From positions 1 to 56,145 of the forward strand of contig JAVHLG010000021.1 in the NCBI GenBank assembly GCA_031082225.1: DNA of 56,145 nt, given 5' to 3'. The position numbers and the translations under genes are program-made. Below, piece by piece: positions 1 to 56,145 of the stretch. This DNA is from Desulfovibrionaceae bacterium (GTDB lineage: Bacteria > Desulfobacterota > Desulfovibrionia > Desulfovibrionales > Desulfovibrionaceae). The notes beneath the pieces are model-generated. The model searched no databases and was not told where the DNA came from. It saw only the letters and a list, made by a program, of their open reading frames with translations. Each line of letters opens with the position of its first letter. Position 1 is the stretch's first letter.

Positions 1-20
1 GCTTCGCAGCCCGGCCACAC

Positions 21-82
21 GCCCGGAAAGGCGGGGTGGGGAGCCCGGAAAGGCGGGGTGGGGAGCCCGGAAAGGCAGGGTG
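21..82. repeat. Tandem 22-bp GC-rich repeat
   Basis: A 22-base unit beginning GCCCGGAAAGGCGGGG is perfectly repeated at 21-42 and 43-64. A third, diverging copy follows from 65, and weaker GGAAAGGC-type echoes continue to about 175. No convincing gene covers this stretch. The rest of positions 1-239 holds only GC-rich sequence, which may be the far end of a repeat-rich intergenic region running out of the window. Confidence 0.8.
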
Positions 83-239
83 CGGCGGCCGGGGATGCGT
101 TCGGAGAGGCGGGGCGGGACAGCCGGGTGCGCGGCCGGAAAGGCGCGGTGGACAGTCGTGGAAAGGCAGACGATGCCACGAAAACGCCGCCCCCCGGATG
201 GAGGGCGGCGCGGCGTCTGCGAGGCGACGGCAGGAAGGG

Positions 240-1877
240 CTATTCCCCAAGCAAAAGCAGGCTGGTGGCGGGCGTGTCCCCGGCGTTGAGCTTCCCCGTC
301 TGTTGGCACTGGGAACTCTGGCACGCAGCCAGACTCACCCCGGCGGCCAACTGGGCCGGTGTCACCGAGGCCGGGTCGAGCGGCTTGCAGTAGTTGAGAT
401 TGGCCAAGGCGATAAAACCGGGGTTGTCCGAATCATACTTCGAAACAGACTCCGTGGAGCAGCCGTACTTGCCGTTGGCAGCCATGCAGGAAATCTGCGT
501 CGCATAGGAACCACCCGTGTCCACCCCGCAGCGGTTGGTCGCGGCGTCGTAGGACCAGGTCTGGTTGGCCGTGTCATAGGGCCTCTGTCCGGCCTGGCCC
601 GGGCACAGGGTCACCGTGACCGTGGAGCCCCACGTGTCGCATTGCAACGTCCCCACGCCGTCGTCGAACATCCAGGTGTACACCTCGTTGCCCGTGGCCT
701 TGAGCATCTTGACGTAGTTCATGTACGGCACACCCTTGCCCTGGGCCACCTTGGCGGTGTTGTACACGCCCTCGGTCCCGTCCGGACCCACGGCGCACTG
801 CGGTCCGCCGCATCCCGGGGTCAGGCACTTCTTGGCATAGGCGTCCCAGCCTGCATAGGGCATGAGTGAGCAGGCGTAGTAGTCCGCCACGTTCGGGACG
901 GGGTTTGGCGTGTTCGCCGGGGTGGTGGACAGGGCCACGTTGCAGCCGGTGTACTCGGGTTGCGTACCAAACAGCGCCATCCATTTGTCAAAGGCGATGC
1001 AGGCCGTGGAGTAGTTCTCCCATCCCGTGTTCTGGTTGGCGATCTGCAGGTTGTAGGTGTTGGAACTCGGAGGGGTGCACACGCTCGTGTATTCGGTAGA
1101 GATGGTGGTTGTGTCCTCCGAGGGGCAACTGGCCAGGTCTGCGACGAGGGTCCGTCCGGGATACGAGCAGTTGAAGGACTGCCAGTTGGCGATGGTGACG
1201 CCCATGGGGATGCTGAAGGCCGTCACCGCGCTGGTGTCGTAATAGTCAACGCCCTGGAGCCGTTGCGAGGGCGCGGAGGGGTTGTAGGTGCATTCGTTTT
1301 GGCGTGCGCCGCCCCAGTATTCGCAACCCGGGCTGTATTCGAAAAGGGTGTCCATGCCGTTGCTGTTCCTGCCCGGGTCCGAGCCGATCAGGCAGTTATT
1401 GGGCAGGCCGGTGTTGCCGGTGTCGAACCCGGTGCAGCCGAACACGAACTTCAGACTGCCGCTGCCCGCCCCGGCGTCCGGCAGGCAGAACTGCTCCGTG
1501 GCCCCGGAGGCCACGGTGTAGGCCGTGGGTACGCCGGCGACCACGTTGCCCACCAGGACGAAGGTGTTCGGGTCGGTATTCGACACCAGAAACGTTTTGT
1601 TGGGGGTGGCGACCGATGTCGTGTAGGAGTTGGCTAAAAGCGCCCGGGACAGGGGGTCGGCCGAGGTGGTCAGGAGCACCTGGGCGGAGTCGGCGCAGTT
1701 GTTGATGACGTTGACGCGCTGGGTGTAGCTGAAGGTCTGGTTGGGGTTGAGGCCCCATTGGGGATCGCTGTTTGTCGTGAAACTCTGGCATTGCTGCGCC
1801 CAAGTCCAGCCAGGGAACAGGATGGCCAAGGCCACGGCCGCCATCAGACGCACAACCGGCTGTCGGATAGATTTCAT
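240..1877 (-). CDS. Cys-rich secreted protein of unknown function
   Basis: A 545-residue protein starting at the ATG at 1877, which has a GGGAGGG ribosome site five bases upstream; a longer in-frame start at 1913 lacks one. The N-terminus is a typical Sec signal peptide (basic start, hydrophobic VALAILFPG, cleavage near TWAQ). The mature part holds about two dozen cysteines spread over its length and many Asn, Thr, Tyr and Gly residues, which suggests a disulfide-stabilised or covalently linked extracytoplasmic domain. There are no CxxCH haem motifs and no transmembrane segment after the signal. I do not recognise the family. It stands alone, with a 374-base gap to the next gene and no operon partner. 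Confidence 0.75.
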   Translation of the reverse strand: MKSIRQPVVRLMAAVALAILFPGWTWAQQCQSFTTNSDPQWGLNPNQTFSYTQRVNVINNCADSAQVLLTTSADPLSRALLANSYTTSVATPNKTFLVSNTDPNTFVLVGNVVAGVPTAYTVASGATEQFCLPDAGAGSGSLKFVFGCTGFDTGNTGLPNNCLIGSDPGRNSNGMDTLFEYSPGCEYWGGARQNECTYNPSAPSQRLQGVDYYDTSAVTAFSIPMGVTIANWQSFNCSYPGRTLVADLASCPSEDTTTISTEYTSVCTPPSSNTYNLQIANQNTGWENYSTACIAFDKWMALFGTQPEYTGCNVALSTTPANTPNPVPNVADYYACSLMPYAGWDAYAKKCLTPGCGGPQCAVGPDGTEGVYNTAKVAQGKGVPYMNYVKMLKATGNEVYTWMFDDGVGTLQCDTWGSTVTVTLCPGQAGQRPYDTANQTWSYDAATNRCGVDTGGSYATQISCMAANGKYGCSTESVSKYDSDNPGFIALANLNYCKPLDPASVTPAQLAAGVSLAACQSSQCQQTGKLNAGDTPATSLLLLGE

Positions 1878-2251
1878 AGTCCCTCCCGAGACGAGGCATC
1901 GTTTCAGGTACACGTCACAGGCTCCGTTAACGAATCCGCAGAGGCTTTTTTCTGAATGAAAAATCGTCGAGGCGGTCGAAACGCCGGTAAAAGACGAAGC
2001 TGCTACGGCACAGTGGGCGCTTCCTGGCAGTTGAATGCCGCAAAATACCGCATTCTGGCTTCAATTAGACCACGCCACGAGGCGCAAGTCAATGCGGGTT
2101 CGCTGGATTTCTGATGAAGCAGCCTGAAAGGGGGGCGACAAAACGCATAAGTACAGGCTGTGCAGCCGCTTCGGCCGCGTCCTGTCCGTCGTGGCCAGGG
2201 TCATCCGTTTTCGCGACGGCTGCCCGGCCAGTCGTCAGCCGCTGTGGGATG
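1878..2251. other. Intergenic gap, 374 bases
   Basis: Between the start of the secreted protein and the end of the flavoprotein gene. It is more AT-rich near 1930-2060 than its surroundings and holds a short inverted repeat, GAATGC (2033-2038) with GCATTC (2050-2055). No supported gene or confident promoter was seen. Confidence 0.5.
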
Positions 2252-3448
2252 TCATGTCCTGCAGGTCGTCAGGGCCATGGCCGCAGCATGGGCCGAGGCG
2301 AAGGCCCAGTGCAGGTTGAAGCCGCCCAGGCGTCCGGTGACGTCCAGGGTCTCGCCGATGAAGAACAACCCGGGGACGGCCAGGGACTCCATGGTCTTGG
2401 AGGAGATGCCGGAGGTGTCCACCCCGCCGATGGTGACCTCGGCCTTGGCGTAACCCTCGGCGGCGGCCGGGGTGAAGGGGAAGGCGTGCAGACCGTCCAG
2501 AAAGGCCAGCAGTCGCTTACGGGGAAGCGCGGCGGCCATGCCCGCAAGGCCTGCGCGGCGGCACAGTTCGGCGGCCAGCCGGGCGGGCAGATGGCGGGCC
2601 AGGGCGTTTTTGACGTCCTGGCGGGGGGCGTCGTCCGGCAGGGTTTCCAGATTGCGGCCCGGGCACAGGTCGATGTGCATGGTCTGGCCCGGCCGCCAGA
2701 AAAGCGAAGCGTCGAGCACGGCCGGGCCGGAGAGGCCCTGGTGGGTGAAGAGCAGGTCGCCGTGGACGGTCGGTCCATCCGGGACGCGGATGCCCACGGG
2801 CAGGGCGGTCCCGGCCAGGGCGCGGCAGAAAGGCGCCATGTCCGGCGCGGCCAGAAGGGGCGTCAGTCCCGGCCGGGTGGGAACCACGGGCATGCCGAAG
2901 CTTGCGGCGATGCGGTATCCCAAATCCGACGCGCCCAGGCGCGGCCAGGACAGTCCCCCCGTGGCCACCACCAGGCAGGCCGAGGCCAGCGGACCGGAGG
3001 GAGTGGTCACCGTGAACCGGCCGGACGCCGGGTCGGCGTTGCGGCCGACGTCGAGAATCCGGGTCTGGTCGAGGATGCGGGCTCCGGCGGTCCGGGCCTG
3101 GGCCACCAGGAATTCCGCCATGGCCTGGCCTCCCTGGCGGCAAAACACCTTGCCGTGGTCCTCCTCGGCGGTTTCCAGGCCTGCGGCATGGACCCTGTCC
3201 AGGAGATCGGCCGGGGTGAAGCGGGCCAGGGCGGATTTGACGAAATGGGGGTTTTGGCCCACGTAGTCGGTAGGGGCGACCCGGGCGTTGGTCAGGTTGC
3301 ACCGGCCGCCGCCGCTTACGCGCACCTTGCGGGCCGGATCGCGGGAATGGTCCAGGACCAGGGCGGACAGGCCCCCGGCGGCGCACAGGGCGGCGCACAG
3401 AAGGCCCGAGGCCCCGGCCCCGAGGATGATCGCGTCATGGCGGTTCAT
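2252..3448 (-). CDS. BaiN/HI0933 family NAD(P)/FAD-dependent oxidoreductase
   Basis: A 398-residue flavoprotein. I chose the ATG at 3448 because the dinucleotide-binding motif GAGASG (residues 10-15) then sits right at the N-terminus, as the family requires; the longer reading frame adds an unrelated extension. The second family signature is GGGRCNLTNA, followed by a glycine-rich ATGGLSWP segment and a C-terminal GGFNLHWAFASAHAAA FAD-contact region. Members of this family (TIGR00275, BaiN) are cytosolic flavin enzymes; BaiN reduces bile acids in clostridia, but the substrate here is unknown. It is divergent from the alcohol dehydrogenase, with 58 bases between the starts. Confidence 0.88.
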   Translation of the reverse strand: MNRHDAIILGAGASGLLCAALCAAGGLSALVLDHSRDPARKVRVSGGGRCNLTNARVAPTDYVGQNPHFVKSALARFTPADLLDRVHAAGLETAEEDHGKVFCRQGGQAMAEFLVAQARTAGARILDQTRILDVGRNADPASGRFTVTTPSGPLASACLVVATGGLSWPRLGASDLGYRIAASFGMPVVPTRPGLTPLLAAPDMAPFCRALAGTALPVGIRVPDGPTVHGDLLFTHQGLSGPAVLDASLFWRPGQTMHIDLCPGRNLETLPDDAPRQDVKNALARHLPARLAAELCRRAGLAGMAAALPRKRLLAFLDGLHAFPFTPAAAEGYAKAEVTIGGVDTSGISSKTMESLAVPGLFFIGETLDVTGRLGGFNLHWAFASAHAAAMALTTCRT

Positions 3449-3506
3449 GGCCGGTGTTGTGCCGTTTTCGGGAGCGGGAGGCAACTGTCTGGAAAAGGAG
3501 CGGACT

Positions 3507-4673
3507 ATGCGGTTCACGTTTGCGGGGCCGGGGCGCATTGTGTTCGGCCCAGGCGTCGTTTCGGAGTTGCCGGGGATCGTGGTCGGATTGGGGGAGCGGG
3601 CGCTTCTGGTGACCGGCGGGCATCCCGACCGGTTTCAGGGGATTGAGGACGGGCTGGGCGCGGCCGGGGTGTTCGTGACGCAATATGCCGTGACCGGCGA
3701 GCCCACGGTGGCCATGGCCGAGGCCGGGGCCCGGCTGGCCCGGGCCGAAGGCTGCCAGGCGGTGGTGTCCGTGGGCGGCGGCAGCGTCATGGATACGGGC
3801 AAGGCCGTGGCCGCGCTGGCGGCCAATCCCGGCGATCCGTACGATTTTCTGGAGGTGGTGGGCCGGGGGATGCCCCTTGGGCGAAGGCCCCTGCCCCATG
3901 TGGCCGTGCCCACCACGGCCGGGACCGGGGCCGAGGCCACGGCCAACGCCGTGCTGCTTTCGCCCGGGCATCAGGTGAAGGTGAGCCTGCGTTCGCCGGG
4001 GATGCTGCCCGACATGGCCCTGGTGGACCCGGAACTGACGCATGGCCTGCCGCCCGGGGTCACGGCGGCCACGGGGCTTGACGCCCTGACCCAGCTTCTG
4101 GAGGCCTTCGTGTCGCGCCACAAAAATCCCATGACCGACGCCCTGTGCCGCGAGGGGCTTGCCCGCGCCGCCCGGTCCCTGGAACGGGCCTTTCGGGATG
4201 GTTCCGACGCGGCGGCCCGGGAGGACATGGCCCTGGCCGCGCTTTTCAGCGGCCTGGCCCTGGCCAACGCCAGGCTCGGGGCGGTGCATGGGCTGGCCGC
4301 GCCCATCGGGGGGGAGTTCCCTGCGCCGCATGGCTTTGTGTGCGCCAGGCTTTTACCCCTGGCCATGGAGGCCAACGTGCGGGCGCTTGCGGCGCGCGAC
4401 CCGGGATCGGCGGCCCTGGCCGCCTTTGCCGAGGCCGGGCGCATCCTGACGGGAGCATCCGCCGGAGCGGACGCGGCGGATGCGGCCGCCGGGGTGCAGT
4501 GGGTGCGGGGGCTGTGCCGCAGGCTGGGCACGCCGCCCCTGTCGGATTTCGGCATGACGGCCGCCGCCGTGCCGGGTATCGCGGCCAAGGGGCTTCGCGC
4601 CAGCAGCATGCGGGGCAATCCTGTGGAACTGACGCAGGAGGATCTGGAGGCGATGCTTCGGGCGGCGTTGTAG
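3507..4673 (+). CDS. Iron-containing alcohol dehydrogenase family protein
   Basis: A 388-residue group III (iron-type) alcohol dehydrogenase homologue. The start at 3507 has an AAGGAG site six bases upstream. The NAD(P)-binding GGGSVMDTGK segment, the PTTAGTGAEAT signature and the C-terminal HGLAAPIGGEFPAPHG metal-ligand region are all present. The Asp ligand is D192 in the DALTQ motif, but the His that normally follows four residues later is Gln196; DALTQ is a recurrent variant of the family. Metal use is therefore uncertain. It probably oxidises or reduces a small alcohol or aldehyde in the cytosol. Nothing nearby names a substrate. Confidence 0.85.
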   Translation: MRFTFAGPGRIVFGPGVVSELPGIVVGLGERALLVTGGHPDRFQGIEDGLGAAGVFVTQYAVTGEPTVAMAEAGARLARAEGCQAVVSVGGGSVMDTGKAVAALAANPGDPYDFLEVVGRGMPLGRRPLPHVAVPTTAGTGAEATANAVLLSPGHQVKVSLRSPGMLPDMALVDPELTHGLPPGVTAATGLDALTQLLEAFVSRHKNPMTDALCREGLARAARSLERAFRDGSDAAAREDMALAALFSGLALANARLGAVHGLAAPIGGEFPAPHGFVCARLLPLAMEANVRALAARDPGSAALAAFAEAGRILTGASAGADAADAAAGVQWVRGLCRRLGTPPLSDFGMTAAAVPGIAAKGLRASSMRGNPVELTQEDLEAMLRAAL

Positions 4674-4870
4674 GGGCCGCCGGGGAGGCGGCGCGCGCAT
4701 CCATGGCTTTTGGCCGCAGCGCCAGGGCCATGGCCGGGCTGATAAACAGCCGTGCCGCGACCCGTCGCGTTCGCGCCGCGCTCGTCCCGTCGCCGCCAGC
4801 CGCGTGCGCTGTGCTCGGCAGATAAGCCTGAACCCTTGCCGCACTCGTCCCGTCCCCCGCCATCCGCCCC

Positions 4871-5272
4871 TTAAAACGGCTGGTAGCCCCGGCCCATATG
4901 CTCCGAGGCGTCAAAGGCGTTTTCGATATGCCGCAGGCTTGGACCGCGCGGGGTCTCGGTGACGGTGACCACGTCGAAACGGCAGGGCTGGTTCCAACTG
5001 TCCGTGGCCGTGAGGTAGGCGCAGGCGGCCCGGACCAGGCGGGTGCGTTTGGAGGCGGTGACGGCCCCGGCCGGATCGGCCTGGGGGGCGGCGGCCCGGG
5101 TCTTGACCTCCACGAAGACCAGGGTGTCGCCATGCACGCAGACCACGTCGATCTCGCCTTTCGGGCAGCGCCAGTTGCGGGCCACAACGCGATATCCGGC
5201 GGCAGCCAGGTGGTCGGCGGCCTGATCCTCGCCGTGTCGGCCGGTGGCCAGGTGGGCGGCGTCCGTGGTCAT
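4871..5272 (-). CDS. YraN/UPF0102 family nuclease-like protein
   Basis: A 133-residue protein of the YraN family, which has an endonuclease-like (Holliday-junction-resolvase-like) fold. Visible signatures are GRHGEDQAADHLAAAGY near the N-terminus, NWRCPKGEIDVVC and VFVEVKTRAA, which carry the E-x-D-x(n)-E-x-K arrangement of this nuclease superfamily. Its ATG overlaps the stop of the upstream phosphatase gene by four bases (ATGA), so it is translationally coupled and last in the minus-strand block. Its cellular role in this family is not established. Confidence 0.9.
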   Translation of the reverse strand: MTTDAAHLATGRHGEDQAADHLAAAGYRVVARNWRCPKGEIDVVCVHGDTLVFVEVKTRAAAPQADPAGAVTASKRTRLVRAACAYLTATDSWNQPCRFDVVTVTETPRGPSLRHIENAFDASEHMGRGYQPF

Positions 5273-7206
5273 CCCTTGTAGGTCAGGGCCAGGACGGTGA
5301 TGTCGTCGGCCTGGGGGGCGTCGCCTTCATAGGTGATGACCGATTCCATGACCGTGCCGGTCAGGGCGACGGCGCTTTTGTCCGTGGCCGTGCGCAAAAG
5401 CGCCAGCAACCGTTCGCTGGAATACAGCTCCTCGGCCTCGTTCATGGCCTCGGTGACCCCGTCGGTGTAGACCACCAGGGCCTCGCCCGGCCGCATGGTG
5501 ATGCGGCCCGTGCGGTAGGCCGAATCCTCCATGACGCCCAGGAAGAGACCGCGCGGCACCTCCAGAAAATCGGCTCCGCCGTCCGCGCGCATAAGCACGG
5601 GCGGGTTGTGCCCGGCGTTGGAGAAGACGAGTTCGCCCGTGGTGAAGTCGAGGATGGCGCAGAACATGGTGACGAAGAGCAGTTGCTCGTTGTCCACGCA
5701 CAGCTCCGTGTTGACCTTGGTCAGGATGTCCGCCGGGTCCATGCCCGGTTCGGCGTTGCCTTTGACGAGGGTCTTGGAGACGGCCATGAACAGGGCGGCG
5801 GGCACGCCCTTGCCGGAGACGTCGCCCACGGAGAAGAACAGGTGGCTGTCGTCGAGCAAAAAGAAGTCGTAGAGGTCGCCGCCCACCTCCCGGGCCGGTT
5901 CCAGGGCCGCGTGCAGATCGAAGCGGCCGATGTCCGGGAAGGGCGGGAAGCGTTTGGGCAAAAAGCTCATCTGGATATTTTTGGCGATTTTTAATTCCGA
6001 CTCCATGCGCTCCTTGGCCTTGGTGGTCTCGGTCAGGTTGGCGATGTAGTCCTTGAGGGCGTTGCGCATGTCGTGGAAGGAGCGCGACAGTTCCCCGACC
6101 TCGTCGCCGCCCGTGGCCGTGGGCAGGTCCACGTCCAGGTTGCCCTTGGCGATTTCGGAGGTCTTCTCGGCCAGGGCGCGAAGCGGCTTCGTGATGCGGA
6201 TGGAGATGGCCGCGATGACCGCGAAAAGCAGGGCGAAGCCGGCCAGGGCGATGGTGAGGATCTCCCGGCTTAAGATATGCAGATCGGCCAGGAGTTCCTT
6301 TTCCGGCATGATGATGCCCATGGACCAGCCGGTGGAGGGGACCGGGATGTAATAGACCCAGGCGGGCTTGCCGGTGAAGGCCTCGGGAAGCCGGGCGTAT
6401 CCTTCCTGGCCCTGGACCATGGCCTTGCCGATGTCGCGCAGTTCCAGGCTGTCCATGGCCTCGGCCAGGCTGAAGATGCTCTCGCGCATGAGGTAGCGCT
6501 TTTCAGGATGGGCCACGAACACGCCGTTTTTACTCAGCAAAAAAGCGTAGCCCGACTGGTAGACGGAGATCTTGGCCACCAGGGACTTGAGCCAGTCCAG
6601 GGAGATGTCCGCCGTGACCACGCCGGAGAAGGCCTTGCCCGCATTGCGGTAGAAGGGAATGCTCAGCGTGGTCATGAGGATGTTGCCGCCGCCCTCATCG
6701 TAATAGGGCTCGCTCCACATGGGTTTTTTCAGTTCCCTGGGGATCAGGTACCAGTCCTGCAGGAAGTAGTCGTAGTCCTCTCCGCCCAGCATGGTGAAGC
6801 CCAGGCCGTTTTTTTCCTTGAAATAATAGGGGGCGAAAAACCGTTCCTGCGCATCAAAGGCGTAAGGCTCGAAGGCCACGGTGGTTCCGTAGACCTCGGG
6901 CACGGCGTGCAGGAAGTCGCGTAGAAACTCCTTGAGTTCGTCCATGTCCGGAAAGGACTCGTCCAGGTTGAAGGCCAGGAAGGTGGGAATGCGGCCCACC
7001 CCGGCAAAGATCGTCTCCATGCGCTGCACCGAGGCATGGGCCAGGTTTCGGACGCTCTCCCGGACGTTTTTGAGGATGATCTGGCGGGTGCAATAATAAT
7101 TGTAGGCACCGGCCGCCGCAAAGATGATGGTGGTGCTGGTGAGGATGAACAGGGCCAGCTTGAAGCCCAGGCCGCGATGCCGCAGGCTACTTGAAGGGGT
7201 CGGCAT
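5269..7206 (-). CDS. Cache-HAMP-SpoIIE (PP2C-type) serine phosphatase
   Basis: A 645-residue membrane receptor phosphatase. The ATG at 7206 puts a transmembrane helix (LALFILTSTTIIFAAAG) near the start, then a periplasmic Cache sensor of about 270 residues, a second transmembrane segment (ILTIALAGFALLFAVIAAIS), a HAMP linker, a short coiled coil and a C-terminal SpoIIE/PP2C phosphatase. Catalytic acidic motifs are visible: GDLYDFF, GDVSGKG, VYTDGVTEA and DDITVLAL. Such proteins usually dephosphorylate an anti-sigma-factor antagonist. The gene overlaps the upstream binding-protein gene by 20 bases and yraN by four, so the three are likely co-translated. Confidence 0.92.
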   Translation of the reverse strand: MPTPSSSLRHRGLGFKLALFILTSTTIIFAAAGAYNYYCTRQIILKNVRESVRNLAHASVQRMETIFAGVGRIPTFLAFNLDESFPDMDELKEFLRDFLHAVPEVYGTTVAFEPYAFDAQERFFAPYYFKEKNGLGFTMLGGEDYDYFLQDWYLIPRELKKPMWSEPYYDEGGGNILMTTLSIPFYRNAGKAFSGVVTADISLDWLKSLVAKISVYQSGYAFLLSKNGVFVAHPEKRYLMRESIFSLAEAMDSLELRDIGKAMVQGQEGYARLPEAFTGKPAWVYYIPVPSTGWSMGIIMPEKELLADLHILSREILTIALAGFALLFAVIAAISIRITKPLRALAEKTSEIAKGNLDVDLPTATGGDEVGELSRSFHDMRNALKDYIANLTETTKAKERMESELKIAKNIQMSFLPKRFPPFPDIGRFDLHAALEPAREVGGDLYDFFLLDDSHLFFSVGDVSGKGVPAALFMAVSKTLVKGNAEPGMDPADILTKVNTELCVDNEQLLFVTMFCAILDFTTGELVFSNAGHNPPVLMRADGGADFLEVPRGLFLGVMEDSAYRTGRITMRPGEALVVYTDGVTEAMNEAEELYSSERLLALLRTATDKSAVALTGTVMESVITYEGDAPQADDITVLALTYKG

Positions 7207-8188
7207 AAAACGCCTCGTATGGCGGACTGTCGGCGAGGATGTTCGCCCGGGACATGGCCGTGACCACGGCGTCGTATTCGGCCCGGGACAGGGAGCCGGG
7301 CGCGGCGGCGACGCCTTGGGGCGAGATGATGTCCTGCATGCGGGCCAGCATCCACTTCTGATGCATGCGGTTGGTGGGCAGGTTGGCGGCGTTGACATGG
7401 CTCATGACGATGTCCAGGGCCTTGTCGGGATTGGCGAAGGCCCACCGCCAGCCCTCCAGGGACGCCTCGGCCACGGCCCGGCACAGGTCGGGATCCTCGC
7501 GCCAGGTCTTTTCCAGGCAGTAGATGCCGTCCTCGGGAAAGCTCAGCCCGTGCTCGTCCATGGAGAAGACCGTGAGTTCGTCCGGGTCGAGACCGGTATT
7601 CAGGATGGTGTGGTATTCGTTGTAGAGCATGCCGGACACCGCATCCACGCCGCCGCGCAGGAAGAGATCCACGGTGAACCCCTGGGGCCTGGGGATGACG
7701 CGTACCCCGCAGTCCCGGAAGAACGTCTCCTGCTGGAGCCGAAACTCCGGTCCCCACATGCTGACCTTGCGGCCGTCCAGGTCTCTGGGTTCGCGGATGC
7801 CGCCGTCCTTTCTGGCGATGAGCAGAAGCGAGGAGCGGCGAACGATCTGGCAGATGTTGACCAGGGGCAGGCCTTCGGAGCGCAGTCGCAGGGCCGTGGC
7901 CAGAAAAAAGGTGCCGAAGGTGGCCCGGCCTTCGGCCAAAAGCCTGGACGGCGGGCTTTTCGGGCCGCCGCGCAGGATGGTCATGTCCACGCCGCGCTGG
8001 CGGTAAAATCCTTTGGCCAGGGCCACGTAGTAGCCCGCGAACTGGGCCTGGGGCTCCCACTGGGGGATGAGCACGGCCTTTTTGAGCTCCTGGGCCGCCG
8101 CAGGGGGGCAGGGCGCGGCCAAAAGTCCCAGGAGGGCGATGAGCAGGCCTGCCAGATGGCCGGGGCGCAGGGGTGAAACGACCGACAT
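7187..8188 (-). CDS. NMT1/THI5-like periplasmic substrate-binding protein
   Basis: A 333-residue exported protein; the start at 8188 leads straight into a signal peptide (LAGLLIALLGLLAAPCPPAAA). The mature part reads KKAVLIPQWEPQAQFAGYYV, then AKGFYRQRGVDM, which is characteristic of the NMT1/THI5 family of pyrimidine-precursor or sulfonate/nitrate-type binding proteins. No ABC permease or ATPase gene is nearby. Instead the stop codon region overlaps the start of the Cache-SpoIIE phosphatase by 20 bases, which suggests that it works as the ligand-binding partner of that receptor rather than in uptake. The ligand is unknown. No strong ribosome site is seen. Confidence 0.85.
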   Translation of the reverse strand: MSVVSPLRPGHLAGLLIALLGLLAAPCPPAAAQELKKAVLIPQWEPQAQFAGYYVALAKGFYRQRGVDMTILRGGPKSPPSRLLAEGRATFGTFFLATALRLRSEGLPLVNICQIVRRSSLLLIARKDGGIREPRDLDGRKVSMWGPEFRLQQETFFRDCGVRVIPRPQGFTVDLFLRGGVDAVSGMLYNEYHTILNTGLDPDELTVFSMDEHGLSFPEDGIYCLEKTWREDPDLCRAVAEASLEGWRWAFANPDKALDIVMSHVNAANLPTNRMHQKWMLARMQDIISPQGVAAAPGSLSRAEYDAVVTAMSRANILADSPPYEAFYADPFK

Positions 8189-8243
8189 GTCTGGATGCGT
8201 ATGCCTTTTTCCCAAAAAAAGGAAGCCGGGGCCCGCGCGGCGC

Positions 8244-8465
8244 TTAGTCTGTCCCGGCGTCGCCTTCCTGATATTCCAGGATGTCCCCCGGGGTGCAGTC
8301 GAGGGTGCGGCAGATGGCCTCAAGCGTGGAGAAGCGGATGGCCCTGGCCTTGCCCGTCTTGAGGATGGACAGGTTCTGGGCGGTGATGCCCACGGCCTCG
8401 GCCAGATCCTTGGAGGCGACCTTGCGGCGGGCCAGCATTACGTCCAGATTGACGATGATGGGCAT
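8244..8465 (-). CDS. YozG-like Cro/CI family HTH regulator
   Basis: A 73-residue single-domain DNA-binding protein. The sequence NLDVMLARRKVASKDLAEAVGIT, the recognition segment around NLSILKTGKARAIRFSTLEAI and the ending CTPGDILEY match the small XRE/YozG-like family. Such regulators are commonly paired with a DUF2975 membrane protein, and here the DUF2975 gene lies 78 bases upstream on the same strand. It may bind the AT-rich dyads upstream of this operon, but that is inference. Confidence 0.9.
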   Translation of the reverse strand: MPIIVNLDVMLARRKVASKDLAEAVGITAQNLSILKTGKARAIRFSTLEAICRTLDCTPGDILEYQEGDAGTD

Positions 8466-8543
8466 GGCGTGGGCTCGTGCCGCGCTCCCCGGGACAGGGG
8501 GCCGGGGAACGCGGGTTGCGTTGCAGGTGATGGGCGCGTCGCT

Positions 8544-9077
8544 TCAGACGGTCAGGGCCTGTTCCTCGTCGAGCCTGCGCCCCTCGTCCATGACCCAGGA
8601 GATGAGCAGAACCAGGCCGCCCAGAAACAGGCAGTCGAGTTCCCCGGAGCCGATGCCGAGCATGAACAGCCGCGTGCCCGGCGGGTTGGGCAGGGTGATG
8701 ATCATGGACAGAAGGGGCGTCTGGACGAAGGCCGCCCCGGCCCAACACAGCAGCGACTTGCCCAGGTCGCGGTAGCAGGCCACGTTTTGTGCGTCGAAGA
8801 TGATCCCCTTCCGGTACAGGGCGAAAAGCCGCCGCAACCGCGACAGGGCGTAGAGCAAAACCCCGCAGGGGATCATGGTGACGAGAAAGCCCAGCAGACG
8901 CAGGCCGTATCCGAGTTTCGCAGACGGGGCCACGGGCAACGGGGCGTACATGGATTGGGGCAGTTCGTTGAGAAAGAACCAGTAGGCCGCAAGACAAAGG
9001 GGCACAAGGCCCATGAGCGCCAGGCACAGGGCATTGAAGGCCCGGCTTGCGCTGCGGATGCGACCGAGATTGTCCAT
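8544..9077 (-). CDS. DUF2975 family membrane protein
   Basis: A 177-residue integral membrane protein. The ATG at 9077 has a GGAGG site seven bases upstream. Four hydrophobic segments are visible (around ALCLALMGLVPLCLAAYWFF, LRLLGFLVTMIPCGVLLY, LLCWAGAAFVQTPLLSMI and ELDCLFLGGLVLLISWVMDE), with the LYRKGIIFDAQNV motif typical of DUF2975 between the second and third. It sits between the lipoprotein gene (13-base gap) and the YozG-like regulator, the usual partner. Function unknown. Confidence 0.85.
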   Translation of the reverse strand: MDNLGRIRSASRAFNALCLALMGLVPLCLAAYWFFLNELPQSMYAPLPVAPSAKLGYGLRLLGFLVTMIPCGVLLYALSRLRRLFALYRKGIIFDAQNVACYRDLGKSLLCWAGAAFVQTPLLSMIITLPNPPGTRLFMLGIGSGELDCLFLGGLVLLISWVMDEGRRLDEEQALTV

Positions 9078-9090
9078 GGTGTCCTCCGGA

Positions 9091-9690
9091 TCACGACGCG
9101 GACTGGCCGCGCACAAGTTCGGTCAGGTCGTTTTGAAAGTCGGCGTTCAAATCGTCAAGCCCCAGGCAGAAAAAGGGGCCGCCGCGCAGACGGAAGCGGC
9201 GGGCGTCAAGCACAAGCCCGCCGGTTGCGGCGTCGAGCACCCGCAACTGGTAGCGAAAGGCCGTCTCGGTCCCCCACAGGGCAGGCAGGCCGAGATGCAG
9301 TTTCCCCACATATTCCGTGATGGTCAACACGGCCACGGTGTCCGCGCCGCAGGCCCGGGCGGCGGCGGCAAGCTCCATGTCTCCGGCGTCGGGCCAGGAT
9401 CGATCCCCAAGGGCGGCCAGCAGGCCATCCCGGGAAACCGGCACGGCCGTGGCCTGGGAGGTCAGGACGGCGACGGCGGCGTTTTGGGCCGTGATCTCCT
9501 TTTCCGCCGCGTTGGGGGTGTTTTCCCCATTGACCACCCGGGCCAGGATGATCAGGCGTCCCAGGTCGCGACCGGACAGGGACGTGGTCCGGGCCAGGCC
9601 GGTCACGTCGGAGCCTTTTTTCATGGTGGCGCATCCCGATGAATACAGGGTCAAAAGACCCGCCAGGAACAGCAGCAAAAGGGTTTTCAT
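9091..9690 (-). CDS. Predicted lipoprotein of unknown function
   Basis: A 199-residue protein with a lipoprotein signal: hydrophobic LLLLFLAGLLTL, then YSSGC with the lipid-accepting Cys at residue 20. The remainder (RTTSLSGRDLGRLIILARVVNGEN, LRVLDAATGGLVLDARRF) is soluble and resembles periplasmic lipoproteins whose fold is not clear to me. It is first in the minus-strand operon with DUF2975 and the HTH gene. A cluster of AT-rich dyads lies about 100 bases upstream of its start. Confidence 0.75.
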   Translation of the reverse strand: MKTLLLLFLAGLLTLYSSGCATMKKGSDVTGLARTTSLSGRDLGRLIILARVVNGENTPNAAEKEITAQNAAVAVLTSQATAVPVSRDGLLAALGDRSWPDAGDMELAAAARACGADTVAVLTITEYVGKLHLGLPALWGTETAFRYQLRVLDAATGGLVLDARRFRLRGGPFFCLGLDDLNADFQNDLTELVRGQSAS

Positions 9691-9789
9691 GTCTCCTCCG
9701 AGATGATGGCGCTTTTTATGCCGACGGGGTGTGTCCGGTTTGTCGCGTCCGGATCGCGCGGCCCGGCGCCCGGCGGCAAGGAGGATGTA

Positions 9790-9830
9790 AACAATAAAAA
9801 ATTATTGTGCAACAATAATTTTTTATTGTT
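9790..9830. repeat. Perfect 19-bp AT-rich inverted repeat made of two dyads
   Basis: Arm AACAATAAAAAATTATTGT (9790-9808), loop GCA, and its exact reverse complement (9812-9830). Each arm is itself a dyad of the form ACAATAA-N4-TTATTGT, and the two dyads are 21 bases apart, i.e. on the same helix face. It lies about 100 bases upstream of the lipoprotein start and 235 bases upstream of the cytochrome c gene start. It looks more like a tandem operator than a terminator, since there is no GC stem. Confidence 0.85.
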
Positions 9831-9962
9831 GTTAGGAACGTAATCACGTCGTGAAGCGTCGAGCCTCAGGGCCGTGCGGGGCGTGTCATTCCCGGTCCCT
9901 CGGCGGGGTTTATTCCAGGGTAGGGTATTTTTGGGTGAATGGATTCGGCGGAATTGTACAAG

Positions 9963-9982
9963 ATTGAGACAATAGTCACAAT
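9963..9982 (+). promoter_or_regulatory. CRP/FNR-family (HcpR-like) box
   Basis: TTGAGA-CAATAG-TCACAA (9964-9981), flanked by A and T, differs by one base from the TTGTGA-N6-TCACAA consensus of HcpR and CRP-type regulators in sulfate reducers. It lies about 125 bases upstream of the predicted start of the sulfur operon transcript, within an AT-rich stretch. Activity and regulator are inferred. Confidence 0.45.
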
Positions 9983-10063
9983 TGTAACTTGCTGAATAGT
10001 AAAAGAATAAATGTATTTTTGAGAGTTATTTGAAAAACTGGCGACAAAATCCGGCCTGTCGCA

Positions 10064-10092
10064 TTGACACCTCTACCCCCTATGGGTATATG
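10064..10092 (+). promoter_or_regulatory. Sigma-70-type promoter of the sulfur operon
   Basis: TTGACA at 10064-10069, a 17-base spacer and TATATG at 10087-10092. The -35 is perfect and the spacing ideal. Transcription would begin near 10099, giving a leader of about 77 bases before the cytochrome c start at 10176. The spacer contains the TACCC-N5-GGGTA operator. Confidence 0.75.
10074..10088. promoter_or_regulatory. CsoR/CstR-type operator in the promoter spacer
   Basis: TACCC-CCTAT-GGGTA, a dyad with the TACCC-N5-GGGTA pattern known for CsoR and CstR family repressors. It fills the spacer and overlaps the first two bases of the -10 hexamer, so binding would block RNA polymerase. A CstR-like gene lies at 17186..17479, near the end of the same cluster. 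I saw no second copy elsewhere in the window. Confidence 0.7.
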
Positions 10093-10175
10093 AGAATCAA
10101 CGGTCTCAAGTTCTCGGTACCCAGTCCGGTGCGCGTGCCCCCGGTCCCGGACGTCAACACCGCAAGGAGGATGTC

Positions 10176-10502
10176 ATGAAGCGTCAATTCGTCGCCGTAT
10201 GTGCCGTCGCCGCCCTGGTCCTGACCTCGGTAAGCATGTCCTTCGCCCTGGGCGAAGGCAACGCCCGCAAGGGAAAGTTCCTTTACCGCAAGAACTGCCG
10301 CTCCTGTCATGGGGCCAGCGCCTCGGATTTAAGCCCCATGAGCAAGACCCAGGCCGAGTGGAAGGCCACCTTCGAAAAGACCGACGCCATCGCCTGCCAC
10401 GACAAGTGGCCTGCCGACATGACCCCCGAGGATGTGAACGACATCTTCACCTATCTGCACGATTTCGCCAAGGATTCGCCAACCCCGGCCAAGTGCAGCT
10501 AG
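10176..10502 (+). CDS. Periplasmic monohaem cytochrome c
   Basis: A 108-residue protein with a signal peptide (VAVCAVAALVLTSVSMSFA) and one haem-binding motif, CRSCH, near residue 48. Downstream Met residues (LSPMSKTQ, ADMTPEDV) could supply the axial ligand, as in class I cytochromes c; the EDVNDIFTYLHDF helix fits the C-terminal helix of that fold. It is the first gene of the sulfur operon, and a GGAGG site precedes its ATG. It probably carries electrons to or from the periplasmic molybdenum enzyme encoded next. A 230-base gap without a gene separates the two. Confidence 0.88.
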   Translation: MKRQFVAVCAVAALVLTSVSMSFALGEGNARKGKFLYRKNCRSCHGASASDLSPMSKTQAEWKATFEKTDAIACHDKWPADMTPEDVNDIFTYLHDFAKDSPTPAKCS

Positions 10503-10732
10503 GGCGTGAAAGCTGACGGGGAGACTTCCGTCATGGCCATGCACCCTCCGCCGCTCCGACGTCCGGGATGTCCCCATCCCGGAAGCCCGGTCCCGGCAAG
10601 GCTGTCCGGATGCGCTTCGCGGCCCTGTCCGGGCGCCGGAACGCCGGGCCGGGAGGGGCGGAGCGGTCACGGACCAACCACGCGGCGTGGGACCATGCGG
10701 CCCCACCCCGCCAAGCGCAAGGAGAGCGGCTC

Positions 10733-12931
10733 ATGTCCCCATTGGCCGAGGTAAAAACAACCAGGCGCGGACTGTTCAAGGCTGCGGCCATGGCCGCCGT
10801 GGGTGCGGCAGGGTCCGGGCTTCTGGGCGGGCTCGCCCCGGCCCGGGCCGACGCGAAAGGCCCGGCGGCCCCTCCCTTCGAGTCCAAGTTTTCCGTGTGC
10901 GACATGTGTTTTAATCGCTGCGGCATGATCGCCCGGGTGCAAAACGGGGTGGTGGTCAAGCTCGATCCCAACCCCAAGTTCACCAAATCCCGGGGAATGC
11001 TCTGCGCCCGGGGCAACGCGGGCGTGGCCCAGGTCTACGACCCGGACCGCCTGCGCTATCCCCTCCTGCGCGACGGAGGGCGCGGTGAAGGCAAATGGAA
11101 GCGCATCTCCTGGGACGAGGCCCTGGACATCGCGGCTGAAAAAATGCGCCAGGTGCGCGAAAAGTATACCCCCAGCGGCCAGCTCTTTACGGCCGGGGCG
11201 GACATGCAGTCGGAATTCGTGAGCCGGTTCGCCGAGGTGTTCGGCTCGTTCAACGTCACCTCCCACGAGTCCCTGTGCCTTTTGAGCCTCAACCGGGCCT
11301 TCCTGGACACCTTCGGCGAGGCCCCCTACGCCGACGTCATCAATTCCAAATACGTCGTCATGGCCGGGGCCAACCGTTTCGAGGCCCTGGTCACCCCGGA
11401 CTCCATCGACCTCATGGACGCCATGCAGCGCGGCTGCAAGCTGGTGGTGCTCGACCCGCGACACACCAAGACCGCCGCCCTGGCCAACGAGTGGCATGCC
11501 ATCCGGCCCGGCACCGACCTGGCCTTCATGCTGGCCGTGGCCCACGTCATCATCGCGGAGAAGCTCTACGACCCGGCATTCATCACCGAGAAAACCTTCG
11601 GTTTCGATGAACTGGCTGCCCATGTGGCCAAGTATCCCCCGGCCTTTGCCGAGGCCCAGTGCGGCATCCCGGCCGCCGACGTGGCCCGTATCGCCCGGGA
11701 ACTTGCCGCCGCCGCCCCGGCGTCCATGGTCTACCCCGGCCGCCGTTCCTCGGACTACGTCAATTCCAGCCAGATCCGACGCGGCTACGCCATCGTCAAC
11801 GCCCTTTTGGGCAACTGGGACAAGCCCGGCGGGCTTTTGGCCGCCCGACAGGTGGGGCTGACCCCCGTGCCAGCCGATCCCCCCTGGTACGACGACAACC
11901 AGGAGGACCGCCTGGACGCCGAGATGTCGCCCATGCTGTTCGAGCACGACGGCTCCTTCGTGCATACCCGCGACGCCGTGCTCTCGGGCGAGCCCTATCC
12001 GGTCAAGGGCTGGTTCATCTTCAAGACCAACCCCATGCAGACCGCGCCCAACAGGAAAAAGACCATCAAAATGATGGAGGCCATGGACTTCGTCACCGTG
12101 GTGGACATCACCATGAGCGACACGGCCTGGTACGCGGACCTGGTTCTGCCCGCCCCCAGCGCCCTGGAGCGCACGGACCCCTGCGCCGGACTGCAGGGCT
12201 CTTCGGCCTGCGCCTGTGTGGTCAAACGCGACCCGGTCGTCGGGGCCATGTACGAGTCCAGACCCCTGTTCGAGATCGTCAAGGGACTGGCCGCGCGCCT
12301 GGATCTGGCCGAGCACTTCGCTTTCACCATTCCTGAATACCGGGCCAAGCAACTGGCCAAACTGGAGGGGGCCGAGGCGATCCTTGACCGCGACGGGGTC
12401 TACTACAATCCCGGCCAGGTCTACGGGGTCTACGAGGGCCGCATCTTCAAGACCAAAAGCCACAAGATCGAACTCTACAACCAGCGTTACGCCGAACTGG
12501 GCCTGGATCCCCTGCCGGTCTACACCCCGCCGTCCACCGTGGCCGAGGGCTCCTTCCGGCTGGTCATCGGCCGCAACGCCCTGGTGACCCAGACCTCCAC
12601 CCAGAACAACGCCCTGCTGGGCCGTTTCGTTCCCGACAACTCCCTGTGGATCCATCCCGACCCGGCCGCGAAACTGGGCATCCGCGACGGCGAGCGGGTG
12701 GTGGTGGAGAGCAAGGCCGGAAAGGGAGAACTGGCTGCCCAGGTGACCCGCAAGATCCGCCCGGACACGGTGTACATGCTCTCGGGGTTCGGGACGCTTT
12801 CCGGCGGTCTGTCGCGCATCAAGGGCAAGGGCGCAAGCATCGCCGAGATACTTGAAGACGCCGCCGACGCCCTGTGCGGCAACGCGGCCATGCATGAAAC
12901 CCTGGTGACCGTGAAAAGGAAGGTGGCGTGA
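10733..12931 (+). CDS. TAT-exported molybdopterin oxidoreductase, PhsA/PsrA-like
   Basis: A 732-residue catalytic subunit of the DMSO-reductase superfamily. The start at 10733 has AAGGAG eight bases upstream and gives a twin-arginine signal (TTRRGLFKAAA at residues 9-19). A [4Fe-4S] site is formed by C56, C59, C63 and C91. The probable molybdenum ligand is C182 in SHESLC, as in thiosulfate and polysulfide reductases. The C-terminal molybdopterin dinucleotide-binding domain is intact. With the ferredoxin and cytochrome b subunits it forms a periplasm-facing PsrABC/PhsABC-type complex. Neighbouring rhodaneses point to a sulfane-sulfur substrate (polysulfide, thiosulfate or protein persulfide), but arsenate or tetrathionate cannot be excluded by sequence alone. 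Confidence 0.88.
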   Translation: MSPLAEVKTTRRGLFKAAAMAAVGAAGSGLLGGLAPARADAKGPAAPPFESKFSVCDMCFNRCGMIARVQNGVVVKLDPNPKFTKSRGMLCARGNAGVAQVYDPDRLRYPLLRDGGRGEGKWKRISWDEALDIAAEKMRQVREKYTPSGQLFTAGADMQSEFVSRFAEVFGSFNVTSHESLCLLSLNRAFLDTFGEAPYADVINSKYVVMAGANRFEALVTPDSIDLMDAMQRGCKLVVLDPRHTKTAALANEWHAIRPGTDLAFMLAVAHVIIAEKLYDPAFITEKTFGFDELAAHVAKYPPAFAEAQCGIPAADVARIARELAAAAPASMVYPGRRSSDYVNSSQIRRGYAIVNALLGNWDKPGGLLAARQVGLTPVPADPPWYDDNQEDRLDAEMSPMLFEHDGSFVHTRDAVLSGEPYPVKGWFIFKTNPMQTAPNRKKTIKMMEAMDFVTVVDITMSDTAWYADLVLPAPSALERTDPCAGLQGSSACACVVKRDPVVGAMYESRPLFEIVKGLAARLDLAEHFAFTIPEYRAKQLAKLEGAEAILDRDGVYYNPGQVYGVYEGRIFKTKSHKIELYNQRYAELGLDPLPVYTPPSTVAEGSFRLVIGRNALVTQTSTQNNALLGRFVPDNSLWIHPDPAAKLGIRDGERVVVESKAGKGELAAQVTRKIRPDTVYMLSGFGTLSGGLSRIKGKGASIAEILEDAADALCGNAAMHETLVTVKRKVA

Positions 12932-13728
12932 TGCCGAACAAGCAACTGGCCATGGTCATCGATTCTTCACGCTGCATCGACTGCAAGGCCTGCATGGCCG
13001 CCTGCATCACGGCCAACGCCGTGCCCGTCGGCTGCAACCGCAACTGGGTCAAGGACGCCGAGCCGGATCTGGCCAAGGGTGCTTTTCGCGGCCACTTCCA
13101 GCCCGGGGGATGCATGCACTGCGACAACCCCACCTGCGTGGCCGCCTGTCCCACCGGGGCTACCTTTAAAAGCCCCGAGGACGGCGCGGTGGTCATCGAC
13201 CGGGGGCTGTGCATCGGCTGCGGCAACTGCATCCCGGCCTGTCCCTACGGGGCCAGATTCCGCAATCCCGCCATCCGCAAGGCCGACAAGTGCGACTATT
13301 GCGCCGCGCGCCGGGAACAGGGCCTGTCCCCGGCCTGCGTGGACACCTGTCCCACCAAGGCCCGGGTTTTCGGCGACCTGTCCGACCCGGACAGCGAGGC
13401 CGCGCGCCTTCTGGCCGAGAACAAGGGCCGCCTTGTGCGCCTGGTGGCGGCGGCCACGGACACCAAGCCCAACATGTACTACCTGGGGGTCACCGAGCCC
13501 AGGAACTGGCCGGTGGAGCCGGCCCCGCCCACGGCCATGGCGGCCATGACCGGCTTGGTGGATCCCCTGGTCAAGACCGCTGTGGCCTTGTCCGGGCTCG
13601 GGGTTCTGGCCATGCTCGGCCGCCAGCTTTTCACGAAGCCAACGCCGCCCCATGACGGCCATGGCCATGCCCCCGGGGACCAGACCCCGGGAAGCGGCGA
13701 TGCGGACCGCCCAGACAACCGTTCCTGA
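12931..13728 (+). CDS. Four-cluster ferredoxin subunit, PhsB/PsrB-like
   Basis: A 265-residue electron-transfer subunit. The ATG at 12931 overlaps the preceding stop (TGATG); a GTG at 12928 is the alternative. Four cysteine sets are visible, CIDCKACMAAC, CMHCDNPTCVAAC, CIGCGNCIPAC and CDYC paired with CVDTC, matching the four [4Fe-4S] clusters of the DmsB/PsrB family. There is no signal peptide, so it should be exported by the TAT signal of its partner. Unusually, it has a C-terminal hydrophobic segment (ALSGLGVLAMLG) and a His-rich tail, as in membrane-anchored FdnH-type subunits. It links the molybdenum subunit to cytochrome b. Confidence 0.92.
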   Translation: MPNKQLAMVIDSSRCIDCKACMAACITANAVPVGCNRNWVKDAEPDLAKGAFRGHFQPGGCMHCDNPTCVAACPTGATFKSPEDGAVVIDRGLCIGCGNCIPACPYGARFRNPAIRKADKCDYCAARREQGLSPACVDTCPTKARVFGDLSDPDSEAARLLAENKGRLVRLVAAATDTKPNMYYLGVTEPRNWPVEPAPPTAMAAMTGLVDPLVKTAVALSGLGVLAMLGRQLFTKPTPPHDGHGHAPGDQTPGSGDADRPDNRS

Positions 13729-13750
13729 CACCGAAGCCATGGAGGACGCC

Positions 13751-14473
13751 ATGCGACGCATCAAGCGGCACGACCGCTCGGACATCCTGATCCACTGGTT
13801 CAATGCGGCCTGCTGGCTGGCCCTTTTGGTCACCGGCGTGGGGCTTGTGGCCAATCCCCAGCTCAATCCGGCGGGCGACGCCTATCCCGGGGCCGTACGC
13901 TCCCTGTTCGGCGGCGGCCCGGCGCTCCTGGCCGTGCACATCGGCCTCGGCATTGTCTGGATGGCCGGGATTGTCCTGTATGTCGCGGTCAATTTCCGGG
14001 GGGCCGTGTTTTTTCTCAAGGAGATCTTTTCCGTGTCCCCGGCCCGGGACGTGATGTGGATGGTCAAGAAGATGGCCCTGATGACGGTCGGGGCCAAGCC
14101 CCTGGTCAAGGCCGGGCTGACCCCCGACCTGCCGGACCAGGGCTATTACAACATGGGCCAGAAGGCCTTTGCCCAGGCCTCGGTGCTGGGCGGCGTGGTC
14201 ATCGTGGCCACGGGGGTGGTCATGAGCCTGTCCGACATGGTGATCCCGGCCTCCATGGTCTGGATGGTGGGCTGGTCCGTGACCCTGCACTACCTGGCCG
14301 TGGGGCTGGTCTTCGCCGGACTCCTGGTCCACGTGTACATGGCCGCAATCTCCCGGGACGAGCGTCCCGGCTTCGTGTCCATGTTCACCGGCCATGTCCC
14401 CGAGGACTACGCCAGACACCATCACAAGCTGTGGCTCGACGGCCTGACCGGGGATTCCGGCGGGCACAAGTGA
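13751..14473 (+). CDS. Cytochrome b subunit, FdnI/PhsC-like
   Basis: A 240-residue membrane subunit with four hydrophobic helices. Candidate haem-b ligands are the His residues in LIHWFN, AVHIGLG and TLHYLAVGLVFAGLLVHVY, the pattern of formate dehydrogenase gamma subunits. It would exchange electrons between menaquinol and the ferredoxin subunit. The start is uncertain: the ATG at 13751 has GGAGGA just upstream, while ATGs at 13739 and 13700 are in frame. It follows the ferredoxin gene closely. Confidence 0.88.
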   Translation: MRRIKRHDRSDILIHWFNAACWLALLVTGVGLVANPQLNPAGDAYPGAVRSLFGGGPALLAVHIGLGIVWMAGIVLYVAVNFRGAVFFLKEIFSVSPARDVMWMVKKMALMTVGAKPLVKAGLTPDLPDQGYYNMGQKAFAQASVLGGVVIVATGVVMSLSDMVIPASMVWMVGWSVTLHYLAVGLVFAGLLVHVYMAAISRDERPGFVSMFTGHVPEDYARHHHKLWLDGLTGDSGGHK

Positions 14474-14612
14474 TCCCGGGCGCGGGAATGCGCCGGGCGT
14501 CAGGCGCCCGGGGCGGCCCGGCGGAGGCGATACGAGGCGGCGGCAGGCGGGGATTCCCATTCCGGGAGAGGGCGGTTGACGTCCCGGACATCAATTTCGT
14601 GAAGGAGCAGAC

Positions 14613-15731
14613 ATGAACGCGCGGACCAAAATCTTCCAGGCGGTATGGCTAGCCCTGGCGTTGACGGCGTTTCTGGCCTCGGGTGCGGCGGCCCAGCAGG
14701 CGGGCAAGAAGGCGGCCACCCCCGACTGGTTCTACAAGAACATCGTGGGCTACGACGCCGTCAAGCCCCTGGTGACCATTCCCAAACCCGAATCGACCAT
14801 GATCATCGACTCGAGGCCCTATGAGCCCAAGTTCGTGGAGGGTTACATCCCCACGGCCGTGAGCATCCCCGATTCCCAGTTCGAGAAGATGACCGACAAG
14901 CTTCCTGCGGACAAAAACGCCACCCTGATCTTTTATTGCGGCGGCCTGGACTGCAAGCTGTCCCACAACTCCGCCAAAAAGGCCGAGGCCCTGGGCTACA
15001 CCAATATCAAGGTCTATGCCGAGGGCTATCCGGACTACGTGAAAAAGGCCCCGTACTACGCGGTCGGGGTGGAATACATCCACGCCGTGCTGGCCAAGGG
15101 CGACAAGCCCTATCTTCTGGTGGACGCCAGGCCCCACAACAAGTTTCTGGAAGGTTCGATTCCCTCGTCCGTGAACATCCCCGAGACGGGATTCGCCGCC
15201 TATAAGGGCCTTTTGCCCGCGGACAAGAATATCCCGCTGATTTTCTACTGCGGCGGCTATGACTGCAAGCTGTCCCACAAGGAGGCCCAGGAGGCCCGCA
15301 AGATGGGCTATGCCGACATCATGGTCTGCGAGGCGGGATATCCGGCCTGGACGGCGAAGTACGGCGCGCCCGGCGCGGCGGCCATCAAGACCGGCGGCCC
15401 CGAGGGCGCGGCGGACGTCGAGGCCTTCAAGAAGGCCCTGGCCGCTGGCGGAGAGGGATACGTGATCATTGACGTGCGCGACGCCGACGAATATGCCGCC
15501 GGGCACATCCCGAGCTCCAAAAACATCCAGGTGGGCAGCCTTGAGCCCGAGATCGCCTCCCTGCCCACGGACAAGCCGGTGGTCTTCGTGTGCGGCACCG
15601 GCGCGCGCAGCGGCGAGGCCTTCTACATGGTCATGGACAAGCGTCCGGAAATGAAGAACGTGTTCTACGTGGAAGGCGAGATCAAGTTCCACAAGGACGG
15701 CGCCGTGGACATCACCCCCACCAAGAAGTAG
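14613..15731 (+). CDS. Periplasmic triple-rhodanese sulfurtransferase
   Basis: A 372-residue exported protein: signal peptide (LALALTAFLASGAAA), then three rhodanese domains at roughly residues 40-150, 150-250 and 265-365. Domains 1 and 2 carry a double-Cys active loop, CGGLDC (C109, C114) and CGGYDC (C213, C218). Domain 3 has a classical single-Cys loop, CGTGARSG (C327). Rhodaneses carry persulfide on the loop Cys; a paired Cys could release it as polysulfide or form a disulfide. Three domains in one periplasmic chain suggests a sulfur relay that feeds or drains the neighbouring molybdenum enzyme. An AAGGAG site precedes the start. Confidence 0.92.
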   Translation: MNARTKIFQAVWLALALTAFLASGAAAQQAGKKAATPDWFYKNIVGYDAVKPLVTIPKPESTMIIDSRPYEPKFVEGYIPTAVSIPDSQFEKMTDKLPADKNATLIFYCGGLDCKLSHNSAKKAEALGYTNIKVYAEGYPDYVKKAPYYAVGVEYIHAVLAKGDKPYLLVDARPHNKFLEGSIPSSVNIPETGFAAYKGLLPADKNIPLIFYCGGYDCKLSHKEAQEARKMGYADIMVCEAGYPAWTAKYGAPGAAAIKTGGPEGAADVEAFKKALAAGGEGYVIIDVRDADEYAAGHIPSSKNIQVGSLEPEIASLPTDKPVVFVCGTGARSGEAFYMVMDKRPEMKNVFYVEGEIKFHKDGAVDITPTKK

Positions 15732-15745
15732 ACAACCCCCTGCCC

Positions 15746-15772
15746 GGGGTCCGGCCCATTCGGCCGGACCCC
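15746..15772 (+). other. Strong intercistronic hairpin
   Basis: GGGGTCCGGCC (15746-15756), loop CATTC, and its exact complement (15762-15772) between the two rhodanese genes. There is no T-run, so it is more likely an mRNA-stabilising or attenuating hairpin than a full terminator. Confidence 0.65.
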
Positions 15773-15791
15773 GGCCCTTCGCGAGGGCGAC

Positions 15792-16298
15792 ATGGCCCGT
15801 ATCGCGGTATGTTTGGCGCTTTGTTGGGCCTGCCTGATCCCCGGCCAGGGGTTTGGCGCAAACGACAGGCCCGGTTGGTGGACGGACGCCGCCCTAAAGG
15901 CTGAAAAAGACGGCTACTCCCTGATCAATGCCGCCGAACTGGCCCGGCTGCTGGATGTCGACCCGCCCCCCATCCTCCTCGACGTCAGGCCCGACTACGA
16001 ATTCGCCGCCGGAAGCCTCCCGGGCGCGGTGAACCTGGAGTTCGACCTGGGCGACCGAAGCGGACTTTCCCCTGAGAAACGCGCCCGGCTGGGGGAACTG
16101 CTCGGCCCGGACACGGCCCGGACGGTGGTGGTCTTCTGCCGGGATTTCCAGTGTCTGCGAAGCGGCATCGCGGCCAGGGGCGTGGCCCGGATGGGCTACC
16201 TCCGGGTGTTCCGGTTCATCGAGGGCCACCGGGGATGGCTCGGAACCGCGTCCAAAGACCAGGACTGCGGCCAGGACTGCTCCGCCCCGGGGCAGTGA
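15792..16298 (+). CDS. Periplasmic single-domain rhodanese
   Basis: A 168-residue exported protein with signal peptide (VCLALCWACLIPGQGFGA). One rhodanese domain is visible from about residue 38: LLDVRPDYEFAAGSLPGAVN, then the active loop CRDFQC, again with two cysteines four residues apart like domains 1 and 2 of the preceding protein. The C-terminus adds CGQDC, a second possible dithiol or metal site. It is the last plus-strand gene of the operon before the convergent TorD gene. Confidence 0.85.
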   Translation: MARIAVCLALCWACLIPGQGFGANDRPGWWTDAALKAEKDGYSLINAAELARLLDVDPPPILLDVRPDYEFAAGSLPGAVNLEFDLGDRSGLSPEKRARLGELLGPDTARTVVVFCRDFQCLRSGIAARGVARMGYLRVFRFIEGHRGWLGTASKDQDCGQDCSAPGQ

Positions 16299-16392
16299 CG
16301 ACAGGAGGTTGTTGGATGGGGAAAAAGGTCATAGCTGCGGTTTTCAGCCGGGCCAGGCCGCGTGGCGGGGCCGATCCGTTTCCCCACCGGTT

Positions 16393-17097
16393 TCAGGCCG
16401 GGCGCGGCGCGCCGGGCAAAAGGTCCGAAAGCCCGCGGACCACGGCCAGGATCACGGCCGATGCCGCCGCGAACACCCCGGTACGGTCCGCGCCGCACAG
16501 CCTGGCGTGAAAAACGGGCAGCCAGGCGGCCAGCACCTCGCGGCAGAACGCCCCGGCCAGGGGGAGTTTGTCCGGCTGGCCGCCAAACCAGCCCTTGGCC
16601 AGAAGATAGACCAGGTATTCGAGTTCAAGCCCCAGGTGGTCGGGGGGCTCGTTTCCGGGCAGGCCCACGCCCAGGCCGACTGCAGCCAGTCGCTCACGCA
16701 TGGCCTGGGCCGCCGGTCCCATGGTGGGTGAGGGGGCCTTGTCGCACGGGACGCCGGACGCGGGGTGGCAGGACTCGTAGGGAGGCACGGGCGCACCGCC
16801 CTTGGCGCTGATGAAAAGCCGAACGAACTCGTGCTGGAGTTCCCTGGCCGACCGGTCAGCGTCCCTGCCGGTCAACCGGGCCAGGAGGGCCGGGATGGCG
16901 AAATCCGTGTCCCCGTCCGGGGAGGGGGAACGGTCGTCTGGCAGCATGTTGGCCAGTTCGGCCGGACCCTGAGTGACGAGTTCCAGCCAGGCCGCGTCAT
17001 CGCCTTCGCCCGGGCCCAGGAAGAGACGGCTGCCGAATTCGACGGCGCTTAGGAAAAAAAGCTTGGTATCAAGCGAAACCGGTTCCAGAGGGATCAT
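16393..17097 (-). CDS. TorD/DmsD-family maturation chaperone
   Basis: A 234-residue all-helical cytosolic chaperone for TAT-exported molybdoenzymes. The motif QHEFVRLFISAKGGAPVPPYESCH matches the E-x2-RLF-x(n)-PPYES signature of the TorD family. The start at 17097 has GGAGA upstream; the longer reading frame runs through the divergent regulator gene and is not credible. It is convergent with the sulfur operon and divergent from the CstR-like gene, and presumably binds the twin-arginine signal of the molybdenum subunit at 10733 and assists cofactor insertion. Confidence 0.87.
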   Translation of the reverse strand: MIPLEPVSLDTKLFFLSAVEFGSRLFLGPGEGDDAAWLELVTQGPAELANMLPDDRSPSPDGDTDFAIPALLARLTGRDADRSARELQHEFVRLFISAKGGAPVPPYESCHPASGVPCDKAPSPTMGPAAQAMRERLAAVGLGVGLPGNEPPDHLGLELEYLVYLLAKGWFGGQPDKLPLAGAFCREVLAAWLPVFHARLCGADRTGVFAAASAVILAVVRGLSDLLPGAPRPA

Positions 17098-17185
17098 GGG
17101 CACATCTCCAGTTGCATGCAGGTCGGTAAAAAAGCTACAGGGCGGCGCGGACGGTCCCGCTTTCACAGGGACAAAGGTGGAACTC

Positions 17186-17479
17186 ATGGCACAGGATATT
17201 GAAGAACAGGAAGTCATCCGGAAAAACGTGCTTTCCCGCATGAAGCGGATCGAGGGGCAGATCCGGGGCATCCAAAAGATGATCGAGGACGGCAAGGAGT
17301 GCGAGGACATCCTGGTGCAGGTGCGGGCCGTGCGATCGGCCCTGACCGCCGCCAGCGGACTGATCCTCAAGCGGTATCTGGTGCGTTGTCACGGCGAGGC
17401 CCTGGATGCCGAGGGCGGCGACAGCCGCAAGGTGCTGGAGAAGTTCATCACGGTCATGACCAACTTCATCGACCGCTGA
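17186..17479 (+). CDS. CsoR/RcnR-family repressor, CstR-like persulfide sensor
   Basis: A 97-residue four-helix repressor of the DUF156/CsoR family (RMKRIEGQIRGIQKMIEDGKEC). Cys39 and Cys68 align with the two cysteines of CstR (C31 and C60 in Staphylococcus). The His that completes the copper site of CsoR is replaced by Tyr64, so copper sensing is unlikely and persulfide sensing through a Cys-Cys polysulfide bridge is the best fit. The gene follows a sulfur-transfer operon whose promoter contains a matching TACCC-N5-GGGTA operator. The start at 17186 is preceded by AAAGGTGG. Confidence 0.85.
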   Translation: MAQDIEEQEVIRKNVLSRMKRIEGQIRGIQKMIEDGKECEDILVQVRAVRSALTAASGLILKRYLVRCHGEALDAEGGDSRKVLEKFITVMTNFIDR

Positions 17480-17609
17480 TCCGGCCGCAGCGAAAGTCCC
17501 ACCGGTCATGACGGCCGCCTGGGGACGCCTGGGCTGGCGGCTCGGCCCGGTCATTGCGCCGGGCCCGGGTGCGGCCACACGTCCACTCGCGGCGCGGGAA
17601 GTCGCGGCG

Positions 17610-18332
17610 TCACTCCCCCTCCACCTGTTCCGCGGTCAGGCCGTAGCGCCTGCGCCGCGTCCGGTAGTCCTCGATGGCCTTGTCCAACTCATCGGCCGTA
17701 AAATCCGGCCACAACACGTCCGGAAACGAAAATTCGCTGTAGGCCGACTGCCACAGCAGGTAGTTGCTCAGGCGCAATTCGCCGCTGGTGCGGATGACGA
17801 GGTCCGGATCGGGCTGTCCGACGGTGTACAGTTCGGCCGCGAAGCGCTCCTCCGTGATCTCCTGCGGCGGCACGGCCTTGGCCGCCAGGGACCGGCAGGC
17901 CCGCAGGATCTCCTCGCGGCCGGAATAGTTGAGCGCCAGGTTGAGGCGCATGGACCGGCAGCCGGCGGACTTCCTGATGACATGGGACAGGGCCCGGCGC
18001 AGGGTCAGGGGCAGCCCGGACAACTCCCCGAAGACCTCAAGCCGGATGTCGCGTTCGAGCAGGGTGTCGACCTCGCGGGTGACGAACCGGGTCAGGAGGT
18101 CGAAGAGGAAGCTGACCTCCTCCTTGGGCCGTCCCCAGTTTTCCTTGGAAAAGGTGTACAGGGTGAGATGCCCGACGCCCCGCTCCCGGCAACGGGTGAC
18201 CACGGCCCTGGCCGCCTCGGTTCCGGCCTTGTGGCCTTCGCTGCGGGGCAGCCCGCGTTTTTTCGCCCACCGTCCGTTGCCGTCCATGATGATGGCGATG
18301 TGGCGGGGCAGTGCGTCGGCTGTCAGGGTCAA
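17610..18332 (-). CDS. uppS: Undecaprenyl diphosphate synthase
   Basis: A 240-residue cis-prenyltransferase that condenses isopentenyl diphosphate onto farnesyl diphosphate to make the lipid carrier for peptidoglycan. The diagnostic motif [12 protein letters not shown] gives the catalytic Asp17; FSKENWGRP and the C-terminal [20 protein letters not shown] substrate-binding segment are intact. Its ATG overlaps the frr stop by four bases, so the two are coupled. It is last in the rpsB-tsf-pyrH-frr-uppS order that is conserved in many bacteria. Confidence 0.97.
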
Positions 18333-18883
18333 ATCTCCATGATCTCTTTTTCTTTTTTGGCCAGGGCGGCGTCGGTCTTGGCCACGTAGGCGTCGGTGAG
18401 CTTTTGGATCTCCTCCTGGCCCTTGTGCTGCTCGTCCTCGGAGATCTTTTTGTCGCTTTTGAGCTTTTTCAAGACCTCGTTGGCGTCGCGGCGCACGTTG
18501 CGCACGGCCACCTTGGCCTCCTCGGTGTACTTCTTGGCCACCTTGGCCAGATCCTTGCGCCGTTCCTCGGTCAGTGGAGGAATGCCGATGCGGATGATCT
18601 TGCCGTCGTTGACCGGGGTCAGCCCCAGGTCGGACTTGAGGATGGCCTTCTCCACGACGGAAAACGCCTTGCGGTCCCAGGGCTGGATGGTGATGGTCCG
18701 GGAATCCGGGGTAGACACGGAGGCGATCTGGTCGATGGGCGTGAGCGTGCCGTAGTAGTCCACGCGCACGCCGTCGAGCAGGGCGGTTGTGGCCCGACCC
18801 GTGCGCAGGCGGGCGAACTCCTTGTCCAGGCTGACCAGGGCCTTTTTCATTTTTTCTTCGGCGTCTTTGGTGGCTTCGTGCAT
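18329..18883 (-). CDS. frr: Ribosome recycling factor
   Basis: A 184-residue protein that splits post-termination ribosomes together with EF-G. It shows the family landmarks [25 protein letters not shown], then PWDRK and the long helical C-terminus ending [14 protein letters not shown]. The ATG at 18883 is four bases after the pyrH stop region; a longer reading frame covers pyrH and is a shadow. Normal length for the family. Confidence 0.97.
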
Positions 18884-18884
18884 A

Positions 18885-19607
18885 TCACTTGTCTCCTTCG
18901 ACGATGGTGCCCACCTGTTCCCCGGTGAGCACCCGGGTGAGGTTGCCCGCCGTGAACATGTTGAAGACCACGATGGGCAGGCCGTTGTCCATGGCCAGGG
19001 AGATGGCCGTGGTATCCATGACCCGGAGCTGTTTTTGTATGACGTCCATGTACGTGAGCCGCTTAAACTTGACCGCATCGGCATGCTTGGCCGGATCCTT
19101 GTCATAGACGCCGTCCACCTTGGTGCCTTTGAGGATGGCCTGGGTGTGCAGCTCCATGGCCCGCAGGGCGGCGGCGGTGTCCGTGGTGAAATAGGGGTTG
19201 CCGGTGCCGGCGGCGCAGATGACCACCCGGCCTTTTTCCAGGTGATGCATGGCCCGGCGGCGGATGTATGGCTCACAGACCTCCCGCATGGCGATGGCGG
19301 ACATGACCCGGGTGGTCAGCCCGAGCTTTTCCAGGGCGTCCTGCACGGCCAGGGCGTTTAGGACCGTGGCCAGCATGCCCATATAATCGGCCGAGGCCCG
19401 GTCCATGCCTGCGGCCTGTTCGGACATGCCGCGAAAGATGTTGCCCCCGCCGATGACCAGGGACACCTGGGCTCCGGCCTCCGCCGCCTGGGCGATGTCC
19501 CGGCAGAACGCGCCGATGGTGGCGGTGTCCAGGCCGAACGGCCGCGTTCCGGCCAGGGCCTCGCCGCTGATTTTAAGCAAAACCCGGGAAAATCGCAATT
19601 TCGCCAT
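18885..19607 (-). CDS. pyrH: UMP kinase
   Basis: A 240-residue hexameric uridylate kinase. Motifs: [11 protein letters not shown] at the N-terminus, [20 protein letters not shown], and [12 protein letters not shown] with VDGVYDKDP near the C-terminal half. The ATG at 19607 has GGAG upstream. A rho-independent terminator separates it from tsf, so pyrH-frr-uppS probably has its own promoter in 19608-19790, which I could not locate confidently. Confidence 0.97.
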
Positions 19608-19796
19608 GACTCCTCCAAGGGGAAAGGGTGGGTTGATCGTGGCCCGCACTTCCCGGGTCCGTCCGGGGTATGTAAACCCCGGCGGACGTTCCGGCAACAG
19701 TCAAGCGCGGGGGGCGGCGTTTCACGGGCATCATCGCGCGGGCAGCGGGAGGATGCCCGGCGGGTCGGCCGCGCGGGCGGATGGTGGGCGCCTGTC

Positions 19797-19826
19797 AAAA
19801 AAAACGGGCCTTGCGGCCCGTTTTTG
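19797..19826 (-). terminator. Rho-independent terminator after tsf
   Basis: On the minus strand, AAAACGGGCC, loop GCAA, GGCCCGTTTT, followed by more T residues (eight in all). It ends the rpsB-tsf transcript before pyrH. The A-run on the other side makes it usable in both directions. Confidence 0.88.
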
Positions 19827-19842
19827 TCTGTCGCAACCGCGT

Positions 19843-20448
19843 CTACTGGGCGTCTTCGCCCAGGGCATAACGGCAGAAGCGGCCGATCTGGACATTTTCG
19901 CCCAAAACGCCCACCAGTTCGTTCAAAAGATCCTGGATGGAGACCTTGTCGTCCTTGATGAACGGCTGCTCCAGCAGGCAGACTTCCTTGTAGTACTTCT
20001 TCACCCGGCCTTCGACGATCTTTTCCGCGATCTGCTCGGGCTTGCCCTCGGCCATGGCCTGGTTCTTGAAAATCTCGCGCTCCTTGGCCAAAAGGTCGGC
20101 CGGAACGGCGTCCGGGCCCAGACACACGGGGTTGGCGGCGGCGATCTGCATGGCCACGTTCTTGGCGAACTCCTGGAACCGGTCGGAGCGGGCCACGAAG
20201 TCGGTTTCGCACTTGATCTCGACCATGACCCCGATCTTGCCGGTGGAGTGGATGTAGGAGCCGATGACGCCTTCGGTGGTGGCCCGCCCGGCGCGCTTCT
20301 GGGCCTTGGACAGGCCTTTTTCGCGCAGCCAGGAGATGGCCTTTTCCTCGTCGCCACCGCATTCCTGCAGGGCCTTTTTGCAATCCATCATGCCCGCGCC
20401 GGTCTTGTCGCGCAGGATCTTGACCGCCTGGGCGGATATCTCAGCCAT
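19843..20448 (-). CDS. tsf: Elongation factor Ts
   Basis: A 201-residue nucleotide exchange factor for EF-Tu. It has the UBA-like start ISAQAVKILRDKTGAGMMDCKKAL, then the TEG(V) segment and TDFVARSD with the core domain. It is the short form that lacks the extended C-terminal part found in E. coli (283 residues), as is usual in Desulfovibrionales. It follows rpsB by one base. Confidence 0.97.
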   Translation of the reverse strand: MAEISAQAVKILRDKTGAGMMDCKKALQECGGDEEKAISWLREKGLSKAQKRAGRATTEGVIGSYIHSTGKIGVMVEIKCETDFVARSDRFQEFAKNVAMQIAAANPVCLGPDAVPADLLAKEREIFKNQAMAEGKPEQIAEKIVEGRVKKYYKEVCLLEQPFIKDDKVSIQDLLNELVGVLGENVQIGRFCRYALGEDAQ

Positions 20449-20449
20449 G

Positions 20450-21241
20450 TTACGCGTCCTCCTCAGTGGTTTCTGTCTTGGCCGGGGCCTCTTCGCCGGG
20501 CTTCTCGGCGGCCTTGGGGGCGGCCCGCTCGGCCTTTTCGGCCTGCCCGCGCTCCTTGTGCATGGCCTCGCCTTCCAGGCAGGCCTCAGCGATGGAGGAG
20601 GCGAAAAGCTTGATGGCCCGGATGGCGTCGTCGTTGCCCGGGATGATATAATCGATCAGGTCCGGGTCGCAGTTGGTGTCCACCACGCCGATGACCGGGA
20701 TGCCGAGCTTGCGGCATTCCTGGACCGCGATTTCCTCGCGCTTGGGGTCGATGACGAAGGCGGCCTGGGGCAGGCCGTCCATGTCCTTGATGCCGCCCAA
20801 GGTCAGGTTGAGCTTTTGCACTTCACGGTTCATCATCACGATTTCCTTCTTGGGAAACCGGTTGATGGAGCCGTCCTCGAACATGCGTTCCAGGGTCTTG
20901 AAACGCTCGATGCTCTTTTTGATGGTCTGGAAGTTGGTGAGCATGCCGCCCATCCAGCGGTTGGTGACGAAGTACTGGCCGGAACGCTCGGCTTCCTTCT
21001 TGACCGATTCCTGGGCCTGGCGCTTGGTGCCCACGAAGATGATCTTGCCGCCCTGGGAGATGATGTCCACGATGAAGTCGTGGGCCTTCTGGTACAGTTT
21101 GACGGTCTGCTGCAGGTCGATGATGTGGATGCCGTTTCTGGCCCCGAAAATGTAGGGACGCATCTTGGGGTTCCAGCGCCGGGTCTGGTGACCGAAGTGG
21201 ACGCCGGTCTCCAGGAGCTGCTTCATGCTGACATAGGCCAT
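20450..21241 (-). CDS. rpsB: 30S ribosomal protein S2
   Basis: A 263-residue S2 protein: [20 protein letters not shown], the helical arm around [13 protein letters not shown], and [14 protein letters not shown]. The C-terminal tail ([20 protein letters not shown]) is a low-complexity Ala/Glu/Lys extension beyond the folded core. The ATG at 21241 has GGAG seven to ten bases upstream. It is first in the rpsB-tsf unit. Confidence 0.97.
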
Positions 21242-21738
21242 GGTGTTGATCTCCTTGGTTTTTTCCTCCACCCCGGTCCAGGCCCGTCAACCTCCGGCGC
21301 TTTCGCGCCAGGGGCACCCGGGGCCGCTCCGGGATGTGTGTGATGGGGAACAGGGATTCTTAGTCGAAATTTCTGGGGATGGCAAGAGGAGGTGTCGGGA
21401 CACGCCGGAATCCCCTTGCGCCCGAAACGGCTTCAATGCTAATTGCCGCATGATGTGCATAGATGTACGCCGGGCAGGTACAAGGTCCCGGAGATCCTGG
21501 GTTCGGTCATTTACCGCACGTGATGTGCCTTTGGAAATGACACCGTTACGCTGATGCGTGCAAGATGTTTGCAGAAGCTTCTTGCTTGATGGAGCGTCCC
21601 GCGTCGCGCCGCCGCGATGCAAGGATGCCGATGCTGCGCTTCCCATGTCTTTGCGGCGTGTCTGAGGCAGGAGTGGGCGGAAAGAAGCGGCGTGCCTGGT
21701 GAATCACAACAGGCCATGTTCTCCAAGGAAACGTTTGT
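21242..21738. other. Divergent intergenic region, 497 bases
   Basis: Between rpsB (minus) and the hybrid kinase (plus). A minus-strand promoter candidate is noted separately at 21357-21385. The part nearest the kinase (21540-21730) holds no gene I can support. Confidence 0.5.
21357..21385 (-). promoter_or_regulatory. Candidate sigma-70 promoter for rpsB
   Basis: On the minus strand, TTGCCA, a 17-base spacer and TAAGAA. The -35 matches five of six consensus bases; the -10 is poor. Transcription would start near 21350, leaving a leader of about 110 bases before rpsB. Weak evidence. Confidence 0.3.
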
Positions 21739-24618
<2,880 letters not shown>

Positions 24619-24683
24619 ATACTCTCTCTGTACAGCGGGAAACAGCCATAATCCGCCGTGCAGGCGAGCCGCGCCTACCCGCA

Positions 24684-25142
24684 TCACCCCACCAGCTTGA
24701 GCAGCCGCTCCGCCACAACCGCCGGGGCGATGGCCTCGCGCAGCGTTGGCCGCAACTCCAGTTCGCCGCGAAGCTGCATGGGCGCGCTGTTGTGGGCGCT
24801 GGCCAGTTCGGCCTCGAAGGCGGCCCGAAGCGCCGCGAACGACTCCGCCACCTCGGGATAGCTGTTGTCCGGCCGCCAGGGCAGGCGCAGTTCCGCCCCG
24901 CCGGATTTGCGTTTGTGGTTGGGCGTCTCCAGGAGGTAACAGCCCACGGGCGGCGTTCCAGCCCGTTCGAGCTGGTCCGGATAGCAGAAGGCCTGCCAGG
25001 ACGACGGCGGCTCCGGGATGGTGGAGGCCACGCGCACCATGGGCAGCGCCAGGTGTTCCTCATGGCGTTCCAGGATGACGTGATACCGTAGCACGGGCCG
25101 CAGGTTGCCGCGTTTTTTCTCGATGCTCCATTCGATGCGCAT
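24684..25142 (-). CDS. Conserved hypothetical protein downstream of vWA/MoxR pair
   Basis: A 152-residue soluble protein beginning MRIEWSIEKKRGNLRP. It has no signal peptide, transmembrane segment or recognisable catalytic motif. The ending LRGELELRPTLREAIAPAVVAERLLKLVG is helical. The start at 25142 was chosen because the longer frame reads through a repeat-bearing intergenic region. It is on the same strand as the vWA and MoxR genes and may act with them. Function unknown. Confidence 0.7.
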   Translation of the reverse strand: MRIEWSIEKKRGNLRPVLRYHVILERHEEHLALPMVRVASTIPEPPSSWQAFCYPDQLERAGTPPVGCYLLETPNHKRKSGGAELRLPWRPDNSYPEVAESFAALRAAFEAELASAHNSAPMQLRGELELRPTLREAIAPAVVAERLLKLVG

Positions 25143-25357
25143 GACGGACTCCGTTTGTTTGGTTTGATGCCGGGACGCAGCCAGGGGTATTGGCCGTTGC
25201 CGTTGTCCGGCCGGGCTCGGGGCCTGCGACACAGGGCTTCGGCAGCAATGCTTCGCGCAGCCGTGCGCCCTGTGCGCAAACCCGTCGCCCGGCCAGGTGG
25301 GCATGGCCCGTGACCACCGACCGCGAAAGGGCGCGCCCGGGCAAAGCGCCCCCTGTT

Positions 25358-25399
25358 ACGGGATTCCAAAGGGCGAAGCCCTTTGGCCGCCGGAGGCAT
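25358..25399. repeat. REP-like palindromic element, copy A
   Basis: GGGATT followed by CCAAAGGGC-GAA-GCCCTTTGG and CCGCCGGAGGC. The same element recurs near 34161 and 46932. It lies in the 297-base gap between the vWA-like gene and the hypothetical gene at 24684..25142; nothing else is recognised in that gap (25143-25439). Confidence 0.8.
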
Positions 25400-25439
25400 C
25401 CCATTCCCCGCCTCCGCTTCCGCCCCCGCCCCGCGCGCC

Positions 25440-26777
25440 TCAGTCCCCCATCCGCACCACCTCGCCAAACGGCGGCGTGTCCGTGGTCTGCGCCCCGCCC
25501 GGGCCGTAGGCGGCCCACAGGACGGGATAGTCCGGCCGGGCCGGGAACCGGTCGCATTCCAGATCCGTCAGATAGATGAGGCAGGCCGGGCGCAGCCCCA
25601 GTTCCGCCACCTTGGCGAAGGCCGGGCGGAAATCCGTGCCGCCGCCGCCATCGGGCTCAAGGTGCAGGGGCAGGTCGAAGCGGCTGAAGGTCAGGGCCTG
25701 GCGCACCTTCGCGTCGCAAAATAGCACGGTGATCCGGGTGTCGAAGTCGCTCAGGATGGCCGACAGCTCGGCGCAAAAAAGCGACAGCGCCTGGCGGGAC
25801 ACGGAGCCCGAGCTGTCGATGGCCAACACGATCTCGGGCAGCTCCTGGTTTTTGAGCGAGGGCAGGATCAGCCCCAGGTGCACGTAGCGGCGGTTGGGCG
25901 GCAGCCAGGAATAGTCGCTGACGGCGTTTTGTTCGATGAACCGGCGCAGCAGATGTTTCCAGTCCAGCCGGGGCCGAATGACCTCCTCCACCAGGCGCAC
26001 GAGTCCGGCGGGCAACTCTCCCATGCCCCCGGCCTGTCCGGCCTGGTTCATGGCCTGGGCCAGGGACACCCGCAGTTCGCGCTCCCGGTCCTCGCGGTGG
26101 CGGGGCGAGGGCTCGCCGCTTTGGCCGGGATGGTCGCGCACCTCGCCCATGAGTCCCGGGTCCGGTGTGCCGGGAGCGTCCGGGGATTCGGCGTCGCCCG
26201 AGGTCGGGGTCGTTTTGCCGGACCGTTCGTCCAGGTCCATGCCCGGCGGTGCGGCCTGGGGTTTTTCCGCCGTGGCCTCCGGGTCGTTGACGGCCTGTCC
26301 GTCGGCGTCGCTGTGGCCGCCGCCTCCCGGCGCGGTTTCGGATTGCGCCTCTTCCCGGCCGCCGTCGCCCAGGCCGCCGCCCCGGCGTGTTTCCTCTTGA
26401 CGGCGCAGCAGGGCGGCGAAGATGTCGTCCACACTGCGTTCGGCGTATTGGGGATCGAAAAGCGCCCCCGAGGGCAGGACGAATCCGGCGTTTTTTAAGA
26501 TGCCGTTGACCGCATGGTCGCAGGCCCGGTTCCACAGGGTCTCGTCGCGGCCCAGGCGGCGCAGGTGGTGGGCGCAGACGATGTGCAAGACCTCGTGGGC
26601 CAAAAGGCCCACGGCGGTGTCCACGGCCATGGCCTCGACCAACGCCGGGCGGTAGCCCAGGGTACGGCCGTCGGTCCACATGCCCGCGCAGGCCGGGTCC
26701 GGGGCCAGGCGCAGCCGAAGCGCCAGGGCGCCGAAAAAGGGATGGTCCATGACCAGCTCGGCCCGGGCCCGGGCCAT
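25440..26777 (-). CDS. DUF2201-type putative metallopeptidase with vWA-like domain
   Basis: A 445-residue protein. The N-terminal part holds a zinc-peptidase-like motif LAHEVLHIVCAHH (HEVLH) near residue 60. The middle (about 125-235) is a Gly/Asp/Pro/Glu-rich disordered linker. The C-terminal part is a von Willebrand A-like domain, with VLAIDSSGSVS as the MIDAS D-x-S-x-S motif. It partners the MoxR ATPase encoded just upstream; such MoxR-vWA pairs act as metal-insertion or chaperone systems. The start is uncertain: the ATG at 26777 has AGGA at good spacing, while a GTG at 26795 would add six residues. Confidence 0.87.
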   Translation of the reverse strand: MARARAELVMDHPFFGALALRLRLAPDPACAGMWTDGRTLGYRPALVEAMAVDTAVGLLAHEVLHIVCAHHLRRLGRDETLWNRACDHAVNGILKNAGFVLPSGALFDPQYAERSVDDIFAALLRRQEETRRGGGLGDGGREEAQSETAPGGGGHSDADGQAVNDPEATAEKPQAAPPGMDLDERSGKTTPTSGDAESPDAPGTPDPGLMGEVRDHPGQSGEPSPRHREDRERELRVSLAQAMNQAGQAGGMGELPAGLVRLVEEVIRPRLDWKHLLRRFIEQNAVSDYSWLPPNRRYVHLGLILPSLKNQELPEIVLAIDSSGSVSRQALSLFCAELSAILSDFDTRITVLFCDAKVRQALTFSRFDLPLHLEPDGGGGTDFRPAFAKVAELGLRPACLIYLTDLECDRFPARPDYPVLWAAYGPGGAQTTDTPPFGEVVRMGD

Positions 26778-26802
26778 TTTTTCCTGCGGGGTCACGGCGG
26801 CC

Positions 26803-27786
26803 TCAGACCAGCACGTGGGCGTTGTCCCGGGCCCAGGCGGCGAAGGCCTCGGTGCGGGCCACGGTTTTGTCCTGGCGCAGGGCGTCGCGCATGAGCAGCA
26901 CGCCGAACTCCACGGGCAGCCTGGCGGCGTATCCGGCCAGGGCGGGCATGGTGTCCAGGGCGGCCCGGCGGGCCAGGGCCTCGCAGATGGCGTAGACTGC
27001 GGCCGGGTCCGTGGGCACCGGGGCCGAATGCGGCGCGCAAAGGATCGCCTCCGTGTCCGGAAGCTCGCGCCACACCCGCAAAAAGCCCGTGAATTCGGCG
27101 GCCGCGCCCTCGCCCACCGTGCCGCGCAACAGGTCGTATTCCACCTCGGCTGGCGGCGCGGCGCAAAGGATGTCGGACACGAACTGCCAGGTGCGCGGCG
27201 AGGGAAAGGCCCGCTCGGCCCGGGCCGGGTCGAAGTCGTGGAGAAGTGCGGGCCGAAAGCGCACAAAGGCCGTGACCTCGGACCGGATGCCAGCCCCGGC
27301 GGCCCAGGCCAGCCAGTCGTCCAGGCAGGTCTCGAAATCCAGGTGCACCATGCGGTTGGCCAGGGCCGTGGGCATGCGGTGGGTCACGGCCCGGTCCTGC
27401 TCACGGTTTCCGGCGGCCACCACGCTCCAGCCGTCTGGCAGGGCGTATTCCCCCAGGCGGCGGTCCAGGATGAGCTGGTAGCAGGCGGCCTGGACCAGGG
27501 GTGGCGCGGCGTTGAGCTCGTCGAGGAAGAGCACGCCCTGGCCGCGCGTGGGCAAAAAGGCGGGCGGCCGCCAGTGGCAGCGGCCGTCGTCGCCGATGGC
27601 GGGCAGGCCGCGCAGATCCACGGGGTCCAGCAGCACGGCCCGGATGTCCGTCAATTCGTGGCCAAGGGCCCGGGCAGCCTGGGCCACCACCTGGCTTTTG
27701 CCCACCCCCGGCGGCCCCCACAAAAACACGGGGCGGCCGATGGGGATAAGCGACAAAAGGGCGGTGGCGATATGGGAAGGGATCAC
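26803..27786 (-). CDS. MoxR-type AAA+ ATPase
   Basis: A 327-residue AAA+ protein. Walker A is WGPPGVGKSQ near residue 25, Walker B is VLFLDELNAAPP, and sensor 1 is VVAAGNREQD. The start is a GTG at 27786 with AAGGAG six bases upstream; the longer frame is not supported by a ribosome site. It lies 25 bases upstream of the vWA/metallopeptidase-like gene. By analogy with other MoxR-vWA pairs it remodels or matures a protein complex in the cytosol, but the client is unknown. Confidence 0.88.
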   Translation of the reverse strand: MIPSHIATALLSLIPIGRPVFLWGPPGVGKSQVVAQAARALGHELTDIRAVLLDPVDLRGLPAIGDDGRCHWRPPAFLPTRGQGVLFLDELNAAPPLVQAACYQLILDRRLGEYALPDGWSVVAAGNREQDRAVTHRMPTALANRMVHLDFETCLDDWLAWAAGAGIRSEVTAFVRFRPALLHDFDPARAERAFPSPRTWQFVSDILCAAPPAEVEYDLLRGTVGEGAAAEFTGFLRVWRELPDTEAILCAPHSAPVPTDPAAVYAICEALARRAALDTMPALAGYAARLPVEFGVLLMRDALRQDKTVARTEAFAAWARDNAHVLV

Positions 27787-28491
27787 GGCGTCTCCTTGCG
27801 GGGTGTGTCGGCCCGGGGCGCGTCTGACCAGGAATCGTGGTCGCGGCGCGGTCCGGGGCGGAAGATGAGCGGGAAACGTCCCCGGCCCGGCGTGCCCCCG
27901 GGAGCCTGGCCTCCGGGGTTTTGTGACGACGCGCCATGCGCCATGGGGATGGGCGTCCATCGCACGGTATCCCCCTGGCGGGCAGGGGATCGGCTGTTTC
28001 AGGCGGCCGGGAGGGTGAAAAGCGCGCCGGGGGCGGGGTGGGGTCGGTGTCCCCGCCCGGCGGCGCGTTCCGGTCCGTGGCCACAATGGCGCGCGTTCCG
28101 TGTCCGGCGAAAAAGCCCGGCGGGATCGGCACTGATGGCCGCCTGCAAGGGCGCGGATCGGCCGATCCGCCGAACTACCCCGTGCCGGGCACATCTCTGA
28201 TATTGAAAATGAGAATGGTTGTCAATAAAGTGGTGATGGTCGCCAGGCGGGGGTGGCTTGGCGACGGGGGGGCGTATGGTCAATCCGGGTGCTTTTGTGT
28301 AGCTGTCGCCGGGGCCGTGACCTGGCACCTGCAGGACCGGGTCATCGTCTATGGCAACAAGACGGTGGTCTTCCGGTAGCATCCCGCACCGGCAGACGTC
28401 CTTCCCGGGTCTGCCCCGGTTCGCATCGGCCTTGACGCCGGGTCACGGCGCATCTATGTGGACATATATGTATGCCATGTGGAGGGACGCC
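27787..28491. other. Intergenic region, 705 bases, with a small doubtful ORF
   Basis: Mostly GC-rich spacer between the MoxR gene and the antitoxin gene. It contains a Fur-like box at 28202-28226. An open frame from an ATG at 28209 to a stop at 28379 (56 codons, ending TWHLQDRVIVYGNKTVVFR) has a protein-like C-terminal end, but its ATG lies inside the Fur-like box and no ribosome site is seen, so I do not call it a gene. Confidence 0.4.
28202..28226. promoter_or_regulatory. Fur-like operator
   Basis: The 25-base dyad starts ATTGAAAATGAG and ends GGTTGTCAAT, with symmetry ATTGA-x-AA ... TT-x-TCAAT. It resembles GATAATGATAATCATTATC-type Fur boxes. The AT-rich box is isolated in GC-rich spacer. 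No iron-uptake gene follows directly, so the target is unclear. Confidence 0.45.
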
Positions 28492-28722
28492 ATGGGACAG
28501 ATCACCTTCTACCTCGACGAGGCCACCGAGACCAGGCTGCGGGCCGCCGTCAAGCAGTCCGGCGGCTCGGTCAGCGCCTGGATCGCCGCGTTGGTCCGGG
28601 ACAAGACCGCCACCCAGTGGCCGCCGGGCGTGGCCGCCCTGGCCGGAACCTGGCCGGACTTCCCGGAATCCTCGGAATTGCGCCGGGAGCAAGGGGCGGA
28701 TACCCCCAGGGAACCGTGGTGA
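28492..28722 (+). CDS. Ribbon-helix-helix (CopG/VapB-like) antitoxin
   Basis: A 76-residue protein. The N-terminal ribbon and two helices (ITFYLDEATETRLRAAVKQSGGSVSAWIAALVRDK) match RHH DNA-binding antitoxins. The C-terminal part (WPDFPESSELRREQG) would wrap the toxin. The ATG at 28492 has GGAGGG upstream. Its stop overlaps the toxin start by one base (TGATG), the usual arrangement for a VapBC pair, which normally represses its own promoter. Confidence 0.85.
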   Translation: MGQITFYLDEATETRLRAAVKQSGGSVSAWIAALVRDKTATQWPPGVAALAGTWPDFPESSELRREQGADTPREPW

Positions 28723-29114
28723 TGTTCGTCCTGGACACCAACACGGTCATCCATTTTTTCAAGGGCGCGGGAAACGTGGCGGCCCGGCTTTTGGCCACGC
28801 CGCCGTCCCAGGTGGGCGTGCCCGCCGTGGTGGCCTACGAACTGGAGACGGGGTTGGCCAAATGCGGGTATCCCGTCCGCCGGGTCCAGGAGTTGGCCCT
28901 TTTTTTGTCCGCCGTGTCGCTTCTTCCCTTCGGGGCTGACGAGGCCCGGGCGGCCGCCGGGGCGCGCGCCCGCCTGGAGGCCCGGGGAACGCCCATCGGC
29001 CCCATGGACATCCTGATTGCCGGGACAGCCCTGGCCCGCGGCGCGGTCCTGGTGACCCGCAACGTGCGGGAGTTCTCCCGGGTTTTTGGCCTTGCCGTGG
29101 AAAACTGGTACTGA
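28722..29114 (+). CDS. PIN-domain (VapC-like) toxin
   Basis: A 130-residue PIN-domain ribonuclease. Acidic active-site residues are in FVLDTNTVIHFF at the start, AYELETG in the middle, and GPMDILIAGTAL near the end, followed by GAVLVTRNVREFSRV. The ATG at 28722 overlaps the antitoxin stop. VapC toxins cleave tRNA or rRNA when freed from the antitoxin. It appears intact. Confidence 0.92.
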   Translation: MFVLDTNTVIHFFKGAGNVAARLLATPPSQVGVPAVVAYELETGLAKCGYPVRRVQELALFLSAVSLLPFGADEARAAAGARARLEARGTPIGPMDILIAGTALARGAVLVTRNVREFSRVFGLAVENWY

Positions 29115-29532
29115 TTATGGGCTGCCTCCGGATCGTGCCGACGCAGGATGGCCCGCTTTTTTCCCGGATGCGACGGATGAGGCCTGCCCGGACCATGCGA
29201 CGAAGAGGGTGTGGTCCGCCTGGAGGGATGCGTCCCTGCGACCCGGCCCCGGAAGGACGCGCAGGCGTGGACAATGCAAAGAACTTGCTTTTTGCCATGG
29301 CCTGCCCTATGCCGGGACGCATGGGCGTGCATTGTTTGCGAAGCGGTTTTTTCCAACGGAAAGCCTTTTTCCCCGGTGTACCCGGACAATATTATTGTGA
29401 TGCACTCCCGAGTGCGTCCCTTCCCCTCGTGAAAAAATTCGATTCCAGCCGCACGGCAGCAAAAAAGATGCTCTCGGACAAGCGCACGCATACTCCCGTC
29501 CACTGTAGATACTTTACAAAGGAGAGATGGGA
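29115..29532. other. Intergenic region upstream of the porin, 418 bases
   Basis: Contains a palindrome at 29386-29398 (separate entry). A -24/-12-like string lies near 29298-29312 but is 220 bases from the gene and only partly matches consensus. No gene supported. Confidence 0.45.
29386..29398. promoter_or_regulatory. ACAATATTATTGT palindrome upstream of porin
   Basis: A perfect 13-base dyad, ACAATA-T-TATTGT, 135 bases before the porin start. It shares the ACAATA/TATTGT half sites of the dyads at 9790-9830. Regulator unknown. Confidence 0.4.
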
Positions 29533-30957
29533 ATGCGTAGCGTATCGCGAGTCGTTTGTTTTTTTGCGGCCTGGCTTGTCGTAGCGGCGGTTCCGGCCTG
29601 GTGCCTTGATGTGCGCATGGCCGGGGATGGTCGTATCTACGGCAATTTCTTTTTGCACCACAATTATACCGGCTGGAACGCCGACGGAACGCAGACCGAA
29701 GACCCGGTGAATTTTTATCAGCGGTTCCGGCTGCGCACGGATTTCGTGACCCACGAAAACCTGTCCTTCCGCCTGGGATTTAGGGTGGACGACGAGAACT
29801 GGGGCCACGGCACCTTCACCGCCGACGCCCCGGAGGTCTCCATCGAGGTCTATCTGGCCTATCTGCAGTTCAAATGGCCGGATACGGACATCCAGATCAC
29901 CGCCGGATATCAGCCCGTGTCCATGCCCGCCACCGCGGCCTTTTACGATTCGGTGGTCATGGCCAACGATGACGGAGACCAGGCCGCCTCGGCCCTGGTG
30001 CTCACCGCGCCCGTCTTTGGCGACGTGGCGTCGCTGAACGCCGGGTTCACCCGGTTCATCGACACCAACGGGGCCTTTGACACGGACACCACCCAGGTGG
30101 CCGACGAATTCGACGCCTTTTTTTTCACCGCGCCCATCACCCTGGATGCCCTGAGCTTCACCCCCTGGGGCATGGCGGGCATTGTGGGCAAGGGCGCGGA
30201 CCTGGGCGACATGGCCACGGGCCTGCGCTCGGCCGGGAGCTATATGCCGCCGGACAGCCGGGAATACAACCAGACCGCCTATTGGTGGGCGGGAACCACG
30301 CTTGAGGTCAAGGCCTTCGACCCGGTGAAGATCTCCATGGACTTCGCCTACGGATCCTCGGCTAATGCCCTGCAATCCTCCCGGCGGCGGGGCTGGTTCG
30401 CGGATGCGGCCATCGAATACACGGGCCTGTCGTTTATGACCCCCGGCATCTACGGCTGGGCGGCCAGCGGCGAAAACGCCAGCCTGTCCGACGGCAGCGA
30501 GCGCATCCCGGTGGTCATGCCCAAGTGGGGCCCGGCCACCTCGTTTCTTTTCGATTGCGACCAGGCCCTGTCCGACGCCTCCATGGAGACGGACCCCACG
30601 GGCACCATGGGCTTCGCCCTGGCCGTAAAGGACATCTCCGTCATCGAGGATTTGACCAGCCGTCTGACCTTCGCCATGGTATTTGGCACAAACAGCGCCG
30701 CGGGCATCCGGCGCGCCCTGGCGGTCACCGGCGGCAACGGCGGCTACATGACCATGGGCCAGACCCTGGCCGTGGGCGAGCAGCTCGTGGGCGTCAATTT
30801 CGACCACTCGTACGATCTCTCCGAAAATCTGACCCTGACCCTGGAGACGGGCTACGCCCAGGGCATCGGCTTTCAGAGCAACATCTGGGGCCACCGCTTC
30901 GCCGCCGCCGCATCCCCGGCCTGGAAATGCGGTCTGGGCATGACCTACACGTTCTAG
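29533..30957 (+). CDS. Outer-membrane homotrimeric porin (Desulfovibrio type)
   Basis: A 474-residue beta-barrel protein. Signal peptide (VVCFFAAWLVVAAVPAWC), then alternating amphipathic strands rich in aromatic and Gly/Asp residues, and a C-terminal Phe (GLGMTYTF), the BAM recognition end of outer-membrane barrels. Length and features (FRVDDENWGHGTFTAD, QSNIWGHRFA) match the trimeric porins that are the main outer-membrane proteins of Desulfovibrio. The ATG at 29533 has AAAGGAG eight bases upstream; an ATG at 29527 is too close to it. It diffuses small solutes such as lactate and sulfate, by inference. Confidence 0.87.
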   Translation: MRSVSRVVCFFAAWLVVAAVPAWCLDVRMAGDGRIYGNFFLHHNYTGWNADGTQTEDPVNFYQRFRLRTDFVTHENLSFRLGFRVDDENWGHGTFTADAPEVSIEVYLAYLQFKWPDTDIQITAGYQPVSMPATAAFYDSVVMANDDGDQAASALVLTAPVFGDVASLNAGFTRFIDTNGAFDTDTTQVADEFDAFFFTAPITLDALSFTPWGMAGIVGKGADLGDMATGLRSAGSYMPPDSREYNQTAYWWAGTTLEVKAFDPVKISMDFAYGSSANALQSSRRRGWFADAAIEYTGLSFMTPGIYGWAASGENASLSDGSERIPVVMPKWGPATSFLFDCDQALSDASMETDPTGTMGFALAVKDISVIEDLTSRLTFAMVFGTNSAAGIRRALAVTGGNGGYMTMGQTLAVGEQLVGVNFDHSYDLSENLTLTLETGYAQGIGFQSNIWGHRFAAAASPAWKCGLGMTYTF

Positions 30958-30969
30958 TGTCGCGTTCCG
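30954..30969 (+). repeat. 16-bp repeat supplying a stop codon, copy 1
   Basis: CTAGTGTCGCGTTCCG, whose TAG is the porin stop codon. A copy with one mismatch (C at position 13) lies at 32563-32578 and supplies the TAG of the DVU0772-like gene. It may be the end of an old insertion or a targeted repeat. Confidence 0.6.
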
Positions 30970-31095
30970 CAAAGAGCGAGGTATTCTATTGCGGTAGTGG
31001 CGAGCAGAGAATGGCTTAAAAACACGGCATTCGGCCAAACGAAGTACATGCTTATTTGTGGGACGTCACACGAGCCCATCCATCTGCAGGCGCGT

Positions 31096-31123
31096 AAAAA
31101 GCCGTCCCGGTCTTCCGGGACGG
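31096..31123 (-). terminator. Terminator of the HdeA/B-like gene
   Basis: On the minus strand, stem CCGTCCCGG / CCGGGACGG with a four-base loop, followed by CTTTTT. The position is 200 bases downstream of the HdeA/B-like stop, after a second strong hairpin. Confidence 0.6.
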
Positions 31124-31136
31124 GCAGACTGACGAC

Positions 31137-31166
31137 AAAGCCCCGGTTTCGGAAAACCGGGGCTTT
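31137..31166. terminator. Bidirectional hairpin between porin and HdeA/B-like gene
   Basis: AAAGCCCCGGTTT (31137-31149), four-base loop, AAACCGGGGCTTT (31154-31166): a perfect 13-base stem with A/T ends, usable as terminator for the convergent porin and HdeA/B-like genes. The rest of 30958-31321 is gene-free. Confidence 0.65.
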
Positions 31167-31321
31167 GCGCCGCCCACGGCTGGAAGCCGCCGGGCAAAAA
31201 GGCACGAAAATCCGTCGCTTACGGTGCGGCGAAACCGCACGCGGCGCGTGATTTTCGAGGCGGATTGCGTTGTCGGCCGTCGCCGCAGGCCCACGCCGTG
31301 CGGCGACGTCACGGCCGAAGG

Positions 31322-31645
31322 CTATTCGATGCCCACGGCCTTGGCCACGTCGAGCACCTTCTTTTTCGGGCTCTTGGCGCAGGTCTCGGCCAGGGCGGTG
31401 GACATGGACTCGAAACCATTCCAGTTGAGTTCCGTGTCGCCGGACACGCCGCTTAAATACCCGTCGATCCACATCAGAATGAGCCCGACGCTCTCCTCGT
31501 CGCTTTCGGCCACACCCTCCAGGAATTCCTGGCAGGTGAGGGTTCCGAACTGGATGTTCTCCGACTTTTTCCCTTTGGCCATGGCCGATGCCGAAAAGGC
31601 GAAAAGCAATCCGATGACCGCGCAAACCACGACGATTTTTTTCAT
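31322..31645 (-). CDS. HdeA/HdeB-family periplasmic protein
   Basis: A 107-residue exported protein with signal peptide (IVVVCAVIGLLFAFSASAMA). The mature domain (LTCQEFLEGV, LILMWIDGYLSG, LAETCAKSPKKKVLDVAKAVG) matches the HdeA/HdeB acid-chaperone family, with the two conserved cysteines that form its disulfide. The start at 31645 has AAGGAGGG upstream. HdeA and HdeB protect periplasmic proteins at low pH in enterobacteria; whether this one does is not shown. Monocistronic. Confidence 0.82.
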   Translation of the reverse strand: MKKIVVVCAVIGLLFAFSASAMAKGKKSENIQFGTLTCQEFLEGVAESDEESVGLILMWIDGYLSGVSGDTELNWNGFESMSTALAETCAKSPKKKVLDVAKAVGIE

Positions 31646-32209
31646 GGTGAAAGCCCTCCTTGCTGCCGTATACCAGCAAGGCGTCATGCTGTACAAGAGA
31701 GATTGAAGGCAGCCTGCCGGGCGGCGCAGAGGCGACGGGTCGTATCGGCCTTCCCAGGGCGCGGCCTGCGGTTCATGCCGCAGAGCGGGGACAGTCCGTT
31801 TCGAGTCCTGCCCGCGACATCCGGGCAACCCACGTGCATGGTGGAAGCGGGGCGACGGATATCCTGGTGTTTTGATACTGCCGTATGCTGCGGCGGGCGC
31901 TGCCCCTGACGCACGGCGGGCGCGGCGGGCGCGACGGGCCTGGCGGGCGCGACGGGCGCGGCGGTGGCGGATGCGACCGGTCCGACGCGGGGCATGCCTG
32001 GCGCAGGGTGAAAAAACGGCTGCGGCCGTTGCCTCATGGCCCGGAATGTCTTACCTTGTGCACACTGCGCCGCCTGCCCGCAATGGACAGGCCTGCGCCA
32101 GGGCAAAGACGCCTGCGGCATGATCCCCCCGGTTGCCCGGCGGCGGGAACACGGGCCTGGGCAATGCAAAAATAACTGGAATTTTCGCAACATCAACGTG
32201 GAGAACGAC
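31646..32209. other. Intergenic region, 564 bases
   Basis: GC-rich, with a low-complexity block at 31914-31964 built from GGCGGGCGC and GACGGGC words. Open frames here have no ribosome sites and no protein-like composition. A short AT-rich stretch at 32165-32195 probably holds the promoter of the next gene. Confidence 0.5.
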
Positions 32210-32566
32210 ATGGACGAAAATGCCTGCCGTCAGTGGTTAAACGAGGTCAACTGGGACATGATCCACGAGGATGCCGTGACCATGTACCTGGAATGGGGCA
32301 ACAACAACTTCAAGGACACCCTGCGGCCTCCGGTGACCAGCAGCAAGGAATATTCCATCTATTTCGTGGTGGACACCTGGGGCGAGCCCAAGGTGGTCTT
32401 AAACAAGATGAACAACTACGGCAGCACGTCCCTGTGCGAAAAAAAGCTGCCCCCGGACATGGCGGCCCGTTACATGAAGGAGGTCGGCGGTCTGCGCGGC
32501 ATTCATGAATTAAGTGACGAGGTCAAGGCCTGGGTCATGAAGGAAATGGGCATGGAGCAGGCCTAG
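32210..32566 (+). CDS. DVU0772-like conserved protein
   Basis: A 118-residue soluble cytosolic protein. I chose the ATG at 32210, which has GGAGA five bases upstream. The segments LEWGNNNF, YSIYFVVDTWGEPKVVLNKMNNYGS and YMKEVGGLRGIHEL resemble the small family named after D. vulgaris DVU0772, of unknown function and largely limited to Desulfovibrionaceae. It stands alone. Confidence 0.7.
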   Translation: MDENACRQWLNEVNWDMIHEDAVTMYLEWGNNNFKDTLRPPVTSSKEYSIYFVVDTWGEPKVVLNKMNNYGSTSLCEKKLPPDMAARYMKEVGGLRGIHELSDEVKAWVMKEMGMEQA

Positions 32567-32578
32567 TGTCGCGTCCCG
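32563..32578 (+). repeat. 16-bp repeat supplying a stop codon, copy 2
   Basis: CTAGTGTCGCGTCCCG, one mismatch from the copy at 30954-30969. Its TAG is the stop codon of the preceding gene. Confidence 0.6.
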
Positions 32579-32748
32579 TGCAAGATACGCCAGCATTCGT
32601 GAAGGCAGAGAGAGGCAGTTCAGGCAGTCGTTTCTGAATGTGGCTGGTACGGATATCGAGGACACCACAACAGGGGGAAATCCCCCGTCGGGATCATCCT
32701 GGGGGATGCGGTTTTGCGCCGTGTCCCCCTTTTTTACGGTCGTGGCCC

Positions 32749-34110
32749 TCAGGGCTCGCTTAGACTCTCGTGCAGGCCGGTCAGGAGCGGGTCGAGGAGG
32801 TATTCCGCCACCCGGCGTTTGCCCACCAGGATCTCGGCGTCGAGCGACATGCCCGGCAAAAGCCGGAAGTCGTGGCCCACGCCGCGAAGCGTATTCGAGG
32901 CCAGACGGATGCGGCAGGTGTAGTAGGCCCCGCCGTCGGCGGCCTCGCCCGCGCCCTGGCCCTCGGGCAGAAACACGTCCGGGCTGACCATGCGCACCAC
33001 GCCGGAAAGAAAGCCGTGGCGCTGGAAGGGAAAGGCGGAAAGCTTCATGCGTACGGCGTTGCCCACCCGGATGTGGCCGATGTCCCGGGCCGGAATGGCC
33101 GCCTCGGCCTCCAGTTCCCCGCCTTTTTCGTCGATGGGGATCAGCGTGAACAGCGTCTCGGCCTCGCGCACCACCGAGCCCTCGGACACCCGGGCCACGT
33201 CCTTGACCACGGCGTCGGACACGGCGGCAAGCTCGACAAGTTCCGTGCGCCGGGCGGCCTTGGCCAGGGTGTGCTCGGCCTCGGTCAACTCCTGCTGGGC
33301 CTCCACGATTTTTGTGGCCGTCTGGGTCCGCCAGCCGCCGATAAACGCCAGCCGCTCGGCCCTGGCCTGGGCCAGCCGCTCCCGGATCTGGGCGTTTTTG
33401 TCGGCGACGCTGGCGTAGAGATCCTCCACGCGCAGTTTTTCGCGCAGGGCGTTGATGTATTCCAGGCGGCTGGTCTGGTCCCCCTCCCACAGCTTGCGGT
33501 ACATGGATTCGATCTCGGCCGTCAGGGCGAACTGGCCCTTGAGGCGCTCCTGCTCGTTGACGTTGGCCGTGAGCATTTCCTCGTAGGAGGCGATTTCCTG
33601 GTCCTTGGCCTCGACGTTGGCCCGGTATTCCTCCTTGCGTTTGAGGAAAAGGGCCATCTGGGCCCGCTGGTCCGCATCGGCTGCCCCGTCCTCCACCTCC
33701 ACGGCCGGGCGGTCCTCCAGTTCGGCCACCAGGCGTTCGATCCAGGCCGTGAGAAATTTTTTGCGGCCCGTCAATTGTCCCAGGTCGGCGGTGGCGAAGG
33801 TGGGGTCCAGGGTGGCCAGAAGCTGCCCCTTTTTGACCACGTCCCCGGGCCGCACGGCCAGGGTGCGGATAATCGAGGTCTCAAGGGGCTGGACCACGAT
33901 GGCCGGGGCCAGGGTGACCAGCATGCCCCGGGCCGTGACCACCCGGTCCACCTTGGAATACCAGGCCCAGGCCCCGCCGCAGGCCAGGGTGGCCAGGATC
34001 ACGTAGACCGCGAACCGGGCTTGCCAGGGCAGCCGTCCGGCCTCCACGGCCACGGCGTCGGGCTGGAACTCCATGGCCTCGCGGCTGATTTTCTGGGATT
34101 TCAAGCTCAT
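32749..34110 (-). CDS. HlyD-family type I secretion adaptor
   Basis: A 453-residue membrane-fusion protein that links the inner-membrane ABC exporter to a TolC-like channel. It has one N-terminal transmembrane helix (VYVILATLACGGAWAWY), a lipoyl half-motif (VVQPLETSIIRTLAVRPGDVVKKGQLL), a long coiled coil (about residues 120-285), the second lipoyl half and a C-terminal beta domain ending LVGKRRVAEYLLDPLLTGLHESLSEP, the normal end of the T1SS adaptor family. The start is ambiguous: ATG 34110 is preferred because an ATG at 34227 would make the palindromic repeat at 34156-34204 coding. No TolC gene is nearby. Confidence 0.88.
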   Translation of the reverse strand: MSLKSQKISREAMEFQPDAVAVEAGRLPWQARFAVYVILATLACGGAWAWYSKVDRVVTARGMLVTLAPAIVVQPLETSIIRTLAVRPGDVVKKGQLLATLDPTFATADLGQLTGRKKFLTAWIERLVAELEDRPAVEVEDGAADADQRAQMALFLKRKEEYRANVEAKDQEIASYEEMLTANVNEQERLKGQFALTAEIESMYRKLWEGDQTSRLEYINALREKLRVEDLYASVADKNAQIRERLAQARAERLAFIGGWRTQTATKIVEAQQELTEAEHTLAKAARRTELVELAAVSDAVVKDVARVSEGSVVREAETLFTLIPIDEKGGELEAEAAIPARDIGHIRVGNAVRMKLSAFPFQRHGFLSGVVRMVSPDVFLPEGQGAGEAADGGAYYTCRIRLASNTLRGVGHDFRLLPGMSLDAEILVGKRRVAEYLLDPLLTGLHESLSEP

Positions 34111-34155
34111 ACCGGCGTCCCGCCCCGCATCAATCCATTGCGGCACATCGAAACC

Positions 34156-34204
34156 GTTACGGGATTCCAAAGGGGGCGCGCCCCCTTTGGCCGCCGCAGG
34201 CTTC
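34156..34204. repeat. REP-like palindromic element, copy B
   Basis: GTTACGGGATT, then CCAAAGGGGGC-GC-GCCCCCTTTGG and CCGCCGCAGGC. The stem is extended by two G:C pairs relative to copies A and C. It lies between the exporter and adaptor genes. Confidence 0.8.
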
Positions 34205-34237
34205 TCCCCGGCCGCAATGGCGTCCATCCCCCCGCCA

Positions 34238-36391
34238 TCACCGCATCCCCCGGGTCTGCTTGTCCCACAGGTTGCGGTAGATGTCGCAGCGGGCCACCAG
34301 TTGCGAATGGGGGCCGATGTCCGCCACCTTCCCCGCGTCCAGGACCATGATCCGGTGGGCGTGGCGCAGGGTGGACAGGCGGTGGGCCACGATGATGGTG
34401 GTGCGGCCCTTGGAGATGGCCTCCATGTTTTCCTGGATGCGCGACTCGCTGTCCGGGTCAAGCGCCGAGGTGGCCTCGTCGAAGATCATGATCCGGGGAT
34501 TTTTCAAAAGCGCCCGGGCGATGGCCAGCCGTTGCCGTTGGCCGCCCGAGAGGTTGGCCCCGTTTTCCTCCAGCACCGTGTCGTAGCCCGAGGCCAGGCG
34601 CTCGATGAATTCGTCCGCCCCGGCCAGGTGCGCGGCGTGGCGCAGTTCTTCGAAACCGGCCCCGGGCCGGGTCAGGGCCAGGTTGTCTTTGAGGGCCCCG
34701 TGGAAGATGAAATTCTCCTGGAGCACCACCCCGATGTTCTGGCGCAGGTGCAGGATGTCCAGGTCGCGGATGCTTGTGCCGTCAAAAAGGATGCGGCCCT
34801 GGGAGAGGGGATAGAGGCCCTGGATGAGCCGGGTCAGGGTGGTCTTGCCCGAGCCGCTCTTGCCCACCACGCCCAGCACCTCGCCCGGCGCGATGCGCAG
34901 GCTCAGGCCGTCCAGGGCCGGGGGGTCGCCGGGATTGTAGGAAAAGCGCACGTCCTCAAGGACGATCTCGCCCAGTATCTCGGGCCGCGCCCCGCCCCGG
35001 GCGAACCCGGCCTCGGGCTTTTTGTTCATGACCTCGCCCAGCATGGCCACGGCCAGATGCACCTTCTGGTATTCGTGGATGAGTTCCACGAGGCGTATGA
35101 GCGGCATGGTCACGGACTGGGAGAGCATCTGGAAGGCGATGAGCTCGCCCACGGTCAGCGACCCGTCGAAGACGCTTTTGGCCCCGAAAAAGATCACGGC
35201 CACGGTCATCAGCCGCTCCAGGGTCTTGATCAGGCTCTGCCCGGCGGCGGCCATCTTGCGCACGTCGAAGTTGCGTAAAACCGCCGTGGCCGAGCCCTCC
35301 TCCCAGCGGTTCTGGCGGTCGCCCTCCAGGGCCAGGCTCTTGATGGTGCCCATGCCGTGGATGGTCTCCACCAAAAGGGCCTGCCGTCTGCCCTCGGCGG
35401 CGTAGAGGGCCGTCAGGCGGCGTTGGAAGGGGCCGATCAGAAGGGCGATGATCCCGGCCGTGACCAGGGCGAAGACCAGGACGATGAGGGTCAGTTGCGT
35501 GCTGTAGAAAAAAAGCACCGGCAGAAAGACCAGAAGCGACGAGGCGTCGAGCAGGGCGTTTAAGAGGTTGCCGGTGAGAAACTCGCGCACCTGGTCGGTC
35601 TGCTGCATGTGCTTGATGATCACCCCGGCGAAGCTGCGCTCGAAAAAGGACAGGGGCAGCCGGATCATGTGGGCGAAGGTCTCCATGGCCAGACGCAGGT
35701 CGATGCGCGAGGTGGCGTAGCGCAGGAGGTATTCGCGCAAAAAACGCAGTACGCCCTCGAAGACCAGGGCCAGGGTCACGCCGATGGCCAGGACGTTCAA
35801 GGTGGCCAGGATGTGGTGGGCCAGCACCTTGTCCACCACGGCCTGGAAAAAAAGCGGCACGGCGAAGGCCAGACCGTGCATGAAAAAGGCGATGGCCGCG
35901 ATCTCGATGAAGATGCGTTTTTCCCGGGCCACCTGGGGCAGAAACCAGCCCAGACTGAAATGCTTGGCGTCGCCCGCGTCCAGGCGTTTTTTGCGTAGAA
36001 GCAGCACCTCGCCGGTGAAGCGGGCCGCGATGTCGCCCGGGGGCACGAAGACGAAGGGCGAGGTTCCCGGGGCGGCCCGCAGGTCGTAGAGCACCAGTTG
36101 CGTCTCGCCGTCCGGGGAGGTGCGCACCCCGGAGAGCATGGCCGCGCCGCCGTCGCGGGTCCTGGCCAGGGCCGGGTAGGCCTCGCCCATATCCAGCAGC
36201 CGCCTGGGGGAGAGCCGCTTGCGTGCGGCGGCAAAGCCCATGTCCCCGGCCATGCGGGCCAGGGTGGAGAAGGTCAGGGTGCGGCCGGACAGGCCGTGGC
36301 GGCTGGTGAGGGCCTCGGGCGTGGTCTGGACCCCGTGGTGGCGCAGGATGGCCACGAAGTCGTGCAGCACCGTGGTGGGCAGGACGCTCAT
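34238..36391 (-). CDS. Type I secretion ABC exporter with C39-like domain
   Basis: A 717-residue HlyB/LapB-type exporter. The N-terminal 130 residues form a C39-peptidase-like domain that lacks the catalytic Cys (VLHDFVAILRHHGVQTT), so it binds rather than cleaves its cargo. A six-helix ABC membrane domain follows (about 150-430), then the ATPase: Walker A GKSGSGKTT, signature LSGGQRQR, Walker B IMIFDEAT, and the switch His in VAHRLS. It precedes the adaptor gene and follows the sigma-54 activator on the same strand. The likely cargo is unleadered; the nearest candidate is the helical protein at 38342..38863. Confidence 0.93.
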   Translation of the reverse strand: MSVLPTTVLHDFVAILRHHGVQTTPEALTSRHGLSGRTLTFSTLARMAGDMGFAAARKRLSPRRLLDMGEAYPALARTRDGGAAMLSGVRTSPDGETQLVLYDLRAAPGTSPFVFVPPGDIAARFTGEVLLLRKKRLDAGDAKHFSLGWFLPQVAREKRIFIEIAAIAFFMHGLAFAVPLFFQAVVDKVLAHHILATLNVLAIGVTLALVFEGVLRFLREYLLRYATSRIDLRLAMETFAHMIRLPLSFFERSFAGVIIKHMQQTDQVREFLTGNLLNALLDASSLLVFLPVLFFYSTQLTLIVLVFALVTAGIIALLIGPFQRRLTALYAAEGRRQALLVETIHGMGTIKSLALEGDRQNRWEEGSATAVLRNFDVRKMAAAGQSLIKTLERLMTVAVIFFGAKSVFDGSLTVGELIAFQMLSQSVTMPLIRLVELIHEYQKVHLAVAMLGEVMNKKPEAGFARGGARPEILGEIVLEDVRFSYNPGDPPALDGLSLRIAPGEVLGVVGKSGSGKTTLTRLIQGLYPLSQGRILFDGTSIRDLDILHLRQNIGVVLQENFIFHGALKDNLALTRPGAGFEELRHAAHLAGADEFIERLASGYDTVLEENGANLSGGQRQRLAIARALLKNPRIMIFDEATSALDPDSESRIQENMEAISKGRTTIIVAHRLSTLRHAHRIMVLDAGKVADIGPHSQLVARCDIYRNLWDKQTRGMR

Positions 36392-36470
36392 GGCTGCCTC
36401 GCGGCCGGGACGGCGGGCATACGGACACCCGCGCTTCCCGTGGCGCGGTGGATGGCGGGGCCGGGGCTGG

Positions 36471-37847
36471 TCACGACGGGGATTCTCCGGCGTCCGGGAG
36501 GCCCGGGCCCGAGTCGGCCGTGCCCGGAGCCGCCGGGTCCGGGATCTCGCCGTCCGGGGCCGCAGAGGCGCTGTCCCCGTTGCCCTTGAGCTTGCGGCGA
36601 AGGCTTTCCCGGCTGATGCCGAGCATCCTGGCGGCCTTGGTGCGGTTGCCGCCGCATTCGGCCAGGCAGGACAGGATGGCGTCGCGCTCCAGGCGTTTGA
36701 GGCGGCCGGAGGATGGGGGCGGCGCGGGGCTTAAGGACGGATCGGTCAGGTGGGATGCGCTGGACTTGCGGCGTATCTCCTCGGAGAGGTCGTCCAAATA
36801 GATCTTGCTGGAATAGGCCAGGGCCACGGCCCGTTCCACCTCGTTTTCCAACTCCCGGATGTTGCCCGGCCAGGGATATTCGCGCAGCGCCTCCCGGGCG
36901 GCCCGGGAAAAGGTCATCCGGCCCCGGCCCATGCCGTGGGCGAACGTGGTCAGAAAGCTTTCGGCCAGAAGCAGGATGTCGTCACGGCGTTCCCGAAGCG
37001 GCGGCAGGTCGAGATGCACGACCTTGATGCGGTAGTAGAGGTCGCGGCGGAAGCGGCCCTCCTCCATGTCCCTGTCCAGGTCGCGGTTGGTGGCGCATAC
37101 CAGCCGGATGTCCACGGGCACGGTTTCCCGGGCCCCCACCGGGGTGACCTCGCCAAGCTCCAGGACGCGCAGGATCTTGGCCTGGGTGGCCAGGCTCATG
37201 TCCCCGATCTCGTCCAAAAAAAGCGTGCCGCCGGTGGACCCCGCAATGAGTCCCCGGCGCTTTTCCACGCCCGTGGCCACGCCCTTTTCGATGCCGAAGA
37301 ACTCGCTTTCGAACAGGGTGTCGGGCACGGCCGTGCAATTGACGGCCATGAACGGCCCGTGCCGCCTCTGTCCGGAATAGTGGACCACCTTGGCCACCAT
37401 CTCCTTGCCCGTGCCGGTCTCGCCGGTGATCAGCACGTTGACCGTGGTCTCGGCCACACGTTGGGCCAGGCGCAGGATGTTGGCCATCTTGGGGCTGGCC
37501 CCGATGACCTTGCCCACGGAAAACCGTTGCCTGAGCTGCTGCTTGAGGGCGGAATTCTCTTTTTTCAGGCGCAGTTCCAGGTTTTTGAGCTCGGAGTGGG
37601 AGACGTCCAGGCGTTCCACGGCTTCGCTCAGAAGCTTCTCGCGCTGGCGTACGCCCAGGACCATCAGTTCCAGCTTTTCGAAGAGCACCAGGAATTCGTT
37701 GCGGCATCCGGGCTGGGTGGCCTCGAAGAGGCGTTTGCAGTCGCCCAGGACAGGGACGGCGTTGGCGTAGTCGCCCTGGCTGACCAGGGTGGAGAAATGG
37801 ACGAGTTTATGAACGAGCCCGGGCGGCAGGGCGCTCAAAAGGGTCAT
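36471..37847 (-). CDS. Sigma-54-dependent activator of the secretion cluster
   Basis: A 458-residue activator. The N-terminal 115 residues are not a recognised sensor and end in a coiled coil (LSEAVERLDVSHSELKNLEL). The AAA+ domain has Walker A GETGTGKE and Walker B GGTLFLDEIGD. The sigma-54 contact loop reads GVATGV instead of GAFTGA. The C-terminal Fis-type helix-turn-helix is GGNRTKAARMLGISRESLRRKL, followed by a Pro/Gly/Asp-rich tail. It is divergent from the helical-protein gene, whose promoter has -24/-12 elements, and upstream of the exporter genes, so it probably controls both. Confidence 0.9.
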   Translation of the reverse strand: MTLLSALPPGLVHKLVHFSTLVSQGDYANAVPVLGDCKRLFEATQPGCRNEFLVLFEKLELMVLGVRQREKLLSEAVERLDVSHSELKNLELRLKKENSALKQQLRQRFSVGKVIGASPKMANILRLAQRVAETTVNVLITGETGTGKEMVAKVVHYSGQRRHGPFMAVNCTAVPDTLFESEFFGIEKGVATGVEKRRGLIAGSTGGTLFLDEIGDMSLATQAKILRVLELGEVTPVGARETVPVDIRLVCATNRDLDRDMEEGRFRRDLYYRIKVVHLDLPPLRERRDDILLLAESFLTTFAHGMGRGRMTFSRAAREALREYPWPGNIRELENEVERAVALAYSSKIYLDDLSEEIRRKSSASHLTDPSLSPAPPPSSGRLKRLERDAILSCLAECGGNRTKAARMLGISRESLRRKLKGNGDSASAAPDGEIPDPAAPGTADSGPGLPDAGESPS

Positions 37848-38341
37848 GCATGCTCCGTTCCGGCCTCAGGGCCGCAGTGGTCGCCACAAAACGGCAAGTG
37901 GCCGATATCATGACGAACACAGTATATCCCATTTTGCATCTTTCGGCAATTCATGGCTCGGGGGGATGGCGTCCCTGCCGGGATGTCGCAGGCGGTCCAG
38001 GGCGAGGCTCCCGGACAGGGCGGAACGTCGGCCCGGGCCGCACCCGGGACGGGACTGGTCGCGCCTGCCCCCCGGCAGGGCGGAACGCCAGGGCCGACTG
38101 GCCGACCGGATGCCCTATGGGCTGATGTCGCCGTAGCGGACCCGCCGGGCCGCGCGGCGGGCGACAGCGGGCGGACTGCCACAATTCAGGGCGCTTGCGG
38201 CTCGATTCGAGGCGGGTTGGTGCAATTCGGGAAAACGTATCCATCTTAAATATCGTGCAATGTTGTACTGGCATGATCCTGGCTAAGAGGCAGGGCAGGG
38301 AGAGTATTGCACGTTCAACGCACAACGCAGGAGGAAGGATC
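37848..38341. other. Divergent regulatory region, 494 bases
   Basis: Between the activator and the helical-protein gene. It holds the sigma-54 promoter (38269-38284), direct GTGCAAT repeats at 38220-38226 and 38255-38261, and an inverted copy ATTGCAC at 38306-38312. CAGGGCGGAAC words recur around 38016 and 38084. No gene is supported. Confidence 0.55.
38269..38284 (+). promoter_or_regulatory. Sigma-54 promoter of the helical-protein gene
   Basis: TGGCATG-ATCC-TGGCT: the invariant GG (-24) and GC (-12) are exactly ten bases apart, and all but two consensus positions match TGGCACG-N4-TTGCW. It lies about 60 bases before the start at 38342. The cognate activator is probably encoded at 36471..37847. 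Confidence 0.68.
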
Positions 38342-38863
38342 ATGAGTCTCAAGTCGTTTTTTTCCAAGGTGTCCAAGGTCGTGTCCGCCGTGGTGGAAAA
38401 GACCGCCGAGGCCGCCTCGCTCATCAGCAAGGTGGGGGAAGTGGTCAGCTTCGTGTCCAGCACCATTTCCACGGCGGCGGGCTTCGTGGCCGAGACCGTG
38501 AGCACCGCAGTCTCCTTTGTCCAGTCCACGGTATCCACCGTGCAGTCCATCATTTCCGACGCCACGACCTCCGTGATCGACAAGGTGGTGCAGACGGCCA
38601 GTTATGTGATCGAACAGGGCGCGACCGCCTACAACTGGGTGGTGGACAAGGTGGAGACCGCGGCGAATTTCATCAGCGACACCGTCGCCACGGGAACCAC
38701 GCTGGTCAACGAGACCGTGGGACTGGCCGAGGAACTGGCCAACGCCCCGGACGGATCGACCGGTTCCCTGGCCTACAATGACTATACCGGGCTGTCCGCC
38801 TCCTCCACGTCTTCGACCGGACTGGCCGCAGACGCGACCCAGAAGACCCTGCTGGCCGCCTGA
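38342..38863 (+). CDS. Amphipathic-helix repeat protein, candidate secreted cargo
   Basis: A 173-residue protein with a very strong ribosome site (AGGAGGAAGG). It is almost entirely Ala, Val, Ser, Thr, Glu and Lys in repeating amphipathic periods (VSKVVSAVVEKTAEAASLISKV, VVSFVSSTISTAAGFV, VSFVQSTVSTVQSI), with no Cys, no signal peptide and no transmembrane helix. The final 35 residues become Ser/Thr/Gly-rich and end TQKTLLAA, like C-terminal signals of type I substrates. Phasin, LEA or apolipoprotein-like proteins have similar periodicity. Context (T1SS exporter and sigma-54 activator next door) suggests an exported surface or matrix protein. I do not recognise a family. Confidence 0.8.
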   Translation: MSLKSFFSKVSKVVSAVVEKTAEAASLISKVGEVVSFVSSTISTAAGFVAETVSTAVSFVQSTVSTVQSIISDATTSVIDKVVQTASYVIEQGATAYNWVVDKVETAANFISDTVATGTTLVNETVGLAEELANAPDGSTGSLAYNDYTGLSASSTSSTGLAADATQKTLLAA

Positions 38864-38887
38864 CGCCTCGTGCGGCCATCCCATGCG

Positions 38888-38922
38888 TCCCCGCCGGTTT
38901 CGCGACCGGCGGGGATTTTTTT
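38888..38922 (+). terminator. Rho-independent terminator
   Basis: TCCCCGCCGGT (38888-38898), six-base loop, perfect complement (38905-38915) and seven T residues. It ends the helical-protein transcript, which is therefore monocistronic. Confidence 0.92.
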
Positions 38923-39027
38923 CATGACGGGATGATCGGACCTGGATCGCAGGCAGGGTCACGGGGCGGGCAGGCCCGCGTGTTCTGGACCGGCAGGGGA
39001 TACGGCGGGGGGGTATTCGAGTCACGG

Positions 39028-39113
39028 GACGGTCAGGCCCGTGTGGGCCATGCGACGTTGCCCCTCACAGGTTGGATCACCAAATACGACGGTCAGGCCC
39101 GCGTGGGCCATGC
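39028..39113. repeat. Two 26-bp direct repeats with internal hairpin
   Basis: GACGGTCAGGCCCGTGTGGG (first 20 bases of the 26) at 39028-39053, and a one-mismatch copy at 39088-39113, exactly 60 bases apart. Each contains GGCCC-N4-GGGCC-type symmetry. A partial copy lies near 38965. The surrounding gap, 38923-39253, holds no gene. Confidence 0.7.
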
Positions 39114-39253
39114 CCAACGGGAGCGCCGCCGGGGGCAGCGTGGCTCTGCCGGGTCGGATGCCTCGTGACGCAGGCAAAGACACTTCCGTCAAAACCACAG
39201 GACGGCCCGCATCCCCGGGAGGAGGCGGGCCGTCGGGATGTCGTGCAGCCAGG

Positions 39254-39604
39254 CTATTCGAATTCCAGGACCAGATTCTTCTCGCAAAAATCGAAAACCA
39301 CGGGCTCGGATTCGGAACCGTCGGCGAAGACCGCCTTGAAATACTGCTCGCAGTCTTCCCCCGCGGTGCTCGCGTCCCATTGCAGGGTTTCCGTCGCCCC
39401 GGCCGCGATGCCCTTGCCGATGTCGAAAAATCCCCAGGATTTGCCATCTTCCGAGACAAGAATCTTGGTGATCTTCGAGCCTGAATTGTTGGAGACCGAA
39501 AACGTGTAGGAGGAGGAGAACGCCGAACTGCAGAGCAACATGAGACACAGGGCACCAAGCATAGCCGTTTTGAAAAGAAACAATGATTTGTGACGTACTC
39601 GCAT
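39254..39604 (-). CDS. Small secreted protein of unknown function
   Basis: A 116-residue exported protein: basic start (MRVRHKSLFLFK), hydrophobic core (AMLGALCLMLLCSSAFS), cleavage near SSSYTF. The mature part is predicted all-beta (FSVSNNSGSKITKILVSEDGKSW, VFADGSESEPVVFDFC) with two Cys that could pair. The ATG at 39604 has AAGGAG upstream. It lies alone and convergent to the helical-protein gene. Family unknown. Confidence 0.8.
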   Translation of the reverse strand: MRVRHKSLFLFKTAMLGALCLMLLCSSAFSSSYTFSVSNNSGSKITKILVSEDGKSWGFFDIGKGIAAGATETLQWDASTAGEDCEQYFKAVFADGSESEPVVFDFCEKNLVLEFE

Positions 39605-40050
39605 GTCCGCTCCTTGTGCAACCAAAGAGAGTGTATGGGGAGGAAGGCTCCATGGCCGCGCGGCCCGGGAAAGACGTTCCCCGGGCCTTGTGAAGCTTGC
39701 TCAGGCACTCTTTGTTTGCCGAAAAATGGAAGAATGTACAACGAGGAAATGAGCCATTGGGCCGTCTCGGCAATAAAATCTGCAGGACGGTCAGTGTGCA
39801 CAGGGTTTGCCGTCGGGCGAAAGACCGGGCAGGGACGTGGCCATGCCCTTCACCGCCCCGGGCGTCGCGCTCCGCAGACCCAACGCCGCATCCGCCATCC
39901 GAATCCGAAACGCGGGATGTCGCAATCCGCATCGGTTCGCCGCATCAGGACTTGACAGAAACGGCTGCATGGCATTCATCATCCGTACATGAGCGCAGCG
40001 TCCCGGCCGCCTTCTTGGGCGGCGGTCTTTTTCGCCTGGGGCACGGGACC
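39605..40050. other. Intergenic region, 446 bases
   Basis: Divergent spacer between the secreted protein and the glycosyltransferase. TTGACA at 39953-39958 could be a -35 element for the glycosyltransferase, but no convincing -10 follows at 17 bases. No gene supported. Confidence 0.4.
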
Positions 40051-41688
40051 ATGGTGAATCCTTGCCGCCACATGCGCGTGTGCCTGGTGGACGGGCCCTT
40101 TGCGGCCTTCTTCACCGCTCGCGGCTGCGAGGTGCTGCACCTTGTCCCGCCCTCCGGGGTGCATGACATCGCGGCCCTTCTTTCCGAACATGGATTTTCG
40201 CCGGATATCCTGCTGCACACGGAAACCCTCGGCCGCAAGGTCATCCTGCGCGGCGTGGAAAACCTTCCCTGCCAGACGGCCTTCTGGTCCGTGGACACCC
40301 ACGTCAACAGCCATTGGCAGGCGCCCTACGGGGCGCTCTTCGATGCGGTGTTCACCACCCAGAAGCATCTCGCCCCCCTTTTTTCCCGGGACGGCGGGCC
40401 TGCGGCCTGCTGGCTGCCCTGGTTCGGCTCGGTGCGGCCGTTTCGGCCCTTCGCCCGGCGGGGCACGGCCGTGGGTTTCGTGGGCCGCCTGAGCGAAGGG
40501 CGGCCCGTGCGCGGCCAGTTCGCGGCCATGCTGCGCTCCCGGTTCGACGCCCGGCTGGCCGAGGGCCTGTCCTTTGCGGCCATGCAGGACTTCTACGACG
40601 ACACGCGTCTGGCCCCCAACGAGGCACTTTTCGGGGAAATCAACTTCCGCCTGTTCGAGGCCGTCTCCAGCGGCAGCCTGTGCTTCACCCTCCGCGCGCC
40701 CGGTTTGGACGATCTGTTTCGCCAGGGCCGGGAGGTCGTGGCCTATGACAACGGCTTTGATCTTGCGGACCGGATGCGCTTTTACCTGGACCGTCCGGAT
40801 CAGGCCGAGACCCTGGCCCGGGCCGGACACGCCGCCGTGGAGGCCGGGCATCTGGCCGGGCATCGGGCCCAGGCGTTGTGGGCAGCCATGCCCCGGGCCC
40901 CGGGCCGGGCCCGGGGCGAGGCGGCGGAGGTCTCCTTCGCCCTGGCCCTGGTGGGGCTCATGGAGGCGGGACTCTTTGGGTATCTGGCCCGGGAGGCGGA
41001 ATCGATCCTGGCCGGTGCGGCCCACATCCCGGCCGCCGCCGGGGGGCTCTTGCGCCTGTGGCGGCTATTCGGGCACGTTGACCGCATCCGGACCCTGTGT
41101 GCGGCCCTGGCCGCCCGAGAGATCGGTGATCCGCTTTTGGCGGCCACAGCGAGCCTGGCGATCCTTTCGGCCGGGGATCTTCCCCTGGCCCGGACCGTGG
41201 TCCGACTCCTGGCCCGTCCCCTGGATGCGGTCGCTCCCGGCAGGAACCGCCGCCGGAACGTGGTCGCCCCGCGCGACATCTGCCTGTTCGCGGCCGGGCT
41301 GTTCCGCCAGGCTGGCCGGATCATGCGCCCCGGGCTGGTCTTTGATCCTGACCGGATGATCCCCCAAACCGTGGCCGAGGCGCTCATCCTGGCCCACTCC
41401 CTGGACCCGGAGGACATGTCCATCGTCACGGCCTTAAACGCGGCCCTGGAACCCCAGCGGGGCACGGAGCAGACGCGCCTTGGCCTTTTGTCCTCCCTGT
41501 CGCTGCATGACCCGGGAAACTGGCGTTGGCCGCTTCGTCTGGCCCAGGTCGGGGCCCGCATGTTCCGGCTGGACGAGGCCGCCCAGGAGATGGCCCTGGC
41601 CTGTTCCATGGCCGGGCAGGCCGGGGAGGGAGCGCGTTATGCGGCCATGTGGGCCAGGCTTTTTTCCGAGGCGGAACAGGACGTCTGA
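40051..41688 (+). CDS. CgeB-like glycosyltransferase family protein
   Basis: A 545-residue cytosolic protein. The N-terminal half (MRVCLVDGPFAAFFTARGCEVLHL, FWSVDTHVNSHW) and the middle (EINFRLFEAVSSGSLCFTLRAPGLDDLFRQGREVVAYDNGFDLADRMRFYL, shown here only as the familiar donor-binding pattern E-A-x-S-S-G near residue 205) fit the GT-B CgeB/DUF3880 group. The C-terminal 230 residues are helical, TPR-like and Ala/Leu-rich. Such enzymes often glycosylate flagellin or surface polymers, but no acceptor is evident here. The ATG at 40051 lacks a strong ribosome site; 40072 is an alternative. Confidence 0.75.
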   Translation: MVNPCRHMRVCLVDGPFAAFFTARGCEVLHLVPPSGVHDIAALLSEHGFSPDILLHTETLGRKVILRGVENLPCQTAFWSVDTHVNSHWQAPYGALFDAVFTTQKHLAPLFSRDGGPAACWLPWFGSVRPFRPFARRGTAVGFVGRLSEGRPVRGQFAAMLRSRFDARLAEGLSFAAMQDFYDDTRLAPNEALFGEINFRLFEAVSSGSLCFTLRAPGLDDLFRQGREVVAYDNGFDLADRMRFYLDRPDQAETLARAGHAAVEAGHLAGHRAQALWAAMPRAPGRARGEAAEVSFALALVGLMEAGLFGYLAREAESILAGAAHIPAAAGGLLRLWRLFGHVDRIRTLCAALAAREIGDPLLAATASLAILSAGDLPLARTVVRLLARPLDAVAPGRNRRRNVVAPRDICLFAAGLFRQAGRIMRPGLVFDPDRMIPQTVAEALILAHSLDPEDMSIVTALNAALEPQRGTEQTRLGLLSSLSLHDPGNWRWPLRLAQVGARMFRLDEAAQEMALACSMAGQAGEGARYAAMWARLFSEAEQDV

Positions 41689-41743
41689 GCGGCAGGGGGA
41701 CTGTCGGCGGCGCAAGGCCCGGCAGGGGCTTTGGAAACACGAT

Positions 41744-41778
41744 GACGGCGGACCAGGGTCGCCCCCTGGTCCGCCGTC
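41744..41778. terminator. Strong convergent hairpin
   Basis: GACGGCGGACCAGGG (41744-41758), five-base loop, perfect 15-base complement (41764-41778), between the convergent glycosyltransferase and tmcA genes. It has no T-run. Confidence 0.6.
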
Positions 41779-41851
41779 CGTTCGTCGTGGCTGTGCGGCT
41801 TGTGTTGCGCTCGGTACTTCCCGTTCTGGGTCGCCAGGCAGCAATACGTTG

Positions 41852-41886
41852 AATGTATGATTTTTATTTAAAAACATACATTTTTT
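41852..41886 (+). terminator. AT-rich terminator
   Basis: AATGTATG (41852-41859) pairs with CATACATT (41875-41882), with T5/A5 pairing inside, followed by a T-run to 41886. It is about 165 bases beyond the glycosyltransferase stop, and probably also stops minus-strand transcripts from tmcA. Confidence 0.6.
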
Positions 41887-41914
41887 AACGCCCTGCCAGC
41901 CGCCGCAGCCGGGT

Positions 41915-42313
41915 CTACTTGGCTGCGGGCGCGGCCGCGTCCACATGGCACTGGCCGCAGGCCGCCGGGCCGGCCTTCTTCTCCAGATGGCAGCCGATGC
42001 ACTGCTGATGATAGGCGCGCATGAGCGCGGTTCTCCCGGCCGGGGCGACCACGGGGTGGCAGTCGGCACAGGGTGTGCCTTCGCTGGTGGCCTTGGGATC
42101 GCGCACGCCGTTTTCGCCGCCGTGATGGCACACGATGCAGTCGTCGAGCTTGGCCTTCTCGTTGTGGGCGTCGTGGGGAAACACGGCTGGCGGACGCCGG
42201 GGCGACGTGAAGGCCTCGGACTTGATCACCAGCATGTCCCCCTGGGAGAAGGCCAGGGGCGCGCCGCACAGGACCGCCGCCAGGGTCAGGGCTGAGATGA
42301 TGTATCTGGTCAT
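41915..42313 (-). CDS. tmcA: Tetrahaem type II cytochrome c3 (TmcA)
   Basis: A 132-residue periplasmic cytochrome. Signal peptide (IISALTLAAVLCGAPLAFS), then four CxxCH motifs, CIVCH, CADCH, CIGCH and CGQCH, and distal His residues in FPHDAHNE. This is the pattern of the acidic cytochrome c3 that receives electrons from the periplasmic hydrogenase/cytochrome c3 pool and feeds the Tmc complex. It is the last gene in the tmcDCBA transcript, 28 bases after tmcB. Confidence 0.9.
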   Translation of the reverse strand: MTRYIISALTLAAVLCGAPLAFSQGDMLVIKSEAFTSPRRPPAVFPHDAHNEKAKLDDCIVCHHGGENGVRDPKATSEGTPCADCHPVVAPAGRTALMRAYHQQCIGCHLEKKAGPAACGQCHVDAAAPAAK

Positions 42314-42341
42314 GATCGGATTCTCCCGTGACGGCGGGCCG

Positions 42342-43664
42342 TCAGGACGCGCCTTTTTTTTCCATGCATTCGTAGATGATGTCGCCAAGGAACTTCAGTT
42401 CCATGCCGAGCCCGTATTTGTGGATGATGTCGTCCAGGCCGCCGTGGCAGTTGTGGCAGGGGGCGATGCAGGTCTTGACCCCGGTGGCCTTGAGCTGCTC
42501 GGCCTTGATGGAGTTGCCCACGATGCGCACGTTCTTGAAGGGAGGCCCGCAGTTGATGACCCCGCCGCCTGCGCAGCAGCAGTAGTTGTGCTCCCGGTTG
42601 GGGGTCATCTCCACCACGCCGTCGCAGATGGCGTGCACCACCTCGCGCAGCTTGTCCATGAGCCCCCGGCCGCGAATGACGTTGCAGGGGTCGTGGATGG
42701 TCACCGGTCCGGGGTACTTTTTGGCCATCTGGATTTTTCCGGAATTTAAGAGCTCCCAGAAAAATTCGATGGAGTGGACCACGGGCACCGGGTGCATGCC
42801 CCAGCCCAGCCAGCGGTTGGCGACATCATAGATGGCCCTGAAGGCGTGGCCGCACTCGCCCATGACGATGCGCTTGACGCGCAGGCGCTGTGCGGTCGCG
42901 AAGTGGGCCATCTCGATGCGGCCCATGATCTCCATGTCGCCGGTGAACATGGCCATGTTGCTGTTGTCCCAGCCCGGGGTGGCGGGCATGGTCCAATTGA
43001 CCCCGGCCTGGTTGAAGATGAACGCAGCCTGATAGATGAGCTGGGTGCGGAACTTGGGCTCCGGGGCGATGACCGAATACATGAAGTCCGCGCCTTCCAC
43101 CTCAAGCGGGATGCGCAAGGAGGGCATCTCGTCCCGGGCCTCGTCTTCCTGCCATTTGAGGGTGTCGATCCACTCGTCGTCCTTGACCCACATCTGGTTC
43201 ATGGTGGCCGAGTGGCTGTGAGCCGTGTCCTGGATGTACTGCGGGGTGACCCCGAGCTTGTGGCAGATGCGGCGAACAAACGACATGATGTAGGCCGTAT
43301 CGATGCCAAGCGGGCAGTAGTGCATGCAGCGCCGACACAGGTTGCACTCGGTGTAGGCGATCTGGGCGCACTGGTGGATGAATTCCGGGCTCACCAGTCC
43401 CTTGTGCTTGAGGATCTCCCACATGGTCTGGCGGACCTTGGCCACCGGGGCGTAGGAGGGATCCTTGTGGGACATGTAGTAGTGGCAGGCCTGGGCGCAC
43501 ATGCCGCAACGCACGCAGGTCTCCACATAGGTTTTGAGTCTGGCCCCGCCTTCTCCGGCCAGGACCGCCTGAATGGTTTTCTGAATCTTTTCCGGGGTCA
43601 GCCGGGCGATCCCGGCCTCGAGCCCCGCATCTTCTATGCGCCTGTCGGCAATGGTGGTCGTCAT
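42342..43664 (-). CDS. tmcB: TmcB, HdrD-like iron-sulfur/CCG subunit
   Basis: A 440-residue cytosolic redox subunit. Two [4Fe-4S] motifs near the N-terminus, CVRCGMCAQAC and CNLCRRCMHYC, are followed by CCG-type domains: ECGH with Cys271, DPCN, YCCCAGGG and CIAPCHNC, the ligands of the non-cubane cluster in HdrB/HdrD. In Desulfovibrio the Tmc complex passes periplasmic electrons through cytochrome b to this subunit. The ATG at 43664 has GGAGG upstream. It provides the intact-Cys reference for the selenoprotein at 54749..56050. Confidence 0.94.
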   Translation of the reverse strand: MTTTIADRRIEDAGLEAGIARLTPEKIQKTIQAVLAGEGGARLKTYVETCVRCGMCAQACHYYMSHKDPSYAPVAKVRQTMWEILKHKGLVSPEFIHQCAQIAYTECNLCRRCMHYCPLGIDTAYIMSFVRRICHKLGVTPQYIQDTAHSHSATMNQMWVKDDEWIDTLKWQEDEARDEMPSLRIPLEVEGADFMYSVIAPEPKFRTQLIYQAAFIFNQAGVNWTMPATPGWDNSNMAMFTGDMEIMGRIEMAHFATAQRLRVKRIVMGECGHAFRAIYDVANRWLGWGMHPVPVVHSIEFFWELLNSGKIQMAKKYPGPVTIHDPCNVIRGRGLMDKLREVVHAICDGVVEMTPNREHNYCCCAGGGVINCGPPFKNVRIVGNSIKAEQLKATGVKTCIAPCHNCHGGLDDIIHKYGLGMELKFLGDIIYECMEKKGAS

Positions 43665-43677
43665 GTGTCCTCCGGGA

Positions 43678-44337
43678 TTACCAGTCCTTGGCCCGCCGCA
43701 CGCCGCCGAACTCGGAGCCGATGTAGCCCCGTGAGAAGAATCCGAACAGCATGTGGCTGAGTCTGGTGAAGGGGATGGCGATGAGCATGGCCTCGCCGCA
43801 CAGGATGTGCAGGGTGGTGAGGGTCAGGCTGTCGCCGATCTGGTGATAGGCCAAAAATCCGGTCGAAAAGGTGCTAAAGACCAGGACCAGGACCAGCCAG
43901 TCGTGGGTCGAGGTCACGAACCGCACCTCCGGCAGGCTCAGGCGCCGCCAGGCGAAGAACAGGCAGGCGACCATGACCGCCACGGTCAGTCCGTCGGCCA
44001 GTCCGTCGGGAAGGGCGGCGTAGGTGAAGCCGAAGGAGGTGTCCCACATGACGATGTGGGACATAAGGAAGATGGGAACCAGGAACAGACAGATGTGGAA
44101 CACGTAGGTTACGACCGTCAGGGCCGGGTTTTCCCGCCAGCCCAGGGATCCGAAGGGAATGAGCCAGTGGAAGATGGAGCGCAGGGAATAGCGCCAGGTC
44201 ATGTAGCTCAGAAAGGCGGCGTCTTTTTTCTTGGCCAGGGAATACATGGAAAAAAGTCGCGCCAGGGAGCCGATGACGAACACGCCGAAGGCCAGCCAGG
44301 CCAGCGGTCCCACGGCCAGGGCGTACAGTTCGAGCAT
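43678..44337 (-). CDS. tmcC: TmcC, membrane cytochrome b subunit
   Basis: A 219-residue NarI/DsrM-like membrane protein with five hydrophobic segments. Candidate haem ligands are the His residues in SIFHWLIPF, VFHICLF, LMSHIVMW, LTTLHILCG and RLSHMLFGF. The start at 44337 has GGAGG six bases upstream. It transfers electrons across the membrane from the cytochrome c3 side to TmcB. Gap to tmcB is 13 bases. Confidence 0.93.
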   Translation of the reverse strand: MLELYALAVGPLAWLAFGVFVIGSLARLFSMYSLAKKKDAAFLSYMTWRYSLRSIFHWLIPFGSLGWRENPALTVVTYVFHICLFLVPIFLMSHIVMWDTSFGFTYAALPDGLADGLTVAVMVACLFFAWRRLSLPEVRFVTSTHDWLVLVLVFSTFSTGFLAYHQIGDSLTLTTLHILCGEAMLIAIPFTRLSHMLFGFFSRGYIGSEFGGVRRAKDW

Positions 44338-44433
44338 GGGAACCTCCAAGGAACCTGTTGAAGGGGCCGGGGCCTCGTTCAACGTTTTTGTGCTTGTCCG
44401 TTTCCAGGGGGCGCGGGGGCGCGCCCGGGGCCG

Positions 44434-45702
44434 CTATCCCGTAAAGGCCGAGACCGGGGCCACGATGCGCTTGTACGCCTTGCCGCTTATGCCCCGCAAA
44501 AGCACCTTTGCGCCGTCCGGTGAAAAGATCGGGTTGAAGGCCCGGTCAAAGGTCTCGGGGTGGGCCTTGCCGCCCAGGACAAATGCCTGCCTGCCGTCTT
44601 TTTCCACCCGGACGGCCACCTGACCCGTGGCCGGGCAGATCACCGGGCCATAGGCCATGTCGTAGACCCCGGGCCACACGGAACCGTTCACCAGCACCCG
44701 GAAGGCGGCGTTGTCGTTGCTGGCCTGGGCGGCCACGGTCCTGCCGTCGGGGGAGACGCGCAGGTCGGTGACCACCGGGAAGGTGGCGGACCAGGGCGCG
44801 GCGTTCACGGCCACGGTGAACTTGCCGAAGCTTGGGGCCACGATGGCGGCCAGGGTCGCGCCGTCGGCGGAGAACTGCGGATGGTGGCATTGGATAAAGG
44901 CCGGATTCCACACAAATCCCGCGTCTCCGGCCATGCCCCAGAGGCCTTTTTTCCGCACCGGGGCCAGCACCTGGCCGTTTCCGGGATGGAAGACCGGGCC
45001 CCAGGCGCAGTCGTAGGCCGCGTCCCAGGCCTTGCCGTCCACGGCCACGGAATAGTCGTACAGGGAGCGGCGGATGGTGGCGGCCGCGCGGCCGGTCTTT
45101 TGCTCGATGGCCGGGTCGAAACAGTTGACGAAGATGGCGTCCCAGGGTTCGCCGTCCACGGCCACGCTGAAGATGCCCTGCTGGAAGGTCGCGATGTCCG
45201 CCTGTCCCAGGGACTTGACCTGCACGGCGGCGGCGGTGTGCAAACCGTCGGCGGCCAGGCGGAAGTTGTTGGCGTTTTCGTGCAGGGTTTCCCATGGCGT
45301 GCCGTCCACGATCATGCCGTAGGTTCCCTCGCTCTGGATACAGGCCGCGATGACCCCGCCGTCCGCAGAAAAGGTGGTTCCCCAGGCGAAGTCGAAGCTT
45401 TCCTCCCAGGACTCCCCGTCCACGGACACGGTCCACATGCCGTCCTCCATGGTCACGGCCGTGAGCCTGCCGTCCGGGGAAAACCTGAGGTACCAGGCCT
45501 TTTCGAAATCCGTTTCCCAGGGCTCTGCGTTGACGCACACGGTAAACCGGCCGTCCCCGAGATTGGCCACTGCGGCCAGGCGCTCCCCGTCCGGGGAGGC
45601 CTCGGGCTCCTCCGTCCATTCGTGGGGGGCCGCACAGGCCGTCGCGTCTTCGAGCACGGTCCGGGCTCCGGGCTCCCAGTCCCAGGCTTGATCGGCTTGC
45701 AT
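44434..45702 (-). CDS. tmcD: TmcD, Trp-rich subunit
   Basis: A 422-residue soluble protein built from about eight WD40/beta-propeller-like repeats, each with a core such as FTVCVNAEPWETDF, WTVSVDGESWEESF, FSVAVDGEPWDAIF or YSVAVDGKAWDAAY. It has no signal peptide and no cofactor motif. The Trp-rich repeat pattern and position match TmcD of the Desulfovibrio transmembrane complex, whose exact role is unknown. It is first in the operon, with AAGGAG upstream of its ATG. Confidence 0.9.
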   Translation of the reverse strand: MQADQAWDWEPGARTVLEDATACAAPHEWTEEPEASPDGERLAAVANLGDGRFTVCVNAEPWETDFEKAWYLRFSPDGRLTAVTMEDGMWTVSVDGESWEESFDFAWGTTFSADGGVIAACIQSEGTYGMIVDGTPWETLHENANNFRLAADGLHTAAAVQVKSLGQADIATFQQGIFSVAVDGEPWDAIFVNCFDPAIEQKTGRAAATIRRSLYDYSVAVDGKAWDAAYDCAWGPVFHPGNGQVLAPVRKKGLWGMAGDAGFVWNPAFIQCHHPQFSADGATLAAIVAPSFGKFTVAVNAAPWSATFPVVTDLRVSPDGRTVAAQASNDNAAFRVLVNGSVWPGVYDMAYGPVICPATGQVAVRVEKDGRQAFVLGGKAHPETFDRAFNPIFSPDGAKVLLRGISGKAYKRIVAPVSAFTG

Positions 45703-46089
45703 GCGATGGCTCCTTGAAGAAGGGTTTTCCGTGCGGGTCTGCTTACGACCACGCCCGGGTCGCGCCCGTCAGCCGGCGCGTCGGCGTCCGTTCCGACCCG
45801 TGTGTCTGTCCAGCAGGACGACTCCCGCCGGGGTGTTCACGGATCGTCCCGGAATACAAGGGCTTCCCGGTATGTCACGTTACATACTTGGGGTGATTGT
45901 CCCTATCATGAAAATCGATGACATAAAAAGACAATTCTGACGCGGAAGTTGAAGAATTTTTTCACATGCCGGTTTCCCGGCCTCCCCGGCCCGCCGCCAA
46001 ACCGCGCGGCGGGCCGGAGGACGCCGGACCCTGGAGGAGACGGCCGGGGCGGGCAGGTCGCCGTGGCCGAAGGGGGCAGGCGGAAAAAA
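45703..46089. other. Intergenic region upstream of tmcD, 387 bases
   Basis: Contains an AT-richer block at 45865-45965 that probably holds the tmcD promoter (minus strand). The hairpin CCGGCCCGCCGC / GCGGCGGGCCGG (45986-46017) follows the end of the NifU-like gene. No gene supported. Confidence 0.5.
45986..46017 (-). terminator. GC-rich hairpin after NifU-like gene
   Basis: A perfect 12-base stem with an eight-base loop, 73 bases beyond the stop of the last gene of the minus-strand ORP operon. No T-run directly follows; AAAAAATTC comes 30 bases later. Confidence 0.45.
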
Positions 46090-46557
46090 TCACGCCGGGG
46101 CCCGGCGTGCGGCGTCGGCAAGGGCTGCCCGGAGGGCCTCGGCGGCCAGGAAGGCGCAGTGGGCCTCGTCGGCCGGAAATCCTGGCAGAAGCGCCAGGAT
46201 GTCGGTGTCCGTGATGTCGTAGGCCGACTCCAGGTCCTGTCCCACGGCCAGTTCCACGGCCACCGAGGCGCACACCTGGCTGGCCCCGCAGCCGTCGGAG
46301 AAAAAACCGCAGGTGACAATTTTTTCGGCGTCGATGGTCAGGGAGATCTCGATGGTGTCGCCGCAGGCGCCGGTCAGCCGACCCACCCCGTCGGCCTTGG
46401 GGACGCGGCCCATGGCCGGAAGCGTCTTCCAGCGCCGGAAGGCCTCGGGCCCGTAGTGCTCAAGGGCCGTTGCGTCGATGCCCGATTGCAGGTCGGTCGC
46501 CAGATCGTCCAGGAAGTCGGGCGGGCAGGCCGCCTTCCTGTCTTGCATGTCAGCCAT
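46090..46557 (-). CDS. NifU/IscU-like iron-sulfur scaffold protein
   Basis: A 155-residue scaffold of the NifU N-terminal family. The three ligand cysteines are C65 (GACGD), C90 (SDGCGASQ) and C134 (AHCAF), as in IscU; extra cysteines are C83 and C96. Its place at the end of the ORP minus-strand cluster, after a NifX-like ATPase, suggests that it loads an iron-sulfur or mixed-metal cluster onto cluster proteins. The ATG at 46557 has AAGGAG upstream. Confidence 0.88.
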   Translation of the reverse strand: MADMQDRKAACPPDFLDDLATDLQSGIDATALEHYGPEAFRRWKTLPAMGRVPKADGVGRLTGACGDTIEISLTIDAEKIVTCGFFSDGCGASQVCASVAVELAVGQDLESAYDITDTDILALLPGFPADEAHCAFLAAEALRAALADAARRAPA

Positions 46558-46581
46558 GGGGGAAGACTCCTTGTGTCCGGG

Positions 46582-46836
46582 TCAGGCCTTGCCGCAACAG
46601 GTTCCCGGGCGGCAGGAGCGCTCGGCAGGGCGCGACCCGCAGCAGCCGTGGTCCGTAAATCCCGGCAGGGCCGTGCGTTCCCGGCCGGTCAGGGAGGACA
46701 CGGCGGCCGGTTGGCGCTCGGTTGCGGCCTGGCCGCAGGAGGGGCAGGGGGGGGAGGCCGCCTCCCCGCCCCGCACGCTCACCAGTTCCTCGAAGACATG
46801 CCCGCAGGCCGGGCACACGTAGTCATACAGGGGCAT
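46582..46836 (-). CDS. FmdB-family zinc ribbon protein
   Basis: An 84-residue protein with the FmdB start MPLYDYVCPACGHVFEELV and a second CxxC in PPCPSCGQ. The C-terminal part adds more cysteines (HGCCGSRP, GTCCGKA), a longer and more Cys-rich tail than most. Such zinc ribbons are thought to be regulatory. It lies between the NifU-like gene and the Mrp-like gene, in the same direction. Confidence 0.88.
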   Translation of the reverse strand: MPLYDYVCPACGHVFEELVSVRGGEAASPPCPSCGQAATERQPAAVSSLTGRERTALPGFTDHGCCGSRPAERSCRPGTCCGKA

Positions 46837-46931
46837 GGCGGATCATTCTCCATGATAGGTTTTCTCTGGTCCTGCCCACCGTCCACTCCGGCCAGCGCTG
46901 GGCGCAAAACGACAACGGGCGCGAACCATTT

Positions 46932-46971
46932 GGGATTCCAAAGGGCGAAGCCCTTTGGCCGCCGGAGGCAT
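46932..46971. repeat. REP-like palindromic element, copy C
   Basis: GGGATT, CCAAAGGGC-GAA-GCCCTTTGG and CCGCCGGAGGCAT: identical over its core to copy A. It lies in the gap between the Mrp-like and FmdB genes. Confidence 0.8.
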
Positions 46972-46994
46972 TCCCCCTGAGGTCTCCCGCCGTC

Positions 46995-48257
46995 CTAATG
47001 GTCGCAGGTGTTTTCGCCGGTGACCAGGCAGCCGCGCAGATAGTCGGCCACGATGGCTTCGGGCGAGTCGGCCTTGGCCCCCACCACCACCTTGACGCCC
47101 TTTTCCGTAAAAAGATCCCGGGCCTTCTGGCCCATGCCCCCGGCGATGACCAGATCCACCCCAAGGGTGGCGATCCAGGCCGGGATGACCCCGGGCTCAT
47201 GGGGCGGCGGAACCTCGTGGCGGGTTTCCATGATCCTGCCCGTGGCCGTGTCCACGTCCATGACCGCGAAGGTCTCGCAGTGGCCGAAGTGGGCGCACAG
47301 CGTGCCGCCCGCCGTGGGCACGGCCACGGTGAGCTTGGACCCGGCCGGGCCGTCGGCCACGGCATGGCCCGAGGCCGGGGCGGCGGCCGGGGCCTCCGGG
47401 CTCATGCGCGGCATGTCCACGGCCGGGGCCCTTTTCAAGGTCTCGGCCACGATGTCCTTGAAGGCCAGGGCCGAGGGGCTTTGGCCCTTGATGGCCAAAA
47501 AGGCCTCGCCCGCGTCGCCGGAACTGGCCACGGCAGGGTCGATGGGGATACGGCCCAGAAAGGCCACGCCCATGTCCCTGGCCAGGGCCTCGCCGCCGCC
47601 GGTGGAGAAGATGTTGTGCACGCTGCCGCAGTCCGGGCAGACAAATCCGCTCAAATTCTCCACGACGCCCAGGATGGGATTGCCCAGACGATGGCAGAAG
47701 GTCACCGAGCGGCGCACGTCGTCCACGGCCACGGCCTGGGGCGAGGTGACGATGAGGGCCTGGGCCTTTTCCCCCAGAAGCTGCATGACCGAAAGCGGCT
47801 CGTCGCCGGTCCCCGGAGGGCAGTCCACCACCAGATAGTCCAGATCCCCCCAGGCCACGTTCTCCAGAAACTGCTTGATGACCCCGCCCTTGACCGGGCC
47901 GCGCCAGATGACCGCCTCGTCCGAGTCGGGCAAAAGGAATCCCAGGGACATGACCTTGAGATTCCAGTTCCACTCCACGGGAATCATCATGTCGCCCTCA
48001 AGCCCGGGCTGGATGCCCGTGAGCTTGAGCAGGCGGGGGATGCTCGGGCCGTGCACGTCCACGTCCAAAAGCCCCACTTTTTTGCCCTCAAGGGCCAGTC
48101 CGGCGGCCAGATTGGCGGCCACGGTGCTCTTGCCCACCCCGCCCTTGCCGGAGAGGACCACGATTTTCTGCTTGATGCGGCACAAGGCCTGGTTCAGGCG
48201 CTTGTCATCCTCGCATTTGTCCTTGTCGGCACAACCCGAACACGCGCTCTCGCTCAT
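46995..48257 (-). CDS. Mrp/NBP35 ATPase fused to NifX-like domain (ORP cluster)
   Basis: A 420-residue fusion. N-terminal CSGCADKDKC is a small Cys motif; the Mrp/NBP35 P-loop domain follows (GKGGVGKS near residue 39, DVDVHGPS, CPPGTGDEP, CPDC). After a Pro/Ala linker at about residue 285-300, a MTH1175/NifX-like domain runs to the end (AVPTAGGTLCAHFGHCETF, GGMGQKARDLF). This architecture is that of DVU2109 in the Desulfovibrio orange-protein complex. Mrp ATPases carry iron-sulfur clusters; the NifX part would bind a molybdenum-type cluster. Co-directional with the two genes upstream. Confidence 0.92.
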   Translation of the reverse strand: MSESACSGCADKDKCEDDKRLNQALCRIKQKIVVLSGKGGVGKSTVAANLAAGLALEGKKVGLLDVDVHGPSIPRLLKLTGIQPGLEGDMMIPVEWNWNLKVMSLGFLLPDSDEAVIWRGPVKGGVIKQFLENVAWGDLDYLVVDCPPGTGDEPLSVMQLLGEKAQALIVTSPQAVAVDDVRRSVTFCHRLGNPILGVVENLSGFVCPDCGSVHNIFSTGGGEALARDMGVAFLGRIPIDPAVASSGDAGEAFLAIKGQSPSALAFKDIVAETLKRAPAVDMPRMSPEAPAAAPASGHAVADGPAGSKLTVAVPTAGGTLCAHFGHCETFAVMDVDTATGRIMETRHEVPPPHEPGVIPAWIATLGVDLVIAGGMGQKARDLFTEKGVKVVVGAKADSPEAIVADYLRGCLVTGENTCDH

Positions 48258-48291
48258 ATGCCCTTCCTTTTTCGCCCGTTGGCGTCAAATG

Positions 48292-48651
48292 TTACCAGTG
48301 TCCGTCCTTGTCCGCGGCCCCGGCCGGGGTCAGCGTCCCGGCCCGGAAGGCCTCGATGGCCTGGCCCACGGTGACTCCCTGGGCCAGATATATGGCGATG
48401 CCGCCCCGTTGCAAGGCGGAAAAGGCCTTGGGACCCACATGTCCGGTGATGACCGCGCCCACCCCCAGCCCGGCCACGGTCTGGGCCGACTGGATGCCCG
48501 CGCCCTGGGGCAGGGACAGGTTCTGGGTGTTTGCGGCAAAGGAACTCTCTCCGGACTCCAGGTCGTGGACGAAAAAACCGGCCGCCCGTCCGAAACGGGG
48601 GTCCAGGGGGCTTTCCAGAGAAGCCTTTTCGGTGGTGATGGCGATTTTCAT
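48292..48651 (-). CDS. Orange protein (ORP), NifX/MTH1175-like
   Basis: A 119-residue single-domain protein. The start MKIAITTEKASLESPLDPRFGRAAGF and core VGAVITGHVGPKAFSALQRGGI match the family of the D. gigas orange protein, which binds a S2MoS2CuS2MoS2 cluster, and DVU2108. The ATG at 48651 has AAGGAG eight bases upstream. It sits between the NifX-like gene and the Mrp fusion, as in the D. vulgaris orp cluster. The role in cell division reported for that complex is taken from literature, not seen here. Confidence 0.87.
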   Translation of the reverse strand: MKIAITTEKASLESPLDPRFGRAAGFFVHDLESGESSFAANTQNLSLPQGAGIQSAQTVAGLGVGAVITGHVGPKAFSALQRGGIAIYLAQGVTVGQAIEAFRAGTLTPAGAADKDGHW

Positions 48652-48700
48652 ATGCGTCTCCTTGCGTGAAAAATGGAATGCCGTGACGGCGTACACGGCG

Positions 48701-49105
48701 CTATTGGCGGCCTCTGCCCCCGCGTCCGCCTGCCGCCCGGCGCGGACAGATGCCCGGGGCGCGCAGGGCGGACACCCGGTCGTGGACCACGGCGGAAAGA
48801 ACCTCGTCCACCTGGCCGGCGATCCAGGGGTCCATGCGGATTCCGGCGGCCAGAAACATCTCCACGCACCGGCAGGTGGCCCCGCCGCAGACCAGCCGGT
48901 TCACCCCGGCCCGGCGAAGCGCCCCGGGCAGTCCGGGCAGGCCTTCCCCGGGCATGAGGCATTCCCCGGTAAAAACCGCCCTGCCGTCCGCCACCCGGTA
49001 CAGGCGCAGGCTGGCGGCGGTCTCCAGGAGCGAGGCCAGACGGTCCTCGTAGCAGGCCAGGCAGATCAGGCTGGGGCGGGAAGCGGCTGGCGTTTTTTCA
49101 TTCAT
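48701..49105 (-). CDS. ORP-cluster protein, DVU2107-like
   Basis: A 134-residue soluble protein. It has CLACYEDR, then GALRRAGVNRLVCGGATCRCVEMF, a Cys-rich metal-site-like segment with weak similarity to NifX-type domains, and a Gly/Arg-rich tail. It is the first gene after the -24/-12 promoter on the minus strand, corresponding in position to DVU2107 of the orp cluster. The ATG at 49105 has no strong ribosome site. Function unknown. Confidence 0.7.
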   Translation of the reverse strand: MNEKTPAASRPSLICLACYEDRLASLLETAASLRLYRVADGRAVFTGECLMPGEGLPGLPGALRRAGVNRLVCGGATCRCVEMFLAAGIRMDPWIAGQVDEVLSAVVHDRVSALRAPGICPRRAAGGRGGRGRQ

Positions 49106-49145
49106 AGTGGGTACATGGCATCGCACGTGTTTCACGACACCCACT

Positions 49146-49161
49146 AGCATTTGCCGTGCCG
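49146..49161 (-). promoter_or_regulatory. Sigma-54 promoter of the minus-strand ORP operon
   Basis: Minus strand: CGGCACG-GCAA-ATGCT, invariant GG and GC ten bases apart, five of seven -24 bases beyond GG exact. It lies 40 bases before the DVU2107-like gene. Transcription should begin near 49135. Confidence 0.72.
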
Positions 49162-49218
49162 TTAAAAAATAGTGTGCTATATTGAAGTGATAATGAAATG
49201 TTGCGGGTGGCGTGGGAG

Positions 49219-49243
49219 ATGGCGTGGGCAAAAAATACGCCAT
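49219..49243. promoter_or_regulatory. Candidate activator-binding site
   Basis: ATGGCGT (49219-49225) and its complement ACGCCAT (49237-49243), separated by 11 bases, 60-75 bases upstream of the -24 element. A related GGGC-A-rich-CC string lies near 50655 before the other promoter. Binding is inferred. Confidence 0.4.
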
Positions 49244-49265
49244 GCCTGGGTGTTGTGGGCGAGTT

Positions 49266-50597
49266 TTACTCCCCCGGTCCTGTTTCCAGGATGCGGCGCA
49301 GGGTGTCCTTGGTGATGCCGAGCTCCCGGCAGGCGGCCATGCGGCGGCCCTGATGCCGGGCCAGGGCGGCCATGACCGCGGCATGCTTGGCGGCACGCAT
49401 GGTCGGGGCGGCAGGGGGCTGGTCGTCGGCAGGCGACGGGACGGCGGGCCGCAGGTAGTCCGGCAGGTGCTCCAGGTCGATCTGGCCGCCCGAACACAGG
49501 ATGAAGGCGTATTCCAGGATGTTTTGCAACTCGCGCACGTTGCCGGGGAAGTCGTGATGCAAAAGCAGGCGCATGACCTCCGGGCTGGCCCCGGACACGT
49601 TTTTGCCCTGCACGGCGTTTTGGCCTGCGATGAAATGGGCGGTCAAAAGGGCCACGTCCTCGGGGCGTTCGCGCAAGGGGGGCAGGACCAGGCGCACCAC
49701 CCCCAGCCGGTAGAAGAGGTCGCGCCGGAAGGTTCCCTCGGCCACCATGGCCTCAAGATCCCGGTTGGTGGCCGCCACCACCCGGGCGTCGGCGGTCTGG
49801 GGCGTGTCCGACCCCAGGGGCTCGAAGACCTTCTCCTGGAGCACGCGCAGAAGTTTGACCTGAAGCGCCAGGGGCATGTCCCCGATCTCGTCCAGAAAAA
49901 TGGTGCCGCCCTTGGCCGAGGCGAAGCGGCCCTTGCGCGCGGTCCTGGCGTCGGTGAAGGCCCCCTTGGCGTGGCCGAAGAGCTCGGATTCCAAAAGCTC
50001 GCCCGGAATGGCCCCGCAGTTGACGGCCACGAAGGGGCCTCCCTTGCGCGGGCTCTGGGTGTGGATGGCCCGGGCGAAAAGCTCCTTGCCCGTGCCGGAT
50101 TCGCCAAGGAGCAGCACGGTTGAGCCGCTGGCCGCGATCTTGGGCAGCATCTCCAGCATCCGGGCCATGCGGCGGCTTTTGGTCACGATGTCGTCCAGGG
50201 TGGCGATGCCCTGGAGCTCCTTGCGCATGCGCTGCAGCTCGGAGATGTCCCGAAAGGTCTCCACCCCGCCCACGATCTGGCCCGAGGCGTCGCGCAGGGG
50301 CGAGGCGCTGATGCTGATGGGGATTTTCTCCCCGTCGGGGCGCACGATGAAGATGGAGGTGTTGGACAGGGAGTCGCCCGTGGCGATGCACTGTTTCAGG
50401 GCGCAGGCCCCGTCGCAGATGCTGGAGTGGAACACGTCCCAGCATTTGCGGCCCACGGCGGCCTCGGGGGCGATGCCGATGATCTCTCCGGCGGCCCGGT
50501 TGAACGAGGTCACGGTCCAGTCCCGGTCCACGGTGAACACGCCGTCGGCCAGGGACTCCATGATGGCCTGGCAGGGGATGTTTTTGGGAAAGTGCAT
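49266..50597 (-). CDS. PAS sigma-54 activator of the ORP operons
   Basis: A 443-residue activator. The N-terminal PAS domain (residues about 12-125) contains an unusual Cys motif, [19 protein letters not shown]. The AAA+ domain has Walker A GESGTGKE, the loop GAFTDA in place of GAFTGA, and Walker [12 protein letters not shown]. The C-terminal helix-turn-helix is [23 protein letters not shown]. Its position between two divergent operons that both carry -24/-12 promoters is that of DVU2106, which activates both orp operons. The PAS cysteines may sense redox or a metal cluster. Confidence 0.92.
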
Positions 50598-50727
50598 GGC
50601 GGTCTCGCAGGGTGCGGGCTGAAAATGCGCCGGTTTTGGCGAAACATGCGGGCGAAAAAATCGTCCGATTCGGTTTCGATCCTACACCGCTTTTTTCAAC
50701 TTGTCCAAATTCCGGGCCATTTTTTCT

Positions 50728-50743
50728 TGGCATGCGAAATGCT
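50728..50743 (+). promoter_or_regulatory. Sigma-54 promoter of the plus-strand ORP operon
   Basis: TGGCATG-CGAA-ATGCT: GG and GC ten bases apart, 47 bases before the start at 50790. It resembles the promoter at 38269. Confidence 0.72.
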
Positions 50744-50789
50744 TTTTAAGAGGCGACACGACAACACACAACACCAAGGAGGCATCATC

Positions 50790-51173
50790 ATGCCAGGATT
50801 CAATGGAACCGGGCCCCAGGGCAATGGGCCGCTTCCCGGCGGGGGGCGCGGCATGTGCGCCCAGACCGGCACGGGGATGGCGGGAGGACGCGGCATGGGC
50901 CGTCGCGGTGCAGGGGGCCAAGGCCAGGGTCAGGGTCAAGGTCAGGGCCAGGGGCAAGGCCGGGGTCAGGGTCAGGGCCGGGGTCAGGGTCAGGGCCGGG
51001 GCCAGGGTCAGGGCCAGGGCCAGGGTCAGGGCCAGGGCATATCCCAGGGAGCGGCTCAGGACGCAGGCCAGAGCCCGGCCGAGCCCGGGGCCGCCATGTC
51101 CCCCGAGGAATATGTGGCCTGGCTTGAGGCCGAGCTGGCCAAAACCCGCGCCAAGATGGGGCAGGGGAGTTAA
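50790..51173 (+). CDS. DUF5320-like Gly/Gln-rich protein
   Basis: A 127-residue protein. The N-terminal MPGFNGTGPQGNGPLPGGGRGMC is the DUF5320 signature seen in many ORP-type clusters. Residues about 43-84 are almost pure Gly-Gln/Gly-Arg repeats; the end (MSPEEYVAWLEAELAKTRAKMG) is a short coiled coil. The ATG at 50790 has AAGGAGG upstream. It is first in the plus-strand ORP operon (DVU2105 position). The repeat is likely disordered. Confidence 0.85.
   Translation: MPGFNGTGPQGNGPLPGGGRGMCAQTGTGMAGGRGMGRRGAGGQGQGQGQGQGQGQGRGQGQGRGQGQGRGQGQGQGQGQGQGISQGAAQDAGQSPAEPGAAMSPEEYVAWLEAELAKTRAKMGQGS
50916..51038 (+). repeat. In-frame 6-bp tandem repeat (Gly-Gln)n
   Basis: About twenty hexamers of CAGGGN/CAAGGN with CGGGGN variants at regular 18-base intervals, coding GQ, GQ, GR. 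The register is kept, so length changes would not shift the frame. Prone to copy-number variation. Confidence 0.9.
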
Positions 51174-52135
51174 TGGGCGCCACAGTCGATGAAACCCCGG
51201 TTTCCGGGGGCGCGTCTCCCGGGAACCGGCAACAGGACCATCCGGTTATGAAAATCGCCATCGCCAGCGGCAAGGGCGGCACGGGAAAAACCATGGTGGC
51301 GGTCAATCTGGCTGTACTTGCGGCCGAGGCCGGGCAGCAGGTGGTCTTTGCCGACTGCGACGTGGAGGAACCCAACGCCCACGTCTTTCTGCCCACGGTC
51401 TGGGAGCGCGAGGATAAGGCCCTGCTGCCCATTCCCCGGTTTGACCAAAACCGGTGTCTGGGGGAATCCTGCCGGGCGTGCCTGGATCTGTGCCGGTTCA
51501 AGGCGCTTATCCGCATGGCCGGAGAGATCATGCTCTTCCCGGAGATGTGCCACGGCTGCGGCCTGTGCAAATTGGCCTGCCCGGCCGGGGCTGTGGCCGA
51601 CGACGTGCGCGAACTTGGCGTGGTGCGCCAGGGGGTATCCGGAGGCATCCGCATGGCCGGGGGGCTTTCCCGGGTGGGCGAGGCCATGTCCACGCCGCTG
51701 ATCAAGGCGGTCAAGCAGTCCGCGAACGACGCGCCGCTCCAGATCTGGGACTGTCCGCCGGGAACGGCCTGTCCGGTCATCGCGGCCGTGTCCGGGGCGG
51801 ATTACGTGATCCTGGTGGCCGAGCCCACGGCGTTCGGGCTGCACGACCTGAACCTGGCCGTGGAACTGGTGCGGGCCCTGGGACTGCCCCACGGGGTGGT
51901 CATCAACCGCGACGGCATGGGCGACGACCGGGTGCTGTCGTATCTTGAGCGGGAAGGCATCGCGCTTTTGGGGCGCATCCCCGGCAGCCTGGAGGCCGCC
52001 CGGGCCTCGGCCCGGGGCGGGCTCTTGGTCCGGACGTTCCCGGAGATACGGGCCGTATTGGAAACCGTCCTGGCCACGGTCCAGGAACGTATCCGGGCAA
52101 GCGCCGGACAAGGGGAGGCGGCATGCGCGAGATAG
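51173..52135 (+). CDS. MinD-type P-loop ATPase with ferredoxin domain (ORP cluster)
   Basis: A 320-residue protein of the MinD/ParA superfamily with an inserted ferredoxin. The deviant Walker A is KGGTGKT (near residue 34); DCDVEEPNAH follows. The insert has CLGESCRACLDLC and CHGCGLCKLAC for [4Fe-4S] clusters, then DCPPGTACPV and VAEPTAFG. It corresponds to DVU2104. The ATG at 51173 overlaps the preceding TAA; an ATG at 51248 (MKIAIASGKGG) would fit the family start better, but neither has an ideal ribosome site. Confidence 0.9.
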   Translation: MGATVDETPVSGGASPGNRQQDHPVMKIAIASGKGGTGKTMVAVNLAVLAAEAGQQVVFADCDVEEPNAHVFLPTVWEREDKALLPIPRFDQNRCLGESCRACLDLCRFKALIRMAGEIMLFPEMCHGCGLCKLACPAGAVADDVRELGVVRQGVSGGIRMAGGLSRVGEAMSTPLIKAVKQSANDAPLQIWDCPPGTACPVIAAVSGADYVILVAEPTAFGLHDLNLAVELVRALGLPHGVVINRDGMGDDRVLSYLEREGIALLGRIPGSLEAARASARGGLLVRTFPEIRAVLETVLATVQERIRASAGQGEAACAR

Positions 52136-52998
52136 TGGTGCTTTCCGGCAAGGGCGGCACTGGAAAGACCAGCGTCACGGCCGCCCTGGCCGTGTGCGCG
52201 GCGAAAAGCGAACTCCCGGGCGGGCCGCCGGTTCTGGCCGACTGCGACGTGGACGCCGCCGACCTGCATCTGGTCCTGGCACCCGCCGTTTTGGAGCGCC
52301 ATGAATTTATTGGCGGGGACAAGGCCGCCATCGACGCGGCAGTGTGCCAGTCCTGCGGCCTGTGTCGCGAGGCCTGCCGTTTCGGGGCCATCGACGAAGC
52401 GTTTCAGGTGGTCGAGGCCTCCTGCGAGGGCTGCGGGGTCTGCGCCTATGTCTGCCCTGCCGGGGCCGCGACCCTTGGCCCGCGCATGTCCGGGGACTGG
52501 TTTTTATCCGAGACCCGGGCAGGGATCATGGTCCATGCGGCGCTGCGCATGGGCGAGGAGAATTCCGGAAAGCTGGTGTCCACGGTGAAAAAGGCGGCCC
52601 GGGCCGAGGCGGAAAGGCTTGGCCGGGACATCCTGCTGGTGGACGGCTCCCCGGGCATCGGCTGTCCGGTCATCGCCTCCCTGGGCGGGGCCTCCACGGT
52701 GCTCATGGTGGCCGAGCCCACGCTCTCGGCGGTGCATGACCTCAAAAGGGTCCACGCCCTGGCCCGGCATTTCGGCATCCCCTGCGCCGCCATCCTCAAC
52801 AAGGCCGACCTCTGCCCGGAGCTGACCCGGGAGTTGGCGGCCTTTTGCGGGGAGTCGGGGATCGCCGTCCTGGGGGAGCTTCCCTATGACCCGGCCTTTG
52901 TCGCGGCCCAACTGGCCGGACAAAGCGTTGCGGAATACGCCCCGGAAAGGTACGAAGGGCTTTTTTCGGAGATCTGGCGACGGCTTGCGGCATCGTAG
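52123..52998 (+). CDS. Second MinD-type ATPase with ferredoxin domain (ORP cluster)
   Basis: A 291-residue paralogue of the preceding protein: KGGTGKTS, DCDVDAADLHLVLAP, then CQSCGLCREAC and CEGCGVCAYVC ferredoxin motifs, DGSPGIGCPV and VAEPTLSAVHDL. It corresponds to DVU2103. It overlaps the upstream gene by 13 bases, so the two are coupled and probably form a heterodimer that couples ATP use to an iron-sulfur redox step. Confidence 0.93.
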   Translation: MREIVVLSGKGGTGKTSVTAALAVCAAKSELPGGPPVLADCDVDAADLHLVLAPAVLERHEFIGGDKAAIDAAVCQSCGLCREACRFGAIDEAFQVVEASCEGCGVCAYVCPAGAATLGPRMSGDWFLSETRAGIMVHAALRMGEENSGKLVSTVKKAARAEAERLGRDILLVDGSPGIGCPVIASLGGASTVLMVAEPTLSAVHDLKRVHALARHFGIPCAAILNKADLCPELTRELAAFCGESGIAVLGELPYDPAFVAAQLAGQSVAEYAPERYEGLFSEIWRRLAAS

Positions 52999-53108
52999 GC
53001 GTCCGCCCCCCTGAAGACGCAGGTGTTCCGGGGGGGCCGACATCCGGGGGCCCGGATTCGGGGACGCGGCGCACGCGATGCCCGGGCCGTGCCCACGGGG
53101 AGCCCTGC

Positions 53109-54446
53109 ATGCCTCAGGACGGCAACGACATGACGTCGCGGGACGATCTTGACCGGGTGCTCGACGACCTGGGCCTGGGCGTTTTCACCGTGGACGAGGA
53201 CTTCACCCTGCGCTTTTTCAACCGGGAGGCGGAGCGCATCACCGGCTATTCCCGGGCCGAGGTCGTGGGGAAGAAGTGCCACGAGGTCTTTTATACCCCC
53301 AACTGCAACGAGCGCTGCCAACTGCGGCAGGCCATCCGCACCGGCCGCAAGATCGGCAGGACCAGGCTGGACATCCTGGACAAGTCCGGCCGCCGTCTGG
53401 CCGTGGAGGTCTCGGCCGCGCCCCTGACCGACGCCTCGGGACGGATCGTGGGCGGGGTGGAGACGTTTCTGGATGTGTCCGGGGCGGACATCCCGCTCCC
53501 GGAGGGCGTCCGGTCTCCGGGGCTGGACGAGTTCGTGGGCGCAGACGACGCCGTCTTGCGCCTGTTCGAGACCCTGACCCTGGCCGCCGGAACCACCGCC
53601 CCCATCCTGCTTTTGGGCGAGACGGGCACGGGCAAGGATCTGCTGGCCCGGGCCGCCCACCGCCTGAGCCATCGCCGGGACGGCCCCTTCGTCAAGATCA
53701 ACTGCGCCGCGCTGCCCGAAAATCTGCTGGAATCCGAACTCTTCGGCTATAAAAAGGGGGCCTTCACCGACGCCCGGGCCGACAAGCCGGGCATTTTGCA
53801 GACCGCCGAGGGCGGCACGGTCTTTTTCGACGAGATCGGCGAACTGCCCCTGGCGCTCCAGGCCAAGCTGCTCCAGGTCATGGAGGAAAAACGCTTTCAC
53901 CCGCTTGGGGCCACCGCGCCCCGGACCGTGGACGTGCGCCTGGTGGCGGCCACCAACCGCAGCCTCAAGGCCCTGGCGGCGGAGGGCAGATTCCGCGAGG
54001 ATTTGTACTTCCGCCTGCGGGTGCTGGAGCTTGAGATCCCCCCCCTGCGTCGGCGGCGCGGCGACATTCCCCTTTTGGTTGAGCATTTCATCAAACATAT
54101 CGGCGAGATGTATCACAAACGGATCGCCGGGGCGGACCCTTCGGTCATGAAGCTCTTATTCCGCCACGATTTTCCCGGCAACGTGCGGGAACTTCTGCAT
54201 GTGGTGGAGCACGCGGTCATCCTGGCCAGGGACGAGGTGCTGCATGTCGGCGACCTGCCGCCCTCCCTGGCCCAGGCCGCCCCCCGCAAGGCCGTCACGG
54301 ACGATCCCAGCCCCCTGGCCCGCAGCGAGCGGGACTGCCTCGTGGAAGAACTGGCGGCGCATGGCTGGAACATGACCCGGACCGCCACAACCCTTGGCGT
54401 CAACCGTTCCACCCTGTGGCGCAAGATGAAAAAATACGGCCTGTAG
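53109..54446 (+). CDS. PAS sigma-54 activator upstream of the selenoprotein gene
   Basis: A 445-residue activator built like the ORP one. The PAS domain has a Cys motif CHEVFYTPNCNERC. The AAA+ domain has Walker A GETGTGKD, GAFTDA in the sigma-54 loop, and Walker B GGTVFFDEIGE. The Fis-type helix-turn-helix is WNMTRTATTLGVNRSTLWRKMKKYGL. The next gene downstream has a -24/-12 promoter and palindromic TGTTGC sites, so it is the likely target. Start at 53109; an ATG at 53130 is also in frame. Confidence 0.92.
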   Translation: MPQDGNDMTSRDDLDRVLDDLGLGVFTVDEDFTLRFFNREAERITGYSRAEVVGKKCHEVFYTPNCNERCQLRQAIRTGRKIGRTRLDILDKSGRRLAVEVSAAPLTDASGRIVGGVETFLDVSGADIPLPEGVRSPGLDEFVGADDAVLRLFETLTLAAGTTAPILLLGETGTGKDLLARAAHRLSHRRDGPFVKINCAALPENLLESELFGYKKGAFTDARADKPGILQTAEGGTVFFDEIGELPLALQAKLLQVMEEKRFHPLGATAPRTVDVRLVAATNRSLKALAAEGRFREDLYFRLRVLELEIPPLRRRRGDIPLLVEHFIKHIGEMYHKRIAGADPSVMKLLFRHDFPGNVRELLHVVEHAVILARDEVLHVGDLPPSLAQAAPRKAVTDDPSPLARSERDCLVEELAAHGWNMTRTATTLGVNRSTLWRKMKKYGL

Positions 54447-54535
54447 GGGACGCACCCGACCGCTTCCCCGGGATTGTCCGGTCCGTCGCACCGCGAGGAG
54501 TGTGGTTTCCCGTCCATCCTGAGAGCATCTCCTGT

Positions 54536-54573
54536 TGTTGCGAGGATGCAACATGTGTTGCGCCAGGTGTTGC
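54536..54573. promoter_or_regulatory. Palindromic activator sites (TGTTGC/GCAACA)
   Basis: TGTTGC-GAGGAT-GCAACA is a perfect dyad at 54536-54553, followed by further TGTTGC half sites at 54556-54561 and 54568-54573. It lies about 100 bases upstream of the -24 element, the usual distance for a sigma-54 activator. It fits the activator gene ending at 54446. Confidence 0.6.
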
Positions 54574-54658
54574 AAATGCGCGACATGGGTACCGCTCGGA
54601 TTGGGCATTCGCCTTTCAAAACAGCCTGAATACATCGAAATATCCGATCTGACGGCGG

Positions 54659-54674
54659 CGGCACGGCTTTTGCG
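54659..54674 (+). promoter_or_regulatory. Sigma-54 promoter of the selenoprotein gene
   Basis: CGGCACG-GCTT-TTGCG: only the first and last positions depart from TGGCACG-N4-TTGCW. GG and GC are ten bases apart. It lies 75 bases before the ATG at 54749. Confidence 0.75.
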
Positions 54675-54748
54675 AGAACGATGCGGTTCCACACGAAATC
54701 CGCTGGCGGAGGGCCGGGCGTCGGCGCCGCAGCCAAAAGGAGACGAAT

Positions 54749-56050
54749 ATGGGTGAGTCGGTGTATACCATTGAAGGAAAAAAACGGCCCTCGTTCATGG
54801 CCAAGGTCAAGGAGCTTCTGCCCGAGGGCGGAAACCTTGACATGTGCCTGACCTGCGGGCTGTGCGCCTCGGGGTGTCCGGCCTCGGGTCTGGCCGGGGG
54901 CATGGATCCCCGCAAGTTCTTGCGCATGGCCGCCCTGGGCATGGACGACGAGGTCACCTCCACGGAGTGGGTGTGGCACTGCACCATGTGTCAGCGCTGC
55001 ATCTACGCCTGCCCCATGAAGATCGACATCCCGCAACTGGTCTTCAACGCCCGGCAGTCCTGGCCGCGCGAGAAGCGGCCCAAGGGCATCGTGGGCTCCT
55101 GCGACCAGGCCCTTCGCACCAAGGGCAACAGCGCCATGGGCGCGTCCTCCGAGGACTTCGCCTTCGTGGTGGGCGACGTCTTGGAAGAGGTGCGCGAGAA
55201 CCAGCCGGGCCAGGAAGACCTGGTGGCTCCGGTGGACAAGATCGGCGCGGAATACTTCCTCAACCAGAACTCCCGCGAGCCCGTCACCGAGCCCGACGAG
55301 ATGGTCCCCCTGTGGAAGATACTTAAGACCGTGGGCGCGGACTGGACCTACGGCACCCGGGGCTGGGCGGCCGAAAACTACTGCATGTTCCTGGCCGACG
55401 ACGCGGCCTGGGAAAACGTGGTGCGCAACAAGGTCAAGGCTGTGGAGGAGCTGGGGTGTAAATACTGGCTCAACACGGAGTGAGGCCACGAACTCTTCGC
55501 AGTCCGGGCCGGACTGAAAAAGTTTGGGATCACGCCGAAGTTTGAGATCGAAAGCATCATCCGCCTCTATGCCCGCTGGATTCGGGAGGGCAAACTCAAC
55601 GTGTCCTCCGACTGGAACAAGGACCGCAAGGTGACCTTCACCGTGCAGGATCCCTGTCAGCTCGTGCGCAAGACCTACGGCGACCCCGTGGCCGACGATC
55701 TGCGCTTCGTGACCAAGGCCGTGGTCGGTGAGGAAAACTTCATCGACATGTGGCCCAGAAAGTCCAACAACTACTGCTGCGGCGGCGGCGGCGGTTTCCT
55801 GCAATCCGGCATGCCCGACGCCCGTCGGGCCTACGGCAAGCTCAAGCACGACCAGATCATGGAGACCAAGGCGCACTATTGCATCACCCCGTGCCACAAC
55901 TGCCATTCCCAGATCCACGACCTCTCGGAACACTTCGAGGGCGGCTACCACACCGTGCATCTGTGGACGCTGATCTGCCTGTCCATGGGCATGCTCGGAG
56001 AAAACGAGCGCGAATACCTGGGCGACGACCTGAAGGACGTCGGCCTGTAA
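54749..56050 (+). CDS. HdrD/TmcB-like iron-sulfur protein, predicted selenoprotein
   Basis: One 434-codon gene read through an in-frame TGA at 55481-55483 (residue 245, selenocysteine), giving 433 residues. Upstream part: [4Fe-4S] motifs CLTCGLCASGC (C33, C36, C39, C43) and CTMCQRCIYAC. At the TGA the context is NTE-U-GHELFAVRAGL, where TmcB (42342..43664) has GECGHAFRA. Downstream, in the same frame and uninterrupted: DPCQ (C303), NYCCGGGGG (C343, C344) and CITPCHNC, a complete CCG cluster set. A hairpin starts 16 bases after the TGA. The ATG has AAAAGGAG upstream. A plain nonsense mutation or sequencing error is less likely because the flanking code and motif are intact. Confidence 0.88.
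55484..55516 (+). promoter_or_regulatory. Bacterial SECIS-like hairpin
   Basis: CAGTCCG (55500-55506), loop GGC, CGGACTG (55510-55516), beginning 16 bases after the TGA, the expected distance for SelB-dependent selenocysteine insertion. Read with a six-pair stem the apical loop is GGGCC. Confidence 0.65.
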
Positions 56051-56064
56051 CGAGTCGTCCCGAT

Positions 56065-56104
56065 CCGGACGGTTTTGCCCCGACTCCGCGGGGGAACCGT
56101 CCGG
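56065..56104 (+). terminator. Terminator-like hairpin after the selenoprotein gene
   Basis: CCGGACGGTT (56065-56074) pairs with AACCGTCCGG (56095-56104); a smaller CCCCG/CGGGG stem lies inside. No T-run follows before the window ends, so readthrough is possible. Confidence 0.5.
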
Positions 56105-56145
56105 GCCGACCGAAGGAAACGCCGGGCGGCAGGGGGCAGGATGCC

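Follow-up and report, generated by a model that had tools for sequence, protein, structure and literature searches.

Near the end of the 56,145-nucleotide stretch of DNA analyzed here (the window; contig JAVHLG010000021.1 of a Desulfovibrionaceae bacterium), a gene split into two fragments by plain ORF calling very probably encodes a single iron-sulfur protein with a selenocysteine (Sec) beside a reactive cluster. The reading of UGA 245 as Sec, and of the two pieces as one selenoprotein gene, is well supported by the sequence comparisons described below, the chemistry of the protein aside. The gene is a member of an already known selenoprotein family (PMC1794560, PMC2702500, and PMC13188914), whose members have so far been recognized as selenoproteins by computation. 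To this we add two predictions, namely (i) the mapping of Sec to a noncubane-cluster loop by way of the solved relative EtfD and (ii) a sigma-54 element accompanied by TGTTGC half sites, and it is the Sec placement and the sigma-54 control that we consider worth following.

The frame of the Sec gene comprises 434 codons including the stop; its one internal TGA is codon 245, and the residues around it read N-T-E-U-G-H. The contig ends 95 bases 3' of the gene. The original prediction had described a TGA that interrupts an otherwise continuous frame, with coding sequence on both sides, and each of its elements was recovered on reading the sequence: a Fer4_8 domain precedes the TGA and a CCG domain follows it, the E-U-G-H at the TGA corresponds to E-C-G-H (Cys271) in the TmcB paralogue of the window, and the gene is indeed split by a Table-11 ORF listing, into fragments of 244 aa and 149 aa. 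A sister gene of 95% identity differs from the Sec gene at 12 first, 2 second, and 37 third codon positions before the TGA and at 5, 4, and 22 after it, a third-position-rich pattern that indicates coding sequence on either side. We therefore rejected a pseudogene, and we likewise rejected a sequencing error, the doubt for which resequencing had been proposed, because the TGA recurs in this sister gene and in 49 further genes. Pyrrolysine or damage was also rejected for two homologues with other stop codons: the TAG in genome G008 (L094) falls at codon 410 in a reading of 412 and marks a natural end, and the TAA in genome G011 (L092) is likewise the end, with none inside the stretch of L092 that was read.

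Table 1. Positions in the window of the Sec gene, its parts, and the predicted regulatory features upstream.
Feature	Position	Strand	Basis or comment
Predicted sigma-54 promoter GGCACGGCTTTTGC	54660..54673	+	89 bases before start codon; conserved element
Predicted activator site 1, TGTTGC-N6-GCAACA	54536..54553	.	Pattern search
Predicted activator site 2, TGTTGC-N6-GCGACA	54568..54585	.	Pattern search
PAS / sigma-54 interaction / HTH_8 activator gene	53109..54446	+	Domains; upstream homologues in 9 further loci
HdrD-like (HdrC-HdrB fusion) Fe-S selenoprotein gene	54749..56050	+	433 residues, Sec245
HdrC-like 4Fe-4S dicluster domain, residues 30-92	54836..55024	+	Pfam Fer4_8 and HdrC sequence match
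HdrB-like part, residues 166-430	55244..56038	+	Domain search, alignment, fold match
UGA codon for Sec245	55481..55483	+	TGA 51 / Cys 13 among 64 homologues
His247 codon, aligned with EtfD ligand His583	55487..55489	+	Profile alignment; His in 51/51 TGA rows
SECIS-type hairpin	55500..55516 (55500-55506 / 55510-55516, loop 55507-55509)	+	7 pairs; pairing and codon constraint

In 199 genomes from the window's family, a protein search gave matches at E <= 1e-20 in 167 and, among the matches listed, 64 above 600 bits, window included; the codon at residue 245 was read in each of the 64. It is TGA in 51, the window among them, and TGC or TGT in 13, so that the predicted alternation of Cys and TGA holds in 64 of 64 homologues with no third state. 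With TGA read as Cys, residue 245 is invariant in all 47 aligned sequences, TmcB included. Beyond the family, named genome records carry TGA at this residue in 80 of 80 loci; these are the best-scoring 80 of 577 matches to a Sec-form query, a choice in which Cys forms are under-represented. Records of Desulfopila aestuarii, Desulfonema magnum, and Salidesulfovibrio brasiliensis are among those with the TGA copy. In a sample of the phylum, 49 of 395 genomes match at E <= 1e-100, and among the 69 matches listed 52 contain one TGA and 17 contain none, as a count of TGA codons irrespective of position. Two distant HdrD-like relatives (L105:3001-4161 and L106:3001-4092; ∼30% identity), picked since the family search already showed a TGA in them, have it at the equivalent of residue 245.

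On a quick, unrooted tree of the 64 homologues, the Sec and Cys states need five changes, and the starred branches force five; shuffled labels needed 12.0 on average, and 0 of 500 shuffles needed as few as five. One group on this tree consists of nine Cys copies, and the single Cys rows within Sec groups (L078, L080, L087, and L094) look like Sec-to-Cys changes. Five loci (L051, L056, L066, L071, and L090) carry both a Sec and a Cys copy of the gene, arranged in tandem in the same orientation, which provides a natural control.

Just after the UGA, the perfect seven-pair hairpin of the original prediction was found, 16 bases 3' of the TGA and with a 3-base loop, and it is present in the minimum-energy fold. 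Folding energy alone is weak evidence, as 17 of 200 shuffles fold as well (z −1.74). The pairing is kept in 98.5% of cells across 48 distinct TGA rows, and in 67.0% of cells in the 13 Cys rows, where changes on both sides of a pair are absent; in the best 80 of 577 named-record loci, all seven pairs form in 75 and six pairs in 5. Compensatory change is confined to one pair, which goes from GC to AU in 5 TGA rows and in 5 further rows does not form; three of the other pairs vary on one side only, and three never vary in the 48 TGA rows. Since one such two-sided pair was reached by 292 of 500 shuffles, though 5 such cells by none, we regard the covariation as modest and consider that codon choice weighs more. 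Among 281 codon columns with a conserved residue, scored for synonymous constraint against each gene's own codon use, the two most constrained are hairpin codons, namely Arg253 (CGG in 51 of 51 rows) and Val252 (GTC in 41 of 41 rows having Val); His247 ranks third, and Gly255, Leu256, and Ala251 rank 7, 12, and 14. An Rfam scan gave matches at chance level only. L105 has an eight-pair hairpin of different sequence at the equivalent place; L106 has the TGA, yet its minimum-energy fold differs.

The genome check suggested earlier for selA, selB, selC, and selD located all four above their cut-offs in the window's genome (tRNA-Sec 84.2, selB 380, selA 609.4, and selD 330.8 bits), which, together with the alternation of Cys and TGA, bears out the Sec reading. 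Its selD (L108) has an in-frame TGA of its own. The tRNA-Sec model also matches 14 of 14 control genomes, exceeding its cut-off in 5, and a second match in the window's genome scores 47.9 bits against a cut-off of 47, so we rely on the 84.2-bit match. As selB exceeds its cut-off in 167 of the 199 family genomes, it does not discriminate. A TGA copy occurs in 45 genomes, and in 42 of these selB is matched at E 1e-88 or better; the match is 8.9e-43 in G022 and none was found in G014 and G188, assemblies of 520, 430, and 180 contigs, respectively. Three genomes with Cys copies only were compared: the selB match of G008 is weak (1.6e-56), but G119 and G044 have selB, which indicates that loss of the machinery is not a general explanation of the Cys forms. 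Could the TGA nevertheless be a real stop, in a pseudogene, through a sequencing error, or between two separate genes? The two fragments in a plain ORF listing would suggest so, but TGA and Cys account for all 64 homologues, the named-record loci have TGA without exception, substitutions 3' of the TGA are of coding type, the hairpin codons are constrained, and the genome possesses the Sec machinery, which together make a real stop extremely improbable.

The N-terminal part of the product matches HdrC by sequence, and the Pfam CCG domain (residues 298-389) holds one complete CCG site, comprising Cys303, Cys343, Cys344, Cys382, and Cys385. An AlphaFold model, built with Cys at 245 from a 47-row alignment (mean pLDDT 89.8), is most similar to EtfD of Mycobacterium smegmatis (Z 26.6, rmsd 3.2, 373 residues), followed by HdrB chains (Z 21.1-22.2 over ∼250 residues from residue 166), LutA (Z 20.9), and the Helicobacter protein 3kwl (Z 20.6). 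The HdrC match and the HdrB fold from residue 166 thus identify the product as an HdrC-HdrB fusion of the HdrD-like kind. HdrB and HdrD are alike in fold and in the HdrC-like N-terminal part, but they differ in having two five-Cys CCG sites: here one site is complete, and the first half keeps only residue 245. TmcB, HmcF, and DsrK also have one ferredoxin domain and one complete CCG site, with Cys at the Sec position in TmcB; the Sec protein nonetheless scores far below their curated cut-offs (136.3 against 735, 150.5 against 750, and 103.6 against 400 bits, respectively) and has no membrane partner beside its gene. It also misses the GlpC cut-offs (NF008369, 44.1 against 278 bits; TIGR03379, 38.2 against 279.9 bits), and glp genes are absent among the ORFs listed upstream on this contig. 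A profile search of the window's genome returned only the Sec gene, one weaker relative, and the paralogue at 42342-43664, which is TmcB (855.6 bits; cut-off 735).

To place Sec relative to the clusters, we used the profile alignment to EtfD. In EtfD, the noncubane cluster D2 is bound by Cys637, Cys672, Cys673, Cys709, Cys712, and His583, and the linear [3Fe-4S] cluster D1 by Cys503, Cys538, Cys581, and Cys584 (PMC13083937). With EtfD residue numbers counted by hand along the alignment, the five cysteines of the CCG site correspond, in order, to the five D2 cysteines, residue 247 to His583, and residue 245 to Cys581. The register at residue 245 comes from one profile alignment, at 17% identity, and a profile comparison with the neighbouring HdrB left the half that contains it unaligned; all five D2 cysteines being in register supports the EtfD alignment despite the low identity. 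Only position 581 of the D1 ligands is kept in the Sec protein family, as Sec or Cys. With three of the four D1 cysteines missing, a D1 cluster should not form, yet residue 245 is invariant, from which we infer that it serves the remaining, noncubane cluster. The earlier proposal that Sec lies at or near an iron-sulfur site thus gains support from a relative of known structure, if through predicted register, and the alignment of Sec with a ligand-bearing loop turns the question of its role into a test on one residue.

Gene neighbours were compared by automatic ORF clustering at 58 loci, with 6 to 8 kb of flanking sequence, less where a contig ended sooner; clusters were named from one representative each, and the GlpB-like cluster from sequence only. 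The clusters found include HdrA (24 loci), universal stress protein (16), MvhD (13), HdrB (13), sigma-54 activators (11), HdrC (10), FrhB/FdhB-like (10), GlpA (10), and GlpB-like (7). HdrA or GlpA, flavoproteins by family, occurs at 34 of the 58 loci and neither at 24. A recurring order is mvhD, frhB/fdhB-like, hdrA, hdrC, hdrB, usp, and the Sec gene (L057 and L058), and at L061, L095, L097, and L098 a gene for a flavoprotein resembling the glutamate synthase small subunit precedes the Sec gene, with hdrA after it. Because separate hdrB and hdrC genes often accompany hdrA, the Sec protein is not simply the HdrBC of HdrA. In the window, where the contig ends so close to the Sec gene, no flavoprotein gene lies next to it. 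Another contig of the same genome (L120:3926-10508) carries hdrA, a vhuD-type gene, and a hydrogenase large-subunit gene, each with an in-frame TGA; no hdrB or hdrC match was found in the L120 stretch fetched. This cluster resembles the hdrA-frhD-frhG-frhA operon, which GlpC joins in some species (PMC1794560), and a partnership between the HdrA/VhuD/VhuA set and the window's Sec protein is our guess. The contig of this cluster also carries the 84.2-bit tRNA-Sec. Three minor observations concern the relatives: HdrA of the hdr operon at L057:1972-5427 has an internal receiver domain (PF00072, residues 191-297); a ∼150-residue protein (L055:9287-9745), unmatched in Pfam and NCBIfam at the cut-offs applied, is encoded after the Sec gene at L052, L055, L059, and L100; and the gene between the activator and the Sec gene at L083 resembles it by eye.

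The reading that we favor, with somewhat guarded confidence, is that of a soluble HdrC-HdrB fusion that exchanges electrons with flavoproteins at a Sec-flanked noncubane cluster, with a sigma-54-driven copy in the window. The sequence evidence supports well the decoding of UGA 245 with the hairpin and the genome's own SelA, SelB, SelD, and tRNA-Sec, which gives a soluble product with two ferredoxin-type [4Fe-4S] sites in its N-terminal part and one complete five-Cys CCG site in its C-terminal part. The CCG site would hold a noncubane [4Fe-4S] cluster, which would be reached by the E-U-G-H loop in the first, degenerate CCG half, with His247 as a possible ligand and Sec245 adjoining, in place of the Cys that in EtfD holds the second cluster. 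The Sec/noncubane site would exchange electrons with a partner flavoprotein, for which HdrA/MvhD are candidates in certain relatives, GlpAB elsewhere, and the set on the other contig perhaps in the window's genome; the cubane clusters would pass electrons onward or bring them in, and Sec may tune or speed the exchange step, as a selenolate ligand or a redox-active residue. The copy of the window type would be transcribed from its sigma-54 promoter under its own activator. We advance more tentatively the specific proposal that Sec245 is a selenolate ligand or redox partner of the noncubane [4Fe-4S] cluster, exchanging electrons between two-electron flavins and one-electron Fe-S wires, used with several unlike donors and widespread in sulfate reducers; if true, this would be a natural selenium-tuned noncubane cluster.

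Sec is a usual residue in thiol/disulfide chemistry. This property, the HdrB/HdrD-like fold, and the adjoining HdrA, HdrB, HdrC, and MvhD genes in some relatives would suit a true reductase of a disulfide, or of a DsrC-type trisulfide, in which the noncubane cluster and Sec245 cleave the S-S bond, Sec takes the role of HdrB's second noncubane cluster, and HdrA and GlpAB feed a common acceptor. The disulfide-reductase-like step of the original prediction belongs here, and it fares less well than the placement of Sec: the protein has a single complete five-Cys site out of the two in HdrB, its GlpAB-linked copies lack an evident disulfide substrate, and His247 is conserved at the position where, in EtfD, the His ligand makes D2 non-catalytic, unlike HdrB, in which a bridging Cys gives way to the disulfide (PMC13083937). 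We consider such a reductase possible but rather unlikely. Less probable still, in our view, is that Sec is kept for a reason other than electron transfer, such as resisting or repairing oxidation at the cluster, with catalysis being the same in the Cys form. The 13 Cys forms among the 64 homologues, some of them paired in tandem with a Sec form of the same genome, would agree with this, and such protection is discussed for [NiFeSe] hydrogenases (PMC13188914), but protection alone leaves unexplained the Cys/Sec invariance in the 47 aligned sequences.

Several proteins on record invite comparison with the Sec protein. An 'Fe-S oxidoreductase (GlpC)' family of 5 selenoproteins, D. vulgaris included, was described in 2006 (PMC1794560); a 2026 review lists an 'Fe-S oxidoreductase-like protein' family as PTHR43551 with the motif UGH (PMC13188914), and the family is listed also in PMC9312934. 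The GlpC-type selenoproteins share the U-G-H motif, the Fe-S/CCG type, and sulfate-reducer hosts with our protein, which has E-U-G-H in a ferredoxin-CCG protein (Fer4 and CCG domains), and the available portions of these sources contain no feature that would set it apart; nor do those portions mention sigma-54 control or a mapping to EtfD. In Desulfobacterium autotrophicum, hdrD4 and hdrF2 encode selenoproteins, which by description are alike in joining HdrC and HdrB domains in a single selenoprotein; hdrF1 and hdrF2 adjoin glpAB, like the GlpA-linked relatives of the Sec gene, whereas HdrF differs in having transmembrane parts (PMC2702500). A Sec-containing BamE is reported in Desulfococcus multivorans (PMC5109826). 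EtfD (PDB 9ojn; PMC13083937) is the best structural match, with all D2 ligands including the His in register, but it differs in its membrane part and its linear [3Fe-4S] second cluster, for which the Sec protein lacks three of the four Cys ligands and has Sec as the fourth. We found no publication joining selenocysteine, heterodisulfide reductase, and sigma54 within a coverage that leaves most subscription journals outside.

Control by sigma-54, which may tell when cells want the Sec protein, is predicted for the window-type copy. A homologue of the activator (50-87% identity) lies upstream on the same strand in the window and at nine other loci; it adjoins the Sec gene at 9 of these 10 loci, all ten Sec genes are TGA forms, and the activator in the window is likely the regulator of its Sec gene. 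The Desulfovibrionales sigma-54 consensus is tGGcacg / tTGCt (PMC4641369), a paper whose main text has no words beginning with Hdr or GlpC. The pattern GG-N8-TTGC occurs once in the upstream stretch of each of the nine adjoining loci (9 in total; shuffle mean 1.31), always with one or more TGTTGC/GCAACA half sites (29 altogether; shuffle mean 3.04), and the strict palindrome occurs at five of the nine (7 in total; shuffle mean 0.02); 0 of 500 shuffles matched the totals for element, half sites, or palindromes. As the patterns were first noticed in the window, its two palindromes are not independent; the remaining five come from the other eight loci. For L048, whose activator homologue has 69% identity, a fixed 330-base upstream stretch was used. 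At L083, where a single gene separates the activator from the Sec gene, neither the strict promoter nor the strict palindrome pattern is matched, but two GTTGCA-N4-TGCAAC repeats and TGGCACGGCTTTTCC are present. Upstream of the distant relative L105, too, a homologue of the sigma-54 activator (48%) is encoded in the same direction.

A C-x8-C-x3-C motif in the PAS domain is common to all eight aligned activators, and redox sensing by this domain is a guess; the motif is present in the window's other activator as well, which suggests that it marks the PAS type. This second PAS/sigma-54 activator (49266-50597) lies within a region of the window (46995-52998) that also encodes a fusion of an Mrp-type ATPase with a Nitro_FeMo-Co domain (46995-48257) and a pair of P-loop ATPases bearing ferredoxin motifs (51173-52135 and 52123-52998), and that resembles the orange-protein (ORP) region of Desulfovibrio.
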